A model generated the notes under the pieces. That model saw only the letters and a program-made list of their open reading frames with translations. It had not been told where the DNA came from and made no database searches. 64,000 nucleotides of DNA, from contig NZ_VJZZ01000001.1 in NCBI RefSeq assembly GCF_009659535.1, positions 759,424 through 823,423 of the forward strand. The letters are read 5' to 3'. The stretch is from Aggregicoccus sp. 17bor-14. Its GTDB lineage: Bacteria; Myxococcota; Myxococcia; Myxococcales; Myxococcaceae. Positions 1-64,000 of this stretch are shown piece after piece. The position numbers and the translations under genes are program-made. Numbering within the stretch: the first letter of the stretch is position 1; each line of letters starts with the position of its first letter.

Positions 1-477
1 GCCCGAGCGCTGCTCGAACACCACGGGGCTCGCGGCCTCGAACACCGCCACGCCGCTCACGCGGATGTCGCGGGTGACGAGCTTGTCCGCCTCCTTGAGC
101 GCCACCTGGTCGGCCGCGTCGAAGCCCTTGCCGTTCGCGCGCGCCAGGATCTCGCCCTTGGAGTCGCGCACCAGCACGTAGGCCACGTCCGGCACGTCGC
201 GCTGGGTGGCGAGCGCCGCGCGCTGCAGCCCCTCCTTGTCACCGGAGAAGGTGGCGAAGGCGAGGTTGTTGGCGAGCTCCACCGCCACGGCGTTGGCGCG
301 CTTGCCGAGCTCGTCGTGGAGCGCGTCCTTCATCTGCAGCGAGAAGGCGATGACCAGGATGGTCGCCACCAGCGCGCCGGTGAAGCCGGTCACCCCGACG
401 ATCTTCGAGCGCAGGCTGAAGCGCCCCAGCCCGGCACGCTCCCGCTTGGAGGCTGCCCCTTCAGTCACTTCCACCAC
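1..477 (-). CDS. Methyl-accepting chemotaxis-type receptor, N-terminal part (truncated by window edge)
   Basis: The first 159 codons of a membrane sensor that runs off the left edge. A short basic cytoplasmic lead is followed by one hydrophobic segment at about residues 28-48. An extracytoplasmic-looking region follows (LANNLAFATFSGDKEGLQ, then DVAYVLVRDSKGEILA), of the kind seen in single-domain periplasmic sensors of receptors and histidine kinases. The GTG start at 477 follows an AAGGAGG box; an in-frame GTG at 498 overlapping the upstream stop is an alternative. It lies directly downstream of CheW-like and CheR genes on the same strand, which argues for a chemoreceptor. The HAMP and signalling domains are outside the window, so a histidine kinase with the same front end cannot be excluded. 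Confidence 0.6.
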   Translation of the reverse strand, partial: MVEVTEGAASKRERAGLGRFSLRSKIVGVTGFTGALVATILVIAFSLQMKDALHDELGKRANAVAVELANNLAFATFSGDKEGLQRAALATQRDVPDVAYVLVRDSKGEILARANGKGFDAADQVALKEADKLVTRDIRVSGVAVFEAASPVVFEQRSG

Positions 478-494
478 GTGTCCTCCTTCACTGC

Positions 495-1817
495 TCACGT
501 CTCACCCCACCGCTCGCGGCGCTGGGCCGGCTCGAGCGCGCGGCGCAGGCCACCGGCCGTCACCGCCTCCACTCCGCGAAGCAACTCGTCGTCCTCGAGT
601 CCCTCGAGCGCCCGCAGCGCGTTGGTGCGCGCGCGCTCGGCCTCCGAGGGCTGCCGCAGTCTTCCGTACAGGCTCACCAGCGCCGCGTGGCCCATGGCCA
701 GCTGCGGCTCCAGGTAGAGCGCCTTGCGCACCGCGCTCACCGCGGCGTCGAGGTCCCCGCGCCCCTCGGCCACCATGCTCAGCAGCAGGTAGGCCTCGGG
801 CGAGAGCTGGCGCGCGGCCGCCTGCGCGAGCCGCTCGGCCGCCTCGTAGCGGCCCTCGCGCGCCGCCTCCAGTGCCTGCTCCAGCTCCGAGCCCGCTCGG
901 GGCCCGGCCACGTCCACCACCTCCGCCGCCTGCGAGGCGCTGGGCAGCGGGCTGCGCATGGGGATGGGCGTCAGGTACAGCGAGGGAGGGGGCGTGCGCG
1001 CGCTGAGCGGCAGGCGCAGATACGGCGTGCCGCGCAGCTCGTGCTGCTCGAGCCCGAGCCCCGCGGCCATCGGGATCTCCGCGGGCGCGAGGAAGAGCAG
1101 GCCTCCGGGCACCAGCGTGCCCACGAGCTTCTGCAGCACCGTGCGCACCAGCTCCGGCGGGAAGTAGATGAGCACGTTGCGGCAGAACACCGCCTGCACG
1201 CCGGACACCGGTGCCGGGTCGGTCGCGAGGTTGTGGCGCCGCAGCTCCACGCGCGCCGTCACCTCGGGGCTCACGGTGACGAAGGGCCCGTCCGGCCGCA
1301 GGTAGCGCCGCTCGAGCTCCGGCAGGATGCGGCGCATGGACCACTGGCCGTAGCGCGCGGCGCGCGCGCGGGCGAGTGCGCGGTTGGACACGTCCGTGGC
1401 CACCACCTTGAAGCGCAAGGGGGGCACGCCCGCGGCGATCATCGCCATGGAGACGCTGTAGGGCTCCTCGCCGGTGGCGCAGCCCGCGCTCCACACCCGC
1501 AGGGGCGCCGGGTCCTGGCGCCCCTGCGCGTACTTCGTGAGCACCTCGAGGTGCTCGGGGTGCCGGCAGAAGTAGGTCTCGCCGATCAGCGCCTGCTCGA
1601 TGAAGGACTCCACCGCGGCGGGCTCGCGCGCGAGCAGCCGCTCGAGGAAGAGCTCGGGCGCGGCGGCGCGCTGGTGTGCGGCGCGCACCAGCGCGGGCTC
1701 GAGCGAGCGGCGCAGGCCCGGCGCGAGCGTGAGCCCGCAGGCCGCGCGCAACAGCGCCTCCAGGCTCTGCAGCGCCCCCTCGTCCAGCAGCGGCCCGGTG
1801 CGCGGCGCAGCGCTCAC
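495..1817 (-). CDS. cheR: CheR-type chemoreceptor methyltransferase with C-terminal TPR region
   Basis: Predicted S-adenosylmethionine-dependent methyltransferase (440 aa) that methylates glutamates of chemoreceptors. The N-terminal helical CheR domain contains IGETYFCRHPEHL near residues 78-90. The SAM-binding motif VWSAGCATGEEPYS lies at about 108-121, and the conserved FCRNVLIYF at about 211-219. Residues from about 300 to 405 look like two or three TPR-type helical hairpins (EGRYEAAERLAQAAA, GDLDAAVSAVRKALYLEP), an extension known in FrzF-like CheR proteins of myxobacteria. The GTG start at 1817 overlaps the stop of the CheW-like gene in a GTGA junction, implying translational coupling. 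The partner receptor follows immediately downstream. Confidence 0.88.
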   Translation of the reverse strand: MSAAPRTGPLLDEGALQSLEALLRAACGLTLAPGLRRSLEPALVRAAHQRAAAPELFLERLLAREPAAVESFIEQALIGETYFCRHPEHLEVLTKYAQGRQDPAPLRVWSAGCATGEEPYSVSMAMIAAGVPPLRFKVVATDVSNRALARARAARYGQWSMRRILPELERRYLRPDGPFVTVSPEVTARVELRRHNLATDPAPVSGVQAVFCRNVLIYFPPELVRTVLQKLVGTLVPGGLLFLAPAEIPMAAGLGLEQHELRGTPYLRLPLSARTPPPSLYLTPIPMRSPLPSASQAAEVVDVAGPRAGSELEQALEAAREGRYEAAERLAQAAARQLSPEAYLLLSMVAEGRGDLDAAVSAVRKALYLEPQLAMGHAALVSLYGRLRQPSEAERARTNALRALEGLEDDELLRGVEAVTAGGLRRALEPAQRRERWGET

Positions 1818-2395
1818 ACGCCCTCCTGCACGGCGCCACCGGACGCGGGAACGAAGAGCACGGTGGAGGCGCGCAGCAGCGGCACCAGCCCCGCAGGCGT
1901 GCGGCACAGCCCGGCCATGAGCCCCGTGCGATCCCACGCGGTGCGCTCGCCCTCCGCGGCGGCGTCCACCAGCGTGGGCTGCTCCACGATGTCGCGCACG
2001 CGGTCCACCAGCAGCGCCACGGGGCGCGCGCCGCCGCACACCACCAGGTGCGCATCCAGCTCGGGCTCGCGCCGCACGCCGAGCAGCACCGCGAGGTCCA
2101 CCACCACCGCGGGCGCGCCGCGGTACAGGAAGGTGCCCGCCACGTGCTCGGGCGCCGCCGGCAGCGGCGAGAGCTCCACCAGCCGCACCACCTCCTGCAC
2201 CGCTTCGGTGGGCAGCAGCGCGAGCGCGCCGGCCACCTCCACCGTGAGGAAGAGCCCCTGCAGCACCTGCTCGCGCCCGAGCCCCGCGAGCTCCTGGCGC
2301 AGCTGCGCGACCTCGGACTCGAGGGCAGCGAGGCGGCGCTGGACCGCGGAGCGGTGCGCCTCGGGATCACCGGTGGGAGAGCTGTTCTTGTGCAT
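1814..2395 (-). CDS. cheW: CheW-like coupling protein
   Basis: A 193-residue protein with a CheW-like fold, expected to link receptors to a CheA kinase. After about 45 charged, coiled-coil-like residues (RRLAALESEVAQLRQELA) comes the SH3-like CheW core: FLTVEVAGALALLPTEAVQEV, then GTFLYRGAPAVVVDLAVLLG, then LVVCGGARPVALLVDRVRDI. These match the usual order of CheW strands, including the statement that the local module is a coupling rather than a kinase protein, since no CheA domain is present. It is the first gene of the operon with cheR and the receptor. The ATG at 2395 is preferred over upstream in-frame codons because the conserved part begins after it. No cheA or cheB lies in the window. 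Confidence 0.8.
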   Translation of the reverse strand: MHKNSSPTGDPEAHRSAVQRRLAALESEVAQLRQELAGLGREQVLQGLFLTVEVAGALALLPTEAVQEVVRLVELSPLPAAPEHVAGTFLYRGAPAVVVDLAVLLGVRREPELDAHLVVCGGARPVALLVDRVRDIVEQPTLVDAAAEGERTAWDRTGLMAGLCRTPAGLVPLLRASTVLFVPASGGAVQEGV

Positions 2396-2520
2396 GGAGG
2401 GCCCTCGCTCCCGGGAGGAGGAGCCAGGGCAGGTGGAGTGAAAAGTTACCTGCGCCACAGTGGGTGCGTCAAAGGCGGCCTGCGAGCTCACCTGCTCGCC
2501 CCTGCCGCGGCGGCGCGCGT

Positions 2521-2540
2521 GCGCACCTACGCGCACCTAC
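2521..2540. repeat. Tandem 10-bp direct repeat upstream of the kinase gene
   Basis: The decamer GCGCACCTAC occurs twice in immediate succession in the 281-bp divergent spacer between the CheW-like gene and the kinase gene. One-helical-turn spacing is compatible with a protein-binding site, but chance is also possible. Confidence 0.4.
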
Positions 2541-2676
2541 CCTTCGCACATCCGCACGAACACGCAGGCGATCGCGCGGCAGGGATTTCCGCGCGTGGCA
2601 GCGCTGTGCTTTCATGTCCAGTACGTGTCGCTGGAGCTCCATCCAGCCACTCTCCTACGCACAGCGGGGGCATCAC

Positions 2677-4830
2677 ATGGTCGGGGGCGACTCCCAGGAC
2701 CCCAGGATTCCGTCGGCGGATCCGCTCATCGGGCGGACCCTCAACGGTCGCTTCAGCATCCTCGAGCCACTCGGTGTGGGCGGCATGGGCAAGGTGTACC
2801 GCGCCCTGCAGACGCCGCTCGAGCGCGTGGTCGCGCTGAAGGTGCTCAACCCGAGCCTCGCCACCAGCCGCGACCCGGGCTTCCAGAAGCGCTTCCTGCG
2901 CGAGGCCTCGCTCACCTCGAAGCTGCGTCACCCGAACACGGTGACCGTCATCGACTACGGGCAGACGGACGACGGCATCTTCTACATCGCCATGGAGTAC
3001 CTGGAGGGCCGCACGCTCGGCCAGGTGCTGCAGCAGCAGGGCGCGCTGCCCTGGGGCCGCGCGCTCTCCATCGCGCAGCAGATCTGCCGCTCGCTGCGCG
3101 AGGCGCACAACCTGGGCGTGGTGCACCGCGACCTGAAGCCCGCGAACATCATCCTGCTCAACGAGCGCGACCAGGACCTGGTCAAGGTGCTCGACTTCGG
3201 CCTGGTGAAGTCCATTGCGCCGGCCGGTGAGGGCCCGGTGGGCCCCGAGGTCACCCAGAACGGCACCTTCCTCGGCAGCCCGCAGTACATGGCGCCCGAG
3301 CAGGCCCGCAACGTGGCGGACGCGCGCAGCGACGTGTACTCGCTGGGCGTGGTGCTCTTCCAGATGCTGATGGGCCGCCCGCCCTTCGTGTCCAAGGATC
3401 ACATCGAGCTCATCTTCGCGCACTACAAGGAGGCCCCGCCCTTCTTCAGCGCGCTGCGTCCCGACCTGGCCATCCCCCAGGAGATCGAGGCCATGGTGCG
3501 CCGCTGCCTGGAGAAGGACCCGGCGCGCCGCTACCAGACGATGGACGAGGTGCTCGAGGGCCTGCGCACCGCGAACATGGCGGCCGGCGGCCACAGCGGC
3601 ATCTTCAAGCAGTCGGTGTCCGCGTCGGGCCAGTTCGCCCAGCCGCCCTCGGGCCAGTACAACTCGCCCACGGCGTCCGGCAACTACCCCTCCCCCACGG
3701 GCTCGGGCCAGTACGCCTCGCCCACCGGCTCCGGCCAGTACGGCTCGCCGAGCGCGAGCGGCCAGCACAGCCAGCCGATGTTCGCGGCCGCCGCGGGCGG
3801 CGACGTGGCGGTGGACGTCAACGTGGACGACGAAGCGCGCGCCCGCAAGCGCAAGGTCATCGCCGCCGCGGTGGTGGGCGCCTGCGTGCTGCTCGGCTTC
3901 GGCGCGATGCTGATGCTGGGCGGCAACAAGGCGCCCGCCGAGCGCAAGCCCAACCTCACCGAGGTGGCCGGCGCCGGCACCGTCACGGTGGACGGCGAGG
4001 GCGAGGCCGCTGCGGCCGCCGCGAACGCCAAGGTGGTGCAGGCGGCGGACCCCAACGTGGACCCGAGCAAGGGCCCGCCGGTGCGCTTCCGCCTGATGAG
4101 CCAGCCCACGGGCGCGCGCGTGTACTACCGGGGCCGCGAGCGCGGCACCACGCCCTTCGTCCTGGAGATCCCCGCCACGGACGAGGGCTCGGTCACCGCC
4201 GAGCTCACCTTCACCATGGACGGCTACAACCCGGAGACCGTGATCACCGGCGGCTCGGGCGAGGTGGTGCTGATGCAGAAGCTGCAGAAGCGCGCGCCCA
4301 CGCCCACCGTGAGCAGCCGCTCGTACGGCGGCGGCCGCGTGGAGCAGGCCTCGTCCTCGTCCTCCGCGCCCGCGGCCGTGGTGCCCGCGGCCTCCAGCGC
4401 GCCTGCCGCGAGCAGCCCGGCGTCCGCCGCGGCGGCGCCCGCGGTCGCGAGCGCGCCGGACACGGCCTCGCTCGTGGCGGCCGGCATCGGCAACCTCAGC
4501 GCGGCCCCGTCCGCCGCGGCGCCCACCGGCGACGTGGTGCTGCCCTTCGGCGAGGGCATGGTGCCCCCGTCCGTGGTGCAGGAGGGCAAGGCCATCACGT
4601 ACACGCGTGAGGCCATCGCCGCGAAGGTGGAGGGCACGATGATCGTGAAGTGCGTGATCACCGTGAAGGGCCGGCTGGAGAACTGCCGCACCCTCAAGAC
4701 GCTGCCCTTCATGGAGAAGGTGGTGCTCGAGTCGCTCAAGTCGCGCGTCTACGCCCCCATCACCTACCAGGGCCGCCCCGTCGCGGTGGACTACACCTTC
4801 AACATGCGCCTCGTGCCGCCGCGCCGCTAG
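2677..4830 (+). CDS. Transmembrane Ser/Thr protein kinase with TonB-like C-terminal domain
   Basis: A 717-residue Hanks-type kinase. The cytoplasmic catalytic domain spans about residues 17-300, with glycine loop LGVGGMGKVYRAL, catalytic loop HRDLKPANI (about 149-157), DFG (DFGLVKS) and APEQARN. Residues 315-368 are a low-complexity Ser/Gly/Gln/Tyr repeat (SGQYASPTGSGQYGSP). One transmembrane helix lies at about 392-415. Outside it are an Ala-rich linker, a PEGA-like segment near 467 (PTGARVYYRGRERGTTPF) and a C-terminal domain at about 638-717 resembling the TonB C terminus (GTMIVKCVITVKGRLENCRT). The last part resembles energy-transducer tails seen on several myxobacterial envelope proteins. 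Start ATG 2677 follows a G-rich box. It stands alone on this strand. Confidence 0.85.
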   Translation: MVGGDSQDPRIPSADPLIGRTLNGRFSILEPLGVGGMGKVYRALQTPLERVVALKVLNPSLATSRDPGFQKRFLREASLTSKLRHPNTVTVIDYGQTDDGIFYIAMEYLEGRTLGQVLQQQGALPWGRALSIAQQICRSLREAHNLGVVHRDLKPANIILLNERDQDLVKVLDFGLVKSIAPAGEGPVGPEVTQNGTFLGSPQYMAPEQARNVADARSDVYSLGVVLFQMLMGRPPFVSKDHIELIFAHYKEAPPFFSALRPDLAIPQEIEAMVRRCLEKDPARRYQTMDEVLEGLRTANMAAGGHSGIFKQSVSASGQFAQPPSGQYNSPTASGNYPSPTGSGQYASPTGSGQYGSPSASGQHSQPMFAAAAGGDVAVDVNVDDEARARKRKVIAAAVVGACVLLGFGAMLMLGGNKAPAERKPNLTEVAGAGTVTVDGEGEAAAAAANAKVVQAADPNVDPSKGPPVRFRLMSQPTGARVYYRGRERGTTPFVLEIPATDEGSVTAELTFTMDGYNPETVITGGSGEVVLMQKLQKRAPTPTVSSRSYGGGRVEQASSSSSAPAAVVPAASSAPAASSPASAAAAPAVASAPDTASLVAAGIGNLSAAPSAAAPTGDVVLPFGEGMVPPSVVQEGKAITYTREAIAAKVEGTMIVKCVITVKGRLENCRTLKTLPFMEKVVLESLKSRVYAPITYQGRPVAVDYTFNMRLVPPRR

Positions 4831-4867
4831 GCGCAGCGACGGCGCTGAACACCGAGCTGCACCCGGA

Positions 4868-4891
4868 GCCCTCCGCCCTCAGGCGGGGGGC
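4868..4891. terminator. Convergent hairpin containing a stop codon in its loop
   Basis: Ten-base-pair stem (4868-4877 with 4882-4891, one G-T pair) and a CTCA loop. The loop holds the TGA of the HAD gene on the minus strand. It is followed on the plus strand by CTTCGCATTT, so it may end the kinase transcript. The T-tract is weak. Confidence 0.5.
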
Positions 4892-5583
4892 TTCGCATTT
4901 GCGGGGGCGGGCGCGAGGCCCGGCGTGCCCCAGTCCACCACGGGCCAGCCGCGCCGCAGCGCCTCGCGGCGCAGCCGCGGGTCCGGGTTCACCGCCACCG
5001 GGTGCCCCACCGCGGCGAGCACTGGCAGGTCCGAGTACGAGTCCGTGTAGAAGGCGCAGTCGCGCAAGCCCACGCCGCCGCCGAGGCTCGCGAGGTAGGC
5101 CTGTGCGTGCGCGAGCTTCCCGGAGCCGAAGCACAGGCCCCCCAGCGGCCGCCCGGTGTGCCGCCCCGCCGCGTCCACCTCGAAGCGGTTGCAGAGGACG
5201 GCATCCAGCGAGAGATCCTTCGCCACCAGCTCCGAGAGGTAGCCGGACGAGGAGGTGAGCAGCACGCAGCGGTCGCCCGCGCGCCGGTGGCGCGCGAGCG
5301 CCTCGAGCGCCCCGGGGCGGTACAGCGCGCGCACCTGCTCCGCGTAGAAGGCCTCGGTGCGCCGCACGATCGGCGCCGCCTCGGTGCCGGCCAGCTGCGC
5401 GATGGCGCGCAGCAGCGCATCCTCCATGGACACGAAGCCCAGGTGGTAGCGCGCGAGCCACACGCTCGCGCGCAGCGCCTGCAGGCGGCTGATGTGGCCC
5501 TCCGCCAGCTCGCGCCGCAGCCACAGCACGCCGGAGTTCGCGGCGAGCAGCGTCTTGTCCAGGTCGAAGAAGGCCACGGCCAT
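4879..5583 (-). CDS. HAD-superfamily phosphatase, SerB-like subclass IB
   Basis: A 234-residue hydrolase. Motif I is FFDLDKTLL at residues 5-13, with the nucleophile and acid aspartates in the DxD arrangement. Motif II is the SS-containing VLLTSSSGYL. The motif III lysine is probably in GSGKLAHAQ, and motif IV is FYTDSYSDLPVL. The helical cap between motifs I and II (about 20-85) fits HAD-IB phosphoserine phosphatase-like enzymes, a group that dephosphorylates small phosphomonoesters. The actual substrate cannot be read from the sequence. It ends convergently with the kinase gene and is upstream-adjacent to the protease operon, without overlap. Confidence 0.8.
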   Translation of the reverse strand: MAVAFFDLDKTLLAANSGVLWLRRELAEGHISRLQALRASVWLARYHLGFVSMEDALLRAIAQLAGTEAAPIVRRTEAFYAEQVRALYRPGALEALARHRRAGDRCVLLTSSSGYLSELVAKDLSLDAVLCNRFEVDAAGRHTGRPLGGLCFGSGKLAHAQAYLASLGGGVGLRDCAFYTDSYSDLPVLAAVGHPVAVNPDPRLRREALRRGWPVVDWGTPGLAPAPANAKPPA

Positions 5584-5598
5584 GCGCGCGCGCCTCCC

Positions 5599-6540
5599 CT
5601 ACCCGCCCGCCGCGGCCCGGCGGCGGCGGCGGCGCCCGAGCGCGAGCAGCCCCAGCGCCCCGGCGAGCGGGGCCGCTTCGCCTCCCGCGGCGGTGCAGCC
5701 CAGACCGCTCAGCCCCTCGCCGCGCGCGACCAGCTGCTCGCGCACGGTGGCCGGATCCACGCACTGCACGGAGGGCTGCCCGCGCGGGTAGATGCCGCAG
5801 AAGCCCTCGGCGGTGCCCGGGTCCAGGATGCGCTTCTGCGTCTCGCCCGGGGGCGCGGTGGCCTCCATGGTGGAGCCGGTGCTCAGCACGTGGTCCAGGC
5901 CCACCACGTGCCCGAGCTCGTGGGTGAGCGTGTTCTGCAGGTCGATGGCCACGCAGCTGGGCAGCTGCTCGCTGCCGCAGGGCGGGCCGGCCACGGTGGT
6001 GAAGAGGTAGCCCTCGCCGCCGCCGAGCGGCGCCGCGTTGAACTCGATGTCCGCATCCAGGATGGCGCCGGAGCGGAAGCTGAAGGTGGTGGTGGTCAGC
6101 GCGAGCGTGCCCTCGTCGTGGCTCCAGCAGCGGTAGCGGTTCGCGCAGCTCTCCTCGCTGAAGCAGGGGTCCGTGGGCGGCACCACCTCGTCGCAGGCAC
6201 GCTCGCGGAACGTGAGCACGTTCACGTTGTCGCCGCCCGGCACGTACGCCACGTCCGGCGCCTCGAGGTCCGCGCCGCGCACGAACGCGAAGTCGCTGCA
6301 GGTGCCCGACAGCGTGCGCCAGCTGTCGAAGGCGGCCTCCATCGCGGCGAGCTCGGTGCGCTCGGGGGTGCGGGCGCTGCCGGCCGCGTCGTAGTGGTAG
6401 ACGTACTCGCGCACCGGCCAGTAGAGGCACAGCGGCTTGCCGGGCACGGCGGTGCGCCGGAAGTCCTGGGCGTGCGCCGCGCCGGCGGCGAGCAGGCACG
6501 CGCCCGCCCACAGCAGGCGCACGCCGCGCGCGCGGCTCAT
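5599..6540 (-). CDS. Secreted matrixin-like zinc metalloprotease with MYXO-CTERM tail (copy 1)
   Basis: 313 aa. A signal peptide occupies about residues 1-24 (cleavage near AAHA-Q). The zinc-binding signature HELGHVVGLDH is at 207-217 and a Met-turn candidate GSTM at 222-225, as in matrixins/metzincins. Many paired cysteines suggest disulfides. The C terminus is GLGCTAAGG (Cys 282), then a hydrophobic helix, then an arginine run. This is the MYXO-CTERM pattern, thought to be processed at the cysteine and used for surface display or release. The ATG overlaps the stop of copy 2 (ATGA), so the two are probably translated from one message. Substrate unknown. Confidence 0.85.
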   Translation of the reverse strand: MSRARGVRLLWAGACLLAAGAAHAQDFRRTAVPGKPLCLYWPVREYVYHYDAAGSARTPERTELAAMEAAFDSWRTLSGTCSDFAFVRGADLEAPDVAYVPGGDNVNVLTFRERACDEVVPPTDPCFSEESCANRYRCWSHDEGTLALTTTTFSFRSGAILDADIEFNAAPLGGGEGYLFTTVAGPPCGSEQLPSCVAIDLQNTLTHELGHVVGLDHVLSTGSTMEATAPPGETQKRILDPGTAEGFCGIYPRGQPSVQCVDPATVREQLVARGEGLSGLGCTAAGGEAAPLAGALGLLALGRRRRRRAAAGG

Positions 6541-7445
6541 GCGCGCCTCGCGCGCCTGCGCCGCAGCAGGGGCAGCAGCGCGAGCGCGCCGAGCAGCGAG
6601 GGCGCGAGGCCCGCGCCGCTCGCGCAGCCACCTCCGCCGCCGTCCCCGCCCGCCGAGCCCTCGGGGGTGGGCAGCCGGTCCACGCAGCTCACGCTGGGCT
6701 GGCCCTTCGGGTACACCTCGCACACGAAGCGCTTGGACGCGTCGTCGAGGACGCGCTTGCTCGTCTCGCCGGTGCGCGCGTCGGGCGCCATGGTCGAGCC
6801 GCTGACGCTCGAGTGATCCAGCCCGATGAAGTGGCCGGCCTCGTGGGTCACCGTGTTCTGGATGTCCGTGGAGGTGCAGCCGAGGCTGCCGGGCACGCCG
6901 CCGCAGGGCGAGTCCACGGCGGTGAAGTTGAAGCGCGCCGCGTTGAGCTCGATGTCCGCGTCGTAGATGACGCCGGTGCGCACGTCGTAGCTCACCGTGG
7001 TGATGCCGATGACGTTGTCGTCGAAGGCCCAGCAGTCGTAGGTGTTCGCGCAGCTCTCGTCCGTCCAGCAGGCGTTGGTGTCCGGGACGGTGCCCTTGCA
7101 GGCCTGGGTGCGGAAGAGCACCAGGTTGCGGTTGGCCTGGGTGGGGTTGTAGCCGACGCGCCGGTCCGCGACGCGCGCGCCCTCCACCAGGTTCAGGTTG
7201 CCGCACGCGGCGAACTGGTTCTCCCAGGTCTGGAAGGCCGCGCTCACCGCCCCGAACTCGGTGTCCCCGGTGGTGCCGGGGTTGCCCGCGGTGGACTGCT
7301 GCCAGGTGAGGGTGGGGGCCGTCCAGTAGAGGCAGGCGGGCGGCGTGTACTGGGTGTCCTGGGAGCGCGAGCGCACGTAGGGCGCGGTGCCGGTCTGCGC
7401 GAGCGCGAGGGCCAGGGCGAGTGCTGCAGGCGAGGCGAGGCTCAT
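6537..7445 (-). CDS. Secreted matrixin-like zinc metalloprotease with MYXO-CTERM tail (copy 2)
   Basis: 302 aa, a tandem paralogue of the downstream protease. The signal peptide is short (residues 1-16). Shared landmarks with copy 1 are the DESCANTYDCW-type cysteine pair (129-139), DADIELNAARF (162-172), the zinc site HEAGHFIGLDH (201-211), GSTM (216-219) and the GQPSVSCVD block (248-256). The end is glycine-rich GGGGCASGAG with Cys 274, a hydrophobic helix and RRRRARRA, a MYXO-CTERM tail. It overlaps both neighbours by 4 bases. The duplication with good conservation around the active site suggests both copies are functional. What they cleave is not evident. Confidence 0.85.
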   Translation of the reverse strand: MSLASPAALALALALAQTGTAPYVRSRSQDTQYTPPACLYWTAPTLTWQQSTAGNPGTTGDTEFGAVSAAFQTWENQFAACGNLNLVEGARVADRRVGYNPTQANRNLVLFRTQACKGTVPDTNACWTDESCANTYDCWAFDDNVIGITTVSYDVRTGVIYDADIELNAARFNFTAVDSPCGGVPGSLGCTSTDIQNTVTHEAGHFIGLDHSSVSGSTMAPDARTGETSKRVLDDASKRFVCEVYPKGQPSVSCVDRLPTPEGSAGGDGGGGGCASGAGLAPSLLGALALLPLLRRRRARRA

Positions 7446-8020
7446 CGCGGCTTCCCCGCCGGCGCCGGGCGCGCGGCGGCCGCGCGCACCGTGCCGCGCA
7501 GGCTCTCGAGCGAGACCGTGCGCTGGGTGGGCGCGACCTCGGCGCCCGTGGCGGCGTCCACCAGCCGCGCGTCGCCGAGCGACTCGGGCACGGCCAGCAC
7601 GCTCTTGCCGTCCGCGGAGCGCTGCACGTGGAACTTGCCCTGCGCCATGCCGCGCACCCCGAAGGCCGAGGGGCCGCGGCGCTGCAGGAACACCACCACC
7701 TCCTCGCCCGGCGCGAAGGCGGCGAGCCCGCTCACCTTCTGGCCCACGTCCCCCACCCTTCCACCCGGCTGGGTGACGAGCACGGTGTGGCCCGGGTCTC
7801 CCTTGAGCGCCTCGGCGACCTCGATCTCCACGTCGGTGACGATGCGCTGCCCGTCCCCGGACCAGCGGCTCTGCACGCGGCGCACGGTGCCGCGCACGAC
7901 CGCGTCGGACGCGGCGGTGAGCTCCGGCACGTCTGCGCGCAGCAGGCTGGTGGCGCCCGCAGGCAGGGCGAGGAGGAGGGCGAGGGCCGCGAGCGGAGGT
8001 CGGAGCAGGGAGCGTGTCAT
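7442..8020 (-). CDS. Small secreted protein, partner of the matrixin-like proteases
   Basis: A 192-residue protein with a signal peptide (residues 1-23, cleaved near AGA-T) and no recognised family. Its core has a strand-rich look: SDAVVRGTVRRVQSRW, VTDVEIEVAEALKG, and a block PGGRVGDVGQKVSGL at 85-99 followed by a FAPGEEVVVFL strand. The same block occurs as PGGRLGNIEQHVEGL in the C-terminal half of the fused protein at 13014-14321. That links this domain to matrixin proteases twice in the window. It is the first gene of the operon and its stop overlaps the ATG of protease copy 2. An inhibitor, chaperone or substrate of the proteases is possible; no catalytic motif is visible. Confidence 0.7.
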   Translation of the reverse strand: MTRSLLRPPLAALALLLALPAGATSLLRADVPELTAASDAVVRGTVRRVQSRWSGDGQRIVTDVEIEVAEALKGDPGHTVLVTQPGGRVGDVGQKVSGLAAFAPGEEVVVFLQRRGPSAFGVRGMAQGKFHVQRSADGKSVLAVPESLGDARLVDAATGAEVAPTQRTVSLESLRGTVRAAAARPAPAGKPR

Positions 8021-8089
8021 GGCAGGTCTCGGAGGCGCGAGGTTATCCCAAACCCGCGGACGGGGTGCCCCGCTTGCGTGCGGGTCGCG

Positions 8090-8118
8090 TTGACCACCCC
8101 CCACCCCTCTGTTAATCC
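8090..8118 (+). promoter_or_regulatory. Candidate sigma-70 promoter of gltX
   Basis: TTGACC at 8090-8095 is followed after 17 bases by TAATCC (8113-8118), or after 16 by TTAATC. The predicted transcription start would fall only a few bases before the gltX ATG at 8130, and no Shine-Dalgarno sequence precedes that ATG. Confidence 0.45.
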
Positions 8119-8129
8119 GCGCCCCCGCC

Positions 8130-9569
8130 ATGGCCACCTCTCCCAGCCCGTCCAAGCCTCGCGTCCGGTTCGCCCCCTCGCCCACGGGCTACCTGCACAT
8201 CGGTGGCGCCCGCACGGCCCTCTTCAACTACCTGTACGCGCGCCAGCAGGGCGGCACCTTCCTGCTGCGCATGGAGGACACGGACCTCGAGCGCTCCACG
8301 CCCGAGTCCGTGAAGGCGATCCTGGACGGGCTCAAGTGGCTGGGCATCGACTGGGACGAGGGCCCCGAGCGCGGCGGCGACCACGGCCCCTACTTCCAGA
8401 CGCAGCGGCTGGACCTCTACAAGAAGTACGCGGACCAGCTCATCGCCGAGGGCAAGGCCTACCGCTGCTACTGCACCCGCGAGGAGCTGGAGGAGCGGCG
8501 CGCGGTGGCCGAGCGCGAGAAGCGCACGTACAAGTACGAGGGCACCTGCCGCGAGCGCAAGGACGTGCCCGAGGGGCGCACCAGCGTGGTGCGCTTCAAG
8601 ATGCCGCTGGACGGCGGCAGCGTGTCCTTCACCGACCAGGTCATCGGCACCATCACCAAGGAGCACTCGGACCTGGACGACTGGGTGATGCTGCGCGCGG
8701 ACGGCATCCCGCTCTACAACTACGGCTGCGTCATCGACGATCACCTGATGGAGATCACCCTGGTGGGCCGTGGCCAGGAGCACATCAACTCCACCTTCCC
8801 CCAGCTGATGCTCTACGGCGCGCTGGGCTGGCAGCCCCCGCAGTTCGCCCACTTCCCGCTCATCCTCGGCCCGGACCGCGAGAAGCTCAGCAAGCGCCGC
8901 CACCCCGAGGCGGACGTGATGCTGCACGCCAAGACGGGCGTGCTGCCGGAGGCGCTGCTCAACTTCGTGGTGCGCCTGGGCTGGGGCCACGGCAACGACG
9001 AGGTCATCCCGCTGCCGCAGATGATCGAGTGGTTCGGCTTCGACCACGTGGGCACCACCTCCGGCGTGTGGAACCCGGAGAAGCTGCTGTGGCTCAACCA
9101 GCAGTACTTCAAGCTGCTGTCTCCCGAGCGCGTGGGCGAGCGCCTGCTGCCCTTCCTCCAGGCGCGCGGCCTCGCGGTTCCTTCGCCGGCGCGCCTGCAG
9201 CGCATCGTGCTCTCCTTCCGCGAGCGCGTGCACACGCTTGAGGAGATGGCGGCGATGGCGGCGCCCTACCTCGTGCCCGGCGTCACGCTGGACGAGAAGG
9301 CGGCGGCGAAGCACCTGGGGCCCGACTCGCGCGCGCTGCTCGCCCAGGTGCGCGAGCAGCTGACGACGGCAGACTGGAGCGTCCCGGCGCTCGATGCCGT
9401 CATCAAGGCGGTGAGCGAGCGGGCGGGCGTGGGCATGGGCAAGGTCGCCCAGCCGGTGCGCGTGGCGGTGACGGGCAACACCACCAGCCCGGGCATCGGA
9501 GAGACCCTGGAGCTGCTGGGGCGCGACGAGGCGCTCGCGCGCATCGACGCCGCGCTCGCACGAGGCTAA
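8130..9569 (+). CDS. gltX: Glutamate--tRNA ligase
   Basis: A class I aminoacyl-tRNA synthetase of 479 aa that loads glutamate on tRNA-Glu in the cytoplasm. The HIGH-type motif is in RFAPSPTGYLHIGGART near residues 13-29 and the KMSKS-type motif is KLSKRRH (about 252-258). The catalytic Rossmann fold, the GluRS-specific connective region and a helical anticodon-binding C-terminal half are all of normal length. The tRNA-Gln and tRNA-Glu genes lie about 0.5 kb downstream on the same strand. Whether it is discriminating, or also charges tRNA-Gln for later amidation, cannot be decided here. The start context has no ribosome-binding site and a very short predicted leader. Confidence 0.96.
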   Translation: MATSPSPSKPRVRFAPSPTGYLHIGGARTALFNYLYARQQGGTFLLRMEDTDLERSTPESVKAILDGLKWLGIDWDEGPERGGDHGPYFQTQRLDLYKKYADQLIAEGKAYRCYCTREELEERRAVAEREKRTYKYEGTCRERKDVPEGRTSVVRFKMPLDGGSVSFTDQVIGTITKEHSDLDDWVMLRADGIPLYNYGCVIDDHLMEITLVGRGQEHINSTFPQLMLYGALGWQPPQFAHFPLILGPDREKLSKRRHPEADVMLHAKTGVLPEALLNFVVRLGWGHGNDEVIPLPQMIEWFGFDHVGTTSGVWNPEKLLWLNQQYFKLLSPERVGERLLPFLQARGLAVPSPARLQRIVLSFRERVHTLEEMAAMAAPYLVPGVTLDEKAAAKHLGPDSRALLAQVREQLTTADWSVPALDAVIKAVSERAGVGMGKVAQPVRVAVTGNTTSPGIGETLELLGRDEALARIDAALARG

Positions 9570-9631
9570 AGCGGACAGCGGCGCGACGGGGCGCTGGACG
9601 CCCCGCTCCGCCTTCCCTATCTTCGCGACCC

Positions 9632-10033
9632 ATGACCCAGCGTCTTGACAGGCTCCAGCGCGCTCTCTATAAGGCGCGCCCGTTCGCGGCGGCGGTGGCA
9701 GGACTGGTGGCGGTGGCAGCGCGCGCGGACGTGGTGGGCGGGGCGCAGATTCCGGACGGCGCGCAGAAGGTCGGGGAGAACCGGTACCGGGCACCGGGCG
9801 ACTTCGAGGACACGCTGAAGTACTACCGCGCGGTGTACTCGGCGGGCAGCTACCCCCGGAAGTCGATCGTGAACCAGCCGGGCGTGAAGGCGGTCCACAT
9901 CTCCAACCCTTCGGGGAAGAACTTCGAAGGCCTGAACATTTACGAAGCCAACGACGAAGTCCGCATCTACATCGTCCCGCTGGAGTCCACGGCGAAGCCC
10001 AAGCGGCCCGCCCCGAAACCGGCGAAAAAGTGA
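9632..10033 (+). CDS. Small secreted protein of unknown function
   Basis: 133 residues, no family recognised. The N terminus has a basic stretch and hydrophobic core ending ARA-D at about residue 33, consistent with a signal peptide. The mature part contains AQKVGENRYRAPGDFEDTLK and a C-terminal strand-helix-strand-like region NPSGKNFEGLNIYEANDEVR. The tail is Lys/Pro-rich (KPKRPAPKPAKK). It sits between gltX and two tRNA genes on the same strand. A 7-bp hairpin (9587-9605) lies in the 62-base gap after gltX, so it may or may not be cotranscribed. Coding character (G/C third positions) is convincing; function is unknown. Confidence 0.7.
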   Translation: MTQRLDRLQRALYKARPFAAAVAGLVAVAARADVVGGAQIPDGAQKVGENRYRAPGDFEDTLKYYRAVYSAGSYPRKSIVNQPGVKAVHISNPSGKNFEGLNIYEANDEVRIYIVPLESTAKPKRPAPKPAKK

Positions 10034-10084
10034 TGCGAGTCGCAGGGCAGTTGCTGTAGAAGGCGCAGTCGAAGTCGCAGTCTT

Positions 10085-10155
10085 TGGGGAATCGTCTAAC
10101 GGCAGGACAGCAGACTCTGACTCTGCTTATCTAGGTTCGAATCCTAGTTCCCCAG
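10085..10155 (+). tRNA. tRNA-Gln (anticodon CTG)
   Basis: The acceptor stem TGGGGAA pairs with TTCCCCA. The anticodon stem GCAGA/TCTGC encloses loop CTCTGAC with anticodon CTG, reading CAG. The T arm contains GGTTCGAATCC. CCA is not encoded. It is 90 bases upstream of tRNA-Glu and close to gltX. Confidence 0.96.
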
Positions 10156-10245
10156 CTCACTTCTTCGGTTGACGGACGAGGAAGCAAAAAGGTAGTAAGC
10201 GCCGCACGAAGCACGCAGTGGCAGCACGCAGCAAGGGTTGCAGCC

Positions 10246-10317
10246 GGCCCTGTCGTCTAGTGGTTAGGACGGAGCCCTCTCACGGCTCAAACTCGGGTTC
10301 GAATCCCGGCAGGGTCA
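10246..10317 (+). tRNA. tRNA-Glu (anticodon CTC)
   Basis: The acceptor stem GGCCCTG pairs with CAGGGTC (one G-T). The anticodon stem GAGCC/GGCTC encloses loop CTCTCAC with anticodon CTC, reading GAG. The T arm contains GGTTCGAATCC. CCA is not encoded. It is also the chemical starting point of the heme genes found at 31.9-34.9 kb. Confidence 0.96.
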
Positions 10318-10325
10318 CACCGAAG

Positions 10326-10363
10326 CGCCCGCTCTCCTCCTGGAGAGCGGGCGTTTCTCTTTT
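10326..10363 (+). terminator. Rho-independent terminator after tRNA-Glu
   Basis: A perfect 12-bp stem (10326-10337 with 10342-10353) with loop TCCT, followed by TTTCTCTTTT. It closes the gltX-tRNA region. The last T of the tract coincides with the stop of the response regulator gene on the opposite strand. Confidence 0.9.
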
Positions 10364-11553
10364 CAGCGCCTGGGCAGCGGGCCGTGCAGCCGGGCGTGGA
10401 AGCGCGCGAGCGCCCCGGCGAGCAGCGCCTGGGCGCGCTCCACCGCACGGCGCATCAGCAGGGTGCGCACCTTGTCCGGGAGGCTCCCCGCGCTGCCCGT
10501 TCCGAAGCCCACCAGGTCCAGGCGCAGGCTGATGGCCTCGAGCAGCTCGGCCAGGTCCGCCTCGGGGGCCGCGAGCAGGAGCACGTCCGGGGCGGCGAGC
10601 GCACGCAGGCGCGCGGCCAGCTCCTGCCAGCGCGGCTCCCCCGTGTAGAGCACCACCACGTCCGCGGTGGCGAGGCGCACGTCGTGCGCAGTCATCAGGT
10701 GCGCATCCAGCCCGGCCTTGCTCAGCAGGCTCGCCGCGAGCGGGCTCCCGATGACGGCCACCCGGCCGGTGGCGCCGGCGCGGATCAGATCCTCGTAGGC
10801 GTTGAGCTGCAGCTCCAGGGCCTCGCGCGCCTCGGGGGGCGCCTGGCGGCCCTGCTTGAGCAGCGCCGCGGCCGCCTGGGCCACGGTGCGCGCGCGCTGG
10901 CGTCCCTGCACGCGGCCCGCGCGCCGCTCGAGCGCCGCGCGCACCTTCGCGCGCACCAGCCGCAGGTCCTCGAAGGGCTTGAGCAGGTAGTCGCTCGCGC
11001 CGGCCGCGTACGCCGCCACGATGGACTCGGCGCTCGCGTAGGCGGTGATCATCAGCGCCTCGAGGCTGGGCTGCAGGCTGCGCGCCTCGGCGATGAGCTC
11101 GGTGCCGCCCATGCCCGGCAGGTTCTTGTCGGTGACGAGGACGTCGAAGCGGTGGGTGCGCAGCAGCGCGAGCGCCGCCTCCGCGTCCTCCACCGCGGTG
11201 ACGGCGAGGTCCGGCTCGCGCGTGAGGATGCGCGCCACCACGTCGCGCACCACCGCCTCGTCGTCCACCACCAGCACCCGGCCGGCGAGCGTGCCGAGCT
11301 GGCCCCCGGGAGGCTCGGTGGCCTGGGACGCCGGGCCCAGCGGCGGCGGCACCGGCGTGTCCAGCTCCACGTCCACGCCGTCCTCCGGCAGGCTCGGGCG
11401 CGCGTGCCGTGGCGCGCGGTTCGGCAGCGGGGGCAGCCCCGGGCGCTCGGGCGGTCCGTCCGTGCGCAGGCCGGGCCCCCCGGGCGCGCGCGCGAGCTCG
11501 CGCACGTCGTCCAGGTCCCCGAGCGGGATGTCCACGTCGAAGGGAAGGTCCAT
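10363..11553 (-). CDS. Response regulator with N-terminal Pro-rich lead and unique C-terminal region
   Basis: 396 aa. Residues 1-90 are an acidic, proline-rich linker of low complexity. A receiver domain spans about 91-205: acidic pocket VVDDEA, phospho-acceptor Asp 142 in VTDKNLPGMGG, and conserved Lys 192 in YLLKPFED. The last 190 residues are helical or alpha/beta (VAVIGSPLAASLLSKAGLDA, ATADVVVLYTGEP) and resemble a degenerate receiver or Rossmann-like domain, with no DNA-binding motif visible. The output is therefore probably protein interaction. It lies 107 bases downstream of a REC-histidine kinase on the same strand, a likely signalling partner. Confidence 0.8.
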   Translation of the reverse strand: MDLPFDVDIPLGDLDDVRELARAPGGPGLRTDGPPERPGLPPLPNRAPRHARPSLPEDGVDVELDTPVPPPLGPASQATEPPGGQLGTLAGRVLVVDDEAVVRDVVARILTREPDLAVTAVEDAEAALALLRTHRFDVLVTDKNLPGMGGTELIAEARSLQPSLEALMITAYASAESIVAAYAAGASDYLLKPFEDLRLVRAKVRAALERRAGRVQGRQRARTVAQAAAALLKQGRQAPPEAREALELQLNAYEDLIRAGATGRVAVIGSPLAASLLSKAGLDAHLMTAHDVRLATADVVVLYTGEPRWQELAARLRALAAPDVLLLAAPEADLAELLEAISLRLDLVGFGTGSAGSLPDKVRTLLMRRAVERAQALLAGALARFHARLHGPLPRR

Positions 11554-11660
11554 GAGGGCGAGAGCCTAGCGCACCCGCCCTCCCCCTCCGCCTCCGCCTC
11601 CCCCGGGCGCCCACCGCTAAACGCTTGGGATTACAGGAGCACTTCAGACGTACAGGTGGC

Positions 11661-12812
11661 TCAGGGAGCCGGCGCGCGCGGGAGGGTGACGTCCACGCGG
11701 GTGCCCTCGCCCGGCACGGACTGCAGGGTGAGCGCGCCGCCCAGCTGGCCCACGAGGTCGCGGCAGATGGCGAGGCCCAGCCCCGTGCCCACCCCCACCG
11801 GCTTGGTGGTGAACAGCGGCTGGAACACCTTCTCCTGCAGGTCCACCGGGATGCCGCAGCCGTTGTCCACCACGGTCAGCTGCACGTCCTGCTCGCGCGC
11901 GAGCCAGCGCAGCTCGATGCGCCCCGCGCGCCCCGTGCCCTCCATGGCCTGGGCGGCGTTGACCACCAGGTTGAGGAGGATCTGGGTGAGGCGCACCGGG
12001 CCGCAGCGCACGTGCACGGGGTCGCCCTGCGTGCTGAGCCGGGCGCGCTCGCGCAGCTGGGGGCGGGCGAGCCGGGCGACGAAGTCGGACACCTCGGACA
12101 CCTCGGAGCTCTGCTCCGCGTCCTCGCCGCGCGCCTGGGCCTTGAGGCTGTCCGCCACGCGGCGCAGGTGCTGGGTGCCCTGCTCCAGGTCCCGGAGCAG
12201 GTCCGGCAGGTCCGAGGCGATGTCGCGCAGGGCCGGGTCCTTCTGGAGCGAGGGCCCCACGTGCGCGAGCAGCGTGCCCAGGTCGCGCCGCAGGCTCGCC
12301 ACGTTCTGGGACATGTACGAGACGGGCGCTCCCAGCTCGTGCGCGATGCCGGCCGTCACCTGGCCCAGCGTGGCGAGCCGCTCCGCCTGCAGCATGCGCC
12401 CCTCCACCTCGCGCACGCGCTGCTCCAGCGTGGCCATGCGCAGGCCCTCCTCGAGCGCCGAGAGCAGGTCCGCGCGGTCCCACGGCTTCACGAAGTAGCG
12501 GGTCACCTGGCCGCGGTTCACCGCGTCGATCACCGCCTGCATGTCCGCGTACGCCGTCACCAGCATGCGCCGGGCCTCGGGCGCGAGGCTGCGCGCGCGC
12601 TCGAGCAGCTCCACCCCGGTCATCCCGGGCATGCGCTGATCGCTGAGCACCACGCCGATCTGCGCGCGCCGCTGCTCCAGCACCCCCAGGGCCTCGGCGG
12701 GCGAGGCGCACAGGATGATGGGCAGGCGGCGCCCGAAGTTGGCCTCGAAGACGCGCAGGTTGAGCGCGTCGTCGTCGACGTACAGGACGGAGTGGGTGAA
12801 GGGTCCGGTCAT
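11661..12812 (-). CDS. Soluble histidine kinase with N-terminal receiver domain
   Basis: 383 aa with no membrane segment. The receiver domain occupies about residues 7-122 (DDD at 13-15, Asp 58 in VLSDQRMPGMTG, Lys 109 in YFVKPWD). After a coiled coil (EQRVREVEGRMLQAERLATLG) comes the dimerisation/phosphotransfer helix with His 158 in GIAHELGAPVSY. The ATPase domain has N box NLVVNAAQAM, G1 box VVDNGCGIP and G2 box GTGLGLAICRDL. This is a receiver-kinase arrangement in which an upstream kinase could gate the protein's own kinase activity. It precedes the response regulator at 10363-11553. The start ATG at 12812 is directly followed by the conserved receiver. Confidence 0.9.
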   Translation of the reverse strand: MTGPFTHSVLYVDDDALNLRVFEANFGRRLPIILCASPAEALGVLEQRRAQIGVVLSDQRMPGMTGVELLERARSLAPEARRMLVTAYADMQAVIDAVNRGQVTRYFVKPWDRADLLSALEEGLRMATLEQRVREVEGRMLQAERLATLGQVTAGIAHELGAPVSYMSQNVASLRRDLGTLLAHVGPSLQKDPALRDIASDLPDLLRDLEQGTQHLRRVADSLKAQARGEDAEQSSEVSEVSDFVARLARPQLRERARLSTQGDPVHVRCGPVRLTQILLNLVVNAAQAMEGTGRAGRIELRWLAREQDVQLTVVDNGCGIPVDLQEKVFQPLFTTKPVGVGTGLGLAICRDLVGQLGGALTLQSVPGEGTRVDVTLPRAPAP

Positions 12813-13013
12813 GGGTCCGCACCCCTGAAGCCCTCGGGGGGCAGGGGGTGCGACACGCTATCCCAGCGGATTTCTCTCGCTGGCGCATTTTTTTCCCACC
12901 CCCGGGGTGATCCTGACTGCCCAGTCCGGCAAGGCCCGCGCGCAAGCCCCCGCATCGCACTGAAATCACAACATTCCACCGCGGGCACGACGCTTGCCTT
13001 GCTGGTGGGCGTG

Positions 13014-14321
13014 GTGACCGAACCTCGCTTCCCGTCTGCTGCTTGCCTTGCCCACCTGCTGTGCCGGGGCCTCGCGGTCCTCGTGCTGGCGGCGCTCACG
13101 CTGCTCGCCCCGGCGGGCGCGCACGCGTACGAGCTCAAGCGCGACTCGAGCGGCAACCCGGTGCGCTGGGAGGGCGCGGTGCAGCTGGTGGTGGACGCGA
13201 AGCTGGCGGAGCACCTGGGGGCGCCGGGGGCCATCGGCGCTGCGGACGCGGCCGTGGGCACGGTGCAGCGCGCCCTGGGCTCGCTGCCGGTGACGGTGGT
13301 CGAGGGCACCCCGGACGCGGTGGGCTACGACACCGCCGAGGGCGCGCACAACCAGAGCGAGATCGTGGCGCTGGAGGACTGGCCCTACGATCCGGACAGC
13401 CTCGCGGTGACGGTGGTGACCCTGGACACGCGCACCCACCGCATCCTGGACGCGGACATCGCCTTCAACGTGTCCAGCCGCCGCTTCGCGGTGCTCGCGA
13501 GCGACGCCACCGAGGGCGGCCTCTACGACGACGTGCAGAACACCCTCACCCACGAGCTGGGCCACGCCTTCGGCCTCGCGCACAACGGCGCGCTGCCGGA
13601 CGCGGTGATGTACCCCTCGGCGCGCCGCGGCGAGACCCGCAAGCGCGCGCTGCACGAGGACGACCAGGCCGGGCTCGCGGTGCTCTATGGCGGCGCCAGC
13701 GCCGAGGAGCCCCCCGCGGGCTGCAGCGCGAGCGGCAGCGGCGCGGCGCTCGGCCTCGCGCTGCTGCTCCTGCCCCTGCTGCTGCGCCGCCGCGGCGGGC
13801 GGCCGGTGGCGGCCTCCGCGCTCTGCGCCACCGCGCTGCTGCTCGCTGCAGCCGGCGCGCAGGCGAGCGAGGTGCGCCAGCAGGCCGCGGTGAGCGAGGC
13901 CTCGGTGGTCGCGACCACGGAGGTGGTGGCGGTGCGCACGCTGACGCCTGCTCCCGGCGCGCGGCTGCTGCAGAGCGAGGTGGAGGTGCGCGTGCGCGAG
14001 TGCCTCAAGGGGTCCTGCCCCGAGCGCATGGTGCTGCGCGTGCCGGGCGGACGGCTCGGCAACATCGAGCAGCACGTGGAGGGCCTCGAGGTGCCGGCCA
14101 CCGGCGAGAGCGTGGGCGTCACCGTGGGCAGCGGCGCCTCGGCCGAGCGCCCTGCCCCGCGCGCCGCGCGCGTGTACCGGCTCGGCGTGATGGCGGACTT
14201 CTCGGCCTTCGCCCGCGGCCTCAGCGCGGCGGGCTGGAAAGGCACGCTCGCCGTGCCGCACGGCGCGACGGCCGGTGCCAGCGCAGCGGTGGCCTCTACT
14301 TCAGCGCCTGCTGCGCGCTGA
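13014..14321 (+). CDS. Matrixin-like metalloprotease with internal MYXO-CTERM fused to partner-protein domain
   Basis: One uninterrupted frame of 435 codons with two secretory units. Unit 1 has a signal peptide (about residues 8-38, ending GAHA-Y), protease domain with DADIAFNVSS, zinc site HELGHAFGLAH at 180-190, a VMYPSA Met-turn, then a MYXO-CTERM-like tail with Cys 237, a hydrophobic helix and RRRGGR. Unit 2 begins near residue 265 (an in-frame GTG at 13806) with a second signal-peptide-like stretch ending GAQA-S. It continues with a domain homologous to the small protein at 7442-8020 (PGGRLGNIEQHVEGL near 344-358). No stop separates the units. The start is uncertain: GTG 13005, 13011 or 13014, none with a strong ribosome-binding site. 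Confidence 0.75.
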   Translation: MTEPRFPSAACLAHLLCRGLAVLVLAALTLLAPAGAHAYELKRDSSGNPVRWEGAVQLVVDAKLAEHLGAPGAIGAADAAVGTVQRALGSLPVTVVEGTPDAVGYDTAEGAHNQSEIVALEDWPYDPDSLAVTVVTLDTRTHRILDADIAFNVSSRRFAVLASDATEGGLYDDVQNTLTHELGHAFGLAHNGALPDAVMYPSARRGETRKRALHEDDQAGLAVLYGGASAEEPPAGCSASGSGAALGLALLLLPLLLRRRGGRPVAASALCATALLLAAAGAQASEVRQQAAVSEASVVATTEVVAVRTLTPAPGARLLQSEVEVRVRECLKGSCPERMVLRVPGGRLGNIEQHVEGLEVPATGESVGVTVGSGASAERPAPRAARVYRLGVMADFSAFARGLSAAGWKGTLAVPHGATAGASAAVASTSAPAAR

Positions 14322-14335
14322 GCGCCTGGCGCGCA
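14312..14335. terminator. Hairpin overlapping the protease-fusion stop codon
   Basis: Seven-bp stem TGCGCGC/GCGCGCA with a 10-base loop that begins with the TGA of the plus-strand gene. It lies at a convergent junction. No T-tract follows, so termination activity is uncertain. Confidence 0.3.
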
Positions 14336-14350
14336 AGCGGGAGGCCGGGG

Positions 14351-14626
14351 CTAGCGCGGGTGCGCGTCCTGGGAGGCGTGCGCGAGGCCCTGGGCCACCG
14401 CCTCGAGCGAGTCGAAGCGGGCATGCGTCAGTCCGCTCAGCAGGGTCAGCAGACGGCCGGGCGCCTCGTTCTCGCGCGCCACGCGGACCAGCTGCGCCCT
14501 GGAGAGGGGGAACACCGCCCCCGCGAGGGCGGCGGGGACATCGAGGTCCAGCGCCTCGGCAGGTGTCGCGTCAGAGGTACGGGAGGGCTGCAGCGCTTCT
14601 CGAGGCCGTTCCGGTTCGGGGCTCAT
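14351..14626 (-). CDS. DUF2795-like small protein
   Basis: 91 aa. After a disordered Pro/Ser-rich lead of about 30 residues there is a compact helical unit: LAGAVFPLSRAQLVRVAREN, then GRLLTLLSGL, then FDSLEAVAQGL. This matches the pattern of the DUF2795 family (hydrophobic-Phe-Pro start, 'L...A..N.A' helix, 'LL..L....Y.S..DV..AL' end), small proteins of unknown role found widely in bacteria. It is divergent from the small gene at 14822 with 195 bases between them, and convergent with the protease fusion. Function unknown. Confidence 0.6.
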   Translation of the reverse strand: MSPEPERPREALQPSRTSDATPAEALDLDVPAALAGAVFPLSRAQLVRVARENEAPGRLLTLLSGLTHARFDSLEAVAQGLAHASQDAHPR

Positions 14627-14821
14627 GTACGGGCGAAGTTAAGCAGCAGACGCGCCCCGGGAGGAACCAATCTTTGGTGCCTGGCGAGCAGGAGGGCGAG
14701 CGCGCCCCTCCCTGGCCGCGGGTGGCTCCTGCGCGCCGCACGCCCCACCCTTGCCCCACACACCCTCCATCGAGCCTGCAGGGGAGCCTGCACGGCGCCG
14801 GGGGAGCGCGGGAGAGAGACC

Positions 14822-15034
14822 ATGGCGAAGAAGGAGCAGGACAAGGGCTACTCGGAGGACATCGAGCACGTGCAGGCCACCCGGCCGGATCCGTGGCCCG
14901 GCATCAAGGGCCGCTCGGAGGAGCACGAGGGCGAGCCCGAGACCGAGCGCAACGCAGAGAGTGGCGCGGGAGGCGGCTCGGACAGCACCGAGGCCCAGCG
15001 CGAGCTCGAGCGCGAGATGCACACGCGCCGCTAG
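14822..15034 (+). CDS. Very small hydrophilic protein of unknown function
   Basis: 70 residues, extremely polar and rich in Glu, Arg, Asp and Gly, with no hydrophobic core: KKEQDKGYSEDIEHVQATRP, then GIKGRSEEHEGEPETERN, then a Gly/Ser stretch and a charged C-terminal helix (EAQRELEREMHTRR). It is probably intrinsically disordered. The ATG follows GGGAGAGAGACC, a reasonable ribosome-binding site. A conserved-looking central DPWPG motif suggests selection rather than chance, but no family is recognised. Confidence 0.55.
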   Translation: MAKKEQDKGYSEDIEHVQATRPDPWPGIKGRSEEHEGEPETERNAESGAGGGSDSTEAQRELEREMHTRR

Positions 15035-15041
15035 CGACATG

Positions 15042-15076
15042 AAAAGGCCCAGGAGCCGCGGAGGGCTCCTGGGCCT
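15042..15076 (-). terminator. Terminator of the pyruvate dehydrogenase operon
   Basis: Perfect 13-bp stem (15045-15057 with 15064-15076) with a 6-base loop. Read on the minus strand it is followed by TTTTC, so it fits termination of the operon ending at 15106. It also lies just behind the plus-strand gene ending at 15034. Confidence 0.75.
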
Positions 15077-15105
15077 GTGAAGCATTGCCGGGGCAGCGCC
15101 CGCGC

Positions 15106-16719
15106 CTAGAACAGCAGGCGCATGGGGTGCTCGAGCAGGTTCTTCAGCTCGCGCAGGTACTCGGCCCCGATGGCGCCGTCGATGACGCGGTGATCGCCCG
15201 AGAGCGTCACGGTCATCATCTTGCGCACCGCGAGCTGCCCGTCGCGCACCACCGCCTTCTCGGCCACCGAGCCCACCGCGAGGATCGCGGCCTGCGGCGG
15301 GTTGATCACGGCGATGAAGGCATCGATGCCGTACATGCCCAGGTTGCTCACCGTGAGCGAGCCGCCCGTGTACTCGGCCGGCTTGAGCGCGCGCTTGCGG
15401 GCGCGCTCGGCGAGGTCGCGCGCCTCGCCCGAGATGGCCGAGAGGCCCTTGAGGTCCGCGTCCCGGATGACCGGGGTGATGAGGCCGTCCTCGATCGCCA
15501 CCGCGATGCCGATGTCCACGGTGTCGAAGTGCAGGATGCTGTCACCCTGCAGGGACACGTTCATCTTGGGGCTGCGGCGCAGCGCGATGGCGGCCGCCTT
15601 CACCAGGATGTCGTTGACGCTGACCTTGGACTCGAGCGCCTTGGCCTCCTCGCGGATCTTCAGCGCCGCGTCCATCTCCACGTCCACGCTGAGGTAGAAG
15701 TGGGGCACGCCCGGCTTCACCTCGCCCATGCGCTGGGAGATGACCTTGCGCATCGTGGACAGCGGCACCGCGCGAGGCTCGGCGCGCACGCCGGCGACCG
15801 CAGTGCGCGCCGCCGCGGGGGCCGCACCCTTCGCCGCCGGAGCGGCCGCGGCCTTGCCGGGAACCGCCGTCTCCACGTCGCGCTTCACCACGCGGCCGTT
15901 GGGCCCCGAGCCCTGCAGGGCGCTCAGGTCCAGGCCGCGCTCGCGCGCGATGCGCTTGGCCAGCGGGCTCGCGCGCACGCGGCGAGAGCCGCTGGCGGCC
16001 GCCGCGGGCTCCTCGCGCCGCATCGCCACCACGTTGCCAGCGGCCGGAGCCGGCGCCGCAGCCGGCTTGGCCGCCGGGGCCGGAGCCGGCGCGGCGGCAG
16101 GCTTCGCCGCGGCCTTCGCGCCCTTGCCGGCAATGTACGCGATGGGCGCGCCCACCGGGGCCATCTCACCCTCGCCGATGACGATCTTCGCGAGGGTGCC
16201 GTCCTCGTAGGACTCCACCTCGAGGTTGGACTTGTCCGTCTCTACCTCGGCAATGGCCTCGCCGGAGGAGACCTTGTCCCCCTCCTTCTTGAGCCACTTG
16301 ACGATCTTCCCCTCCTTCATCGTGGGGGAGAGCGCGGGCATCTGCACGGGGATGCCCTCGCCGGCGCTGCTGCTGCTCGCGGCCGGCGCGGCGGCCTGGG
16401 GGGCGGGAGCGGCGGCCTGCGGTGCGGGCGCGGACGCAGCGGCGGGCTTCGCGGCGGCGGCACCTGCGGCCACCTTCTCGCCCTTGGCGCCGAGGAACGC
16501 GATGGGCGCGCCCACGGTGGCCATCTCGCCCTCGGGGACGACGATCTGGATGAGCACGCCGTCGTCGTAGGCCTCCACCTCGAGGTTCGACTTGTCGGTC
16601 TCCACCTCGGCGATGGCCTCACCGGAGGAGACCTTGTCGCCCTCCTTCTTGAGCCACTTGACGATCTTGCCCTCCTTCATCGTCGGAGAGAGGGCCGGCA
16701 TCTGGATGGGCGTGGCCAT
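15106..16719 (-). CDS. pdhC: Dihydrolipoamide acetyltransferase, pyruvate dehydrogenase E2
   Basis: 537 aa core enzyme that transfers acetyl groups from E1 to CoA. Two N-terminal lipoyl domains (about residues 3-78 and 125-200) carry the lipoyl lysines in ETDKSNLEVE at Lys 43 and Lys 163. They are joined by Ala/Pro-rich swinging linkers. A peripheral subunit-binding domain follows at about 243-280 (RASPLAKRIARERGLDLSAL). The acyltransferase domain ends with the catalytic signature SGDHRVIDGAIGAEYLREL. The ATG at 16719 lies 6 bases after the E1beta stop with an AGGGAG box. Last gene of the operon. The two lipoyl modules are almost identical over about 43 residues. Confidence 0.95.
   Translation of the reverse strand: MATPIQMPALSPTMKEGKIVKWLKKEGDKVSSGEAIAEVETDKSNLEVEAYDDGVLIQIVVPEGEMATVGAPIAFLGAKGEKVAAGAAAAKPAAASAPAPQAAAPAPQAAAPAASSSSAGEGIPVQMPALSPTMKEGKIVKWLKKEGDKVSSGEAIAEVETDKSNLEVESYEDGTLAKIVIGEGEMAPVGAPIAYIAGKGAKAAAKPAAAPAPAPAAKPAAAPAPAAGNVVAMRREEPAAAASGSRRVRASPLAKRIARERGLDLSALQGSGPNGRVVKRDVETAVPGKAAAAPAAKGAAPAAARTAVAGVRAEPRAVPLSTMRKVISQRMGEVKPGVPHFYLSVDVEMDAALKIREEAKALESKVSVNDILVKAAAIALRRSPKMNVSLQGDSILHFDTVDIGIAVAIEDGLITPVIRDADLKGLSAISGEARDLAERARKRALKPAEYTGGSLTVSNLGMYGIDAFIAVINPPQAAILAVGSVAEKAVVRDGQLAVRKMMTVTLSGDHRVIDGAIGAEYLRELKNLLEHPMRLLF
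16217..16704. repeat. Direct repeat encoding the duplicated lipoyl domain
   Basis: Two near-identical segments of about 128 bp (16217-16344 and 16577-16704, offset 360 bp) inside the E2 gene encode the conserved part of both lipoyl domains. Only scattered, mostly synonymous differences are visible, implying recent duplication or gene conversion. Confidence 0.8.
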
Positions 16720-16724
16720 GTGGC

Positions 16725-17711
16725 TCAGGCTCCCTGGCGGTAGAGGACCTGCTTGACGGCCGCGATGATCTTCGGCGCGTCCGGCTGGATCGCGTTCTCG
16801 AGGTTCGCGGCGTAGGACATGTTCACGTCCAGGCCGGTGACGCGCAGCACGGGGGCATCCAGGTCGTCGAAGGCCTTCGACTGGATGATGTCCACCACGG
16901 AAGCGCCGACGCCCGCGAGCGCCCAGCCCTCCTCGCAGATGACCGCGCGGTTGGTCTTGCGCACGCTGGCGAGGATGGCCTCCTCGTCCAGGGGGCGCAG
17001 GGTGCGCAGGTCGAGGATCTCCACGGAGATCCCCTCCTTCTCCAGCTCCTGCGCGGCCTGCTCGCAGAAGTAGTACATGCGGCTCCACGTGATGAGCGTG
17101 ACGTCCTTGCCCTCGCGCTTCACGTCCGCCTTGCCCAGCGGCACCACGTGCTCGCCCTCGGGCACCTCGCCCTTGATGGCGTAGAGGCGCTCGCCCTCGA
17201 ACATGATGATGGGGTTCTCGTCCCGGATGGCGCTCTTGAGCATGCCCTTGGCGTCCGCGGGGGTCGCCGGGGCAATGACCTTGAGGCCGGGGAAGTGCGC
17301 GTAGTTGGCCTCGAGCGCCTGGCTGTGCTGGCTGCTGAGCCGGCCGCCCGCGCCGCCCGGGCCGCGGAACACGATGGGGCAGCGCAGCTGGCCGCCGGAC
17401 ATGTGCCGCAGCTTCGCCGCGTTGTTCACGATCTGGTCCATCGCCAGGATGGCGAAGTTCCAGGTCATCATCTCCACCACCGGGCGCAGGCCCACCATCG
17501 CGGCGCCCACGCTCATGCCGGCGAAGCCCAGCTCGCTGATCGGCGCGTCGATGACGCGCGCGCTGCCGTAGCGGTCCAGCAGACCCTGGGACACCTTGAA
17601 CGCGCCGTTGTAGCGGCCGACCTCCTCACCGATGAGGAAGACGTTGGCGTCGCGCTTCATCTCCTCGTCGAGCGCCTGGTTCAGCGCCTCGCGGTACATC
17701 AACTCAGCCAT
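16725..17711 (-). CDS. pdhB: Pyruvate dehydrogenase E1 component beta subunit
   Basis: 328 aa, the beta half of the thiamine-diphosphate-dependent E1 heterotetramer that decarboxylates pyruvate. Typical landmarks are MYREALNQALDEEM at the start, LIGEEVGRYNGAFKVSQGL, the DAPISELGFAGMSVGAAM block and HSQALEANYAHFPGLKV. The C-terminal transketolase-like domain carries VEILDLRTLRPLDEEAI and CEEGWALAGVGASV. Length is normal. It lies 60 bases after E1alpha and 6 bases before E2, all on one message by arrangement. Subunit identity is clear; specificity for pyruvate rather than branched-chain keto acids is inferred from overall resemblance to PdhB. Confidence 0.93.
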   Translation of the reverse strand: MAELMYREALNQALDEEMKRDANVFLIGEEVGRYNGAFKVSQGLLDRYGSARVIDAPISELGFAGMSVGAAMVGLRPVVEMMTWNFAILAMDQIVNNAAKLRHMSGGQLRCPIVFRGPGGAGGRLSSQHSQALEANYAHFPGLKVIAPATPADAKGMLKSAIRDENPIIMFEGERLYAIKGEVPEGEHVVPLGKADVKREGKDVTLITWSRMYYFCEQAAQELEKEGISVEILDLRTLRPLDEEAILASVRKTNRAVICEEGWALAGVGASVVDIIQSKAFDDLDAPVLRVTGLDVNMSYAANLENAIQPDAPKIIAAVKQVLYRQGA

Positions 17712-17771
17712 CGTTGGCTCCAGCTCGAAGTTCGAAAGAAAGGGGAAGTGAAGGGGGAGGACAGGGAAGCG

Positions 17772-18896
17772 CTAGCGGACGAGGCCGGCCTTCTTGTCTT
17801 CCTTCTCGGCCTGCTCGCGCGGCTCGAGGTCCCAGGTCACCTTGAGCTCCTGCCCCGAGGGGTAGGAGGGCCAGTTCGTCACGTTGTGGCCGAGCACGCG
17901 CTGGCGGGGGCGCACGTCCTCCTCGCCCTCCTCCACGATGGTGTCGCGCCACAGCTCCTCGAGGTCCGGCTCGGGGCTCTCGTCGGCGAACTTCACCGCC
18001 GCATCCACCTGGGCCTTGACCTCCTCCTCGATGGCCTCGAAGTCCGCGTCCGCCGCGAGCTTCTTCTTGAGGGCGAAGGCGCGCAGCTTGGGGATGGGGT
18101 CGTTCTTGCGCTCCTCCTCCACCTCGCTCTTGGAGCGGTAGGTGGCGGGGTCCGCCATGGAGTGGCCGCGGAAGCGGTAGGTGTTGGCCTCGAGCAGCAC
18201 GGGGCCCTTGCCCGCGCGGCAGTAGTCGGCGCAGTCCTTCACCGTCTCGTACATGGCGAGCGCGTCCATGCCGTCCACCGGCTCGCCGCGCATGTTGTAG
18301 GCGCTCGCCCGCTTGTAGATCTCCGGCACGGAGGCCGTGCGCCCCACGGCGGTGCCCATGCCGTAGCGGTTGTTCTCGCAGATGTAGATGACCGGGAGCT
18401 TCCACTTCGCGGCCATGTTGAAGGTCTCGTGCAGCGCGCCCTGGTTGGCCGCCGCGTCGCCGAAGAAGCAGACGGTGACCCGGTCCTCGTTGCGGTAGCG
18501 GCTGGCGAAGGCCATGCCGGCGGCGAGCGGGATCTGCCCGCCCACGATGCCGTAGCCGCCGTAGAAGTGGTGCTCGATGTCGAAGATGTGCATCGAGCCG
18601 CCCTTGCCCTTGCTGTAGCCGCCGGTGCGGCCGAACAGCTCGGCCATCACCATGCCGGCGTCCGAGCCGCGCGCGAGCGGCTGGCCGTGGTCGCGGTAGG
18701 CCGAGAGCATGTAGTCGTCCGGGCGGATCGCCTCGTTCGTGCCCACCGCCACGGCCTCCTGGCCGATGTACAGGTGGCAGAAGCCGGCGATCTTCCCCAG
18801 GCCGTACTGCTGGCCCGCCCGCTCCTCGAAGCGGCGGATGAGGAACATCTTCCGGTACATCGTCAACAGCAGGTCCTTCGAATACGCGCTCGCCAC
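17772..18896 (-). CDS. pdhA: Pyruvate dehydrogenase E1 component alpha subunit
   Basis: 374 aa. The alpha subunit of E1 binds thiamine diphosphate: the pyrophosphate motif is FFGDAAANQGALHE ending in ICENNRYG (the usual GDG is GDA here). YRKMFLIRRFEERAGQQYG at the start and FCHLYIGQEAVAVG are family signatures. YRFRGHSMADPATYRSK is the phosphorylation-loop region. The GTG start at 18896 is preferred because a GGAGG box lies 7 bases upstream and homologues begin with 'MASAYSK'-like sequence; an upstream in-frame ATG would add an arginine-rich extension. First gene of the E1alpha-E1beta-E2 operon. No E3 gene is in the window. Confidence 0.93.
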   Translation of the reverse strand: MASAYSKDLLLTMYRKMFLIRRFEERAGQQYGLGKIAGFCHLYIGQEAVAVGTNEAIRPDDYMLSAYRDHGQPLARGSDAGMVMAELFGRTGGYSKGKGGSMHIFDIEHHFYGGYGIVGGQIPLAAGMAFASRYRNEDRVTVCFFGDAAANQGALHETFNMAAKWKLPVIYICENNRYGMGTAVGRTASVPEIYKRASAYNMRGEPVDGMDALAMYETVKDCADYCRAGKGPVLLEANTYRFRGHSMADPATYRSKSEVEEERKNDPIPKLRAFALKKKLAADADFEAIEEEVKAQVDAAVKFADESPEPDLEELWRDTIVEEGEEDVRPRQRVLGHNVTNWPSYPSGQELKVTWDLEPREQAEKEDKKAGLVR

Positions 18897-18978
18897 CGCG
18901 AAGCCTCCGTCATCCGTGAGGGGGCCGCCCGTACACGCCGTCACAAGCGCACGCTTCGGGGCGGCACACGCCGTGCGC

Positions 18979-19015
18979 CTCATAACGTGCAGCGCGGGCA
19001 CTGCAAAGCGCTTTG
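18979..19015 (-). promoter_or_regulatory. Candidate pdh promoter with overlapping 12-bp palindrome
   Basis: On the minus strand TTGCAG, 16 bases, TATGAG (-10 at 18979-18984, -35 at 19001-19006) lie about 85 bases upstream of pdhA. The -35 overlaps the perfect palindrome CAAAGCGCTTTG at 19004-19015, a possible operator. Both are sequence guesses without further support. Confidence 0.3.
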
Positions 19016-19066
19016 GACACTGCGCGCGCACAGCGCGCTGCGTCACGCAAGCGCTCGCGCGTTGGC

Positions 19067-19834
19067 TCAGCGAGCGAGCGAGAAGTGGGGCACGGAGACG
19101 ATGCCGTCCAGCAGGGGGACGGGGCGGCCCGAGTGGTCCGTGGCGAGGTGCACCACGGTGGCCCCGGGGAAGGTGCGCCGGTAGTCGTTCGCGTGGGTGG
19201 GCTCGTTGTCGAAGGCGGCCACGAGCTCGCCCAGGCGCCGCAGCTGGGCGTGCGCCTCGCGCTTGAAGGCGTCGTCGTCCTCGGCGAGCGTGGGCTTCAT
19301 GATGAGGCTCACGCGGCCGCCGTCCGGCAGCGCCATCCCGGCGCGGCGCATGGCGGCCACGGTGCCCTCGCGCATCTCCTCGTGGCGGCCGGTCACGTAC
19401 GCGAGCTGGGCGCCGGTGGCGACGACGGCGTGGGTGAAGGCGCTCGCGCCCGGGATGGGCTCGTCGTCCGCGCAGTACTCGCTGGTGAAGAAGCGCTCCT
19501 GCCAGAAGCGCTTCGCGGCCTCGTAGTGCTGCTCGAGCTCGGCCTCCCCGAGGCCGCAGTTGCGCATGGCCGAGCGCATGTCCCAGCCGCTCGTCCAGTG
19601 GTGCGTGCCGCAGGCCGCGAGCGGAGGGACGCGCGCGTGCTGGCCGAACTCGCGCAGGATGCGCGCCTGGCGCGGCAGGTTGTCGAAGAGGGTGGAGTCC
19701 AGGTCGAAGGCGAGCACGGCGCGCGCGCCCAGGCTGCGAGCGCGCTCGAGGATCTGCTCGAGCGAGCGCTGCCAGCCCGGCTGGACGCGGTGCGCGTGGT
19801 TCTGGTGCGGGTTCTCGTTCGCGGGGGAGGCCAT
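19067..19834 (-). CDS. HAD-superfamily hydrolase
   Basis: 255 aa. Motif I is AVLAFDLDSTLFDN (DxDST), motif II the threonine in AYVTGRHEEMREG, and the acidic motif IV is probably VAAFDNEPTHANDYRRTFPG. The TGR after motif II and the DNEPTHAN ending resemble HAD phosphatases of the acid-phosphatase or haloacid-like unknown groups. A large insertion between motifs I and II (about 60-125) includes a possible cap. The ATG at 19834 starts a polar, disordered lead of about 25 residues. It shares direction with the unknown membrane protein upstream (41-base gap). Substrate unknown. Confidence 0.75.
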   Translation of the reverse strand: MASPANENPHQNHAHRVQPGWQRSLEQILERARSLGARAVLAFDLDSTLFDNLPRQARILREFGQHARVPPLAACGTHHWTSGWDMRSAMRNCGLGEAELEQHYEAAKRFWQERFFTSEYCADDEPIPGASAFTHAVVATGAQLAYVTGRHEEMREGTVAAMRRAGMALPDGGRVSLIMKPTLAEDDDAFKREAHAQLRRLGELVAAFDNEPTHANDYRRTFPGATVVHLATDHSGRPVPLLDGIVSVPHFSLAR

Positions 19835-19875
19835 GGCGGGCGCCACCCTACCCTGTTCCGGCCCGCATGCAGCGC

Positions 19876-21444
19876 TCAGGCAGCCGAGCGCTGTGGCTCC
19901 CCCTGTGCGGGTGGCTCGGGGGTGAGCCGCTGCAGGCGGGCGATGCCGTTGCGGTCCAGCACCAGGCGCACCAGCGAGAGGCTCACGCGCGGGGTGCCCG
20001 ACTCGCGCGGGCCGCTCACGGTGCAGCGCAGCACCAGGTCCACCTGGTAGCGCTTGGCGCCGCGCACGTGGCCCACGCTGAAGTCCTCCATGTCCACGTA
20101 CTCGAGCGCGTACTCGGGCTCGTCCATGTCGCGCAGGAAGCGCTCCACGCTCAGGCGGATGATGTCCGTGACGCCCGCGCGCCCGTGCAGCGTGCGGGGC
20201 AAGAGCTCCGCCTGCAGGACGATCTTCTTCGCGTAGCGGATGACGGTCTCGGTGAGCTCGCCCTGGGACACGGTGGCGAAGTCGTCGCGCCGGCGCAGCG
20301 CCTGCACGTCCGCGGGCACGCGCGCCGCGCGCCCGTAGTCCACGCGCTCCTCGCAGGTGCCCAGGTGGCGCTGGGTCACCGGGTCCACGATCTGCATCGT
20401 GCGATCGTAGAGGTGCGTGCGCGCGGCCTGGCTGAAGATGCGCCGCAGCCCCTCCTTGATGCGGTCCTTCATCATGTAGCCCACGACCACGATGAGGAAG
20501 AAGTTGAGGCTCACCTGGCTGAAGCGCGCCTGGGCCCAGAACGCCACCGCGGTGGCGAAGGTCATGGCGAGCCCCGCCGCGAAGGCGAAGAGCACCTCCT
20601 CCACGCCCTGGCGCTTCTGCTTCCTTCGCGCCGAGAGGAAGAGGATGTTCATGCAGAACTTCTTCAGGAACCCGAGGCGGTGCATGTACTCCTCGTTGTC
20701 CCCGCCCGGCACCAGCACGCTCTTGAGCCCGTGCTGCTTGCGGTACGCCTCCTCCTGGAGCACGTCCGCCATCAGCCCCTTGCGCGCGGCGAGGTAGCCG
20801 CCCGAGCGCGGCAGCCCCTCCATGTCCGCCACCGCGCGCCGGAAGCACTGCTCCACCGAGAGGCTGAGGTACTCGTCCACGAGCCGCAGGGAGGCGCGCG
20901 TCTTCTCCTGCAGCACGGGCGTCTGGGCGAGCCGCGCCCAGGTGCGGTAGCGCTCGAGCACCTGCGCCATGGCGGTGCGCGCGCCCTCCACCCGCGCCTC
21001 CAGCGCGCTCGCGTCCGGCACGGCGTTGGCCGCGCACCCCTGCTCCACGCCCTGCGCGAAGCGGCGCAGCGCGCCGCGCACCACGCAGGAGAGCAGCTTC
21101 GCGTGGTAGACGAGCTCGGGCTCGCCGCGCGCCGTCCCCACGCCCGGCGCGAGGCTCGCCTCCAGGTGCAGCAGCGGGCTCTGCGGCTCGCTCAAGAGCT
21201 CCTGCAGCGACATCACCGGGGTCTTGAAGCGTACGTAGTTGTGGATGCCCGCGTAGAAGTCCGCGCGCGGGTAGGTCTCCTCGTCCACGTTGAGGCTCGC
21301 GGGGAGGAAGAGGAAGGCCTCCACCAGGTAGCGCGCCGTGCCCTCGGCGCAGCTGGGCTCGTACTCGAGCTTGAGCTCCAGCTGCTTGCGGTCGTGGATG
21401 TCGAGCCGGTTGGAGAGCCGCGGAATGGAGGAGGACTGCGTCAC
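19876..21444 (-). CDS. Unknown membrane protein with two adjacent transmembrane helices
   Basis: 522 aa, no family recognised. The first 280 residues appear cytoplasmic: RLDIHDRKQLELKLEYEPSC at the start, an EAFLFLPASLNVDEETYPRA block, and helical segments rich in Arg/Glu. Two hydrophobic helices lie at about residues 283-304 and 309-326, separated by a very short turn. About 195 cytoplasmic residues follow, with VDPVTQRHLGTCEERVDYG and EYALEYVDMEDFSVGHVRGA. This hairpin-anchored layout puts both large domains on the same, probably inner, face. Codon use is typical of the window. Its role is not evident from neighbours (HAD hydrolase downstream, transporter upstream). Confidence 0.75.
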   Translation of the reverse strand: MTQSSSIPRLSNRLDIHDRKQLELKLEYEPSCAEGTARYLVEAFLFLPASLNVDEETYPRADFYAGIHNYVRFKTPVMSLQELLSEPQSPLLHLEASLAPGVGTARGEPELVYHAKLLSCVVRGALRRFAQGVEQGCAANAVPDASALEARVEGARTAMAQVLERYRTWARLAQTPVLQEKTRASLRLVDEYLSLSVEQCFRRAVADMEGLPRSGGYLAARKGLMADVLQEEAYRKQHGLKSVLVPGGDNEEYMHRLGFLKKFCMNILFLSARRKQKRQGVEEVLFAFAAGLAMTFATAVAFWAQARFSQVSLNFFLIVVVGYMMKDRIKEGLRRIFSQAARTHLYDRTMQIVDPVTQRHLGTCEERVDYGRAARVPADVQALRRRDDFATVSQGELTETVIRYAKKIVLQAELLPRTLHGRAGVTDIIRLSVERFLRDMDEPEYALEYVDMEDFSVGHVRGAKRYQVDLVLRCTVSGPRESGTPRVSLSLVRLVLDRNGIARLQRLTPEPPAQGEPQRSAA

Positions 21445-21505
21445 GAGCGTGAGCTTATGTCACGCGTGCGTGACGCGCATCCGGTCCGTGGGACCAGGGA
21501 GCGCC

Positions 21506-22912
21506 CTACCCGTCCGTGCCGGTGCCGCGGGGACTCGCGCCCGGGGTGGGCAGGGACACCGCCGCAGCCCCCCCGGCCGAAGACGGCGCCTGGTGCGAGC
21601 GGGGCCGCGCGTTCCACAGGGTGAGCATCAGCACGCCGCCGAGCACGGAGAAGCCGATCATGCTCGGGCCCCACACGCCCCAGCCGAACGCATCCAGCAG
21701 CGCGCCCATGCCGCTGCCCACCACCGCGCCGCCCACGTACTGCATGCCATCGAACATGCCGGCCGCGGTGGCGGCGGCCTTCTTGCCGCCGAAGTCCATG
21801 GACGCGGTCCCCGAGAGCATGGAGTGCACGATGCTGATCGCGAACGAGTTGAGCACGAAGGCGCAGATGACGAGCGTGAGGCTGGGGGCGCGCCAGACGA
21901 CGGCGAGGCAGAGCACCTGGAGCACGTAGCCGAGGAAGGCCACCGGGGGCCGGCGCGCCTTGAACAGCTTGTCCGAGAGGAAGCCCGCGGCGAAGGCGCC
22001 CAGGATGCCGGCGAGCACCACGCCGGTCGCCCCGTTCTTGAAGATGGCGCTGTCCAGCTTCAGGTGCTGCGCCTCCGTCATGTAGCGCGGGAACCACTGC
22101 TCGAAGCCGTGGCGCACCACGCCGGTGCAGAACTCGGCCGCGGCGATGGTGAGCGTCACCGGGTTGGTGAAGACCACGCGCGCCACGTACTTGAGGTCCA
22201 CCTTGCCGGTGTAGCCGCTCGAGGCGTCCGCCGTGTCCAGCGGGGGCAGCCCCGCCTCGTCCGGCGCGTCGCGCACGAAGAGGAAGGTGGCGCCGGCGAG
22301 CAGCGCCATGATCGCGGCGGGCACGAAGAACACCCACTGCCAGGGCAGCGCGAGCACCAGCAACGGCCCGATGAAGTACACGAGCGCGCGGCCGCTCTGG
22401 ATCATGGAGCCGAAGATGGCGCTGAACACGCCGCGCTCGGCCACGTGGAACCAGCCCGCGTTCACCTTGATGAGGGCGAGCGCCGAGTACGACTGGAAGT
22501 ACATGTTCAGGCCCCAGGCCGTGGCCAGGTAGCCGAGCAGCAGGGGCCCCGTGCCCAGGAAGCCGAGGTAGGCGCCCAGGCCGAACGCGATGTTGAACAC
22601 CACCGCGCCGCTCGCCCCGAGCAGCATCGCGCGCCGGCCGCCGATGCGGTCCGCCACCGGGCCGTTGAAGAGGGCCGAGAAGCCGTAGATCAACGTCGCC
22701 ACGCTGATGATGGTGCCGACCTGCGTCTTGCTCCAGCCGTAGGTCTCGCTCAGGCGCGCGTTGGCGAAGGAGAAGTTGTAGCGGCCCATGTACATGGCCG
22801 CGTAGGTGCACCCGAGCGTGAACCAGTTCTGGCCGCGGCGCATGCGGAAGGCGCGCGTGTGCTGGGGAGCAGGAGAGGACGAGGACGAGGCGCCGTGCAT
22901 GGGGGCCGGCAC
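21506..22912 (-). CDS. Major facilitator transporter, GlpT/UhpT-like organophosphate antiporter family
   Basis: 468 aa with about 12 hydrophobic helices and cytoplasmic ends. The conserved N-terminal pattern YAAMYMGRYNFSFANARLSE near residue 38 and the loop VADRIGGRRAM are typical of the OPA/GlpT branch. Other landmarks are NMYFQSYSALALIKVNAGWF and AERGVFSAIFGSM. Family members exchange glycerol-3-phosphate, hexose phosphates or phosphoenolpyruvate for phosphate across the inner membrane. The substrate cannot be assigned. The C-terminal 25 residues are disordered. Start ATG 22912, with another ATG four codons later. Confidence 0.82.
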   Translation of the reverse strand: MPAPMHGASSSSSPAPQHTRAFRMRRGQNWFTLGCTYAAMYMGRYNFSFANARLSETYGWSKTQVGTIISVATLIYGFSALFNGPVADRIGGRRAMLLGASGAVVFNIAFGLGAYLGFLGTGPLLLGYLATAWGLNMYFQSYSALALIKVNAGWFHVAERGVFSAIFGSMIQSGRALVYFIGPLLVLALPWQWVFFVPAAIMALLAGATFLFVRDAPDEAGLPPLDTADASSGYTGKVDLKYVARVVFTNPVTLTIAAAEFCTGVVRHGFEQWFPRYMTEAQHLKLDSAIFKNGATGVVLAGILGAFAAGFLSDKLFKARRPPVAFLGYVLQVLCLAVVWRAPSLTLVICAFVLNSFAISIVHSMLSGTASMDFGGKKAAATAAGMFDGMQYVGGAVVGSGMGALLDAFGWGVWGPSMIGFSVLGGVLMLTLWNARPRSHQAPSSAGGAAAVSLPTPGASPRGTGTDG

Positions 22913-22968
22913 TCTTTCCTACCGCCCCCCGGCCCGTCAACGCAGGGGTCCCGGCCGCCCGCCCGCCC

Positions 22969-23685
22969 CTACGGCGCGCGGGCCGCGGCCCCCTCGAGCG
23001 CGACCAGCCGGGTGAGGGCGAGCTCCGTCTTCGCGTCCGGCACCTCGCCCGCGCGGCACGCGGCGAGCAGCTCCGGCAGGGGCCGCCAGCGCAGCTCCCC
23101 GCCCTCCTCCAGCGGCGAGCCGTCCCCGGGCGGAGGCGCGCCCTCGAGCCCCGTCACGTCCACGGCCGCGAGGAAGATCTTCTCCGAGAGGATGCCCGGG
23201 GCGACGAAGAAGGGTGCGCCCAGCAGCTGCACCGCCTCGGGCGCGACGCGGTAGCCCCCCTCCTCCCACACCTCCGCCGCGGCGCGCGCGCGCACCCCGG
23301 CCTCGCCCCGGTCCTCGGGCTCGAGCAGCCCGGCCACGATCTCCTCCACCCGCAGGTAGGGCGCGGGGTCCGCGACGGCCGGCGTCTTGTCGCGCCGGAA
23401 GTAGGCCGCGGGGCGCAGGTTCATGCGCGTGAGCACCTCGCGCGCGCCGCCCGCGCCGCGCCGGTGCACCAGCACCGCCACCGCGTCCAGCCGCGGCCGG
23501 TCCACCACGTCCACCCGGTACACCTTCGAGTGCGTGCCGTCCGCGCGCACGTTGTGGCAGCGCAGCCGGCGCACCTGCAGGAAGCCCTCGTCGCAGCGCG
23601 CGCTCGCCGAGAAGTCCTCGATCACCTCGATTTCGACGACGGGCGAGGACACGGGTGAGGCCGTGGGGGGAAAGGTGGGAGTCAT
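22969..23685 (-). CDS. Nudix hydrolase-like protein with degenerate Nudix box
   Basis: 238 aa. Overall layout fits ADP-ribose/nucleoside-diphosphate-sugar pyrophosphatases: an N-terminal strand region (KVYRVDVVDRPRLDAVAVLV), then the Nudix helix AAEVWEEGGYRV at about residues 142-153. The glutamates of the box (EVWEE) are kept but the arginine before them is alanine and the upstream spacing is off by one, so catalytic activity should not be assumed. The ATG at 23685 is chosen because GGAG sits 6 bases before it; an in-frame ATG 12 bases upstream (23697) lacks such a site. It is divergent from the nucleotidase-like lipoprotein gene. Confidence 0.7.
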   Translation of the reverse strand: MTPTFPPTASPVSSPVVEIEVIEDFSASARCDEGFLQVRRLRCHNVRADGTHSKVYRVDVVDRPRLDAVAVLVHRRGAGGAREVLTRMNLRPAAYFRRDKTPAVADPAPYLRVEEIVAGLLEPEDRGEAGVRARAAAEVWEEGGYRVAPEAVQLLGAPFFVAPGILSEKIFLAAVDVTGLEGAPPPGDGSPLEEGGELRWRPLPELLAACRAGEVPDAKTELALTRLVALEGAAARAP

Positions 23686-23726
23686 GGTGCGCTCCATAGT
23701 CCAGGCGGGCGTGCTCGGCCCGTTGC

Positions 23727-23755
23727 TTGAACGGCGCTAGCGAATCCCGTACCTT
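23727..23755 (+). promoter_or_regulatory. Candidate promoter of the envelope operon
   Basis: TTGAAC (23727-23732), a 17-base spacer and TACCTT (23750-23755), about 50 bases before the ATG at 23806. Moderate resemblance to sigma-70 consensus only. Confidence 0.35.
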
Positions 23756-23805
23756 GCGCCGCCCTGTAATTGTCAGTTCACACCACTCCCCGGACAATCT
23801 CCTCG

Positions 23806-26223
23806 ATGCGTCGCGCCCTCGCTGGCCTCGTCGGCCTCCTTTGCGCCCTCGGCAGTGCCTCGTGCATGCCGGTCCTGGACGGACAGGATACGAACCTTGC
23901 CGGCCAGGACGTGCGGCTGACCCTGCTCCACACGTCGGACATCCACTCGCGCCTGATCCCGTACGACTTCGCTCCGCTGAAGACGGACACGGACCTGGGC
24001 ATCATCCCCGAGGCGGGCCCCTTCGGCGGCGCCACGCGCATCGCCGCGCTGCTCAAGCGCGAGCGCGCGAAGAGCAGCCGCGTGCTGCACCTGGACTCCG
24101 GTGACTGCTTCCAGGGCGCGCCCATCTTCAACCTGAACTCGGGCGAGGCGGAGTTCCGCTTCCTCTCCCAGGTGGGCCTCAACAGCGCGGTCGTGGGCAA
24201 CCACGAGTTCGACGCCGGCGCCCTCAACTTCTCCAACAAGGCGCGCGACTTCGCGACCTTCCCCCTGCTCGCGGCGAACTACCAGTGGGAGGACCCGCGC
24301 GAGCCCGGCAGCAACCAGACCGCCTACCGCACCGAGCCCTACACCATCCACAACGTGCAGGGCCTGAAGGTGGCCGTCATCGGCATGGCCAACATCAGCT
24401 CGCTCAACTCGCTGGTGGAGGGCGGCAACAGCATGCAGGCCACCCCGCTCGAGCAGAACGAGATCGCGCGCGCCTACGTGGACCTGCTGCGCCCGGTGGT
24501 GGACCTGGTGGTGATCGTGAGCCACCTGGGCCTCACCGAGGACCAGGATCTCATCCAGGGCTACACCGCCTACTACGAGTGGAGCCGCGCCAAGGAGTTC
24601 GTGCAGCGCAAGAACCAGCCCTGGACGGTGCTCGAGCGCACCGGCGACGAGAGCGACCCCAAGAGCGTGGTGAAGGTGCGCATCCCGGGCGTGGTGGGCA
24701 TCGACGTGGTGCTGGGCGGCCACCTGCACGTGGTGCTCAACCCGCCGCAGACGGTGACGGACCCCTCGGGCCGCAAGGTGGTGCTCAGCCACTCCGGCGC
24801 GTTCGCCAAGTACGTGGGCCGCCTGGACCTGATGGTGCACGTGCCCTCCGCGGAGGAGGTGGCGGCCAACGGCAACCTCAACGGCGCCGAGGTCGTGAGC
24901 CACGACTACAGGGTGCTGCCGGTGGACGGGCTCTGGTGCGACGACGCCATGCGCAAGTACTACCAGGACGTGGCGCGCTTCTGGGCCCCCGGTGAGTTCC
25001 TCGCCAACGCGGACGTGCGCCGCGCCATGGCGGCCTGCGGCAACCAGGAGGACCGCCTCACCACCGAGCTGCTGCAGCCCTACATCCTCGGCATGGACTA
25101 CGGCCTGCAGCTCACCAGCATCTTCGCCTACGCGCCCAAGGACGTGACCCGCCGCAACAACAACGCGGGCGGCGACTCGCCGCTGGGCAACCTCACCGCG
25201 GACTCGATGCGCAAGCGGCGCAACGTGGACGTGGAGATGGCGCTGACCAACACCCTGGGCATCCGCGACAACCTCTACGCGGGCGTGATCACCCAGGAGT
25301 CCATGTTCAACGTGTTCCCCTTCGAGAACACCATCAACCGCATGTACCTCTCCGGCACCGAGGTGCAGGAGATGCTGGACTTCGTCGCCGAGCGCTCCGC
25401 CTCGCGCGGCTGCGCGGCCCAGGCGCAGATCTCCGGCGCGCGCTTCACCATGGACTGCGTGCAGGTGCAGCTCAACGACCTGCGCTTCCCCTGTGACCCG
25501 CAGCAGGGCGGCGCGAACATGTGCCCGGGCACGGCCGCCGAGCGCGAGGGGCACAACCCCTGGCAGTGCCTCGAGAGCGACCTCAACGGCTACCGCTGCT
25601 ACGCGAACCCCGCCTACGACATCTCCATCAACGGCAAGGCGCTGGACAAGCACACCACCTACGCGGTCGCGGTGAACGACTACATCGCCAAGGGCGGCTC
25701 GGGCTTCAACGTGCTCAAGCGCAACACCACGCGCTTCGAGACCGGCATCAGCCTGCGCGACTCGCTCATCGGCTACATGCAGGGCCTGTGCAGCTGCGAC
25801 GAGATCCTCGCCGGCGCGACGACCTCGAAGACGGGCGAGTACTGCGGCGTGCTCACCAACGGCCACTACGAGGTGGACACCGCCACCATCGGCGCGTGCC
25901 AGACCGCCAAGGCCTTCAAGGACGCGCTGTCCAAGAAGGTGGGCAGCTGCACCTGCGGGCAGCTGCTGCAGAAGGGCTTCGACCCCACGGGCTGCAACGC
26001 CGAGGGCGTGGCGACCGCGGCGGACGCGCAGGCCCAGTGCGACGTGCCTGCCGGCCCCTACACGGGCCGCTGCAGCTGCAAGGAGGCGCTCACCGCCGGT
26101 GAGGGCACCGAGTCCGCGTGCGGCTTCATCACGCCGCAGCTCAAGCAGTTCTGCCAGAACCCGACCTCGGTGGCCGTGGCCCCGGTGGTCGAGGACGGCC
26201 GCATCGGCCGGAGGGTGAAGTAG
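23806..26223 (+). CDS. 5'-nucleotidase/UshA-like metallophosphoesterase lipoprotein
   Basis: 805 aa. The signal peptide ends in SASC (Cys 20), an acceptable lipobox, so the protein is probably lipid-anchored. A calcineurin-like metallophosphoesterase domain carries the dimetal ligands in LLHTSDIHSR (41-50), LDSGDCFQGAP, VGNHEFDAG (130-138) and LGGHLHVV (303-310). The 5'-nucleotidase C-terminal domain follows (RRNNNAGGDSPLGNLTADSM, VFPFENTINRMYLSG). The last 150 residues are unusual: three cysteine-rich units of the form CSCDEIL, CTCGQLL and CSCKEAL. The family releases phosphate from nucleotides or UDP-sugars outside the cell. The next gene's ATG directly follows the stop codon, so the two are coupled. 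Confidence 0.85.
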   Translation: MRRALAGLVGLLCALGSASCMPVLDGQDTNLAGQDVRLTLLHTSDIHSRLIPYDFAPLKTDTDLGIIPEAGPFGGATRIAALLKRERAKSSRVLHLDSGDCFQGAPIFNLNSGEAEFRFLSQVGLNSAVVGNHEFDAGALNFSNKARDFATFPLLAANYQWEDPREPGSNQTAYRTEPYTIHNVQGLKVAVIGMANISSLNSLVEGGNSMQATPLEQNEIARAYVDLLRPVVDLVVIVSHLGLTEDQDLIQGYTAYYEWSRAKEFVQRKNQPWTVLERTGDESDPKSVVKVRIPGVVGIDVVLGGHLHVVLNPPQTVTDPSGRKVVLSHSGAFAKYVGRLDLMVHVPSAEEVAANGNLNGAEVVSHDYRVLPVDGLWCDDAMRKYYQDVARFWAPGEFLANADVRRAMAACGNQEDRLTTELLQPYILGMDYGLQLTSIFAYAPKDVTRRNNNAGGDSPLGNLTADSMRKRRNVDVEMALTNTLGIRDNLYAGVITQESMFNVFPFENTINRMYLSGTEVQEMLDFVAERSASRGCAAQAQISGARFTMDCVQVQLNDLRFPCDPQQGGANMCPGTAAEREGHNPWQCLESDLNGYRCYANPAYDISINGKALDKHTTYAVAVNDYIAKGGSGFNVLKRNTTRFETGISLRDSLIGYMQGLCSCDEILAGATTSKTGEYCGVLTNGHYEVDTATIGACQTAKAFKDALSKKVGSCTCGQLLQKGFDPTGCNAEGVATAADAQAQCDVPAGPYTGRCSCKEALTAGEGTESACGFITPQLKQFCQNPTSVAVAPVVEDGRIGRRVK

Positions 26224-28263
26224 ATGAAGCGCCTGACCTTTGCCGCGGCGGCCCTGCTGCTCGCCGCTCCCGCCTGCTACACCAAGACCCCGGACGCCGC
26301 CGCCGCCGGCGTCAGCTCGTTCCGCGTGGAGATCAAGGGCCTGTACCCCGCCTCCGCAGCCGCGGCGGCGGACGGCACGCGCGCCCCGCTGCCCGTGGAG
26401 GTCACCTGCGCGGCGCAGTACGGGAACGACCAGACCCAGGTGCCCGCGGACAAGCGCGGCACCGAGGGCTGCCGCTACGTCATCCCGCACGGCTCGGTGG
26501 ACGTGGCGCTGGCCATCACCGCGCTGGACGCGGACGGCCAGCGCTTCACCGGCTTCAGCGGCCCGGTCGCCTTCCGCGTGGTGCCCGGTGACCTCACGGA
26601 CGCGAACACCACCCGCTGGGCGCAGGTGACCGAGGGCCTCGCCACCGGCACCGTGCGCGTCTCGCACGTCTACGGCGAGGTGCGGATCTGGGTGGAGGAC
26701 GCCCCCATCGCGGTGGACTACGTGGACGGCGGCGTGCGCCTGGACATGGACGGCGGCGTGGAGGTGGCGGGCCAGCTGCCTCCGGAGAGCAACGTCGCGC
26801 ACACCTACGTGAGCGGCGTCTCGCCCGCGGTGCTCTTCGACGAGCCCAGCCTCGCGGCGGTGCAGCAGCCGGACGGCTTCGACAACAAGTCCTCTCCCTT
26901 CGTGGGGCAGTTCGTCAAGATCGGCCGCGCGCCCGAGGCCGGTGCGCCGCTCCTGCACCACTGCCTGCCGGGTGACCCCAACGACGGCCAGCCCATGACC
27001 CTGGTGGTCACCGGCACGGACCCCTCCGGCTTCTACGTGACGGACGTCACCTCCTGCCGCATCCCGGAGGTGCGCTCGGGCAGCAGCATCATGCTCGAGC
27101 CCTCGGGCTTCTTCCCGGGCACCTACGGCGCGATGTTCGTCTACAACTACAACTACCCCGAGGGCCTGGACCGCGGCGACCTGCTGTGGACGCTCTCCGG
27201 CTCGGTGGCGGAGTTCTCCGGCGCCACCCAGATGTCCTTCCCGGCCTGGACCGTGCGCGACCACGTGCGCCAGACGGAGAAGGACCCGTCCAAGTGGGAG
27301 AAGTACATCCCGGCCCCGGTGGAGCTGAACCTGCGCACCTGCGCGGTCTCCAACGTGTTCGCGCCCTTCGTCACCGACGAGCTGTGCGGCTACAGCAACG
27401 CGAACGTGAAGATCGAGAGCCTCGAGTCCGCGCTGGTGCAGCTCAAGGGCGTGAAGCTGCCCGAGGTGATGGTCAGCTGCGACAAGAACGGCGACGGCCA
27501 GGTGCCCTTCTTCTGCCAGACGAAGGACGCGAACGGGCAGTGGCTGTGGGGCGAGTGCCCCGGCGGCGCGCTCAGCGCCAACGACACCGCCGAGCGCACC
27601 TGCAACGCGGACTGCACCAGCGGCCACGGCCAGTTCGAGGGCAAGGTGTGCGCCGAGAAGACCACCTACAACAGCTTCGGCCAGTTCGTGGTGGAGATGG
27701 CGGGCCCGGGCCCGGCCGCCGCCCACCTGGACGACAGCGTGCCGGCGCGCCTGCCGAGCACCGCCGTGACGGCGGGCACCCCCGCGCGCACCACCACCTT
27801 CTGGCCCGCGGGCAGCCAGCTGCGCGTGTGGTGCAACGTGCCGGTGCACGTGGCCTTCGGCCAGAGCGCGGTGACGGCCACCGTGGACGACGCGCTGCTC
27901 GAGGCGAACACCCGCCTGGAGCACCTGGTGGACAGCAGCGGCGGCTACGTGTCCTTCCTCGCGGACGGCACCACCGCTGCCGACAGCGCGTGCTGGGTGG
28001 GCGCCAACTCCCACACCCGCATCAGCGTGCTCACCCGCGACGCGGCGCCGGAGCTCAAGCCGGACTGCGACGACAGCGGCAGCACGGCCGAGGCCGCCAA
28101 CTGCCGCGCCCTGCGCGCCGCCACCTACGACATCACGGGCCACCTGAAGCAGATCCAGGCGGGCCGGCCCCGGTGGCTGGTCACCCCGCGCGACGTGGAC
28201 GACATCTGCTGCTACCCGGGCAAGGGGCTCAGCTGCCCCAAGTCCATCAAGGCCTGTCCGTAG
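26224..28263 (+). CDS. Large lipoprotein of unknown function
   Basis: 679 aa. A signal peptide ends LLLAAPAC (Cys 18), a good lipobox. No family is recognised. The N-terminal part contains beta-sandwich-like stretches (SSFRVEIKGLYPAS, ALDADGQRFTGFSGPVAFRV, VRIWVEDAPIAVDYVDGGV). A calcium-loop-like DKNGDGQVPF and a cysteine cluster (FFCQTKDANGQWLWGECPGG, then TCNADCTSGHG) lie near residue 420-480. The end holds more cysteines (DVDDICCYPGKGLSCPKS). The ATG touches the stop of the nucleotidase-like gene, with GGAGG about 9 bases upstream, so they are probably made together and may work on the same surface substrate. Confidence 0.72.
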   Translation: MKRLTFAAAALLLAAPACYTKTPDAAAAGVSSFRVEIKGLYPASAAAAADGTRAPLPVEVTCAAQYGNDQTQVPADKRGTEGCRYVIPHGSVDVALAITALDADGQRFTGFSGPVAFRVVPGDLTDANTTRWAQVTEGLATGTVRVSHVYGEVRIWVEDAPIAVDYVDGGVRLDMDGGVEVAGQLPPESNVAHTYVSGVSPAVLFDEPSLAAVQQPDGFDNKSSPFVGQFVKIGRAPEAGAPLLHHCLPGDPNDGQPMTLVVTGTDPSGFYVTDVTSCRIPEVRSGSSIMLEPSGFFPGTYGAMFVYNYNYPEGLDRGDLLWTLSGSVAEFSGATQMSFPAWTVRDHVRQTEKDPSKWEKYIPAPVELNLRTCAVSNVFAPFVTDELCGYSNANVKIESLESALVQLKGVKLPEVMVSCDKNGDGQVPFFCQTKDANGQWLWGECPGGALSANDTAERTCNADCTSGHGQFEGKVCAEKTTYNSFGQFVVEMAGPGPAAAHLDDSVPARLPSTAVTAGTPARTTTFWPAGSQLRVWCNVPVHVAFGQSAVTATVDDALLEANTRLEHLVDSSGGYVSFLADGTTAADSACWVGANSHTRISVLTRDAAPELKPDCDDSGSTAEAANCRALRAATYDITGHLKQIQAGRPRWLVTPRDVDDICCYPGKGLSCPKSIKACP

Positions 28264-28295
28264 CCTTCACCCCACAACGCTGAACGTCACACCAG

Positions 28296-28321
28296 GCGCC
28301 CTGCCCTCGCGGGCAGGGCGC
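28296..28321. other. Intergenic 11-bp hairpin between lipoprotein and barrel genes
   Basis: Perfect stem GCGCCCTGCCC/GGGCAGGGCGC with loop TCGC in the 114-base gap before the barrel gene. There is no T-tract, so it could be an attenuating, processing or mRNA-stabilising element rather than a full terminator. Confidence 0.5.
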
Positions 28322-28377
28322 AGGAGGGCGCAGCCCGCCCCCAAAAGCGGCTGCGTCTGAGGAGAGGGAGTAACAAC

Positions 28378-29883
28378 ATGCTGCGCCGTATGGCCCTGAC
28401 CGGGCTCCTGTTCGCTTCCGCGCCCGCGTGGGCCGGCGACTTCGTGGACACCCGTCTGTCCTTCGTCTTCGCCGACGACAACATCCTCAAGGGCGCGGGC
28501 GAGACCTCGCCCAACAGCCCCAGCGCGCGCTTCGGAGCGGGCCGGCAGAACACCCAGTTCTACGACAACTTCAACACCAAGTTCTCCGGCTTCGAGACGC
28601 TGTCGAACCTGGTGCTCTACAAGAAGATGCCGGCCTTCTTCACGGGGCTCACCACCGAGGCGGCCTTCACGGTGCTCGTGCTCGAGCAGCCGTCCGGCGG
28701 CATCACGCTGCGCGACAACTCCAGCTACATCCGGCTCAACTACACGCCGCCGGGCTGGGGCGAGCGGGAGGGCATCTCGCTCACCGGCTTCCCGGTGGAC
28801 GCGGACCGCATGCGCCTGGGCTTCGCCTACCGCATCAGCTGGGGCGGCTCGGGCATCTTCGCGAGCCGCGCCTTCAGCAACGGCGTGCCGGGCGCGAAGC
28901 TGCAGCTCACGCGCGACCGCTGGTACGCCTTCGTGGGCGCCAAGACGGGCGTGGTGCAGAACGACATCATCCGCGAGCAGGAGACCGTGTACGGGGCGCT
29001 CGCGGGCGCGGGCGTGGACCTGACGGAGAACCTGCGCCTGGAGGCCAACGGCGGCTTCTTCCAGAAGGGGCTCATCCCGGCGCTCGCCACCCTGGGCATC
29101 GAGGCGCCGGTGAACTCCGCGGGCGTGAGCGCGCAGGCCGTGTACCACGTGGGCGTGCCCGTGGGCACCAGCGTGGACCTGCGCCTGTACCGCAACGACC
29201 CGGACGTGTATCAGCGCTTCTTCACCCCCGTGCAGTACCCGGGCGGCCTGAGCTACTCGGTGAGCGCGGAGGCCAGCTACCTCACCCAGACGCTCTCGGA
29301 CCCGGACGAGTTCGGCACCACCGTGCCCCAGGGCGCGCGCGCCGCGGCGCTGCAGGCGAGCATGAAGTACGACTTCCTGCGCGTGCACCTGCTCGGCCTC
29401 GCGCGCGACATCTCGTTCATCCAGTTCGAGGTGCCCGGCTTCCCGCCCTTCACCGACTTCCCGGACGGCACGAAGCTCAAGCCGGAGATGTTCGTGGCCG
29501 GCGGCGCCGACTACCACTTCCCCTCCATCCACTTCACGCCCGGCTTCATCCTCGGCGTGCAGCAGCCGGCGAGCGCGCGCACCACGCAGGGCCTGGGCGG
29601 CAACAACCCGCCCCCGGGCCTCACTGGCGGCCGCACCGTCGTCTTCCGTGACGTGAACCAGGTCACGGTGCTGCCCGAGGGCGAGGACGCGCAGCCCATC
29701 TTCAGCGCGAAGACCACCTTCCGCTGGGACATCTCGGAGAGCGTCGCCGCGGTGGGCGAGGTCTATTACACCTACGACACCAACCGCGTGACCTTCCGCG
29801 ACGACCTCACCGGCGTGGCGCAGCCCAGCTTCGTGGATCCCCACGGCGTGGGCTTCAACACCATGCTGCAGGCGCGCTTCTAA
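28378..29883 (+). CDS. Outer-membrane beta-barrel protein of unknown function
   Basis: 501 aa. Signal peptide at residues 1-19 (cut after AWA). The mature sequence alternates short amphipathic strands with Gly/Asn/Asp turns (LRLEANGGFFQKG, GVSAQAVYHVGVPVGTSVDL, SYSVSAEASYLTQTL, SVAAVGEVYYTYDTNRVTF) and ends in Phe (MLQARF), the usual terminal signal for barrel assembly. No Cys in the mature part. It follows two lipoprotein genes on the same strand after a hairpin-containing gap. A pore for products of the nucleotidase-like enzyme is one idea, but there is no direct evidence. AGGAGAGGGAG precedes the ATG. Confidence 0.75.
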   Translation: MLRRMALTGLLFASAPAWAGDFVDTRLSFVFADDNILKGAGETSPNSPSARFGAGRQNTQFYDNFNTKFSGFETLSNLVLYKKMPAFFTGLTTEAAFTVLVLEQPSGGITLRDNSSYIRLNYTPPGWGEREGISLTGFPVDADRMRLGFAYRISWGGSGIFASRAFSNGVPGAKLQLTRDRWYAFVGAKTGVVQNDIIREQETVYGALAGAGVDLTENLRLEANGGFFQKGLIPALATLGIEAPVNSAGVSAQAVYHVGVPVGTSVDLRLYRNDPDVYQRFFTPVQYPGGLSYSVSAEASYLTQTLSDPDEFGTTVPQGARAAALQASMKYDFLRVHLLGLARDISFIQFEVPGFPPFTDFPDGTKLKPEMFVAGGADYHFPSIHFTPGFILGVQQPASARTTQGLGGNNPPPGLTGGRTVVFRDVNQVTVLPEGEDAQPIFSAKTTFRWDISESVAAVGEVYYTYDTNRVTFRDDLTGVAQPSFVDPHGVGFNTMLQARF

Positions 29884-29913
29884 CGGCGCGCGTCCCGGCC
29901 TCCGCTCGCAGCG

Positions 29914-31746
29914 TCAGTGGGCGGAGGTCATCCGCACCACCTCCTCGAAGGAGGTGGTGCCCTGGGCCAGCTTGCGCACCGCGCTCTCGCGCAGGGTGCG
30001 CATGCCGGCCCTCCTCGCGGCCTGCAGCAGCTCGGGCTGCGGGGCGCCGTGCGCGATGAGCTCCTTGAGCTCTCCCGCGGTGCCCACGATCTCGAAGGCG
30101 CCCGTGCGGCCGTAGAAGCCGGTGCCGCGGCAGCGCACGCAGCCACCCCCGCGCAGGAGCCGCACGCCTCCGGGGAGCAGCGGCAGCGGGGCCTGCAGCG
30201 CGGTGAGCTCGTCCGGGGTGAGCACCGTCTCCTGGGCGCAGTGCGCGCAGACGCGGCGCAGCAGGCGCTGCGCCATCACGCCGAGCAGCGCCGAGGCGAG
30301 CAGGAAGGGCGGGATCCCGAGGTCGCGCATGCGGCTCACCGCGCCGAGCGCGTCGTTGGTGTGCAGCGTGCTGAGCACCAGGTGGCCGGTGAGGGCCGCC
30401 TGGATGGCGTTCTCGGCGGTCTCCGCGTCGCGGATCTCACCGACCATGATCACGTCCGGGTCCTGGCGCAGGATGTGGCGCAGCGCGCCCGCGAAGTCGA
30501 GCCCCACCTTGGGCTGCACCTGCACCTGGTTGAACGCGTCCCACACCATCTCGATGGGATCCTCGATGGTGGTGACGTTCACGTCCGTGCCCGCGAGCGC
30601 CTTGAGCGCCGAGTACAGCGTGGTGGTCTTCCCGCTGCCCGTGGGACCGGTCACCAGCACCAGCCCGTGCGGCTGATCGATCCACGACTCGAACAGCCCC
30701 TTCTCGTCCGGCTCGAAGCCCAGCTCCGCGATGTCCTGCACCAGTGTCTCGGGGTCGAAGATGCGCACCACCACCTTCTCGCCGAAGGCGGTGGGCAGCG
30801 TGCTCACGCGCAGCTCGATCTCGCGCCCCTCGCGCTCCGTCTTGATGCGCCCGTCCTGCGGCTTGCGCCGCTCGGAGATGTCCATGCGCGCGAGCATCTT
30901 CACGCGGCTGACCACCGGCGCGTGCACGCCCTGCGGCAGCGTGTACGCGGGGTGCAGCACGCCGTCGATGCGCAGGCGCACCAGGCTCGCCTCGCGCTTG
31001 GGCTCGATGTGGATGTCGGACGCGCGGTTGTCGTAGGCGTAGCGCAGCAGGTAGTCCACCGCCTGCACGATGGGGCGGTCGCTCGCCTCGAGCTCCTGGT
31101 TGCCGCTGAGCGACACCAGCTGCTCGAAGTTCGCGATCTGCGGCGCCACACCGAAGTCCGTGGCCGCCTGCGCCAAGGTGCGCTTGAAGCCGTAGATCTC
31201 CGCGATGAGCTTGAGGATGTCCCCCTTCGCCGAGAGCACCGGGGTGATGGGCACGCCCGCCAGCTGCTGCAGGTTCGCGAAGAGCTCCCCGTCGAAGGGG
31301 TTGGCCACCGCCACCACCAGCCGGCCTCCCTCCCCGCGCTCGAGCGGGAGCAGCACGTGCTTCTGCGCGAAGGGGCGCGACACCGTGCGTGTCGACAGCT
31401 GCATGTCCACCTTGAGCGGGTCGATCTTCCGGTAGGCGATCCCTGCGGCCCGCGCCGCCGCCTCCGTCACCCGGTCCTCGTCCAGCACGCCGCGCCCGTC
31501 GGGCAGCGCCACCTGGAACGCCGCGACGATCTCCACCGGGCTGACCTCGTAGCGCGCCGCCTCCTTGCCCGTGGCCCCCTTCGCCTTCAGCACCCGCGCG
31601 CGCGCCGCCGTCTCCCGCGAGAGCACGTCCTGCGCCTGCGCGGGCTGCAGCAGCCCCTGCCCCACCAGCGCCTCGAGCACGAACAGCGTGGAGAAGTCAC
31701 CCCGCGAGCGCGCGAGGGGCGCAGGGGTGGGCTGGGGCTGGGCCAA
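29914..31746 (-). CDS. Type IV pilus/type II secretion-type ATPase (PilB/GspE family)
   Basis: 610 aa hexameric motor ATPase. The N-terminal MshE/GspE-N-like domain spans about residues 20-190. The ATPase core follows: SDIHIEPKREASLVRLRIDG, Walker A VTGPTGSGKTTTLYSAL, Asp box TIEDPIE, Walker B-like DPDVIMVGEIRD and His box LTGHLVLSTLHTND. The four-cysteine zinc site is CAHC...CVRC near residues 505 and 540. Family members power pilus extension or pseudopilus assembly. No pilin, platform or secretin gene is adjacent, so its machine is elsewhere. The ATG is at 31746. Confidence 0.88.
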   Translation of the reverse strand: MAQPQPTPAPLARSRGDFSTLFVLEALVGQGLLQPAQAQDVLSRETAARARVLKAKGATGKEAARYEVSPVEIVAAFQVALPDGRGVLDEDRVTEAAARAAGIAYRKIDPLKVDMQLSTRTVSRPFAQKHVLLPLERGEGGRLVVAVANPFDGELFANLQQLAGVPITPVLSAKGDILKLIAEIYGFKRTLAQAATDFGVAPQIANFEQLVSLSGNQELEASDRPIVQAVDYLLRYAYDNRASDIHIEPKREASLVRLRIDGVLHPAYTLPQGVHAPVVSRVKMLARMDISERRKPQDGRIKTEREGREIELRVSTLPTAFGEKVVVRIFDPETLVQDIAELGFEPDEKGLFESWIDQPHGLVLVTGPTGSGKTTTLYSALKALAGTDVNVTTIEDPIEMVWDAFNQVQVQPKVGLDFAGALRHILRQDPDVIMVGEIRDAETAENAIQAALTGHLVLSTLHTNDALGAVSRMRDLGIPPFLLASALLGVMAQRLLRRVCAHCAQETVLTPDELTALQAPLPLLPGGVRLLRGGGCVRCRGTGFYGRTGAFEIVGTAGELKELIAHGAPQPELLQAARRAGMRTLRESAVRKLAQGTTSFEEVVRMTSAH

Positions 31747-31875
31747 GGCAGAGACCTCCGGAAGGGCGGGCAGGGGCGCAGTATGCGCCAGGAGCGCGGC
31801 GGCGCCCCTTTCCTTGCGCCCCTGTGAACCCGGGGCTCCGGGGCGGCAATCCCTGCCCCTGGAGCGCGGGCGGCC

Positions 31876-32640
31876 TCAGGGCTGCTGCAGGGCCTGCACT
31901 GCCGCTTCCACCAGTGCCTCGGGCGTGGGGCGCTCGGCCACGGCGGCCGCCGGCAGCTCCAGGCGCGCGAGCGCCGCCGCCGTGGTGGGGCCGATCGCCA
32001 CGCGGCGCATCCCCGCCATCCGCGCCCGGCCCGCCGCCTCCGCGAAGGCCTCCGCGGTGCGCGGGCTCGCGAACAACCCCACCTCGGGCGGGGTGGCGTC
32101 CAGCTGCGCGAGCGACTCGGGGGCGAGCCCCGCTGCCTCGGCGCGGTACGCCGTCACCCGCGCCACGCGCACGCCGTGCTCGAGCAGGGCCTCCTCCAGC
32201 TCGCGCCGGCCGTGCTCGGCCGCGGGCAGGAGCACCTCGTCGCCGGCCTCCAGCCGATCCTTGAGGCACTCGAACAGCGCCTCGCCGGTGCCCGCCTCGG
32301 GCTGCGCCGCCACGTTCCAGCCGTGGCCCTCCACCGCGCGCGCGGTCGCCGGGCCCACCGCCGCGAGGCTCACCCGCGCGATGCGCTCCAGGGTGCCCGC
32401 CTCGCGCAGCGCCTCCGCGAAGGCGTCCACCGCGGAGGGGCTCGCGAACACCACCCAGCGGTAGCGGTGCACGCCGTCCGCCGCGGCCGCGAGCGGGCGC
32501 GGATCGTCCGGGGGCTTGAGCTCGAGCAGGGGCAGCGAGATCACCTCGGCGCCCTCGTCCTCGAGCAGGAAGCAGAGCGCCTCCACGCGCTCCTTGGGGC
32601 GCGTCACCAGGACGCGGATGCCTTCGAGTCGCCTCTGCAC
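31876..32640 (-). CDS. hemD: Uroporphyrinogen-III synthase
   Basis: 254 aa enzyme that closes and inverts hydroxymethylbilane to uroporphyrinogen III. The family is poorly conserved; the call rests on the typical N terminus RVLVTRPKERVEALCFLLE, the repeated two-domain layout (VVFASPSAVDAFAEAL and VGLFASPRTAEAFAEA), the IGPTTAAAL motif and its position right after hemC. The GTG at 32640 is chosen since it precedes the first conserved strand; an in-frame GTG lies 9 bases upstream. It is the last gene of the heme operon. Confidence 0.85.
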   Translation of the reverse strand: MQRRLEGIRVLVTRPKERVEALCFLLEDEGAEVISLPLLELKPPDDPRPLAAAADGVHRYRWVVFASPSAVDAFAEALREAGTLERIARVSLAAVGPATARAVEGHGWNVAAQPEAGTGEALFECLKDRLEAGDEVLLPAAEHGRRELEEALLEHGVRVARVTAYRAEAAGLAPESLAQLDATPPEVGLFASPRTAEAFAEAAGRARMAGMRRVAIGPTTAAALARLELPAAAVAERPTPEALVEAAVQALQQP

Positions 32641-32650
32641 GGGGCGCACT

Positions 32651-33592
32651 CTAGGTCCGCGAGGGCGCGTGCGCGCGGCCAAAATCGCGCAGGATCTCCC
32701 CCGCGCCGCGGCCGAGCAGCTCCTCCGCCAGCGCCTCGCCCAGGGCGGCCGCCTCGGACGCGGGGCCCCGGCGCTCGCCGCGCACCACGCGGCTGCCGTC
32801 CGGCCGGCCCACCAGGCCGCGCAGGTGCACCTCACCGGCCTCCACCGTGGCGTAGCCCGCGAGCGGCACCGTGCAGCCGCCCTCGAGCCGCGCGAGCAGC
32901 GCGCGCTCGGCGCTCACGGCCGTGCGGGTGACGGGGTCCTCCAGGGGCGCGAGCAGCGCGCGCACCCGCGCGTCCGCCTCGCGGCACTCGATGGCCAGCA
33001 CCCCCTGCCCCACCGCGGGCAGGCTGCGCTCGGCGGAGAGCACCTCGGTGATCTCCGCCTCGAGGCCCAGGCGCTTGAGCCCCGCGTGCGCGAGCACCGC
33101 GCCGGCGAGCCCCAGCTCCCGCGTGCGCGCGAGCCGCGTCTGCACGTTGCCGCGCAGGGAGACGATCTCCAGGTCCGGCCGCCACGAGCGCAAGAGGCAG
33201 CTGCGGCGCAGGGAGCTGGTCCCCACGCGCGCCCCGTGCGGCAGCGCCTCGAGCCGCAGGCCCGCCGGGCTGCAGAAGGCATCGCGCGGGTCCTCGCGCC
33301 GGGGCACTGCGGCGAGCATCAGCCCCGCGGGCAGCACCGAGGTCATGTCCTTGAGGCTGTGCACCGCGAGGTCCGCGCGATTCTCGATCAGCGCCTGCTC
33401 GATCTCCTTCACGAACAGCCCCTTGCCGCCCACGGCGGACAGGGGCGCGGAGAGGAAGCGGTCTCCCTCGGTGCTCATCTCCACCAGGCTCACGTCCAGC
33501 CCCGGGTGGGCCGCCTGCAGCAGCGCGCCCACGTGGCGGGCCTGCCACAGGGCCAGCGGGCTCTTGCGGGTGGCGATTCTCACGGCGTTCAT
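32651..33592 (-). CDS. hemC: Hydroxymethylbilane synthase (porphobilinogen deaminase)
   Basis: 313 aa. It joins four porphobilinogen units using a dipyrromethane cofactor bound to a cysteine, here in [13 protein letters not shown]. Other signatures are [16 protein letters not shown] at the start, [12 protein letters not shown], and the substrate-binding arginines in [18 protein letters not shown] followed by [10 protein letters not shown]. The ATG overlaps the hemA stop (ATGA) and the gene ends 11 bases before the hemD start, so hemA-hemC-hemD are a coupled set. Confidence 0.95.
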
Positions 33593-34941
33593 CCCTTGGC
33601 ACTCCTCGCGTCGCTGTTGGCGGCCTCCGCCCTGCCCTCTTCCCTCGCCTCGGCGCGCACCGCCTCCTGCGCCTCCGCCAGCCCGAACAGCTCCGCGGCG
33701 GCCCCGGCGAGCCGGTGCCCATCCGGGTGGCTGTCCGGGTCCAGGTGCACGGCGCGCAGCTTCGCGGTGGGGCCGTGCAAGAGCTTGTTCACGATGGCGC
33801 GGCCCATGGCCTCGATGCTCTTGCGCTGGCGCTCGGTGAGCCCGTCGCCCATCGCGGCCAGCGTGCGCTCCACCTCGGCGCGCGCGATCTCCTCGGCGCT
33901 CTTGCGCAGGCGCGCGAGCACCGGCAGCCCCTCGCGAAGGCTGCGCTCCTTCACGAAGCGCGCGACCTCCTGGGCCACGAGCACGCTCGCCTTCTCCGCC
34001 TCGCCCGCGCGCGCCGCCGCGTTGTCCGCGACGAACTTCTGGATGTCGTCCACGTCGTAGGCCGTCACCCAGGGCAGCTCGCCCACGTCCGGCGCGATGT
34101 CGCGCGGCACCGCGAGGTCCACCATGAAGAGCGGGCGCAGCTTGCGCGCCTTGCCCACCGCGCCGACGTTCTCCTTCGTGAAGATCGGCACGGGGCTCGC
34201 GGTGGAGCAGACGACGACGTCGCTCGCGGTGAGCAGCTGCTGCAGCTCCTCGAAGGGGCGCGCCTCGCAGCCCGCGCCCACCTCGCGCGCGAGCGCCTCG
34301 GCGCGCGCGAGGGTGCGGTTGGTGATGACCAGCCGGCTCGCCCCCGCGGCCCGCAGGTGGCGCGCCGCGTGCTCGCCCATCTCGCCCGCGCCCACCACCA
34401 GCACCGTCTTGCCGTGCAGCCCGTCGAACACCTTGCTTGCCAGCGCCACCGCCGCGCTCGCCATGCTCGTGGCCGAGCGGCCGATGGCCGTCTCCGTGCG
34501 CACCCGCTTCGCGCAGCCGAAGGCCGCGGCGCACACCCGGGTGAGCTCGCCGCGCACGGCGCCTGCGCCCTGCGCCCGCTCGAAGGCCTCCTTCACCTGG
34601 CCGAGGATCTGCGCCTCGCCCAGCACCATCGAGTCCAGGCTCGAGGCCACGCGGAAAAGGTGCACCAGCGCCGCCTCGCCGCGGTGCTCGTAGAGGTGGT
34701 CCAGCGCCTCGGGGCCGCCGAGCAGGCTCAGCTGCGCGCGCGCCTGCTCGCGCGCCGCGTCCCCGTCCTGCGCCGCCACGTACAGCTCCACCCGGTTGCA
34801 GGTGGACACCACCAGCGCCTCGGAGGGCGCCTGCGCGAGCCGCTGGGTGAGCTCCACCTGGCGCGGCTCCGGCAAGGCGAGCCGCTCGCGCACCGCGAGG
34901 GGCGCGCTACGGTGGGAGAGGCCGATGCAGAGCAGTTCCAT
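33589..34941 (-). CDS. hemA: Glutamyl-tRNA reductase
   Basis: 450 aa. It reduces glutamyl-tRNA-Glu to glutamate-1-semialdehyde, the first committed heme step in bacteria using the C5 pathway. The catalytic domain has [15 protein letters not shown] and the nucleophile cysteine in [13 protein letters not shown] (about residue 49). [13 protein letters not shown], the NADPH-binding [17 protein letters not shown] and the C-terminal dimerisation helices are all present. The C-terminal 40 residues are less conserved. The gene is 21 bases after the CcsA/HemX-like gene on the same strand. Confidence 0.96.
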
Positions 34942-34961
34942 GACGTCCGTGCCCCGGTGAC

Positions 34962-35774
34962 TCAGTGCAGACCGCCGGCGGAGAGCGCGGGGGTATACGA
35001 AGAGAGGAAGGAGACCAGCAGCAGGCCGAAGCCCGCCATGGTGAGCAGCGCCACGCGCCGCCCCTGCCAGCCCGCGAAGACGCGCGCGTTGAGCAGCAGC
35101 GCGAAGACCACCCAGGCCCCGAGCGTCACCACCTGCTTGAGATCCCAGGTCCAGAACAGCCCCGGCGTGCCGCTCGCGAAGAAGATGCCCGTCACCAGCG
35201 TCACCGACAGGGCGATGAAGCCCCAGATGACGAGGCTGCGGTTGAGCCGGTCGAGGAACTCGAGCGAGGGCATGCGCGCGAAGAGCAGCCCGAAGTGCTT
35301 GCTCTTCACCTGCCGCTCCATCACCAGGTACATCACCGCCACGGCCGCGGCGACCGCGAAGGCCGCGAGCCCCAGCAGCGCGATGAGCACGTGCACCGGC
35401 AGCAGCGGCCCGCGCAGCGTGGCGGGCAAGGGCGCCGCCGAGCCGCGCATCAGCAGCCCGGGCAGCATGATCATCACCGCGAGCGGCGTCACGAAGGCGC
35501 CCAGCACCGGGCGCCGGTAGCGCAGATCCAACCCGAGGAAGATGGCCAGCAGCAGGAAGGCCAGCATGGACAGCCCGTTGGCGAGCCCGGCCGGTGCGCC
35601 GCCCTCCGCCCCCAGCAGCGCCCCCAGCCCCACCGCGTGCAGCCCGAGTCCCAGCCCCACCAGCACGCGCCCCGCCGTGGCGAGCCGCGGGGACTGGCGC
35701 ACCAGGAACGCGAGGTACACCAGGGCCGCGACGATGTAGGCGTGGGCGGCGAGCGAGGCGAGGGTGTGACTCAT
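34962..35774 (-). CDS. CcsA/HemX-type cytochrome c assembly membrane protein
   Basis: 270 aa with about eight hydrophobic helices. The pattern matches HemX/CcsA proteins: histidines in YIVAALVYLAFL-adjacent and LLPVHVLIALLGLAAF segments, and the tryptophan-containing FWTWDLKQVVTLGAW near the C terminus (a WxxD-like heme-handling loop). Such proteins either assist c-type cytochrome maturation or, next to hemA, affect glutamyl-tRNA reductase levels. Position directly upstream of hemA favours the HemX role. The start ATG is at 35774. Confidence 0.78.
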   Translation of the reverse strand: MSHTLASLAAHAYIVAALVYLAFLVRQSPRLATAGRVLVGLGLGLHAVGLGALLGAEGGAPAGLANGLSMLAFLLLAIFLGLDLRYRRPVLGAFVTPLAVMIMLPGLLMRGSAAPLPATLRGPLLPVHVLIALLGLAAFAVAAAVAVMYLVMERQVKSKHFGLLFARMPSLEFLDRLNRSLVIWGFIALSVTLVTGIFFASGTPGLFWTWDLKQVVTLGAWVVFALLLNARVFAGWQGRRVALLTMAGFGLLLVSFLSSYTPALSAGGLH

Positions 35775-35839
35775 GGGGGCGCTCGGTGAGAGCTGGAGAG
35801 GAGCTGTGGAAGAACGACTAACTCAAATGGGACGGCGCA

Positions 35840-36205
35840 TCATCCCATCTTGTTGAGCAGGAAGGCGGCCAGCAGGTCCGCCTCCGAGGCGTCCTTGCGC
35901 GGCGCAGCAGCAGGCCCCGCGACCTCGGCGACGTAGCCCGGGACCACCTCGTAGGCGGCCTCGCCGAGCAGCACCGAGTCGGCCATCTGCTCGGCCCCCA
36001 GGCCCTGGAGCTGGGGCTCGGTCTTCACCTTGGCCAGCAGGGTGTGCTCGTCCGCGCCGCTCACCAGCTTCACGAAGTGCACGGCCGGCACCACCGGCAC
36101 CCGGGTGGGCTCGCCGGTGACGACCAGCTGGCCGTCCTGGAGGTCCGCCTTGTCGGCGAGCACCCACTCCTCGAGCTGGGTCTGGGGAAGGAAGAGCCTG
36201 GTCAC
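35840..36205 (-). CDS. Small protein of unknown function
   Basis: 121 aa from a GTG start with AAGGTG upstream (a second GTG three codons earlier is possible). The sequence has an ordered alpha/beta look (RLFLPQTQLEEWVLADKADL, VPAVHFVKLVSGADEHTLLA, MADSVLLGEAAYEVVPGYVA) and ends with SEADLLAAFLLNKMG. The whole reads like a small cytoplasmic domain, without metal or catalytic motifs that I recognise. It lies upstream of the heme operon on the same strand with a 65-base gap, so it could belong to that transcript. Confidence 0.65.
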   Translation of the reverse strand: MTRLFLPQTQLEEWVLADKADLQDGQLVVTGEPTRVPVVPAVHFVKLVSGADEHTLLAKVKTEPQLQGLGAEQMADSVLLGEAAYEVVPGYVAEVAGPAAAPRKDASEADLLAAFLLNKMG

Positions 36206-36400
36206 GCAGCACACCTTAGCACCCCCCGGCCGCGCGCCCCAGGCTTGCAACGCGGGGCGGCGCACCGCATCTACCGGCTCGCATCACTGGAATAAGCGCT
36301 GGAATCCCCCGGCCGGTGCGTACTAAGCGCCCGCCGGAGGTCCGGGTAGCCTGCAGGCGCGGGCCGCCCGGACCGGGCCCTTCACAGGAGAGACGACGAC

Positions 36401-36730
<330 letters not shown>

Positions 36731-36747
36731 CGCTCGCAGTCCCGCGG

Positions 36748-36782
36748 CGTGCTGCCGGGCCTCTTCTCAGGCCCGCAGCACG
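36748..36782. terminator. Convergent hairpin at the trxA/PPK2 junction
   Basis: A 14-bp stem with one bulged C (36748-36762 with 36769-36782) and a six-base loop. The stop codon of the PPK2 gene (36767-36769) lies at the loop edge. No T-tract follows, so it may act as a bidirectional barrier or 3'-end stabiliser. Confidence 0.45.
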
Positions 36783-37549
36783 TCCGCGCAGGTGCGCAGG
36801 ATCTCCAGGCGCGCGTGCTTCTTGTCGTTGCCGGCGACGACGTGCCAGGGCGCGTCCGGGCGGTGCGTGCGGTCCAGCATCTCCTGGATGGCGCGCGCGT
36901 AGGCACCCCACTTCTGGCGGTTGCGCCAGTCGTCCGGGCCGATCTTGTACTGCTTCACCGGATCGTCCTCGCGGGCGCGGAAGCGCTCGAGCTGGGTCTT
37001 CTTGTCGATGTGGATGAAGAACTTCGCCACGCGCACGCCGTCCGCCGTGAGCGTGCGCTCGAAGGCGTTGATCTCGTCGTAGGCGCGGCCCCACTCGCGC
37101 GGCGAGGCCAGCTTCTCCACCCGCTCCACCAGCACCCGGCCGTACCAGGTGCGGTCGAACACCGCGAGCTCGCCGCGCGCCGGCGTGCGCTGCCAGAAGC
37201 GCCAGAGGTAGTGGTGCTCGGCCTCCTGCTGCGAGGGCGCCGCGATGGGCCACACCTTGTAGCCGCGCGGGTCCATCTGCGCGGTGAGCCGCTTGATCGC
37301 GCCGCCCTTGCCGGAGGCGTCCCAGCCCTCGAAGGCGAGCACCGTGCGGCGGCCGGCGAGGTACTGCGAGATCTGCAGCCGGTACAGCTCCTCCTGCAGC
37401 TGCGCGAGCTCCTCCTCGTACGCGTCCTTGTCCTCCACCTCCTGCGAGAGGTCCACCGCGTCCAGGGACAGCGTGCCGGCCGGATACACGTCGAACTCGA
37501 AGGCCTCGCGGGTGCGGTCGCTGCTGTGTGATTTCACCTTCCGAGCCAT
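36767..37549 (-). CDS. Polyphosphate kinase 2 family phosphotransferase
   Basis: 260 aa. PPK2 proteins transfer phosphate between polyphosphate and nucleotides. The P-loop is AFEGWDASGKGGAIKRL (about residues 72-88), the lid/Walker B regions are VFDRTWYGRVLVERVE and FFIHIDKKTQLERF, and the end matches WHVVAGNDKKHARLEIL. About 55 N-terminal residues are a charged helical extension (EDKDAYEEELAQLQEELYRL). Whether it makes GTP/ATP or degrades polyphosphate cannot be read. Its ATG is 124 bases from the divergent small zinc-protein gene, and the spacer holds an inverted repeat. Confidence 0.9.
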   Translation of the reverse strand: MARKVKSHSSDRTREAFEFDVYPAGTLSLDAVDLSQEVEDKDAYEEELAQLQEELYRLQISQYLAGRRTVLAFEGWDASGKGGAIKRLTAQMDPRGYKVWPIAAPSQQEAEHHYLWRFWQRTPARGELAVFDRTWYGRVLVERVEKLASPREWGRAYDEINAFERTLTADGVRVAKFFIHIDKKTQLERFRAREDDPVKQYKIGPDDWRNRQKWGAYARAIQEMLDRTHRPDAPWHVVAGNDKKHARLEILRTCADVLRA

Positions 37550-37607
37550 GTTTCACCTCGAACGCGTGTTGACATGTGCGCGGCCCGGAGTGAAATAGAC
37601 GTGAGCC

Positions 37608-37641
37608 GTTGCAGCAAGTTGCACCAAACAGGTGCTGCAAC
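37608..37641. promoter_or_regulatory. Nested inverted repeat in the PPK2/zinc-protein divergent spacer
   Basis: GTTGCAGCA (37608-37616) and TGCTGCAAC (37633-37641) are perfect 9-bp inverted arms. An inner GTTGCACC (37618) mirrors GGTGC..CAAC. A TTGACA occurs at 37569-37574. The repeat is just 33 bases before the small gene's ATG and may be an operator. Confidence 0.45.
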
Positions 37642-37673
37642 ACATCGTTATCCACTGTTTCAAAGGAGTGCAC

Positions 37674-37994
37674 ATGGCGCGCCCCCGCAAGGCTTCCGCA
37701 GGCTTCAGCCCCACCCTGACGCCGGCGCTCACGCAGTGGGCCGAGGCGCTCGGCGAAGCCGTGGGCCGCGGCGTCGCCCGCGGCATCAACGCGGGCGTGG
37801 CGGGGGTGGGGCTGGGTGGGGGCATGCCGGGCGCGCGGCGCCGCGGCCGCCCGCCCAAGGCCGTGTCCGGTGGCCCCGTGCCGGCCGACCGCCGCTGCCA
37901 GGAGCCCGGCTGCGACCGCGAGGCCCGCTCGAAGGGCCTGTGCTCCGCGCACTACCAGGCCCGCCGGCGCGCCGAGCTCGCCAAGCAGGCCTGA
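37674..37994 (+). CDS. Small basic protein with AT-hook-like and zinc-binding motifs
   Basis: 106 aa. The middle carries RRRGRPPK, the core of an AT-hook that binds the minor groove of DNA. The C-terminal part has the metal-site pattern C-x4-C-x8-C-x2-H in CQEPGCDREARSKGLCSAHY followed by QARRRAELAKQ. The N-terminal half is helical with a Gly/Ala-rich centre (EALGEAVGRGVARGI). It suggests a small DNA- or RNA-binding regulator. The ATG follows AAAGGAG, a strong ribosome-binding site. It is divergent from PPK2 and convergent with a PilZ gene. No known named family is recognised. Confidence 0.7.
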   Translation: MARPRKASAGFSPTLTPALTQWAEALGEAVGRGVARGINAGVAGVGLGGGMPGARRRGRPPKAVSGGPVPADRRCQEPGCDREARSKGLCSAHYQARRRAELAKQA

Positions 37995-38003
37995 GGCCTC
38001 ACG

Positions 38004-38024
38004 CGCGGGGAGCTACTCTCCGCG
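38004..38024. terminator. Hairpin with the PilZ stop codon as loop
   Basis: Nine-bp stem (38004-38012 with 38016-38024, one G-T) closing a three-base loop CTA, which is exactly the TAG stop of the minus-strand gene. It lies at a convergent junction. Confidence 0.4.
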
Positions 38025-38831
38025 CCAGGGGTCGGTCTCGCTGGTGGCCTTGATGAGCTCCCAGGCCGCCAGCGCATCCACCACCCGCTCCAGCTCGTTG
38101 GGCAGGCCGCGCGCGCGCTTGGACTGCAGGTACTCCTCCGCGAAGCTGCGCAGCCGCAGGCCGAGGAAGAGCTTGGCCAGCGCCACCTCGGTCTGCCCGA
38201 AGAACTCCTCGAAGCGCACGCCGAAGCCGCTGAGACCACTTTCGCCCCCGCGCTGCTCGCGCACGATGACCGCGCGCGCCTCCACCGGCTCCGCGTCGTC
38301 CTCGAGCTCGAAGCGCACGCGCAGCTCGGTGCCCACCGGCAGGAAGAAGCTGCTCTCCAGGAAGGCGCCGCTCACGCTCACGTTCACCGAGCGCAGGGAG
38401 GCGGAGAAGCTGCGGCTCGCCCCCTCCCCCTCGCGCCACAGCTCGAAGCGCGCGGCGAGCCGCGCGCGCGGGAAGTGGCGGTGCTCGGCCTCGCCCGCGT
38501 GCGGCTCGATGATCACCGCCGCAGCGGCCGCCCGGCGCGCGCCCGGGAGCGCGGGGGCCGCGGCCGGACGCGCGAGCGCGCCTGCCGCCGCCACGCTGGT
38601 GCGCGGCGCCGAGGCGGGCTCGGCGCGGCGCGCCCCGGCAGCCCCTGCCGCAGGCCCTGCGCCGCGCGCCCCGTCGCTCGCGCGGCTGGGCGCGGGTGCG
38701 GCAGCGGCCGCCGCGGCGCGCGCCACGGCCCCTGCGGAGCCCGCACCTGAAGCGGGAGCCGCCGCGGGAGCCGGTGCCGGCAGTGTGCGGGTCGCTGCGC
38801 TCTTGCCCTTGCGGGCGCCCTTCCTCTCCAT
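38013..38831 (-). CDS. PilZ domain protein with long Ala/Pro-rich lead
   Basis: 272 aa. The first 115 residues are low-complexity Ala/Pro/Gly. The PilZ domain follows with the two c-di-GMP-binding elements: an RxxxR-type RARLAARFEL (about 122-131) and an (D/N)xSxxG element in SVNVSVSGAFLESSFF (about 148-163). After it is a helical tail (ALAKLFLGLRLRSFAEEYLQ). The ATG at 38831 has GGAGG 5 bases upstream, better than the ATG 17 codons earlier. It lies downstream of rodA on the same strand (96-base gap). It could couple c-di-GMP to an envelope process. Confidence 0.8.
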   Translation of the reverse strand: MERKGARKGKSAATRTLPAPAPAAAPASGAGSAGAVARAAAAAAAPAPSRASDGARGAGPAAGAAGARRAEPASAPRTSVAAAGALARPAAAPALPGARRAAAAAVIIEPHAGEAEHRHFPRARLAARFELWREGEGASRSFSASLRSVNVSVSGAFLESSFFLPVGTELRVRFELEDDAEPVEARAVIVREQRGGESGLSGFGVRFEEFFGQTEVALAKLFLGLRLRSFAEEYLQSKRARGLPNELERVVDALAAWELIKATSETDPWRGE

Positions 38832-38927
38832 CGTCGCCTCCGGCGCACTGCAAAGATCCGCTCTGGCGCCAGCGCGCTTCATACACCAGGCGCGGGCGCG
38901 CGTGGGGCGCTGCCGAGCAGGACCCCG

Positions 38928-40079
38928 CTAGAACATGTGCCGGCGCATGCTCACGTTGACGAGCAGGCCGATGCTGATCATCACGGTGAGCATGGACGAG
39001 CCGCCGTAGCTGAGCAGCGGCAGGGTGATGCCCGTCACCGGCAGGAGCCCGATGACCATGCCGATGTTCTCGAACACCTGCCAGAAGAGGCTCGCGGTCA
39101 CGCCCACGGCCAGGAAGGCGCCGAAGCGGTCGCGCGCGTTGAAGCCCACCCCGAGCGCGAACACGAAGACGAGCCCGTAGAGGGCGACCAGGGTGAGGCA
39201 GAGGAGGAAGCCGTGCTCCTCGGCCCACACGGAGAAGATGAAGTCCGTGTGCTGCTCGGGGAGGAAGAAGAGCCCCGTCTGGGTGCCCTCGCGCCAGCCC
39301 TTGCCGGTGAGCCCGCCGCTGCCCACGGCGATCTTGGACTGGGCCGCGTGGTAGCCCTTGCCGCGCAGGTCGCTCTCCGGGTCCAGCCAGGCGCTGATGC
39401 GCTGGCTCTGGTGCGGCTTGAGCAGGTGGCGCACCACGGTGGTGCGCGGCTCGGGCTGCTCGCGGATGTAGTCGTTCCAGATGACGCCGCCCACCAGCAC
39501 CACGCCCGCCACCAGCACCGTGGCGAGGTACCAGCGCACCTTGCCGAAGAGGATGACGGTGCCCGCGGTGAGGATGATCATCAGCGCGGTGCCCAGGTCC
39601 GGCTGCACCAGCACGAGCAGCGTGGGCACGCCCACCACCAGCGCGGGCTTCCACAGGCGCACGAGCCCGTAGCTCTCGGCGTGGGGCCGGTAGTCGTCGT
39701 GGTAGACCTTGGCGAGCATCAGGAGCACGCCGATCTTCATGAACTCGGCGGGCTGGATGCGGAAGGGCCCCACGACGAACCAGCTCTCGGCGCCCTTGGC
39801 CTTGTGGCCGATGAAGCGCAGCGCGATGAGCGCGGCGATGTTCGCCAGGTAGATGGGCAGCGCCATGCGCTGGATCCACCGGTAGTCCACGAGGCACACC
39901 AGCAGCACCACGAAGAGCCCCACCCCGATGTACAGCGCCTGCGCGCTCCACACGGGCGCGTGCGGCGGCCGGCTCGCGGAGGCGAGGTTCCACACCCCGA
40001 GCCCGGCGATGGCGAGCACGCAGAACACCAGCCCCCAGGGGATGTGCGGGACCATCCGCTTTTCGATACGCAGTTGCAT
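38928..40079 (-). CDS. rodA: Rod-shape peptidoglycan glycosyltransferase RodA
   Basis: 383 aa SEDS-family membrane enzyme with about 10 helices that polymerises lipid II into glycan strands, partnered with a class B penicillin-binding protein. Landmarks are GAESWFVVGPFRIQPAEFMK, LVQPDLGTALMIILTAG, the catalytic-aspartate region QSQRISAWLDPESDLRGKGY, VGSGGLTGKGWREGTQT, and PLLSYGGSSMLTVM at the end. The ATG is 12 bases after the mrdA stop, in the classical order mreC-mreD-mrdA-rodA. Confidence 0.95.
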   Translation of the reverse strand: MQLRIEKRMVPHIPWGLVFCVLAIAGLGVWNLASASRPPHAPVWSAQALYIGVGLFVVLLVCLVDYRWIQRMALPIYLANIAALIALRFIGHKAKGAESWFVVGPFRIQPAEFMKIGVLLMLAKVYHDDYRPHAESYGLVRLWKPALVVGVPTLLVLVQPDLGTALMIILTAGTVILFGKVRWYLATVLVAGVVLVGGVIWNDYIREQPEPRTTVVRHLLKPHQSQRISAWLDPESDLRGKGYHAAQSKIAVGSGGLTGKGWREGTQTGLFFLPEQHTDFIFSVWAEEHGFLLCLTLVALYGLVFVFALGVGFNARDRFGAFLAVGVTASLFWQVFENIGMVIGLLPVTGITLPLLSYGGSSMLTVMISIGLLVNVSMRRHMF

Positions 40080-40091
40080 CTGGGTCTCTCG

Positions 40092-42068
40092 CTAACCGCG
40101 GGTCAGCGTCTCTTCCGCCACGGGCGCGCTGGGCGCGGGCGGGTTGTAGGGCGTGTTGAGGCGGGGCGCGGCCGGGGCCTTGGCGTCCTCGCGCTTGAGC
40201 TGGAAGTACTTCTGCAGCACCGCCATGCCGGTGGGCGCCGCATCCAGGCCGCCGTGGCCGCCGTGCTCGTTGAGCACCACGATGGCGATCTCCGGGTTGT
40301 CCGCGGGCGCGAAGCCGGCGAACCACGCGTGGTCGCGGGTGAAGTAGTCCATCTGGAAGGTCTTGAGGCGCACGGTGCCGATGCGCACCACCTGCGCGGT
40401 GCCCGTCTTGCCCGCGATGGTGATGTCCTCCATGCCCTCGCGGTACATGTTGCGCGCCTTGAGCGCGGTGCCGCCCGCCTCGTTCACGGTGGCGACCAGC
40501 CCCTCCACCACCGCCTTGCGGTGGGCCTCGGGGATGTCGATCTTGCGCACCACCTGGCGGTCGAACTTCTCCACCGTCTTGCCGTCCGCGCTCTCGAGCC
40601 GCTCCACCAGCTGCGGCTTGAGCAGGGTGCCGCCGTTGGCGATGGCGGCATAGAGCATGGCCATCTGCATCACGGTGACGTTGTCGTCGCCCTGCCCGAT
40701 GGCGCTGTTGAGCGCGAGGCCCTTGGAGTAGCCGCCGGGGGTCACCTTGTCGTGGTACTCGCTGCTCGGCATGATCCCGGGCACCTCGCTCACCACGCCC
40801 ACGTTGGTGGGCGCGCCGAGCCCGAAGGCGCGGCCCATCTCCGCGATGGGATCCAGCCCGATGGTGTCCGCGGCCTTGAAGTACCAGACGTCACACGAGG
40901 ACTGCAGCGCCTGCACGCCGTCGCGGTTGCCGTGGCCGCTGTCCTTGTGGCAGCGCCACACGCGCGCACCGAGCCGGTAGCCGCCCGGGCAGAAGATGGT
41001 GGTGCTGGGGCTGAAGTGGCCGGACTTGTACGCCGCGAGCGCGGTGACGACCTTGAAGATGGAGCCCGGGCTGTAGTGCTCGGCCGCCACGCGGTTGATC
41101 ATGGGCTGCATCGGGTCGCGCGCGAGCGCCGCCATCTGCGTGGGCGTGATGCGGCCGGTGAGCAGGTTCGGGTCGAAGCCGGGGCGGCTGACGAGCGCGC
41201 GGATGAAGCCGGTCTTCACGTCCACCGCGAGCACGGCGCCGGCCACGCCCGGGAAGGCCTTCTCCGCCACCTCCTGCAGCCGCATGTCCAGGCTGAGCAC
41301 CACGTTGGCGCCGGGGGTGGGCGGGGTCACCGCGTCCATGCCCAGCTTGCCGTTGAGCTCGTCGATGGTCTGGCCGCGCGCGTTCACGACCTCCTTGCGC
41401 ACGCCGTCCTGGCCGCGCAGCTGCGGCTCGAAGTAGCGCTCCAGGCCGCGGCGGCCCACGTAGTCGCCCAGCGCGTAGTGCATCCCCTCCGCGTCGAGCT
41501 TCTCGAGCTCCTCGGGGGTGATCTCGTTCATGTAGCCCAGCACGTGGCTGAGCACGCTGCCGGCGCGGTAGTTGCGGTGCGGCACGGGCACCACGTCCAC
41601 GCCGTCCAGGATGTCGCGGCGGGCGTTGAGGCGGTCGTACTCGTCGCGCTCGAGGTCGATCTTCACCGGCACCGGCTGGAAGGGGGCGTTGCGCTTGGCC
41701 GCCTTCACCTGCGCGTCCACCTTGGCCACCTGCGCCTCGTCCCAGTGCAGCAGCTCGGCGAGCTTGGGCAGCACCACCTCGGAGCAGTCGGTGCAGAAGG
41801 CGGGGATGATGAAGGCGTCGAAGGAGGGGCGGCTGTCCACCAGGATGGTGCCGCGCCGGTCCTTGATCATCCCGCGGTCGGCGCGCAGGCGCACCTCCTT
41901 CACGAAGTTCGCCACGCTCTTGGCGGCGTACTCCTCGTGCTCGGTGATCTGCAGGCGATAGAGCTGCATCGCGATGAGGAACATCCCCGCGAGCATCGCG
42001 AGGCCGAGGTACAGGAAGCGCTTCTTGAGGTCGCGCCCCGGCGTGGTCTGGCCGAGCGTCTGGCTCAT
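40092..42068 (-). CDS. mrdA: Penicillin-binding protein 2 (elongation transpeptidase)
   Basis: 658 aa. One N-terminal membrane helix (about residues 16-35), a dimerisation/pedestal region with ARPSFDAFI-like and GYMNEITPEELEKL segments, and a transpeptidase domain. The active-site motifs are SPGSIFKVVTAL (SxxK), SSCDVWYFKAAD (SxN region) and GKTGTAQVV (KTG). It crosslinks sidewall peptidoglycan and works with RodA. The start overlaps the mreD stop (ATGA). The C-terminal 45 residues are Pro/Ala-rich and disordered. Confidence 0.96.
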   Translation of the reverse strand: MSQTLGQTTPGRDLKKRFLYLGLAMLAGMFLIAMQLYRLQITEHEEYAAKSVANFVKEVRLRADRGMIKDRRGTILVDSRPSFDAFIIPAFCTDCSEVVLPKLAELLHWDEAQVAKVDAQVKAAKRNAPFQPVPVKIDLERDEYDRLNARRDILDGVDVVPVPHRNYRAGSVLSHVLGYMNEITPEELEKLDAEGMHYALGDYVGRRGLERYFEPQLRGQDGVRKEVVNARGQTIDELNGKLGMDAVTPPTPGANVVLSLDMRLQEVAEKAFPGVAGAVLAVDVKTGFIRALVSRPGFDPNLLTGRITPTQMAALARDPMQPMINRVAAEHYSPGSIFKVVTALAAYKSGHFSPSTTIFCPGGYRLGARVWRCHKDSGHGNRDGVQALQSSCDVWYFKAADTIGLDPIAEMGRAFGLGAPTNVGVVSEVPGIMPSSEYHDKVTPGGYSKGLALNSAIGQGDDNVTVMQMAMLYAAIANGGTLLKPQLVERLESADGKTVEKFDRQVVRKIDIPEAHRKAVVEGLVATVNEAGGTALKARNMYREGMEDITIAGKTGTAQVVRIGTVRLKTFQMDYFTRDHAWFAGFAPADNPEIAIVVLNEHGGHGGLDAAPTGMAVLQKYFQLKREDAKAPAAPRLNTPYNPPAPSAPVAEETLTRG

Positions 42069-42568
42069 CGCAGCAGCCCCAGCGGCCGCTCGTGGCCCTG
42101 ATCGAAGCGGCGCAGCAGCGGGTAGAGGAGGAAGGCGGCGAGCCCCGTGAGCCCCACCTGCATCGGCAGGCTGGGCAGCATCGCGGCGAGCGGGTTGCCG
42201 CCCTTGGTGGTGAGCCAGGTGAAGAAGGCCGCGAGCAGCCCGTGCCCGATGTCGCCGCCCATGGTGAAGAGCGCGAAGGAGAGCGGGCTGCGCACGTCCA
42301 CCAGGGTCGCGACCACGCGCCCGACGAGGAAGCTGAGCACCGCGAGGAAGGTGAAGAGCCAGGTGGGCTGGCCGCTCATGAGATCCAGCAGGTAGCCCAC
42401 GGCGAAGGAGGAGAGCGCCCCCTCCACCAGCCGCGCGCGCAGCGCGAGGAAGGCGATGAGCACCACGGTGACGTCGATGCGGGTGATGGCCATGCCGGCC
42501 TTCTGCACCACCACGCTCTCGAGCGTGAGCAGCCCGAGCGCGAGCAGGACGGTGACGAAGAACTTCAT
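42065..42568 (-). CDS. mreD: Rod shape-determining protein MreD
   Basis: 167 aa hydrophobic protein with five to six helices, called mainly from size, topology and its place between mreC and mrdA. Segments include VTVVLIAFLALRARLVEGAL, GYLLDLMSGQPTWLFTFLAV and LTGLAAFLLYPLLRRFDQG; the LLDLMSG motif is typical of MreD. Both ends overlap neighbouring genes by 4 bases, so the set mreC-mreD-mrdA is translationally coupled. Confidence 0.88.
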   Translation of the reverse strand: MKFFVTVLLALGLLTLESVVVQKAGMAITRIDVTVVLIAFLALRARLVEGALSSFAVGYLLDLMSGQPTWLFTFLAVLSFLVGRVVATLVDVRSPLSFALFTMGGDIGHGLLAAFFTWLTTKGGNPLAAMLPSLPMQVGLTGLAAFLLYPLLRRFDQGHERPLGLLR

Positions 42569-43416
42569 CGGGTGCTCTCTCCTGCAGTGGCCGGCGCGTA
42601 CTGCGCGAGCCCGCTCGAGGGGATGACCAGCACCTCCTCGAGCTTGGTGGTGTCCACCGCGGGGATGATCTCCGCGTGCTGGAACATGCCCTGCGTGCTC
42701 TTCTCCAGCGCGCTCACGCGGCCCACCACCAGCCCCGGCGGGTACACCCCGTCCGTGCCCGCGGTGATGACCAGGTCGCCCTCGCTGATGTCCTCGGTGC
42801 GCAGCGCCGTCTCCAGGCGCAGCGGGTTGAGCCCCGCGCCGGCCGCCGTGGCGCGCGCGCGGCTGCGCTGCACGCGGATGGCCACGCGGCTCATCGGGTC
42901 CGTGACGAGCGCCACGTCCGCGTAGCCGCCGGTGGTGCGCACCACCTGCCCCACGATGCCCTCGGGCGTCACCACGCTCATGCCGCGCTCCACGCCGTCG
43001 GCCTCACCGCGGTTGATGCGCACGCTGAGCAGCTTGGGCGCCGGGTTCACGCCCAGCACGCGCGCGGGGATCTCGGGGCCCGAGGCCGCCTCCGTGTAGC
43101 CGAGCAGCTTCTTGAGCCGCTCGTTCTCGAGCCGCGCCTCGCCCAGCGCCTGCACCGCGGCGTGCATGCGCAGGTTCTCGAGGCGCAGCACCTCGTTCTC
43201 CTCGCGCACGCCGTGCAGGGTGATGTAGGCGCGCACCATCCGCACACCTCCATCGATGCCGCCGGTGATGCCGCGCTGCAGGGGCGCGGTGAGCGCGATG
43301 ATCGCGCGATCCAGCCAGCGCGGGCGAGGCCCGCCCGCGAGGAAACTCCCGAGGGGATAGAGCAGCAGCAGGCCCACCAGCAGCAGCTGGCGGTGGCGCT
43401 TGAGGAGCGTCAGCAC
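42565..43416 (-). CDS. mreC: Rod shape-determining protein MreC
   Basis: 283 aa. A membrane helix (about residues 10-27, LLLVGLLLLYPLGSFLAGG) is followed by a coiled coil (REENEVLRLENLRMHAAVQ) and the periplasmic beta domain with RVLGVNPAPKLLSVRINRGE and GMSVVTPEGIVGQVVRTTGG, both typical of MreC. It scaffolds the elongation machinery in the periplasm. First gene of the cluster; mreB is not upstream, where a divergent foldase gene lies instead 241 bases away. Confidence 0.94.
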   Translation of the reverse strand: MLTLLKRHRQLLLVGLLLLYPLGSFLAGGPRPRWLDRAIIALTAPLQRGITGGIDGGVRMVRAYITLHGVREENEVLRLENLRMHAAVQALGEARLENERLKKLLGYTEAASGPEIPARVLGVNPAPKLLSVRINRGEADGVERGMSVVTPEGIVGQVVRTTGGYADVALVTDPMSRVAIRVQRSRARATAAGAGLNPLRLETALRTEDISEGDLVITAGTDGVYPPGLVVGRVSALEKSTQGMFQHAEIIPAVDTTKLEEVLVIPSSGLAQYAPATAGESTR

Positions 43417-43657
43417 GTGAGGGGAACCGGGGGTGGCAAGGGGGGGAGCGGGCGGGGCGGGGGCGCGGCTAACTACCGTAAATCGCTTGCATTTTCTGGT
43501 GTGTTATCCTACGCAGTCAAGGCCTTCGTCCGGAGGCGGACAGCTGCTGTCCCTCCTCTGGCCGGGCTACCAACAACACCGCGTCGCAAGGTCTTCCGCG
43601 CGTCTGCACGAGCCTGGACGGTCCCTCGGCGCTTCTCGCAGCACTGGTACGAGGAAC

Positions 43658-45226
43658 ATGAAGGACGGTCTCCAGCCCCGGCGGCTCATCTCCCTCTTCT
43701 TCATCGCCGCAATCGCGGTGGTGTTCATCCTGCAGTTCGGTCCCGGCGGTCACGGCTTCGGCACGTCCAAGAAGACCGCACCGGGCTCGGCGGCGGTGGT
43801 CAACGGCCAGGAGATCCCTCTCCAGGAGTTCCAGCGCGCGTACGCGAACCAGCTGCAGTTCTTCCGCGCGCGCGGCCAGCCCATCCCGGAGAGCCTCGCG
43901 AAGCAGATCGGCATCCCGCAGCAGGTGCTGGACCAGCTCGTGAACACCGAGCTGCTCGCCCAGGCGGCGGAGAAGCGGGGGGTCGTGCCCTCGGATGACG
44001 AGCTGCGCGAGCTCATCCACCAGAACCCGGACTTCCAGAAGGACGGCGAGTTCAGCTTCGACACCTACACCCAGGTGCTGCGCGACTACTACCGCAAGAC
44101 CGCGCCGCAGTACGAGACGGAGCTGCGCCGCCGGCTCGCCGCGGTGAAGCTGCTCGAGCTCGTGGAGAGCGGGGCCACCGTGTCCGAGGACGAGGTGCGC
44201 GCGCGCTTCCAGAAGGAGGGCAACCAGGCCAAGCTCGTGTTCGCCCGCTTCCTGCCCTCCATGTACACGGACAAGGTGCCCGCGCCGAAGCCGGCGGAGC
44301 TCACCGCGTGGCAGGCCGCGCACCAGAAGGAGATCGCGGACTACTACGAGGCCAACAAGTTCGTGTACCAGCAGGCCGAGCGCGTGCACGCGCGCCAGAT
44401 CCTGGTGAAGCTCGCCCCCGAGGCGACGCCTGCGCAGAAGGCCGAGGCGATGCAGAAGGCCCAGGCGCTGCAGAAGGAGCTCGCGGGCGGCAAGGACTTC
44501 GCCCAGCTCGCGCAAGCGAAGAGCGAGGACGCGGGCAGCAAGGCGCGCGGCGGGGACCTGGGCTGGGTGGAGAAGGGCACGCTGCCGCAGCCGCTCGGCG
44601 AGGCCGTGTTCGCGCTCAAGGCCGGCGAGGTGAGCCAGCCGGTGGAGTCGCAGTTCGGCGTGCACCTGGTGAAGGTGGAGGAGAAGCAGGCGGCGAAGAG
44701 CAAGAGCCTGCAGGACGCCACCGCGGAGATCGCCCGCACGCTGTACACGAAGGAGCAGGCGCTCGCGCTCGCGAAGAAGGCGGCCGAGGCCGCGCTCGCG
44801 CAGGTGAAGGCCGGCAAGAGCCTCAGCGCCCTCTTCCCGCCCGAGAAGGAGGGGCAGCCCGCGCTGCTGCGCTTCGAGACCGAGACCCGCCCCGAGGCGG
44901 TGGAGACGGACGCGTTCACCGCCGCGGGCGACACGGTGCCCCACCTGGGACCCGCGCCCGAGCTGGTGCGCGCCGCCTTCCAGAAGGACGCCGCCGGCCC
45001 GCTCGACAGCGTGTTCAACTTGGGTGAGGGCTACGTGGTGGCCCAGGTCACCGAGCGCAAGAAGCCCAGCGACGAGTCCTTCGCCCAGGCGAAGGCCGAG
45101 CTGCAGCAGCAGGCGCGCCAGGCGAAGCAGATCGAGCTGCGCAGCGCCTTCCTCGAGGCGCTCAAGAAGGAGGGCAAGGTGCAGACGAACCCCGACGCCC
45201 TCGCCGGCGTGACGGACGCGAGCTAG
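43658..45226 (+). CDS. Membrane-anchored peptidyl-prolyl isomerase, PpiD/SurA-like foldase
   Basis: 522 aa. One N-terminal membrane helix (about residues 9-28, LISLFFIAAIAVVFILQFG), then a SurA-type N-terminal chaperone domain (VVNGQEIPLQEFQRAYANQL, LVNTELLAQAAEKRGVVPSD), then a parvulin domain (VHARQILVKLAPEATPAQK, KSEDAGSKARGGDLGWVEKG, GEVSQPVESQFGVHLVKVEE), and a C-terminal helical chaperone part. Layout and length suit PpiD, which helps fold exported proteins at the periplasmic face. The ATG at 43658 has GAGG upstream. A short AT-richer island with TATCCT lies at about 43477-43515 and may hold the promoter. Confidence 0.88.
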   Translation: MKDGLQPRRLISLFFIAAIAVVFILQFGPGGHGFGTSKKTAPGSAAVVNGQEIPLQEFQRAYANQLQFFRARGQPIPESLAKQIGIPQQVLDQLVNTELLAQAAEKRGVVPSDDELRELIHQNPDFQKDGEFSFDTYTQVLRDYYRKTAPQYETELRRRLAAVKLLELVESGATVSEDEVRARFQKEGNQAKLVFARFLPSMYTDKVPAPKPAELTAWQAAHQKEIADYYEANKFVYQQAERVHARQILVKLAPEATPAQKAEAMQKAQALQKELAGGKDFAQLAQAKSEDAGSKARGGDLGWVEKGTLPQPLGEAVFALKAGEVSQPVESQFGVHLVKVEEKQAAKSKSLQDATAEIARTLYTKEQALALAKKAAEAALAQVKAGKSLSALFPPEKEGQPALLRFETETRPEAVETDAFTAAGDTVPHLGPAPELVRAAFQKDAAGPLDSVFNLGEGYVVAQVTERKKPSDESFAQAKAELQQQARQAKQIELRSAFLEALKKEGKVQTNPDALAGVTDAS

Positions 45227-45250
45227 CCCCGCCTCCGCCGTGCAGGACCT

Positions 45251-45292
45251 GCGGGCCCCCTCCTTCACGGGAGCGGGGCCCGCGCTCTTTCT
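45251..45292 (+). terminator. Terminator after the PpiD-like gene
   Basis: Nine-bp outer stem GCGGGCCCC/GGGGCCCGC (45251-45259 with 45275-45283) around an inner CTCC/GGAG mini-stem, followed by GCTCTTTCT. It lies between convergent genes. Confidence 0.6.
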
Positions 45293-46364
45293 ACCCGCCC
45301 GAGGCGAGCGGCGTGGGCAGGGGCGGCGCGATGCACACGTCGTCGCGGCCGCGCGCCTTGGCCGCGTACATGGCCTGGTCCGCGGCCTTGAGCAGGCCCA
45401 GCGCGTCCTGCGCGTGCTCGGGGAAGGTGGCCACGCCGAGGCTCGCGGTGAGCCGCACGTCCAGGCCCTGCTGGGCGAGGAAGCGGCGCTCGCGCAGCGC
45501 GTCCCGCACGCGCTCGGCGATGGGCTGCGCCCCGTCCAGCCCGGTCTCCACCAGGAGCAGCGCGAACTCGTCTCCGCCGTAGCGGCACACCACGTCCACC
45601 TGGCGGGCGCAGGAGACGAGCACCTCGCCCACCTCGCGCAGCGCGGCGCTGCCGGCCAGGTGGCCGTGCGTGTCGTTCACCGCCTTGAAGCGGTCCAGGT
45701 CGAGGAACACCAGCGAGAGCGGGTGGTGGAAGCGCAGCGAGCGCAGCACCTCCTGCTCCAGCTGCGCGCGCAGGTGGCGTGCGTTGGAGATGCCGGTGTG
45801 CTCGTCGGTGAGGGTGAGCTCCTGCACGCGGCGGAAGTTGCGCGCGTTCTCCAGGGCAATCGCCGCGTAGTCCGCGATGGCGGTGAGCACCTGGAGATCT
45901 CCATCCGAGAAGGGCGCATCGCCCTCCCCGTTCACCAGCTCGATGACGCCGAGCACCCGCCCGCGCGCGACCAGCGGCACGGCGAGCAGGGAGCGGGTGT
46001 GGAAGGCGCTCGCCGCGTCGAAGCGGCGCGAGAAGCCGGGCTCGCCGCTCACGTCGTCCACGCGCTGGGCGCGGCCGCTCGCGAACACCGCCCCGGCGAT
46101 GCCCTCGCCGGGCGCCACCTGCAGCCGCTTCAGCGCCTCGGCGCCCTCGCCCACGGCGATCTCGAAGTAAAGCCTGCCCGTCCGCTCGTCGTACAGGAGG
46201 AGCGACCAGTTGCGCGGCTTGAGCAGCTCGCGCACCTTCTGCATCACCAGCGAGAGCACCTCGCGCAGCTCGAGCGTGGAGGTGAGCGCCTTGGCGATCT
46301 CGTTGGAGGCGGCCAGCTGCTCCACCGTGCGCCGCATCGCCGCGAGCAGCTCTGCCGGGTTCAT
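45291..46364 (-). CDS. GAF-GGDEF diguanylate cyclase
   Basis: 357 aa, soluble. A GAF sensory domain spans about residues 20-175 ([59 protein letters not shown]). The GGDEF domain follows at about 183-345 with intact active site [13 protein letters not shown] (GGDEF 263-267), substrate loop [16 protein letters not shown], and an RxxD inhibitory I-site (RQVD, 254-257) five residues before GGDEF. It should make cyclic di-GMP and be feedback-inhibited. A PilZ protein occurs 7 kb away. The ATG is at 46364. Confidence 0.93.
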
Positions 46365-46450
46365 CCGCTCCTCCCCACCGGAGATTGCCGAGATTGCCCC
46401 CGAGGGCCGGTCTTCTGCTAAGGCGCCGGGGAGTCCACTCGACCCGTAAC

Positions 46451-47092
46451 ATGCACACCCCGGATCTTCAAACCCGCCCCTCCCCTGCCGCCGCCCCGCT
46501 GCGGCTGGTGCTCGCCTCCGCCTCGCCCCGCCGCCGCGAGCTGCTCGCGCAGCTGGGGCTGCTCTTCGAGGTCTGCGCCGCGGACATCGACGAGACGCCC
46601 CACCCGGGCGAGCCCCCGGAGGCCTACGTGCAGCGGCTCGCGCGCGAGAAGGCGCGCGCGGTCGCCGCGCACCGGCCCGGGCAGTGGGTGCTCGCCGCGG
46701 ACACCACCGTGGTGCTGGACGGAGACATCCTGGGCAAGCCCCTCGACGCGGCCGAGGCGCGCACCATGCTCGCGCGCCTGAGCGGGCGCACCCACTCGGT
46801 CTTCACCGGCGTGGCGCTCGCGGGGCCCGGAGCGCCCGCCGAGACCCTGGTGCGCACCGAGGTGACCTTCCGCCCTCTCGGCGCGGAGGAGATCGCCTGG
46901 TACGTGGGCACCGGCGAGCCCCTGGACAAGGCGGGCAGCTACGCGGTGCAGGGCAAGGGCGGCTTCCTCGTGCAGGCGCTCGCGGGGAGCCCCACCAACG
47001 TCATCGGGCTGCCGCTGGGTGAGACGCTCGCGCTGCTCGCGCGCGCCGGGCTCGCCCTGCCGTGGAGCCCGCCCGAGGAGTCCTGCCGATGA
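46451..47092 (+). CDS. maf: Maf-family nucleoside triphosphate pyrophosphatase
   Basis: 213 aa. Maf enzymes hydrolyse non-canonical or methylated nucleoside triphosphates (dTTP/UTP or m7GTP classes) to monophosphates. Signatures are [58 protein letters not shown] and the end block [20 protein letters not shown]. The aspartate in AADTTV and the lysine region are conserved. Its TGA overlaps the ATG of the next gene (ATGA), so the two are coupled. The ATG at 46451 is preferred over an upstream in-frame ATG because the conserved N terminus follows it. Confidence 0.93.
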
Positions 47093-47802
47093 GTGAGGCG
47101 AAGAGCGGGGCGACGGGCGAGACGGTGTCCGACGCCGAGGTGCAGGCGCTGGCCGGGCGGCTCTCGGAGGTGCGCGCGCGCATCGCCGCAGCGTGCGCCC
47201 GCGCGGGGCGGGCCCCGTCCGAGGTGACGCTGGTGGCCGTGTCCAAGCTCAAGCCCGCGCTCGCGGTGCGCGCCGCCTACGCCGCCGGGCAGCGCGACTT
47301 CGGCGAGAACTACGCGCAGGAGCTGCGCGACAAGGCCCAGGAGCTCTCGGCGCTCTCCGGGCTGCGCTGGCACGCCATCGGCCCCTTGCAGACGAACAAG
47401 GTGAAGTACGTGGCGCGCGCGGCCTGCGCCTTCCACGCGCTGGATCGCCTGGAGGTGGCCGAGGAGCTCAGCCGGCGGCGGCTCGAGGCGCCCCTGCCCT
47501 GCTACGTGGAGCTCAACCTGGGCGCCGAGGCGACCAAGGGCGGGCTCTCGCCCGACGCCCTCCCCGCCTTCCTCGAGCGCGTGCGCGCCCTGCCGGGCCT
47601 GCGCGTGGAGGGGCTGATGGCCCTGCCTCCGCCCACGGACGACGCGGCCGAGGCACGCGCCCACTTCGCCCGCCTGCGCACGCTCGCCCACGCGAACGGC
47701 CTGCGCGGCCTCTCCATGGGCACCACCCACGACTTCGAGCTCGCCGTGGAGGAGGGCGCGACGCTGGTGCGCGTGGGCACGGCGCTGTTCGGAGAGCGCT
47801 GA
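47089..47802 (+). CDS. YggS/PROSC-family PLP-binding protein
   Basis: 237 aa. These proteins bind pyridoxal phosphate through a lysine, here in [20 protein letters not shown] (about residues 44-63), and help keep free PLP in balance. The expected blocks are all present: [80 protein letters not shown] and [11 protein letters not shown]. The first 25 residues are a disordered extension. Coupled to maf by a 4-base overlap. Its stop codon forms part of a hairpin with the convergent zinc-ribbon gene. Confidence 0.94.
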
Positions 47803-47819
47803 GCCGGCGCTCAGAGCTC
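47794..47819. terminator. Convergent hairpin pairing two stop codons
   Basis: An 11-position stem with one mismatch and loop CGGC. The TGA of the plus-strand YggS gene (47800-47802) base-pairs with the TCA complement of the minus-strand stop (47811-47813). No T-tract is seen. Confidence 0.45.
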
Positions 47820-48020
47820 CCGGAACTTCACGCGCCCCTCGTCCGACATCCGGACCTGATAGTGGCTCCCGCAGTAGTTGCAGAGCACCTCGTCGCGGTC
47901 CTTCAGCGGGGACTCGGTGGGGTTGTTCGCGTTGCAGGAGGGGCAGTCGAAGTCGGTGGGGCCGCGGCCGCTGCGGTCCTTCTCGCGGACGTCGTCGTCG
48001 TCGTAGGCGTCGATGGGCAT
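47811..48020 (-). CDS. Small zinc-ribbon-like protein
   Basis: 69 aa. Two CxxC knuckles, FDCPSCNAN at about 24-32 and LCNYCGSHY at about 46-54, make a zinc-ribbon-type site. The first 20 residues are acidic and disordered (AYDDDDVREKDRSGRG). The C-terminal strand VRMSDEGRVKFREL closes the fold. Function unknown; small ribbons of this kind occur as protein- or nucleic-acid-binding adaptors. The gene lies 34 bases downstream of the cNMP-binding-like gene on the same strand. Confidence 0.75.
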   Translation of the reverse strand: MPIDAYDDDDVREKDRSGRGPTDFDCPSCNANNPTESPLKDRDEVLCNYCGSHYQVRMSDEGRVKFREL

Positions 48021-48053
48021 GCGCAGCGCTCCGTTGCGGGGGGACGTGCGAGG

Positions 48054-48563
48054 CTACCAGCGGCCGAGGAAGTCGGACATCTCGCTGCACGCGGCCGCGC
48101 GCGCGCCGTGCACGCTGCGCAGGTAGTGCGCGAGCGCGGGCGAGGCCTCGGCGGCGCCGCGCACCGCCGCGAGCGGCAGCTCGGCCACGTCCACCGGCCC
48201 CTGCGCCACGGCCTGCAGCGCCTCGGCGCCGCCCGCGAGCAGCCCCTCCTCGCCCAGCACCTCGCCCTTGCGCGCGATGCCCACCTCGGCCGCCGCCCCG
48301 CCGGCGCCCGCCAGCAGCGCGACCTCTCCGGAGAGGATGAGGAGCAGCGGGCGCTCGCCTGCATCCTCGCGCCGCAGCTGGGCCCCCTGGGGGTAGCGCC
48401 GCGCCACCGCCTCGTCGAGCAGCCGCTGCACCCCCACCTCGTCGAGCGAGCGCAGCAGGCCACAGCCGCGCAGCAGCGCATCGGTGCGCACGAGCTCGCC
48501 CACGTGCAGGCGCTTGAGCCCCACGCGCGTCACCGCCGTCGCTGCATCACCCGTCTGACTCAA
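48054..48563 (-). CDS. Cyclic nucleotide-binding-like domain protein
   Basis: 169 aa. The core resembles a cNMP-binding/CRP-like jelly roll: LLRSLDEVGVQRLLDEAVAR, RRYPQGAQLRREDAGERPLL, LLILSGEVALLAG, then GIARKGEVLGEEGLLAGG. The phosphate-binding cassette with its arginine is not clear, so ligand binding is uncertain. No DNA-binding domain follows. A TTG start at 48563 is chosen because GGAGGA lies 6 bases upstream; the in-frame ATG at 48602 would place that box inside the gene. Probably cotranscribed with the zinc-ribbon gene. Confidence 0.65.
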   Translation of the reverse strand: MSQTGDAATAVTRVGLKRLHVGELVRTDALLRGCGLLRSLDEVGVQRLLDEAVARRYPQGAQLRREDAGERPLLLILSGEVALLAGAGGAAAEVGIARKGEVLGEEGLLAGGAEALQAVAQGPVDVAELPLAAVRGAAEASPALAHYLRSVHGARAAACSEMSDFLGRW

Positions 48564-48775
48564 ACCGCTCCTCCGTAAACGTGTGGCCGCACTGTACAGC
48601 ATCCGCGTGCTGGCGAGGAGTCCCCCCGGGGGTGGGTTGAATCGCCAACGCTGGGGCGCGTCTGGGCACGGTGTAGGCAGCAGGGATGGCCCTGGCGCCG
48701 TTGGCGGTTAGGGGTCGTCTACCTAAGTTGCCCTGCCGGTCGGCGGCAGGGCGTGCAGGCAGCAGCGAGGAGCAC

Positions 48776-49639
48776 ATGGGCATGCAGAAGCGCTGGAGCA
48801 CGGTGAGGGCAGCACTGGCGGTGGGGCTGCTCGCGGCAGGTGGCGCGCTGGCCCAGACGGCCGCGGCCCCGGCGGCGAGCGCAGGCTGCGTGGCCTTCGG
48901 GCCCGGGGAGCAGTCCACCTACAAGGTCGCCTACCTCGGCGTGACCGCGGGCTCCACGCAGGTGACGGTGGGGGCGCCCACGAAGTTCGCGGGCCAGGAG
49001 GTGTGGCCCATCGTCTCGGTGGCCAAGTCGGACCCGGACCTCGGGGTGTGGCCCATCAAGGACAAGTACGTCACGTACTTCCACCCGGTGCGCCAGACGG
49101 TGCTGGGAAGCGACCTCTTCGCGGACGAGAACCGCAAGCGCCGCCGCCAGCGGGTGAAGCTGGACGACACGGGCAAGAGCGCGGTGGTGGTGAAGCAGAA
49201 GGAGGGCGAGCCTCCTCACGAGAGCACCCACGAGCTGCCCCCGGGCACCACGGACGTGGCGGGCGCCACCTTCGCGCTGCGCAACCGCCCGCTCAAGGTG
49301 GGCGAGAGCTACTCCTACCCGGTGTTCACCGGGAGCAAGAGCTTCACGCTGGCCGCGCACGTGGAGGGGCGCCAGAAGATCAAGACGCCGCTGGGCCTGC
49401 GCGACGTGGTGCGCGTGCGGGTGAAGACCGAGTTCAGCGGCAAGCTGGAGAGCAAGCGCGACATCGTCGCCTTCTTCAGCGACGACCCCTTCCACGTCCC
49501 CTTGCGCATCGAGGCGGACTTCGTGGTGGGCACCATGGTGGCCGAGCTCACCGACTACAAGCAGGGCCGCGACCTCGCCGCGCTGGGACCGATGCCGGGC
49601 TCCACGGCGCCGGCGAGCGGCGGCAGCGGCGGGCGCTAG
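48776..49639 (+). CDS. DUF3108-family secreted protein (copy 1)
   Basis: 287 aa with a signal peptide (residues 1-25, cut near ALA-Q). DUF3108 proteins are periplasmic beta-rich proteins of unknown role. The typical start is GEQSTYKVAYLGVTAGSTQV, followed by alternate strands and RQTVLGSDLFADENRKRRRQ, then GLRDVVRVRVKTEFSGKLES and a C-terminal strand block with HVPLRIEADFVVGTMVAELT. The tail is Gly/Ser-rich. The ATG follows GAGGAG. An 8-bp hairpin (48730-48752) lies in the leader. First of three genes in one direction, with another DUF3108 protein last. Confidence 0.8.
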   Translation: MGMQKRWSTVRAALAVGLLAAGGALAQTAAAPAASAGCVAFGPGEQSTYKVAYLGVTAGSTQVTVGAPTKFAGQEVWPIVSVAKSDPDLGVWPIKDKYVTYFHPVRQTVLGSDLFADENRKRRRQRVKLDDTGKSAVVVKQKEGEPPHESTHELPPGTTDVAGATFALRNRPLKVGESYSYPVFTGSKSFTLAAHVEGRQKIKTPLGLRDVVRVRVKTEFSGKLESKRDIVAFFSDDPFHVPLRIEADFVVGTMVAELTDYKQGRDLAALGPMPGSTAPASGGSGGR

Positions 49640-49692
49640 CCGCGCGCGTCCGCGGCCCACGCAGCACGAAGGCAGCACGCACGGGAGGGGTG

Positions 49693-51426
49693 ATGGGGGC
49701 TTGGACGGGGCTGTGGGCGCTCGGGGCGCTGCACGCGGTGGCCGCCGCGCCGGCGCCGAGCGCGCCACGGGTGGTCTCGGTGCTCGAGAAGGTGCGGCCG
49801 GGCGCGGCGCCCGCGGGCGCAGCCGAAGCGCGGGTGAGCCTCGCGCGCGGCGAGTGCGAGGGCGTGCAGGTGTGGGTGCCCGGAGGCGACGCGGCGCTCC
49901 TCGCCGCGGCGCCCCTCACCCTGCGCGGCCCCGCAGGCGCAGTGCTCCCGGTGACGCTCCTGCGCGAGGCCTACCTGGAGGTGAAGACGCCCTCCAACTC
50001 CGAGGGCGCCGCGGGCGCCTGGCCGGACGCGCTCCTGCCCCTCTCCGCGCCCGAGCCGAAGCCGGGCGCCGCGCCGCGCGTGCTCTACGCCGAGCTGTGC
50101 GCGCCGGCCACCCAGACGCCCGGCACCTACCGCGGTGAGCTCGCGCTGGGCAAGGCCGGCACGCCCGGCGCGGCGCGCGTGCCCTTCACGGCGGAGGTGC
50201 AGCCCTTCGCCATCCCGGCCACCTCCTCGCTGCCCAACAGCTTCGGCATCTCGCTCTACAGCATCGCGCGCGGCCACGGGCTCGCGCCCGAGAGCCCCGA
50301 GGCGCACCAGCTGCTCGCGGAGTACGCGCGCGCGATGCTCGCCCACCGGGTGAGCCCGCACGGGCTCTCCATGGAGGCGCCGCCGGTGCACTTCGAGGAG
50401 GGCCGCGCGCGCGTGGACTTCCGCGCCTACGACGCCGAGGTGGGGCCGCTGCTGGACGGCAGCGCCCTGCCCTCCGGCGCGCGCGCCACCACCGCCGAGC
50501 TGCGCGACAGCCGCCAGGCGAAGACGGACGCGGAGAAGGCCGCGTACTACCGCGCCTTCGCCGAGCACTTCCGCGAGAAGGGGTGGACGGCGCAGCTCTT
50601 CTTCTACGCGAAGGACGAGCCGCGCCCCGAGGACGCCGCGCTGGTGCGCGCGCAGGCGGCGCGCGTGCGGGCTGCCTCCGCGCCGGAGCAGCCCAGCGCC
50701 CGGAGCGCGGCCACCCGGGTGCCGGTGCTCGTCACCGCCCCGCTGGACGAGGCCTTCCGCAGCTCGGCGGACATCCTCGCGCCCACCCTCAACTGCTTCT
50801 TCCCGCGCCCGGGGCCGCAGACCTGCCGCAACGTGGTGCCGCTCGCGAGCCTGCGCGCGCGGCTCGCTCCGGGCACGCGCGTGTGGTGGTACCAGAGCTG
50901 CAACTCGCAGGGCTGCACCGGGGGGCCCGCCGCGGACCCCGCCATCGAGCGCGTCTACCGGGGCTGGGCCTCGTACATGGTGGACCACCCGGCGGTGCTC
51001 AACCGCGCCATGGGCCCGCTCGCCTTCGCCACCGGCGTAGACGGCGAGCTCTATTTCGACACCGTCTTCGCCTACAACACGAAGGACCCCTGGCAGGACC
51101 TCTTCGAGTTCGGCGGCAACGGCGACGGCACCCTCTTCTACCCCGGCACGCCGGCGCACCTCGGCACGGCGCGCCACGCGCCCGTGGTGTCCCTGCGCCT
51201 CAAGCACCTGCGCGACGGGCTCGAGGACTACGAGTACCTGCGCCTGCTCACGCAGCTCGGCGAGGGGGAGTTCGCGCGGGCCTGCGTCCAGCGGCTCGCC
51301 CGCTCGGGCTACGACATCGAGCACGACCCCGCCGTCTGGGAGCAGGTGCGGCGGGACATGACCGCCCGCCTGCGCGCCCGCTGGGCCCGCTCCAGGCTCG
51401 CCGACCGCGCCAGCGCCCCTCCCTAG
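49693..51426 (+). CDS. DUF4091 protein, glycoside-hydrolase-like, secreted
   Basis: 577 aa with a short signal peptide (about 1-18). An N-terminal beta-sandwich (about 25-165; RVSLARGECEGVQVWVPGG, QTPGTYRGELALG) is followed by a TIM-barrel-like part. The catalytic-region candidates are WTAQLFFYAKDEPRPED (the DE pair typical of GH123-like proteins) and WYQSCNSQGC. The DUF4091 C-terminal signature is SYMVDHPAVLNRAMGPLA followed by YEYLRLLTQLGEGEFA. Related GH123 enzymes are N-acetylgalactosaminidases, so an extracellular glycan is a plausible substrate, but this is inference. It lies between two DUF3108 genes (53- and 35-base gaps). Confidence 0.75.
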   Translation: MGAWTGLWALGALHAVAAAPAPSAPRVVSVLEKVRPGAAPAGAAEARVSLARGECEGVQVWVPGGDAALLAAAPLTLRGPAGAVLPVTLLREAYLEVKTPSNSEGAAGAWPDALLPLSAPEPKPGAAPRVLYAELCAPATQTPGTYRGELALGKAGTPGAARVPFTAEVQPFAIPATSSLPNSFGISLYSIARGHGLAPESPEAHQLLAEYARAMLAHRVSPHGLSMEAPPVHFEEGRARVDFRAYDAEVGPLLDGSALPSGARATTAELRDSRQAKTDAEKAAYYRAFAEHFREKGWTAQLFFYAKDEPRPEDAALVRAQAARVRAASAPEQPSARSAATRVPVLVTAPLDEAFRSSADILAPTLNCFFPRPGPQTCRNVVPLASLRARLAPGTRVWWYQSCNSQGCTGGPAADPAIERVYRGWASYMVDHPAVLNRAMGPLAFATGVDGELYFDTVFAYNTKDPWQDLFEFGGNGDGTLFYPGTPAHLGTARHAPVVSLRLKHLRDGLEDYEYLRLLTQLGEGEFARACVQRLARSGYDIEHDPAVWEQVRRDMTARLRARWARSRLADRASAPP

Positions 51427-51461
51427 CGCAGCGCCCCTCCCCTGCACGAGACTCTCTCCCC

Positions 51462-52334
51462 ATGCGCCCCCTCCGCCTCGCCCTCCTCGGACTCGCTGGC
51501 CTGCTGAGCCTTCCCGCCGCTGCCGCCGAGCCCGCGGGCGCCGCGCCCCCGGCGAAGGCGCCCGCGCCCACGGTGCCGGGCCCCGCGGAGTGCAAGCCGC
51601 TGCCCGCGCTGCGCACGGCGCCCACCTTCGCGCGCGGCGAGCTGCTCGAGTTCACGCTCGACGCGCTGGGCGCCGAGGCCGGCAAGATGACGATGCGCGT
51701 GCTGCCGCCCAAGGACGGCACCCTCCCGGTGGAGGTGCACGTGCAGACCAACACCTTCTTCAGCAAGGTGCGCCGGGTGAACGGCGTGGCCATGAGCTAC
51801 CTGCACCCGCGCACGCTGCGCCCGCTGCGCCACACCGAGGACACGGTGGAGAACGAGCAGCCGCGCACCGTGAACGCGGTGTTCGGCGAGAAGGACCGCA
51901 GCGTCACCGTGGACTACACGCAGGGCCGCAGCAAGGGCCACTACGACTACCACTACCTGCACGACGGGCTGGACGTCGCCGGCGCGCTCTACCTGCTGCG
52001 CCAGCTGCCGCTGCAGCAGGGGCTGAGCATGTGCTTCGACGTGTACGGGGTGCGGCGCATGTGGCGCATGACGGGCACGGTGCTCAAGCGCGAGCACGTC
52101 TCGCTGCCGCTGGGCGAGTTCGACGCGTGGCACCTGACGGGCACCGCCGTGCGCATCGACAAGCCGGAGATGCGCCGCGACGTGCACCTGTGGGTGACCG
52201 ACGACGCGCGCCGCCTCCCGCTCGCCGCGGTGGGCACGGTGGACCTCGGCGCGGTGCGCGCCACCCTCACCGCCGTCTCCCGCCCGGGCGAGGCGCCCAA
52301 GCGCGCCCAGGGCAAGGAGGAGATGAAGTGGTAG
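51462..52334 (+). CDS. DUF3108-family secreted protein (copy 2)
   Basis: 290 aa, signal peptide at residues 1-22. A DUF3108-like domain: FARGELLEFTLDALGAEAGK, MTMRVLPPKDG, NTFFSKVRRVNGVAMSYLHP, TVDYTQGRSKGHYDYHYLHD, RMWRMTGTVLKREHVSLPLG and HLWVTDDARRLPLAAVGTVD. It differs from copy 1 in sequence but shares the strand order, so the two are distant paralogues. The start ATG at 51462 lies 35 bases after the DUF4091 stop. Its TAG and the stop of the convergent gene form the palindrome TAGCCGGCTA at 52332-52341. Function unknown. Confidence 0.78.
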   Translation: MRPLRLALLGLAGLLSLPAAAAEPAGAAPPAKAPAPTVPGPAECKPLPALRTAPTFARGELLEFTLDALGAEAGKMTMRVLPPKDGTLPVEVHVQTNTFFSKVRRVNGVAMSYLHPRTLRPLRHTEDTVENEQPRTVNAVFGEKDRSVTVDYTQGRSKGHYDYHYLHDGLDVAGALYLLRQLPLQQGLSMCFDVYGVRRMWRMTGTVLKREHVSLPLGEFDAWHLTGTAVRIDKPEMRRDVHLWVTDDARRLPLAAVGTVDLGAVRATLTAVSRPGEAPKRAQGKEEMKW

Positions 52335-52338
52335 CCGG

Positions 52339-52695
52339 CTAGCGCCCGGAGCGGTGCAGCATCCCGGCCGCCTGGGAGAGGCGGCGGCGCAGCTGGCACA
52401 CCACCGTGAGCAGGCCCTCGAGCCGCTGCAGCGCGCGCAGCTCGTCTCCCGCCTCGAGCAGCGCCGCGGGCGAGAGGCGCGGGGCGCGCAGCGCGTCCAG
52501 CACGTCGGTGAAGTGGGCCTCCACGTCGCTCAGCGCGCCGAGCCCCTCGCGCAGGTCGTCCTCGAGGAGGTCCAGCAGCACCGTGGCGTCCGCGCGCTCG
52601 GGCAGCGCCGCGGCGAGCCGCTGCACGGCCTCGCGCAGCGGGTCCGGGGCGTGGCGGCGGTGCGGAGAGCGCGAGGCGAGTGCGGTGGGGGCCAT
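52339..52695 (-). CDS. Small helical protein of unknown function
   Basis: 118 aa. After a short basic lead (ASRSPHRRHAPDP) the protein appears all-helical with heptad-like leucines: LREAVQRLAAALPERADA, LLDLLEDDLREGLGALSDV, EAHFTDVLDALRAPRL and QRLEGLLTVVCQLRRRLSQ. No membrane helix or catalytic motif is seen. It may be a small adaptor or dimeric coiled-coil protein. It lies downstream of the repeat-tailed secreted protein on the same strand. Confidence 0.55.
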   Translation of the reverse strand: MAPTALASRSPHRRHAPDPLREAVQRLAAALPERADATVLLDLLEDDLREGLGALSDVEAHFTDVLDALRAPRLSPAALLEAGDELRALQRLEGLLTVVCQLRRRLSQAAGMLHRSGR

Positions 52696-52810
52696 GGCCG
52701 AGGACGCTACAGGCCGGTAGCGGCGGGTCAATTTTTCGGGCCGCGCCGCGGCCTGCGCTCCTTGCCCACGTGAGCCCTCTCCCCAGGGAGCCCGCGCACG
52801 TCTCGGGCGA

Positions 52811-54319
52811 CTAGCGCACCGGGACCACGGGCGTGACGGCCGAGGCGGGCGCCGCGTTGAGAGGTGCCGGCGTCGCGATGAGGGGCGTGGCAGCGGAGGC
52901 CGCGGGTGAAGCGTTGAGGGGCGCGGGCGTGGCGGGCAGCGGCACCGCCGCGGCCGCGTTTGCGGGGGCCGGGCTCGCGGGCAGCGGCGTGACGGGGGTG
53001 GCCGGGCTCGCGTTCGCCGGTGCCGGGGTCGCGGGCAGGCCCGGGCTCTGCTCGCGCGGGGCGCCGGCGACGGCGCTGGTCCCCGTCCCGGTGGCAACGG
53101 CCGTGGCCGAGGCGGAGGAGCTGCCCGCGGTGAGCGGCACCACGGTGAAGCCGCCGATGGTGGAGACGGTACCGGCCGTCGTCCCCGCGGTCGCTGGAGC
53201 GCCGAAGCCCTGCACGTCTCCTGCGGGCGGCAGCTGGCCGTTGGTCGCCACGCCCGGGGTGCCCGACTGGGGGCTGGCCGCCAGTTGCACGCTCACGGCC
53301 ACCGCGGCACCCGAGGTGGGCGGCGCTCCGGTGGTGGAGACCCCGGCGGTGGTCGGCGGGACTGCGGTGGCGGCAGGAGTGCCGCCGGTCGCGGACTGCA
53401 CCGTGCCGGGAACGGTGGGCAGCGTGGCGCCGGAGGCCACCGCCGCAACCCCGACCAATCCGACGATGCCGCCCTGCAGCGCGGTGGTCGCCGAGGGCTC
53501 CGCGAACACCTCGCTGGTCCCCTGCCCCGAGCCGCCGGTCCCCGTGCCGCCCGTCTCCAGCGTGGGCGCGGCCCCGAGGGAGGCGCCTCCGGGCACCTCG
53601 CTCGAGGGCGCCCCGCTGCCGGTGGGCACCACGGCGAGCCGCGGGAGCGACTGGCCCTGCACGTCGATGGAGACGTCGTCGAAGACGAACTGGATGAAGC
53701 CGCGCGGCTCCAGGTCCACCGGCAGGTTCCACGCGAGCACCACCAGCTCGCTGTCGCCTGCGCGCGCCGAGGACAGGAGCGCGTGGGTGTCGTCGTCCGC
53801 GAAGGCGCCGGCGCTCAGCGCGGCGGCGTGGATGATGGCGTGGTCGGTGAGCAGCTGGCCGTTGCGGCTGACGCGCCCCACGCCCCACACCGCGGCGGCC
53901 GCGTGCACGCGCGTCATGTACGGGAAGCCCACCCCGGTGTCGCCGTACAGGTCCCGGTCCAGCATCACGCCGCCCGAGACCGGGTGCCAGATGCTGCGGG
54001 GGCCGCCGGCCAGCGGGGGAAAGCCCACCTGGGTGAGCTCCACGCCGTAGGTGGTGCCGCCCAGCCGGAAGGTGGCGCTGAGGTGGCCCGCGTCCCCGTA
54101 GGTGGCGCGCTCGGCGTCCACGCGGTCCTGCACCTCCAGCGTGGCCGAGCCCGTGCCCTGCTCGGGCACGAGGGTGAAGGGCACGTTGCCGTGGAGGAAG
54201 AAGCCGCCTGGCCGCTCGGTCGCCGCCCGGGCGCGCGGCCCCTCGAAGGAGAAGGGGTCCGGAGCCGCGGCTGCAGTCAGCAGACCGGAAACGACCAGTG
54301 AGAAAGCGAGTCCCGCCAT
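52811..54319 (-). CDS. Secreted protein with repeat-rich C terminus, function unknown
   Basis: 502 aa. A signal peptide at residues 1-19 is followed by a beta-rich ordered domain to about residue 235 (FFLHGNVPFTLVPEQGTG, VDAERATYGDAGHLSATFRL, IQFVFDDVSIDVQGQSLPRL). From there the sequence is low-complexity Ala/Thr/Pro/Gly with few charges. Near the end (about 430-495) a unit of the type TPAP(A/L)NAxPA is repeated four times. The tail resembles a flexible or surface-exposed spacer. No family or anchor motif is recognised. It starts a run that may include the small helical gene downstream (116-base gap). Confidence 0.65.
   Translation of the reverse strand: MAGLAFSLVVSGLLTAAAAPDPFSFEGPRARAATERPGGFFLHGNVPFTLVPEQGTGSATLEVQDRVDAERATYGDAGHLSATFRLGGTTYGVELTQVGFPPLAGGPRSIWHPVSGGVMLDRDLYGDTGVGFPYMTRVHAAAAVWGVGRVSRNGQLLTDHAIIHAAALSAGAFADDDTHALLSSARAGDSELVVLAWNLPVDLEPRGFIQFVFDDVSIDVQGQSLPRLAVVPTGSGAPSSEVPGGASLGAAPTLETGGTGTGGSGQGTSEVFAEPSATTALQGGIVGLVGVAAVASGATLPTVPGTVQSATGGTPAATAVPPTTAGVSTTGAPPTSGAAVAVSVQLAASPQSGTPGVATNGQLPPAGDVQGFGAPATAGTTAGTVSTIGGFTVVPLTAGSSSASATAVATGTGTSAVAGAPREQSPGLPATPAPANASPATPVTPLPASPAPANAAAAVPLPATPAPLNASPAASAATPLIATPAPLNAAPASAVTPVVPVR
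52826..53040 (-). repeat. Protein-coding repeats of the PAPxNA type
   Basis: Four imperfect units of the decapeptide pattern TPAP(A/L)NAxPA, 15-25 residues apart, encoded in the 3' end of the secreted-protein gene. Boundaries are approximate. Confidence 0.6.
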
Positions 54320-54373
54320 CGTGCGCTGCCCTCCTCCAGGGAAGGTAGGCAGCGCGGGCGGTTGCTGCAGCGC

Positions 54374-54892
54374 CTAGATGAGGCCGCGGGCGCGGCGGAT
54401 CTGCTCGACGGTCTTGTTGTACTCGATGTCGAAGGCGCTGGTGCCCTCCTGCAGGTGCTTCAGCCGGGCGCGCGCCTCCTTGTCGATCTCGTCGTCCACG
54501 TCCAGGTGCTTCTTGGCCACGGCGAAGATCTTGCCGCGCAGCACGTTGTCGGGCGCGAAGACCTCCTCGACGTTGCGGCTGATGAGGAGGAACTCGATCA
54601 TCTGGTTGATGACGTACTCGATGCCCTCGTCCCCCATCTTGAAGCCGCGCACGTCCGCCATCTCGCGCTTCACCTGGTTGAACTTGGAGTAGTCATAGCC
54701 GCGGCGCTCGAGCGCCTCGCGGGTGGCCTGGTTCACGCGCTCCTCGTTGGCGAGGTACTCGCGCATGATCGCCGAGAGGTCCATCTCCGCGTCCGCGACG
54801 CGCATGGGCTCCACCTCGATGTCCCCGTCCTGCATCAGCTGCTGGATGCACTCCCGCGAGATGATGGGGATCACCTTCGGATAGAGCCTCAT
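54374..54892 (-). CDS. DUF507-family protein
   Basis: 172 aa. The start MRLYPKVIPIISRECIQQLM and the distinctive RVADAEMDLSAIMREYLANE, ALERRGYDYSKFNQVKREMA, YVINQMIEFLLISRNVEEVF and HLDVDDEIDKEARARLKHLQ blocks match DUF507, a conserved family of helical cytoplasmic proteins of unknown function. Length is normal for two tandem units. A promoter candidate with an unusually dense set of inverted repeats lies just upstream. No convincing terminator separates it from uvrC, which ends 141 bases upstream on the same strand. Confidence 0.85.
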   Translation of the reverse strand: MRLYPKVIPIISRECIQQLMQDGDIEVEPMRVADAEMDLSAIMREYLANEERVNQATREALERRGYDYSKFNQVKREMADVRGFKMGDEGIEYVINQMIEFLLISRNVEEVFAPDNVLRGKIFAVAKKHLDVDDEIDKEARARLKHLQEGTSAFDIEYNKTVEQIRRARGLI

Positions 54893-54912
54893 ATCGGTCC
54901 CTTCTCTCTGAA

Positions 54913-54999
54913 TTGGCGCTCGAAAAGCTGTGTCCGCTATAAATCAGCGCCAAGCCGTGTCGCAACGAAAAAGCCCAGATTCGTTGAGGTTTTGGCGCT
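54913..54999. repeat. Three TTGGCGCT octamers and a 7-bp inverted repeat around the DUF507 promoter
   Basis: TTGGCGCT occurs at 54913-54920 and 54992-54999 on the plus strand, and as its complement AGCGCCAA at 54946-54953. A separate perfect inverted repeat CAACGAA/TTCGTTG lies at 54963-54986. The cluster spans the proposed promoter. Confidence 0.5.
54937..54965 (-). promoter_or_regulatory. Candidate sigma-70 promoter of the DUF507 gene
   Basis: On the minus strand TTGCGA (54960-54965), 17 bases and TTATAG (54937-54942), about 45 bases before the ATG. Good spacing and an AT-rich -10 in an otherwise G/C-rich region. Confidence 0.5.
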
Positions 55000-55033
55000 T
55001 TTTCTGCGGCCAACGCCCCCGGGCAGAAACTAA

Positions 55034-57028
55034 TCACTGCCCCCCTGCTGGCGAGCCTTCCGAGCGCTTTTCTTCGCTGTTTTCTGCGCCGGCCGCTCCA
55101 TCTGGCGGCGCAGTGGACACGGCGTCGGCGCTCTCTCCGCCCGCGTCCTGCAGCGAGGCCTCGCGCACCTCGTCCTGGCCCTCCGCCTCCTCCGCGTCGC
55201 CGTGCAGCGCGGCGTGGATGCGCTCCGCGACGCTGGGGCCCACCACCTCGGCGAGCTCCTCGATGGCGGCCTCGCGCACGCGCTTGAGGCTGCCGAAGTG
55301 GCGCAGCAAGAGCTTCTTGCGCCCCTCGCCCACGCCCGGGATGTCCTCGAGCACCGAGCGGAAGTTGCGCCTTCGCATCAGCTTCTGCTGGAAGGTGATG
55401 GCGAAGCGGTGCGCCTCGTCGCGCATGCGGGTGAGCATGAAGAGCTCGGCGCTGTTCTGCTGCAGCACCACCGGGTCCTTGCGCCCGAGCACGAAGATGC
55501 GCTCGGGGCTCCTCGCGCTCTCGGCGTCGCGGTCGTGCACCTCGAGGTCGCGGCTCTTGGCGAGCCCCACCACGTCCAGGTCGGTCACGCCCGCGTCCTT
55601 CATCGCCGCGTGGGCGCTGGCGAGCTGGCCCTTGCCGCCGTCGATGACCAGCAGGTCCGGGAGGTCTCCGTCCTTGAGGCCGCGCTTGAGCCTGCGTCCG
55701 ATGACCTCGTACATGCTGGCGAAGTCGTCCTGGCTCTCGAGCGTCTTGATCTTGTAGCGGCGGTAGTTGCTCTTGTCGGCCTCGCCGTCCGTCACGGCCA
55801 CCTGGCTCGCCACGATGGCCGAGCCCTGGAAGTGGCTGATGTCGAAGCACTCCATGCGCAGCGGGAGCTTCTTGAGCCCGAGCCGCGTCTGCAGCCGCTG
55901 CAGCACCGCCACGGTCTCGTCCTTCGTGCGCTTGCGCTCGCTGAAGGCCTGCTCCGCGTTCTTCGCCGCCATGCGCACCAGGTCGTGCTTCTGCCCGCGC
56001 TGCGGCGCCATCACCCGCACGCGCTCGCCCTTGCGCTCGGTGAGCAGCGCCTCGAGGCCCGCGTGGTTCTCCGGCATCGAGGGCAGGAGCACCTCCGAGG
56101 GCACGAAGTTCTCCTGGTCGTAGTAGAGGTTCACGAAGCTCTCGAGCAGCTCCTCGTCCGGGAACTCCTGCGCGCCGAGCGGGAAGGCCTGGCCGCCGGT
56201 GAGCCGGCCCTGGCGCACGTAGAGGACGTAGAAGAGCAGCCGGTCCGCCTCGCGGTGGAAGGCGAACACGTCCTGGTCGGTGAAGTCGTCGGTGGCGATC
56301 TTCTGCCGCTCGAGGCTGCGCTCGATGGCGAGCAGCTGGTCGCGGATGCGCGCCGCCTCCTCGAACTTGAGCTCCCCGGCCGCGCGCCGCATGCGCAATT
56401 TCAGCCCCGCGACGAGCTCCGTCGCCTTGCCCTCGAGGAAGAGCACCACCTCGTCCACGCTCTTCTGGTACTCGGCCTCGGGCACCGGGTACACGCACGG
56501 CGCGGGGCAGCGGCCGATCTGGTGCAGCAGGCAGGGGCGGCGCCGGTTCGCGAGCGCGTGGTCCGTGCAGGTGCGCAGCTGGAAGTAGCGGTTGATGATG
56601 CGCAGCATCTCGCGGATGGACGAGGCGCTGGAGAAGGGGCCGAAGTAGCGCGCGCCGTCCTTCTGGAAGCGGCGCACCACCTCGAGCCGCGGGTAGGGGT
56701 GCGTCTTGTCCAGGCGCAAGCTGATGTACTGCTTGTCGTCCTTGAGCAGGACGTTGAAGCGCGGCTTGTGCTTCTTGATCAGCTCGTTCTCGAGGAGCAG
56801 CGCCTCCTTCTCGTTGTGCACCAGCACCGTCTCGATGTCGCCGAGCAGCTGATCCAGCAGCGAGACGAAGACGCGCGTGTCCCCCGAGCGGGTGAAGTAG
56901 CTGCGCACGCGGCTGCGCAGGTTCACCGCCTTGCCCACGTACACGATGGTGCCGCGGCGGTCCTTCATCAGGTACACGCCGGGCTCCGTGGGGAGCGCTT
57001 CGAGCTTCTCCTCGAGCTTGCGGTCCAT
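55034..57028 (-). CDS. uvrC: UvrABC excinuclease subunit C
   Basis: 664 aa. It makes both incisions in nucleotide excision repair. The GIY-YIG nuclease is at the N terminus ([33 protein letters not shown]), followed by a cysteine-containing region ([20 protein letters not shown]), a UVR motif that contacts UvrB ([19 protein letters not shown]), the RNase-H-like endonuclease domain ([36 protein letters not shown]) and a C-terminal helix-hairpin-helix ([18 protein letters not shown]). The last 50 residues are disordered. The ATG is 6 bases after the uvrB stop. Confidence 0.96.
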
Positions 57029-57034
57029 GTCCCT

Positions 57035-59149
57035 CTAGCGCTTCGCCCGGGCCCTGGAGGAGCTGCTGCCGCTGCGCCCGCCCTTCTTGCGCCCCGCCAT
57101 GCCGGCGGTGTTCTCCTGCTTCACGGGCGCGGCGAGCAGCGCGCGGCTGGGCGGCTTGAGCCCCAGGTCCATGTCCTTGAGCAGCACGATGCGGTCGCGC
57201 GCGGCCGCCGCCTCCTCGAAGCGCATCTCGTCCGCCGCCTTCTGCATCTCGTCGGTGGCCTCCTGGATGAGGCGCTTGATGTCCTTCTCGCTGAGCAGGT
57301 CCGCGGGGCTGCCTTCCGCCGCGAGCGGGAGCGCGTCGGGGCTCGCGTCGTAGAGCCCGGCGGAGAGGTCCAGGATGTTGCTCTTCACCTGGCGCGGGGT
57401 GATGCCGTGCTGCTCGTTGTAGGCCTTCTGCACCGCGCGGCGGCGGTTGGTCTCCTCGATGGCCTTCTTCATCGAGTCGGTCATCTGGTCCGAGTACATG
57501 AGCACGTGGCCGTGCAGGTTGCGCGCGGCGCGGCCGATGGTCTGGATGAGGCTCACGTGGCTGCGCAGGAAGCCCTCCTTGTCCGCATCGAGGATGGCCA
57601 CCAGGCTCACCTCGGGGATGTCCAGGCCCTCGCGCAGGAGGTTGATGCCCACGAGCACGTCGAACTCGCCGCGGCGCAGGTCGCGGATGATGGCGGTGCG
57701 CTCGATGGCGCCGATGTCCGAGTGCAGGTAGCGCACCTTCACGCCCACGTCGGTGTAGTACTCGGTGAGATCCTCGGCCATGCGCTTGGTGAGCGTGGTC
57801 ACCAGCACGCGCTCGCCCTTGGCCACGCGCTTGCGGACCTCCTCGAGCAGGTCGTCCACCTGGTTGCCCGCGGGGCGCGTCTCCACCTCGGGGTCGATGA
57901 GGCCGGTGGGGCGGATGATCTGCTCCACCACCACGCCCTTGCTCTTCTGCAGCTCGTACTCGGCCGGGGTCGCGGACACGTAGACCGCCTGCGGCACCAG
58001 CTCCTCGAACTCGTTGAACTTGAGCGGGCGGTTGTCCAGCGCGCTGGGCAGGCGGAAGCCGAAGCCCACCAGCGTCTCCTTGCGGCTGCGGTCGCCGCGG
58101 TACATCGCGCCGATCTGCGGGACGGTCTGGTGGCTCTCGTCGATGACCACCAGCATGTTGCGCGGGAAGTAGTCCACGAGGCAGGGCGCGGCCTCGCCCG
58201 CCTGGCGGCCCGAGAAGTGGCGCGAGTAGTTCTCGATGCCGTTGCAGTAGCCCACCTGCTCGATCATCTCGAGGTCGAACATGGTGCGCTGCTCGAGCCG
58301 CTGCGCCTCCAGCAGCTTGCCCTCGCGCTTGAACTCGGCGAGCCGCTCCTGCAGCTCGTCGCGGATGGTGGTGAGCGCGCGCTTGCGGGTGCTCTCCTCC
58401 GTCACGTAGTGGCTCGCGGGGAAGATGACGACCTTCTCGAGCGCCGCGAGCGTGGTGCCGCGCAGCGGGTCGAACTCGATGATCTTCTCCACCTCGTCGC
58501 CGAAGAAGCTGATGCGGACGGCGCGCTCCTCCTCGTAGATGGGGAACACCTCCACCGTGTCGCCGCGGGCGCGGAAGGTGCCGCGGTGGAAGTCCAGGTC
58601 GTTGCGCTCGTACTGCGCCGCCACCAGCTGGCGCATGAAGGTGTCGCGCCCCAGCTCCGCCCCCAGCGGCACGGTGATGGCCAGGTCCACGTAGGAGCGC
58701 GCGTTGCCCAGGCCGTAGATGCAGCTGACGCTCGCCACGATGAGCACGTCGTCGCGGGTGCGCAGCGAGTGCGTGGCCGAGTGGCGCATGCGCTCGATCT
58801 CGTCGTTCACCGAGGAGTCCTTCTCGATGAAGGTGTCGGACGACGGGATGTAGGCCTCGGGCTGGTAGTAGTCGAAGTACGAGACGAAGTACTCGACGGC
58901 GTTCTCGGGGAACACCGCCTTGAACTCGCCGTACAGCTGCGCGGCCAGGGTCTTGTTGTGCGCGATGAGCAGCGTGGGCCGCTTCACGTTGGCGATGACG
59001 TTCGCCATGGTGAAGGTCTTGCCCGAGCCGGTGACGCCCAGCAGCGTCTGGTGCTTGTCGCCGCGGAGGATGCCCTCCGTGAGCTCGCCGATGGCCCGGG
59101 GCTGGTCGCCCTGGGGCTTGTGATCACTGACGATCTTGAAGTCGGGCAT
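57035..59149 (-). CDS. uvrB: UvrABC excinuclease subunit B
   Basis: 704 aa damage-verification helicase. Motifs include [16 protein letters not shown] (Walker A), the beta-hairpin region [20 protein letters not shown], Walker [17 protein letters not shown], helicase motif [40 protein letters not shown] and a C-terminal UVR motif ([20 protein letters not shown]). The ATG at 59149 gives the standard start [17 protein letters not shown]; a GTG six codons upstream lies in the loop of a hairpin. uvrB is followed by uvrC on the same strand. uvrA is not in the window. Confidence 0.96.
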
Positions 59150-59176
59150 GGCCTGCGGATCTAACACCCGCAGGCC
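59150..59176 (-). promoter_or_regulatory. Nine-bp hairpin directly abutting the uvrB start codon
   Basis: GGCCTGCGG (59150-59158) pairs perfectly with CCGCAGGCC (59168-59176) around a nine-base loop. On the transcript the hairpin ends on the base before the uvrB ATG, and the alternative GTG start is in the loop. It could occlude initiation. Confidence 0.5.
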
Positions 59177-59257
59177 ACGGTCGCCGGGTCCTCGCGCCCC
59201 TCTTTTTCACCTTTCGGGCCCCGGCTGCCCAGCAGGCGACGGGGCACCGGCCCCGCG

Positions 59258-60970
59258 CTAGCGCGAGGGGGTCGCGCCGGGCGCCTGCGGGGCCGCCTTC
59301 AGGGCCTCGAGCGCCTTCTTGCGCGGGGCCTCGAACTCGTCGCCGGGCTTCCAGGTGGGCATCTGCGGCTGGCGGGCGAGGTGGGCGCCGAGCAGGAAGG
59401 CGAGCTGCATGTCCTCCACCGCGCCGGAGAGATCCCAGTCCGGGCGCAGCTCGTCGGAGGGCTGGTGGTAGTGCTCCTCCTCCCACGCCTCGCGCTGCTG
59501 CTTGCCCCACCCCTCCGGGCGGCCGCGGAAGCTCTGCCCGCTGCTGAAGTAGGCGGCCGGCACGCCCAGCTTCGCGAAGCTGAACTGGTCCGAGCGGTAG
59601 AAGAAGCCGCGGTCGGGCATCTGGTCCGGCTTCACCGTGCGGCCCTGCAGGCGGGCGAGCGCGACGAGCGGCCCGTCCAGGGTGCTCTTGCCCAGGCCGA
59701 TGGCGGTCACGTCCGTGGTGCGGCCCCAGATGTTGGCGCCGTCCAGGTTGATGTTCGCCGCGACGCGCCCGCTGGGCATGGGCAGGTGCTCGGCGAGGTA
59801 CTGGCTGCCCAGCAGGCCCTGCTCCTCGCCGGCCACCGCGGCGAAGACGATGGTGCGCGGCGGCGCCTTGGGCAGGGCGCGGAAGGCGCGCGCGACCGCG
59901 AGCATCTCGGCCACGCCCGAGGCGTTGTCCACCGCGCCGTTGTAGATGGCGTCCTCGCCCGGCTTCGCGTCCGCGTTCACCCCGAGGTGATCGTGGTGCG
60001 CGGTGTAGAGCACCACCTCCTCGCGCAAGCGGGGGTCACTGCCCGGCAGGCGCGCGAGCACGTTGGCCGTGGGGCGGCGCGAGACGGTGTTGGTGAAGGC
60101 GGTGGACACGCTCACGCCCAGCGGCACCGGGCGGAAGTCGCGCCGCTGCGCCGCGGTGCGCAGCGCGTCCAGGTCCTTGCCGCCGAGCGAGACGAGCTTG
60201 CGCGTGGCCTCCTCGGTGGTCCACGCCTTCACCGCGAGCCGGGGCCCCTGCCCCGCCGGCAGGTCGAACTGCTCGCCCGTCCACGAGCTCTGCACCACCT
60301 TCCACGGGTAGCCCGCGCTCGGGGTGGTGTGGATGATGATCGCGCCCGCGGCGCCCGCCTTCGCGGCCTGCTCGTACTTGTAGTCCCAGCGCCCGTACCA
60401 GAGGCGGGTCTTGCCGGCGAAGAGCGCGGGGTCGTCCTCGGGGTCGCTGTTCATGATGAGCAGCGTCTTGCCCTTGAGGTCTGCGCCCTTGAAGTCGTCC
60501 CAGCCGTACTCGGGCGCCACGATGCCGTAGCCCACGAAGACGAGCTCGGAGTCGGCGAGCTCGGAGCGCGCCTTCTGCTCGCCGGCCACCGCGATGAAGT
60601 CGTCGTGGAAGCGCAGCTCGGTGCGCTTGCTCCCCGCGCGCGCCTCCAGCGTCTGCGGGTGGCCGTTCACCCCCACCAGGTCGAAGGGCTGCAGGTAGCC
60701 GTCGATGCCAGGCCCGGGCACGGGCTCGAGCCCCAGCGCCTCGAGCTGCGCGGCGATGTAGCTCTGGGCGAGCTTGTCGCCGCGGGTGGCGGGCCCGCGC
60801 CCCTCGAGCAGGTCCGAGGAGAGGAAGCGCACGTGGGCGCGCAGCGCGCTCGCATCGAGCGTCTTCGCGGCGCTGCGCTCGGCCGGCGTGACGAGCGGCT
60901 CGGCGGCGAGGGCGGTGGCGGTGACGGCGGGGGTGACGAAGAGGCAGGCGGCGACAGCGAGCGAGCGCAT
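59258..60970 (-). CDS. Secreted M28-family metallopeptidase
   Basis: 570 aa with a signal peptide (about residues 1-22, cut near ALA-A). An N-terminal helical part, a PA-type insert (FVGYGIVAPEYGWDDFKGAD, AGAAGAIIIHTTPSAGYPW) and a C-terminal M28 co-catalytic zinc peptidase domain. Metal ligands and catalytic residues are in YTAHHDHLGV, YNGAVDNASGVAEML, VAGEEQGLLGSQYLAEH and NLDGANIWG; the last histidine ligand is probably in EEHYHQPSDE. Such enzymes are aminopeptidases or carboxypeptidases. The ATG at 60970 is preferred for the AGAGGG box; an ATG 15 bases upstream is possible. Confidence 0.9.
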   Translation of the reverse strand: MRSLAVAACLFVTPAVTATALAAEPLVTPAERSAAKTLDASALRAHVRFLSSDLLEGRGPATRGDKLAQSYIAAQLEALGLEPVPGPGIDGYLQPFDLVGVNGHPQTLEARAGSKRTELRFHDDFIAVAGEQKARSELADSELVFVGYGIVAPEYGWDDFKGADLKGKTLLIMNSDPEDDPALFAGKTRLWYGRWDYKYEQAAKAGAAGAIIIHTTPSAGYPWKVVQSSWTGEQFDLPAGQGPRLAVKAWTTEEATRKLVSLGGKDLDALRTAAQRRDFRPVPLGVSVSTAFTNTVSRRPTANVLARLPGSDPRLREEVVLYTAHHDHLGVNADAKPGEDAIYNGAVDNASGVAEMLAVARAFRALPKAPPRTIVFAAVAGEEQGLLGSQYLAEHLPMPSGRVAANINLDGANIWGRTTDVTAIGLGKSTLDGPLVALARLQGRTVKPDQMPDRGFFYRSDQFSFAKLGVPAAYFSSGQSFRGRPEGWGKQQREAWEEEHYHQPSDELRPDWDLSGAVEDMQLAFLLGAHLARQPQMPTWKPGDEFEAPRKKALEALKAAPQAPGATPSR

Positions 60971-61009
60971 CGGGGACCCTCTCATGGTCCCCGAAGCGTT
61001 AGCACGAAC

Positions 61010-62473
61010 TCAGGCTGGAGCCACCTTCCACGTGGTGCCGGCGGGCGTGTCCATGATCTCCACGCCCAGCGCCTTGAGCGCCCCGCGCACGCGGTCCGCC
61101 TCGGCGAAGTCCTTGCCCGCGCGCGCCGCCCCGCGCGCCGCGATGAGCCGCTCGACCTCGGCCACGTCGATGCCACGCTCGCGCACGGCGCGCTCGCGGC
61201 GGCGCAGCAGCCACTCGGCCGGCGCGTCTCCGAACAGCCCCAGGACGCCGCCGATGCGCCCCACGTCCGCGCGCAGCGCCTGCAGCGTGCGGCCCACCAG
61301 CGCCTTGTCCTTCACCGGCGGGCGGTCGCACAGCTCGTTCATCAGGTTGAAGAGCCCCGAGAGCGAGGCGAGCGCGCCCGCGGTGTTGAAGTCGTCGTCC
61401 ATGGCGGCCTCGAACTCGGCGAGGAAGCGCCCCGGCTCGCCGTGCAGCGCGCCCTTCCCGAAGTCCTTGCCCCCCACCCGCTCGTCCACCTTGCGCAGGG
61501 TCTCGTAGAAGTACTCCATGCGCGTCTCTGCATCCGCGAGGCTCTTGTCCGCGAAGCTGAGCGGGCTGCGGTAGTGCGTGGAGACGAAGAAGGAGCGCAG
61601 GGCCTCGGCGTCCACGCGGTCGAGCGCGTCGCGCAGGTGCACCACGTTGCCCAGGCTCTTGGACATCTTGGCCCCCTCGAGGTCGAGGAAGCCGCAGTGC
61701 ATCCAGTAGCGCGCGAAGCGCTTGCCGCTCGCGGCCTCGCTCTGGGCGATCTCGTTCTCGTGGTGCGGGAAGATGAGGTCCAGCCCGCCGCCGTGGATGT
61801 CGAAGCTCTCGGAGAGGTACTTCTCGCTCATCGCCGAGCACTCGATGTGCCAGCCGGGACGCCCGCGGCCCCAGGGGCTCTCCCACGAGACCTCGCCGGG
61901 CTTCGCCGCCTTCCAGAGCGCGAAGTCGAGCGGCTCGCGCTTCTGCTCGCCCGGGTCCACGCGGGCGCCCGCGCGCAGGTCGTCCACGTTGCGCTTGGAG
62001 AGCTTCGCGTAGGCGGGATAGCGGCTGACGGAGAAGTACACGTCCCCCTGCGACTCGTACGCCACGCCCTTGTCCACCAGCACCGAGATGATGCGGACGA
62101 TCTCCGGCAGGTGGTCGCTCACCTTGGGGGCCACGTCCGGTTCCAGCAGCTTGAGCCTGCGCGCGTCCTCCACGAAGGCCTGGATGAAGCGGGCGGAGAC
62201 CGCCACGGCCTCCTCGCCCGACTCCATCGCCGTCTTGATGATGCGGTCGTCCACGTCCGTGCAGTTGCGCACGTAGTTCACCCGGAGCCCGCGGTAGCGC
62301 AGGTAGCGCACCACCACGTCGAAGAGCGTGAAGGTGCGCGCGTTGCCGATGTGGATGTAGCTGTAGACCGTCGGCCCGCACACGTAGATGCCGACGGCGC
62401 CGGGCTCGAGCGTCTCGAGCGGTTCCTTCTGCATCGTCATCGTGTTGAAGAGCTTGATCGACGTCGCGGCCAC
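61010..62473 (-). CDS. cysS: Cysteine--tRNA ligase
   Basis: 487 aa class I synthetase. The zinc cysteine and HIGH motif are in [19 protein letters not shown]. The other zinc ligands are in [13 protein letters not shown] and [12 protein letters not shown]. The KMSKS motif is [12 protein letters not shown]. The helical anticodon-binding C terminus carries a DALR-like segment. The GTG at 62473 is chosen because GGGAGG lies 8 bases upstream; upstream in-frame codons would add a Pro-rich lead with no homology. It is divergent from the FHA gene and heads a long run of minus-strand genes. Confidence 0.96.
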
Positions 62474-62583
62474 GGCGGGGACCTCCCGGGAGTGCGGGGA
62501 TGGCGGGGTGAGGGGGGCACTGTAGCGCACCGCCGCGCCGCGGCATGGATTGTCCGGGGCCTTCTGGGGAAGAATGCGCGCCC

Positions 62584-63702
62584 ATGGCCCCTCCGGACCC
62601 GAAGCGCCCGCCGCACCCCGCTTCGCCCGAGGACTCCCAGCCGCTGGAGCTCGGGGACGCCGAGCTCCCGGACGCCGAGCTCCCCTTCGAGGCCGGCGAG
62701 GTGGCGCCGCTGCAGGCAGATGACCCCCGGCCCCAGCGCGTCCCCCAGTTCCCGGCAGGCAAGCGCTCCCGGGGGCGGCGCAGCGGGCGCAAGGACCGCG
62801 AGCTCGCGGCGCGCTACGAGGCCTCCCGCGTCCCCGGCACGGACGAGGCCGGGCTGCCGCAGCGCTTCCTCTACGTGGAGCGCGGCCCCGGCGCAGGCCA
62901 GCTCCTGCCGGTGGAGCCGGGCTCGCTCGTCATCGGGCGCTCCTCCGCCGCGCACCTGCGCCTCTCGCACCCCTCCATCAGCCGCCGCCACGCCGAGCTC
63001 ACCCGCCACGGCGAGCGCTTCGCGCTGCGCGACCTGCGCAGCCAGAACGGCACCTTCGTCAACCGCGCCCGCGTGCGCGGCGAGGTGGAGATCTTCTGCG
63101 GGGACGAGCTGCGCCTGGGCAGCGCGGTGCTCCGGCTGCGCGGCGCGGGCGCTCCACGCCGCCCCGCCGGCCAGCCCGCGGCGCCCCGCGCCTCCTCTCC
63201 GCGCCGCACCCTGCTCGGGACGGCCTCCGCCGCGCTGCTGCTCTCCCTGCTCGTGGGCGCGGGGCTTCAGCTCTGGCGCCCGCCGCGCCGCGTGCCCTCC
63301 GCGGGCGCCGAGGCCGCCGTGCTCGCCCGCTACCAGGCGGGAGACCTGGACGCGGCGCTCGCGCTCGCGCGCGACGAGGGGCTCGAGGCGCTCACGCCCC
63401 CGCTCGCCGCGCTGCGCGCCGACTGGCTCGGCGCCGAGCGGGCGCTGCGCGAGGGCGCTCCGGAGGCGGCCGTCGCCGGGCTGCGCAGCGCGCTGGTGCA
63501 CGACGCGGCGCTCGCGCACGGCGTGGGGCCGCTCGCACGCGAGCTGCGCGGGCGGCTCTCGCGGGCACTCGGAGCGCAGGGCGCGCGCGCCCTGCAGCGC
63601 CGGGAGTGGACGGCGGCGCGCGAGGCGCTGGGCGAGGCGCTGCGCCTGGACCCGGACAACCGCGAGGCGCGCGAGGCGCTCGAGGGGCTGCCCCGCCCCT
63701 GA
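62584..63702 (+). CDS. FHA-domain membrane protein with TPR-like tail
   Basis: 372 aa. An acidic disordered lead (about 1-90) is followed by an FHA phosphothreonine-binding domain (SLVIGRSSAAHLRLSHPSIS, SRRHAELTRHG, RSQNGTFVNRARVRG). One membrane helix (about 220-240, LLGTASAALLLSLLVGAGLQL) comes next, then a periplasmic-looking helical region with TPR-like repeats (RYQAGDLDAALALARDEG, REALGEALRLDPDNREAREA). It probably reads Ser/Thr kinase signals at the membrane; myxobacteria have many such kinases, one of them at 2677-4830. The ATG at 62584 starts the run; an earlier in-frame ATG is less likely. Confidence 0.82.
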   Translation: MAPPDPKRPPHPASPEDSQPLELGDAELPDAELPFEAGEVAPLQADDPRPQRVPQFPAGKRSRGRRSGRKDRELAARYEASRVPGTDEAGLPQRFLYVERGPGAGQLLPVEPGSLVIGRSSAAHLRLSHPSISRRHAELTRHGERFALRDLRSQNGTFVNRARVRGEVEIFCGDELRLGSAVLRLRGAGAPRRPAGQPAAPRASSPRRTLLGTASAALLLSLLVGAGLQLWRPPRRVPSAGAEAAVLARYQAGDLDAALALARDEGLEALTPPLAALRADWLGAERALREGAPEAAVAGLRSALVHDAALAHGVGPLARELRGRLSRALGAQGARALQRREWTAAREALGEALRLDPDNREAREALEGLPRP

Positions 63703-63711
63703 AACGACCGC

Positions 63712-63747
63712 GCCCCGCGGCGCCCCGGAGACGGGGAGCGGCGGGGC
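63712..63747. terminator. Interrupted G/C hairpin between FHA and cdnL genes
   Basis: GCCCCGC (63712-63718) can pair with GCGGGGC (63741-63747) with an inner CCCC/GGGG. No T-tract. Possibly a shared 3'-end structure of two convergent genes; chance is likely in such G/C-rich sequence. Confidence 0.25.
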
Positions 63748-63771
63748 ACGGGGTACGGCAGGGAGCGCGGC

Positions 63772-64000
63772 CTAGGCGGCGATGTTGAAGATGCGCTTCA
63801 GGTCCGCCTCGATCTCGTCCTCGGTGCACTCCTTGGCGAGCGAGAGCTCCTTGATGAGCAGCGAGCGGGCGGTGTCGAGCATCTTGCGCTCGCCGAAGGA
63901 CAGGTCCTTGTCGCCCTTGAGGAGGTAGAGGTCGCGCAGCACCTCGGCGATCTCGAAGACGGAGCCCGTCTTGATCTTCTCCATGTACTCGCGGTAGCGG
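63772..64000 (-). CDS. cdnL: CdnL, CarD-family transcription factor, C-terminal part (truncated by window edge)
   Basis: The last 75 codons of a protein that continues beyond the right edge. The visible helical domain (RYREYMEKIKTGSVFEIAEV, LYLLKGDKDLSFGERKMLDT, LLIKELSLAKECTEDEIEAD) matches the C-terminal DNA-binding region of CdnL/CarD proteins. Their N-terminal domain binds RNA polymerase beta and stabilises open complexes at rRNA and other housekeeping promoters. CdnL is essential in Myxococcus xanthus. Whether the full protein has the short CdnL or longer CarD architecture cannot be seen, but the end directly after the helical domain favours CdnL. Confidence 0.88.
   Translation of the reverse strand, partial: RYREYMEKIKTGSVFEIAEVLRDLYLLKGDKDLSFGERKMLDTARSLLIKELSLAKECTEDEIEADLKRIFNIAA

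Follow-up and report, generated by a model that had tools for sequence, protein, structure and literature searches.

Organization of the locus

The window (the whole stretch of 64,000 nucleotides of DNA that was analysed) combines matrixin proteases with a small exported protein in two different arrangements (Table 1). In the first, a partner operon, the gene of the small protein P0002 comes first and is followed by those of the matrixins P0003 and P0004, with four-base overlaps at 7442-7445 and 6537-6540. In the second, a matrixin and a small domain are encoded by one frame, P0001. The first-pass annotation had set separate overlapping genes at 5.6-8.0 kb against a single frame in the opposite order at 13014-14321, and the coordinates agree with this description. 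Both ORFs also contain the sequence block reported there as common to them, which reads PGGRLGNIEQHVEGL in the C-terminal half of P0001 and PGGRVGDVGQKVSGL in P0002.

Table 1. Features of the partner operon and of the fused gene (positions and strands are those of the window)
Feature	Position	Strand	Score or basis
Matrixin P0004, C-terminal MYXO-CTERM-like tail	5599..6540	-	NF041905 358.3 bits, cut-off 250
Matrixin P0003, C-terminal MYXO-CTERM-like tail	6537..7445	-	NF041905 341.8 bits, cut-off 250
Small secreted partner P0002: signal peptide 1-23, predicted TIMP-fold domain from residue 24	7442..8020	-	
P0002 mature TIMP-fold domain as modelled, first residue Thr24	7445..7951	-	
Fused ORF P0001, 435 aa	13014..14321	+	signal peptide, matrixin, MYXO-CTERM, second signal peptide, TIMP-fold-related domain
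P0001 N-terminal signal peptide, end ...PAGAHA	13014..13127	+	sequence reading; start codon uncertain
P0001 matrixin (MMP-like) catalytic domain, residues 39-231	13128..13706	+	Pfam PF00413, model match to karilysin, MMP-7/MMP-12
P0001 zinc motif HELGHAFGLAH, residues 180-190	13551..13583	+	Met-turn Met199 downstream
P0001 internal MYXO-CTERM (GCS, membrane segment, RRR), residues 236-260	13719..13793	+	TIGR03382
P0001 internal signal-peptide-like segment, residues 263-284 (RPVAASALCATALLLAAAGAQA), end AGAQA	13800..13865	+	AxA site and hydrophobic segment
P0001 C-terminal TIMP-fold-related domain, residues 285-405	13866..14228	+	profile match and strand order

All three proteases match Pfam PF00413 above its gathering cut-off of 24 bits (P0001, 37.7; P0003, 33.8; P0004, 25.1). 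P0003 and P0004 are, by score, also members of the NF041905 family of MXAN_2677/MXAN_2678 metalloproteases, whose name is silent on a partner, whereas P0001 falls below the cut-off of that family (89.3 versus 250 bits). The small domain has no family model in Pfam or NCBIfam. P0002 is free of cysteine and thus contains no lipobox Cys, no counterpart of TIMP Cys1 and none of the TIMP disulphides.

The start codon of P0001 is uncertain because position 13014 is a GTG and the frame is open still further upstream. The MYXO-CTERM of P0001 scores 16.5 bits with TIGR03382 (cut-off 15.85), with the GC motif, the membrane segment and the Arg cluster all present; it lies mid-protein, at residues 236-260 of 435, and thus not at the C-terminus. 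Among 20 fusions, TIGR03901 matches nine and TIGR03382 seven (E 0.1). Weak matches of DUF4131 (PF13567) to the fusion cover membrane segments and were taken as driven by composition. The cysteine pair C-L-K-G-S-C (Cys330 and Cys335; 14001-14018, + strand) is invariant in the window-type fusion and absent from P0002.

The host genome (6.9 Mb) has three small-family domains, all of them beside or within a matrixin: the window operon, the window fusion and a pair on contig C11. In the third partner-protease pair of this genome (L234, 3190-5909, - strand), the matrixin protein is much larger. One other PF00413 match in the genome (C11, 117 kb) has a diverged astacin-like motif, HELGHTLGFRHEH, and stands without a partner. 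The genome also encodes the myxosortase MrtX (NF040593, 402.5 bits, above cut-off). Relatives in the matching records are named Myxococcaceae or Archangiaceae.

Kinship of the small domains and linkage to matrixins

Pairwise BLASTP aligned P0001 and P0002 with 36% identity over 96 aa (E 2e-8). Stronger matches inside the window were obtained across profiles: the small-family profile finds the P0001 C-terminus with an iE of 4.8e-11, and a profile built from the fusion C-termini finds P0002 with an iE of 2.7e-13. The profile similarity of the two domains is therefore significant, as the first-pass annotation had predicted.

The small family is present in 168 of 179 Myxococcota genomes; some matches come from records named Proteobacteria, but taxon names given to metagenome bins are insecure. 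In 40 distant loci chosen by the small domain, which represent other families of the order or phylum or divergent copies, a matrixin was directly adjacent in 37. When loci were seeded by the matrixin motif instead, the small domain was nearby or fused at 69 of 79, a set that is not wholly free of bias because the query was the fusion alignment. The partner gene stands directly upstream of the protease gene in the window operon and in nearly all loci. The neighbourhood link to matrixins proposed earlier is thus near-universal in the Myxococcota loci examined, and three types of fusion add to it.

Several loci differ in detail. In L134 and L143, the partner gene is downstream, not upstream, of the matrixin. 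L218, L219 and L220 are solitary TIMP-fold genes with no matrixin near; those of L218 and L220 lie between the same neighbours, which by eye are dephospho-CoA-kinase-like and aminotransferase-like ORFs. At L099 (4479-5558, - strand) and L103 (4482-6227, + strand), the third zinc-binding His of the matrixin is replaced by Glu or Asp and the partner gene is kept.

NF041938 comprises MYXO-CTERM relatives of the matrixins in which the active site is replaced (RSIGE instead of HExxH), and nine of these were found in three genera (L236-L248). No partner gene occurs within 1.5 kb of any of the nine, nor within about 4.9 kb of the four that were followed to this distance. That these catalytically dead matrixins stand without a partner points to a partner role tied to catalysis, in a contrast drawn from nine proteins that are few, related and confined to three genera.

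Fusion types and conservation of the window fusion

Three fusion types were found. The small-matrixin fusions of seven genomes begin with a single signal peptide and the small domain, which a linker lacking any membrane segment joins to the matrixin, and they end in a C-terminal MYXO-CTERM; these are the true bidomain form. In three genomes, a second fusion of matrixin, MYXO-CTERM, signal peptide and small domain is built from NF041905-like matrixins. In a tree of 105 small domains, the seven small-matrixin fusions (SH-aLRT 100) and the three of the second type (99) occupy separate places among unfused copies, and the window-type fusion falls outside. To account for this tree, which is quick, unrooted and weak in its inner branches, the architecture must have changed at least three times.

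The window fusion is old and real. About 20 further genomes of the family keep its frame intact, as do three records from farther afield, and all of 21 aligned fusion ORFs run in the same order, from the matrixin through GC motif, hydrophobic stretch, basic residues and another hydrophobic stretch to the small domain. An alignment of 20 rows, including the three distant records (L124, L135 and L141), shows invariant H180, E181, H184 and M199 in the matrixin and invariant G236, C237, C330, C335, G345, G346 and G349; Ala284, at -1 of the predicted second cleavage site, is nearly invariant. An assembly error or a lost stop codon is unlikely because many genera of the family have loci that match P0001 over its full length, with the frame open and free of internal stops. 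The idea that an internal start yields the C-terminal domain as a separate translation product was likewise rejected, since no start with a ribosome-site-like motif is conserved before the second hydrophobic segment; candidates of this kind are limited to one or two members. Downstream of the unfused relatives L121 and L122, no remnant of the C-terminal domain was found.

The first-pass annotation had read P0001 as a protease fused in frame to its partner. The single frame stands, but that annotation had missed the internal sorting signal and the internal signal peptide that follows it. Given these two signals, the mature products of 13014-14321 are probably two proteins and not a single bidomain one.

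Predicted folds

The AlphaFold model of mature P0002, built with 39 sequences, has a mean pLDDT of 94.9 and a pTM of 0.89. The top Foldseek matches of this model are agrin NtA, TIMP-2, TIMP-1 complexes and another NTR domain (E 7e-4 to 1e-2). By structural alignment (VIA-align 2), the model matches N-TIMP-3 from the TACE complex with Z 10.8 and an rmsd of 2.6 A over 117 aligned residues, N-TIMP-1 with Z 10.4 and agrin NtA with Z 10.3. Residue 1 of the model (Thr24) falls on residue 1 of the TIMP-3 chain, and it does so for most of the TIMP chains that carry mature numbering. Domains of complement C3, C4 and C5 appear lower in the list (Z 8) with the same general fold and were left out of the assignment of function. 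Potempin A is absent among the matches listed for this fold, and kinship with it is still possible.

The likeness is much fainter in sequence. With hhalign, residues 8-53 of the small family align to residues 8-55 of TIMP-1/2/3, which is a weak match (P 0.0044, probability 7.8%) but in register, and none of 200 column-shuffled decoys scored as high. The TIMP-1 and TIMP-3 queries were identical to the PDB chains over their whole length, and TIMP-2 was set to the PDB chain at one differing residue. Read side by side from the mature N-terminus, S15-D16-x-V18 coincides in P0002 and TIMP, and the P-G-G motif may lie at the position of the TIMP-1 C-D loop near Cys70. P0002 has no match in Pfam, and the small-family profile found no relative among the sequences of solved structures. 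The Pfam TIMP and NtA models appear only below threshold, in one or two members of the small family (TIMP, PF00965, E 0.37 in one of 39 relatives). P0002 was not filed as a TIMP because the Pfam score stays below threshold and the TIMP cysteines are missing.

P0002 thus resembles animal TIMP-1, TIMP-2 and TIMP-3 and agrin NtA in its predicted OB/NTR fold (Z about 10), in the alignment of residue 1 on residue 1 and in the S-D-x-V register. It is unlike animal TIMPs in having no cysteines, only 9-13% identity and extra strands before the C-terminal helix, and inhibition by P0002 is a prediction.

The model of P0001 (pLDDT 82, pTM 0.78) has a poorly predicted hairpin. Its matrixin half is matched best by karilysin (Z 15.6), and MMP-7 (Z 15.2) and MMP-12 match it as well. 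In the C-terminal domain, the core is predicted at a pLDDT of about 95, and the printed secondary structure gives the strand order of P0002 minus the strands at 106-131.

The N-terminus of the small domain

An AxA site directly precedes the domain in 96 of 101 separate genes, and in all seven small-matrixin fusions the domain starts directly after the predicted signal-peptide cleavage site. Among matrixin-small fusions, 23 of 25 have an AxA site before the small domain and 23 of 25 a hydrophobic segment. Of the 77 separate sequences in which position 1 was readable, 76 have Thr or Ser there; on its own this conservation is moderate, and the preference of signal peptidase could account for part of it. 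TIMPs bind zinc via their free N-terminus, so that a TIMP-like mechanism would require a signal peptide ahead of the domain also where the domain is part of a fusion. The small domain of the window-type fusion is shortened, and Thr is not conserved at its position 1; this copy may therefore have lost or changed its role.

Proposed function and alternatives

The profile kinship and the linkage together support the earlier proposal that the small protein acts with the protease. Of the roles then suggested (inhibitor, chaperone or assembly factor), that of inhibitor is favoured by the TIMP/NTR fold and by the lack of a partner beside catalytically dead matrixins. We propose with moderate confidence that the small protein, of predicted TIMP/NTR OB fold and co-produced with an MMP-like protease, is the dedicated, N-terminus-dependent inhibitor or latency partner of that protease, and that the window fusion is a polyprotein cut twice. 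Signal peptidase would create the mature N-terminus of P0002, which would then enter the active-site cleft as in TIMPs. In the usual operon, the partner gene is first and overlaps the protease genes, and the inhibitor would thus be made before the enzyme; until export, it could protect the cell or keep the protease in a latent state. Some proteins that are not inhibitors (agrin NtA and complement C3/C4/C5) have NTR folds too, and this, with the solitary copies L218-L220, weakens the case for P0002 as an inhibitor.

From its sequence features, P0001 is probably a polyprotein processed by myxosortase and signal peptidase. The matrixin would be exported and the internal MYXO-CTERM would cross the membrane from outside to inside; the Arg-rich loop would stay in the cytoplasm, and the second signal peptide would export the TIMP-fold domain. 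Myxosortase could then cut at the GC motif, by which the protease would be sorted to the surface, and signal peptidase could free the N-terminus of the partner. Cut twice in this way, the two-span hairpin would yield protease and partner in equal amounts.

The alternative that survives best, although we regard it as unlikely, is that the TIMP-fold protein is a chaperone for folding or export of the matrixin and does not inhibit its activity. Near-obligate linkage, a partner gene that comes first, four-base overlaps and cis fusions would all suit a chaperone, as would the matrixins of L099 and L103, which keep the partner despite an altered third zinc ligand. However, the dead relatives are still exported MYXO-CTERM proteins and have no partner, the best fold match is an MMP inhibitor, and the N-terminus of the domain coincides with the predicted signal-peptide cleavage site in both the separate and the small-matrixin forms.

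Less probable again is a partner that serves as substrate or released signal, cleaved by the matrixin as in Listeria Mtz-Tim, with a product that acts on the envelope. The one bacterial metzincin/TIMP-like pair found described in the open-access literature does behave in this manner (PMC8235301). Tim of Listeria, however, is a lipoprotein that loses about 50 N-terminal residues, whereas the conserved domain studied here starts at the predicted signal-peptide site and has no spare N-terminal stretch.

An uncut P0001, in which matrixin and TIMP-fold domain on a membrane hairpin face each other outside the cell and regulation takes place in cis, is about as doubtful as the substrate model. The conservation of both processing signals speaks against it, with the GC motif invariant and the -1 Ala nearly so, and the internal MYXO-CTERM of MXAN_5598 has been proposed to be processed (PMC11980579). 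On the other side, the pTM of the whole chain hints at a defined arrangement of the domains despite the poor hairpin, and seven genomes have cis fusions without a membrane segment between the domains.

Least probable is an adaptor of NTR type that would target the protease by binding to the envelope or to the matrix of prey, with no inhibition. The fold matches do include domains with other ligands (NtA, netrin-type and complement C345C), and solitary copies exist, but an adaptor leaves the absence of partners beside dead matrixins and the N-terminus rule unexplained.

Comparison with known systems

MMPs and TIMPs are a textbook regulatory pair of animals. An MMP-like protease tied to a protein of predicted TIMP fold across a multicellular predatory phylum makes the origin of this pairing testable, and on the predicted structure a domain family that had no name would gain a fold and a likely role. 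The inhibitor reading can be extended to an ancient, phylum-wide MMP-TIMP system of the Myxococcota, in which an N-terminus made by signal peptidase is used as in animals and a polyprotein with internal sorting signal and signal peptide delivers protease and inhibitor one to one. This extension is tentative and on present evidence rather unlikely; if true, bacteria would possess a counterpart, or the source, of the pairing of MMP and TIMP in animals.

In Tannerella forsythia, the KLIKK proteases are preceded by potempin genes, and potempin A is described as an inhibitor specific for the downstream karilysin (PMC7296668; PDB 8b2q title). The karilysin-potempin A pair is like the present one in that an MMP-like protease has a small exported protein encoded directly upstream, and karilysin is also the best match of the catalytic half studied here. 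Compared by gene layout and descriptions, potempins differ in being described as lipoproteins, whereas the system studied here lacks a lipobox Cys, has proteases with MYXO-CTERM and includes fusions. In Stenotrophomonas rhizophila, a karilysin-like T6SS effector, Tse2, has a cognate immunity protein with a signal peptide, Tsi2, that is related to potempin A (PMC13340143). The setting there is one of type VI effector and immunity, with no fusion to the partner.

Listeria monocytogenes encodes a metzincin, Mtz, and an adjacent exported lipoprotein, Tim, which is predicted to be TIMP-like and is cleaved by Mtz; the authors knew no other bacterial TIMP-like protein (PMC8235301). Tim is a phage-linked lipoprotein encoded downstream of Mtz, whereas P0002 is free of Cys and precedes its matrixins. 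The present case stands apart from these known pairs in its spread across the phylum, in a modelled TIMP fold whose N-terminus matches, in fusions of either order and in the putative polyprotein form.

As a natural experiment, the window fusion could also show whether a single chain can be divided by myxosortase and signal peptidase into two proteins that are both exported. A mid-protein MYXO-CTERM is known from MXAN_5598, for which an origin by gene fusion was proposed along with processing (PMC11980579). MXAN_5598 joins an adhesin to beta-barrel/OmpA domains, whereas P0001 joins a protease to a domain of predicted TIMP fold.

Follow-up and report, generated by a model that had tools for sequence, protein, structure and literature searches.

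A conserved nucleotidase, OB-fold lipoprotein and porin-like barrel in Myxococcota: a candidate outer-membrane unit for nucleotide processing and uptake

What might a myxobacterium do with a nucleotidase-like lipoprotein, a second lipoprotein and an outer-membrane barrel encoded side by side? We addressed this question in a 64,000-nucleotide stretch of Aggregicoccus sp. 17bor-14 (the window), in which the three genes, here nuc, lip and omp, span positions 23806-29883 (+):

23806..26223 (+): nuc, UshA-like 5'-nucleotidase lipoprotein, 805 aa, lipobox Cys20
26224..28263 (+): lip, OB-fold lipoprotein, 679 aa, lipobox Cys18
28378..29883 (+): omp, porin-like outer-membrane barrel (OccK/OprD, LamB, AlgE folds), 501 aa

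The earlier note had described nuc and lip as abutting with the barrel next, and the open reading frames were found just there: nuc runs from an ATG at 23806 to a stop at 26221-26223, the lip ATG follows immediately at 26224, and a 114-bp gap precedes omp, which begins at 28378. Lipoboxes, judged by eye, read GSASC (Cys20) in nuc and AAPAC (Cys18) in lip.

Overall, this layout recurs across the order and the phylum, far above chance. Among 145 genomes from the order, one and the same set of 95 had all three genes, and a single strand and a single gene order held in 73/73 loci, these being the available loci in which nuc, lip and omp were all found (65 distinct lip proteins). Two further genomes of the order, G123 and G009, gave weak matches to the lip alignment profile (E ~1e-4) that were excluded from the lip count. 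Among 20 outgroup loci from other families, picked through their lip match, lip followed nuc in all 20 and omp came next in 15. The barrel gene was non-adjacent in five of these 20 and in G040; across eight genomes with lip and omp apart or omp missed, it lay on another contig in six and was not found in two, with no omp found in G165 and G166. In closer genera lip was conserved least, with ~50% identity against ~70% in nuc and ~75% in omp. Paralogues of the barrel (~40% identity; two loci, L074 and L075) stand without nuc or lip and were dropped as a functional clue. The co-occurrence across Myxococcota that the earlier note had proposed to look for is thus present both within the order and in the outgroup loci, and this recurrence excludes the outcome that the genes are not conserved together. 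The layout of surface enzyme, companion and pore is likewise kept, with the function attached to it, phosphate or prey, only partly supported.

Secreted 5'-nucleotidases of type I are marked by dimetal ligands, an Asp-His dyad and the substrate motifs NxxGxR and GGxG[FY], all of which are present in nuc:

23920..24732 (+): nuc metallophosphoesterase domain, residues 39-309 (PF00149; D45, H47, D100, N132, H133, H240, H306, H308)
25147..25722 (+): nuc C-terminal substrate-binding domain, residues 448-639 (PF02872; N482, R487, F506, GGxG[FY])
25789..26154 (+): nuc Cys-rich tail, residues 662-783 (three C-x-C-x3-L units, 12 Cys)
26194..26205 (+): nuc C-terminal DGRI motif, residues 797-800

Pfam matched Metallophos PF00149 at 1.2e-6 (29.5 bits, cut-off 21.5) and 5_nucleotid_C PF02872 at 1.9e-28 (100 bits, cut-off 23.6). 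In an alignment whose 61 rows represent 60 distinct genes, since nuc of the window had entered twice, the eight residues listed for the first domain were each kept in 60 or 61 rows, the sole miss being a gap, and N482, R487, F506 and GGxG[FY] were kept in all 61. By domains and motifs, nuc is a predicted type-I secreted 5'-nucleotidase of the UshA/CD73 superfamily. It fell far short of the UshA equivalog NF007109 in NCBIfam (140.7 versus a curated cut-off of 600 bits), and we rejected SoxB, NadN and cyclic-nucleotide phosphodiesterase as identities since nuc scored far below all these family cut-offs, though it may have such activities all the same. The units of the tail lie at residues 662, 715 and 756. 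Because none of six paralogous nucleotidases compared (four of the five in G103 and the two that the window's genome has) carries a C-x-C-x3-L unit, ordinary UshA-like proteins here lack the tail, just as had been noticed from the letters alone. DGRI was found in 47/61 rows, and a looser pattern in 59/61; none of the six paralogues has it, although two of them finish with a similar GRI string. The motif may thus be a common ending in the superfamily, and the GRI strings weaken its reading as a docking tag specific to the unit.

The earlier note had given lip no recognised family, and nothing above cut-off was indeed found against Pfam, NCBIfam or PDB sequences. Profile comparison overturned the claim by revealing an OB unit of the ExeM/NucH type, and the AlphaFold model, a structure prediction that the same note had suggested, supported this and an Ig-like assignment:

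26305..26844 (+): lip Ig-like domain, residues 28-207 (AlphaFold model; VIA-align rows spanning 28-207)
26848..27495 (+): lip predicted ExeM/NucH-type OB unit, residues 209-424 (hhalign, HMM, RPA OB fold)
27748..28008 (+): lip inserted jelly-roll-like domain, residues 509-595

With hhalign, the unit matched a combined OB profile (ExeM/NucH-type) at a probability of 97.7 (E 1.8e-12; two controls, 0.1) and an ExeM/NucH-only profile at 91.3 (profile-profile). An OB HMM built without lip matched an outgroup lip at 3.8e-15, with 0/264 shuffles under E 1, and the window's own lip at E 0.003 only, a weak sequence-to-profile match. Among 88 ORFs (copies of single genes included; the 89 present before one was dropped represent 80 distinct sequences), lip matches at E < 1e-3 numbered four with an HMM of the upstream units, 12 with an HMM of both sets and none with the ExeM/NucH-only HMM (0/88). 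For the lip-free HMM, the units were delimited with an iterated profile that already contained lip, and the very low lip E-values from that profile were not used as evidence. Structural rows in VIA-align reached Z ~6-9 for single domains, and just two assignments were used, as support: the Ig-like domain (Z ~7, a middling value) and the OB unit, for which the RPA OB fold (3kdf) matched at Z 6.4, rank 45, insufficient alone. Foldseek gave weak or single-domain matches only for the whole model. The jelly-roll-like insert is gapped, or almost so, in 10 other-family rows of the lip alignment. The outgroup lip of L103 is a compact form of ~390 aa.

Neither PF03372 nor NF033681 revealed an endonuclease/exonuclease/phosphatase domain in lip, and a degenerate nuclease was rejected because no nuclease domain matched. 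These comparisons point to lip as an Ig-like domain joined to the OB unit of ExeM/NucH nucleases, without the nuclease; an ExeM/NucH nuclease was not found in the window's genome either. Upstream of nuc, an OB-repeat lipoprotein stands in 10/20 outgroup loci. Some outgroup OB proteins beside the trio also have LTD and TSP3 domains. Studies of ExeM and Xds report that their nuclease activity requires the OB region (PMC6085458, PMC6746945).

The model of omp (pLDDT 78.7) matched OccK/OprD, LamB and AlgE at Z 16.3-19.3 over 270-349 residues among the 50 VIA-align rows listed, with 6-13% identity to porins in these rows. Its sole Pfam match was borderline, to the Phage_OMP barrel model PF24653 (27.1 versus 27), with no Pfam family match to OprD/Occ, LamB or AlgE. 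As modelled, omp is a predicted porin of the OprD/Occ, LamB and AlgE size class. A TonB-dependent SusC-type transporter comprises a plug domain and a 22-strand barrel; the 50 VIA-align rows listed are all porin or porin-like, a list that excludes nothing, and the Foldseek list has one TonB-type transporter (4aiq).

Three further features lie in the gap and upstream, the two neighbouring genes being outside the unit:

21506..22912 (-): MFS transporter, organophosphate antiporter type (PgtP/GlpT-like), a recurrent neighbour in the family
22969..23697 (-): divergently oriented gene with a Nudix-like box (our reading), likewise a recurrent neighbour in the family
28296..28359 (+): pair of GC-rich hairpins between lip and omp, seen again in 22 selected sequences of Myxococcaceae type

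NCBIfam matches of the MFS gene were all below curated cut-offs, and the Nudix-like-box gene matched nothing in Pfam or NCBIfam. The hairpins have no T-run behind them and are weak or not seen in L069, L070 and L078; their alignment was made without L069, which looked different, and without L036. Rfam gave no match in 20000-34000. A sigma-70-like match at 23770-23798, upstream of nuc, was discarded as too near the ATG and not conserved in the relatives aligned. The upstream alignment of 13 sequences holds a conserved block of a kind other than a Pho-box-like repeat.

By position, the trio corresponds to Myxococcus xanthus MXAN_2659-2661, from which orthology is presumed; interpolation places nuc at gene 2664. 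Proteomics of the M. xanthus outer membrane detected the MXAN2659 barrel (17 peptides) and the MXAN2660 lipoprotein (6 peptides), and MXAN_2661 was found in vesicles and up-regulated in predation (PMC9548883). The M. xanthus outer-membrane lipoprotein table lists two other nucleotidases, without the presumed orthologue of nuc. The main text of a vesicle study (PMC4158809) names none of MXAN 2659-2661, the passages of PMC5857379 available to us hold nothing bearing on the locus, and we found no literature anchor for MXAN_2655-2658 and 2662-2663. The link to prey drawn in the earlier note fits these MXAN_2661 data if the positional mapping is right.

Known systems share parts of this design. Nuc has both domains of UshA/CD73-type 5'-nucleotidases (PF00149 and PF02872), with metal and dyad residues checked, and differs in its lipid anchor, Cys-rich repeat tail, partner genes and distance from the UshA equivalog score. 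Lip shares a related OB unit with the ExeM/NucH/Xds extracellular nucleases (NF033681), but it stays below the family score and lacks a match to their catalytic domain. Omp shares a predicted barrel fold with the OccK/OprD, maltoporin LamB and AlgE porins (Z 16-19), but has low identity in the rows listed and no Pfam match to any of them. Bacillus subtilis YhcR is a wall-anchored protein that combines an OB part with a nuclease and a nucleotidase domain. It resembles the trio in placing OB and 5'-nucleotidase modules at the surface; the trio instead splits these over two lipoproteins, without a nuclease domain and with a porin. The ExeM paper cites YhcR (as YcgR) for its OB-like region (PMC6085458). 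The trio also follows the logic of Sus-type loci, except that nuc and lip come from other families by the matches found and omp models as a 501-aa porin. In such SusC/SusD glycan uptake loci, a surface enzyme, a binding lipoprotein and an outer-membrane pore work together.

We propose that the trio probably breaks down and takes up nucleotides from dead cells, and we hold with about even confidence that it forms an outer-membrane module for nucleotide or nucleic-acid processing and uptake. In this module nuc would work on the surface of cells or vesicles as a lipid-anchored type-I metallophosphoesterase, dephosphorylating nucleotides or their close derivatives; lip, with its own anchor next to nuc, would hold oligonucleotides or nucleotides with its nuclease-type OB unit, or dock the enzyme; and omp would be a substrate-specific porin admitting nucleoside and/or phosphate, with the preceding cutting step left to separate secreted nucleases. 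The gene unit, its conservation, the kept catalytic residues, the OB ancestry and the porin-like model come from the data above; around them we infer the substrate, the ligand of the OB unit, a physical complex, the transport direction and the membrane face. Since lip carries an extracellular-nuclease OB unit, we favour nucleotides or nucleic acids over general phosphate, and the earlier suggestion of "phosphate or nucleotides" narrows accordingly, phosphate being the lesser guess.

General organic-phosphate scavenging is an unlikely alternative, in which nuc would act as a broad phosphoesterase, the porin would pass phosphate, lip would be a scaffold and phosphate would control them all. UshA-type enzymes do release phosphate, and within the family the trio repeatedly has the MFS gene of organophosphate-antiporter type as a neighbour. 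In the window, however, this gene lies on the opposite strand, and the 20 outgroup loci gave no match to it at E <= 1e-10. No conserved Pho-box-like repeat was seen by eye in the upstream alignment, which argues against phosphate control through such a repeat, and scavenging would leave the nuclease-type OB unit unexplained. That unit could itself have lost nucleic-acid binding, with lip tethering nuc to the porin through its Ig-like and jelly-roll domains. Such a structural adaptor, which we find quite doubtful, would suit the low conservation of lip in closer genera, its extra domains and insertions, and the fact that OB folds often bind proteins, and sugars as well; an adaptor alone would not explain the OB-repeat lipoproteins of the same kind upstream of nuc in half of the outgroup loci.

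Trimming of nucleotides or eDNA in matrix or vesicles for signalling rather than feeding seems distinctly improbable: the vesicle location of presumed orthologue MXAN_2661 and the OB proteins adjoining the trio in outgroups are consistent with it, but the porin in the unit suggests uptake and the same orthologue is up in predation. It is very unlikely that the barrel is a mere neighbour with its own expression, leaving nuc-lip as the functional pair. The 114-bp gap with its recurring hairpins, the genomes with omp elsewhere or not found, and the unequal peptide counts of the presumed M. xanthus proteins (17 for omp versus 6 for lip) would fit such a split, yet omp and lip occur in the same 95/145 genomes, strand and order agree in 73/73 loci, and the gap gave no match to a sigma-70-like promoter or T-run terminator.

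The processing and uptake module assembles known types of parts in a combination that we have not found described, and through it a lipoprotein left blank by the curated libraries searched can be assigned to a family and given a likely ligand. Prey biomass consists in large part of nucleic acids, and to our knowledge their uptake by myxobacteria has not been worked out. We tentatively raise the possibility of a surface machine, spread over much of Myxococcota, that would be the nucleic-acid counterpart of the Sus-type loci for glycans: oligonucleotides would be captured by OB lipoproteins, the tethered nucleotidase would strip phosphate and a dedicated porin would import the products, so that predatory members would eat the DNA and RNA of prey from cells and vesicles. 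As a conserved three-gene unit with presumed M. xanthus orthologues, the trio can be put to the test directly by genetics in that model organism.

The gene for an UshA-like lipoprotein (nuc), a second lipoprotein gene (lip) and an outer-membrane barrel gene (omp) lie in the window as follows:

23806-26223, + strand: nuc, 805 aa, lipoprotein, Cys20
26224-28263, + strand: lip, 679 aa, lipoprotein, Cys18
28378-29883, + strand: omp, 501 aa

The first base of lip comes directly after the nuc stop, a gap of 114 bp separates lip from omp, and the flanking genes lie on the opposite strand (Nudix-like and MFS genes before nuc, a T2SSE-type ATPase gene beyond omp). Both the MFS gene (organophosphate-antiporter-like, 21506-22912) and the Nudix-like gene (22969-23697) diverge from nuc, and this pair was found repeatedly next to the trio within the family. 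In the divergent intergenic region (23721-23760), the stretches GTTGCTTG and ATCCCGTACCTTGCGCC are conserved among relatives and may mark a promoter or operator.

Sequence searches of 145 genomes from the order Myxococcales detected lip in 93 and omp in 95. Two genomes initially had omp without lip (G037 and G038), and the lip family profile recovered a shorter lip from each (4.5e-53 and 1.1e-58), so that a single set of 95 genomes has both. The nuc search was positive in 134 of the 145 because of paralogues; matches at E < 1e-60 were confined to the 95 genomes with lip and omp plus G124, an incomplete genome in which a partial nuc was the sole piece of the trio found. Within the window's own family, 12 genomes had neither lip nor omp in these searches. 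Gene order was nuc-lip-omp on one strand in all 73 loci with three open reading frames (65 distinct lip proteins), and 15 more loci had two of the three; some of these reflect short fetches or contig ends, others a true gap (L060, L097, L099, L100, L102 and L103). Across the phylum, lip was present in 122 of 195 genomes. Outside the order 25 genomes were lip-positive, and loci were fetched from 20 of these; all 20 carried nuc then lip on the same strand, and omp came after lip in 15, once at a distance of about 1.1 kb. We checked eight genomes for omp in which lip and omp were apart, omp had been missed or a close relative was such a genome (G167, G193); in six of them omp lay on a separate contig, and in the other two (G165 and G166) it was not found. 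Because nuc-lip is constant in these outgroups and omp is sometimes apart or not found, we regard nuc-lip as the core and omp as the usual third member. Very probably, the trio works as one functional unit.

Both a Metallophos and a 5_nucleotid_C domain in nuc exceeded their Pfam cut-offs, and among solved structures its closest relatives are 5'-nucleotidases (2z1a, E 2.6e-35). In an alignment of 61 rows (60 distinct genes), D45, H47, D100, N132, H133, H240, H306 and H308, which by comparison with the family and its motifs we take to be the metal and dyad positions, were conserved in 60 or 61 rows, as were, in the substrate domain, N482, R487, F506 and a GGxG[FY] motif. We consider it likely that nuc is an active phosphoesterase acting on nucleotide-like substrates. 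From its cysteine positions, we read the Cys-rich tail as probably built of repeats some 40-50 residues long, each with four cysteines, and we infer disulfide bonding there. Tail cysteines number 12 in the window's nuc, 16 in five Myxococcus sequences and one Pyxidicoccus sequence, and no more than eight in 25 of the 29 rows that come from other families. The C-x-C-x3-L unit was absent from all six paralogues examined (other nucleotidases resembling nuc: both from the window's genome plus four of five from the single-contig genome G103). The C-terminal DGRI (26194-26205) occurs in 47 of the 61 rows, or 59 with a looser pattern, and is common across the phylum. None of the six paralogues has DGRI itself; since two terminate in related strings (one EGRI, one RGRI), it may be an ordinary end, possibly general in the superfamily.

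No match to lip exceeded the cut-off in curated libraries. An alignment of 21 lip members resembles the pattern of the oligonucleotide-binding (OB) unit of nucleases, such as the ExeM/NucH extracellular nucleases. An OB HMM built without lip, from units encoded upstream of nuc and five ExeM/NucH nucleases that passed the cut-off of that family, matched an outgroup lip over nearly the entire unit (3.8e-15) and the window's lip at E 0.003, with none of 264 shuffled sequences under E 1. Profile-profile comparison of lip residues 209-424 with OB units gave a probability of 97.7 (E 1.8e-12), against 0.1 for each control (the omp and nuc alignments). Shared ancestry of this region with ExeM/NucH-type OB units is a reading we hold with good confidence. 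The AlphaFold model of lip (mean pLDDT 84.8) comprises an Ig-like domain, the OB region and a jelly-roll-like domain (residues 509-595), the last being gapped or almost so in the alignment's 10 rows of other families; the OB region resembled an RPA subunit (Z 6.4, 87 residues, rank 45). OB-region deletion nearly abolished activity of ExeM (PMC6085458) and the OB domain was required in Xds (PMC6746945). More tentatively, and at just short of an even chance, lip itself may bind nucleic acid or nucleotides. In closer genera, lip is the least conserved member of the trio (about 50% identity versus about 75% for the barrel). Some genera of the family have far longer lip frames (L071 5831-9787 and L072 6282-11258), possibly carrying large insertions.

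Upstream of nuc, and in the same orientation, 10 of the 20 outgroup loci encode a protein that has two or three OB units and a lipobox-like string. These include:

L089 1-2793, L090 9254-11938, L091 1138-3588: OB-repeat lipoproteins, upstream of nuc
L096 4668-7133, L101 8504-10012, L106 1261-3171: OB-repeat lipoproteins, upstream of nuc

Among five scanned, three had TSP3 and lamin-tail matches, none had a nuclease domain and one matched the Pfam OB nucleic-acid-binding model below its cut-off (1.1e-4). The NCBIfam ExeM/NucH model matched the OB parts of two, also below its cut-off (2.8e-20 and 1.1e-11).

The omp model (mean pLDDT 78.7, pTM 0.80) was nearest to the porins OccK/OprD, LamB and AlgE (Z 16-19), with 6-13% identity among the rows listed; sharing this fold does not in itself specify a substrate. 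Orphan barrel paralogues of about 40% identity occur at L074 7223-8668 and L075 7275-8711, with no adjoining nuc or lip. Two GC-rich hairpins occupy the lip-omp gap (28296-28359), where neither a T-run terminator nor a sigma-70-like promoter match was found in the window. They recur in 22 chosen Myxococcaceae-type sequences (L069 excluded), with both-side changes in six of 12 predicted pairs and a weak covariation term (-0.28); L070 and L078 have short stems only. The pair may act to stabilise or tune expression of omp, and nuc-lip-omp is likely a single transcript.

For a Myxococcus xanthus counterpart, we used G103, from the same family, with secretin genes at 2.918 and 3.654 Mb. If they correspond to MXAN_2514 and MXAN_3106, tabulated as secretins in PMC3222651, interpolation puts nuc (3.104 Mb) at gene 2664 and a second nucleotidase (2.872 Mb) at 2477, compared with the nucleotidase MXAN_2470 listed there. 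Given the interpolation and minus-strand order, and conditional on these anchors, omp, lip and nuc are therefore presumed to be MXAN_2659, 2660 and 2661, matched by position and type rather than by sequence. For the outer-membrane fraction, PMC3222651 lists MXAN2659 as a beta-barrel (17 peptides), with a mark that Kahnt et al. had found it too; MXAN2660 appears as a lipoprotein (6 peptides), and MXAN_2661 is missing from the paper's lipoprotein table. PMC9548883 describes 44 hydrolytic-enzyme genes whose expression rises in predation, and in that account MXAN_2661 is named as one of five located in vesicles.

In the open-access papers searched, we saw no description of this nuc-lip-omp unit; its part types are already known, and what is new to us is how they are combined and how widely the unit is spread. 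Because ExeM/NucH had no match in the window's genome, the nuclease step would fall to other enzymes. The whole picture, which we consider evenly balanced, would be a surface module, supplied by separate nucleases, that consists of a tethered nucleotidase, its OB partner and a porin.
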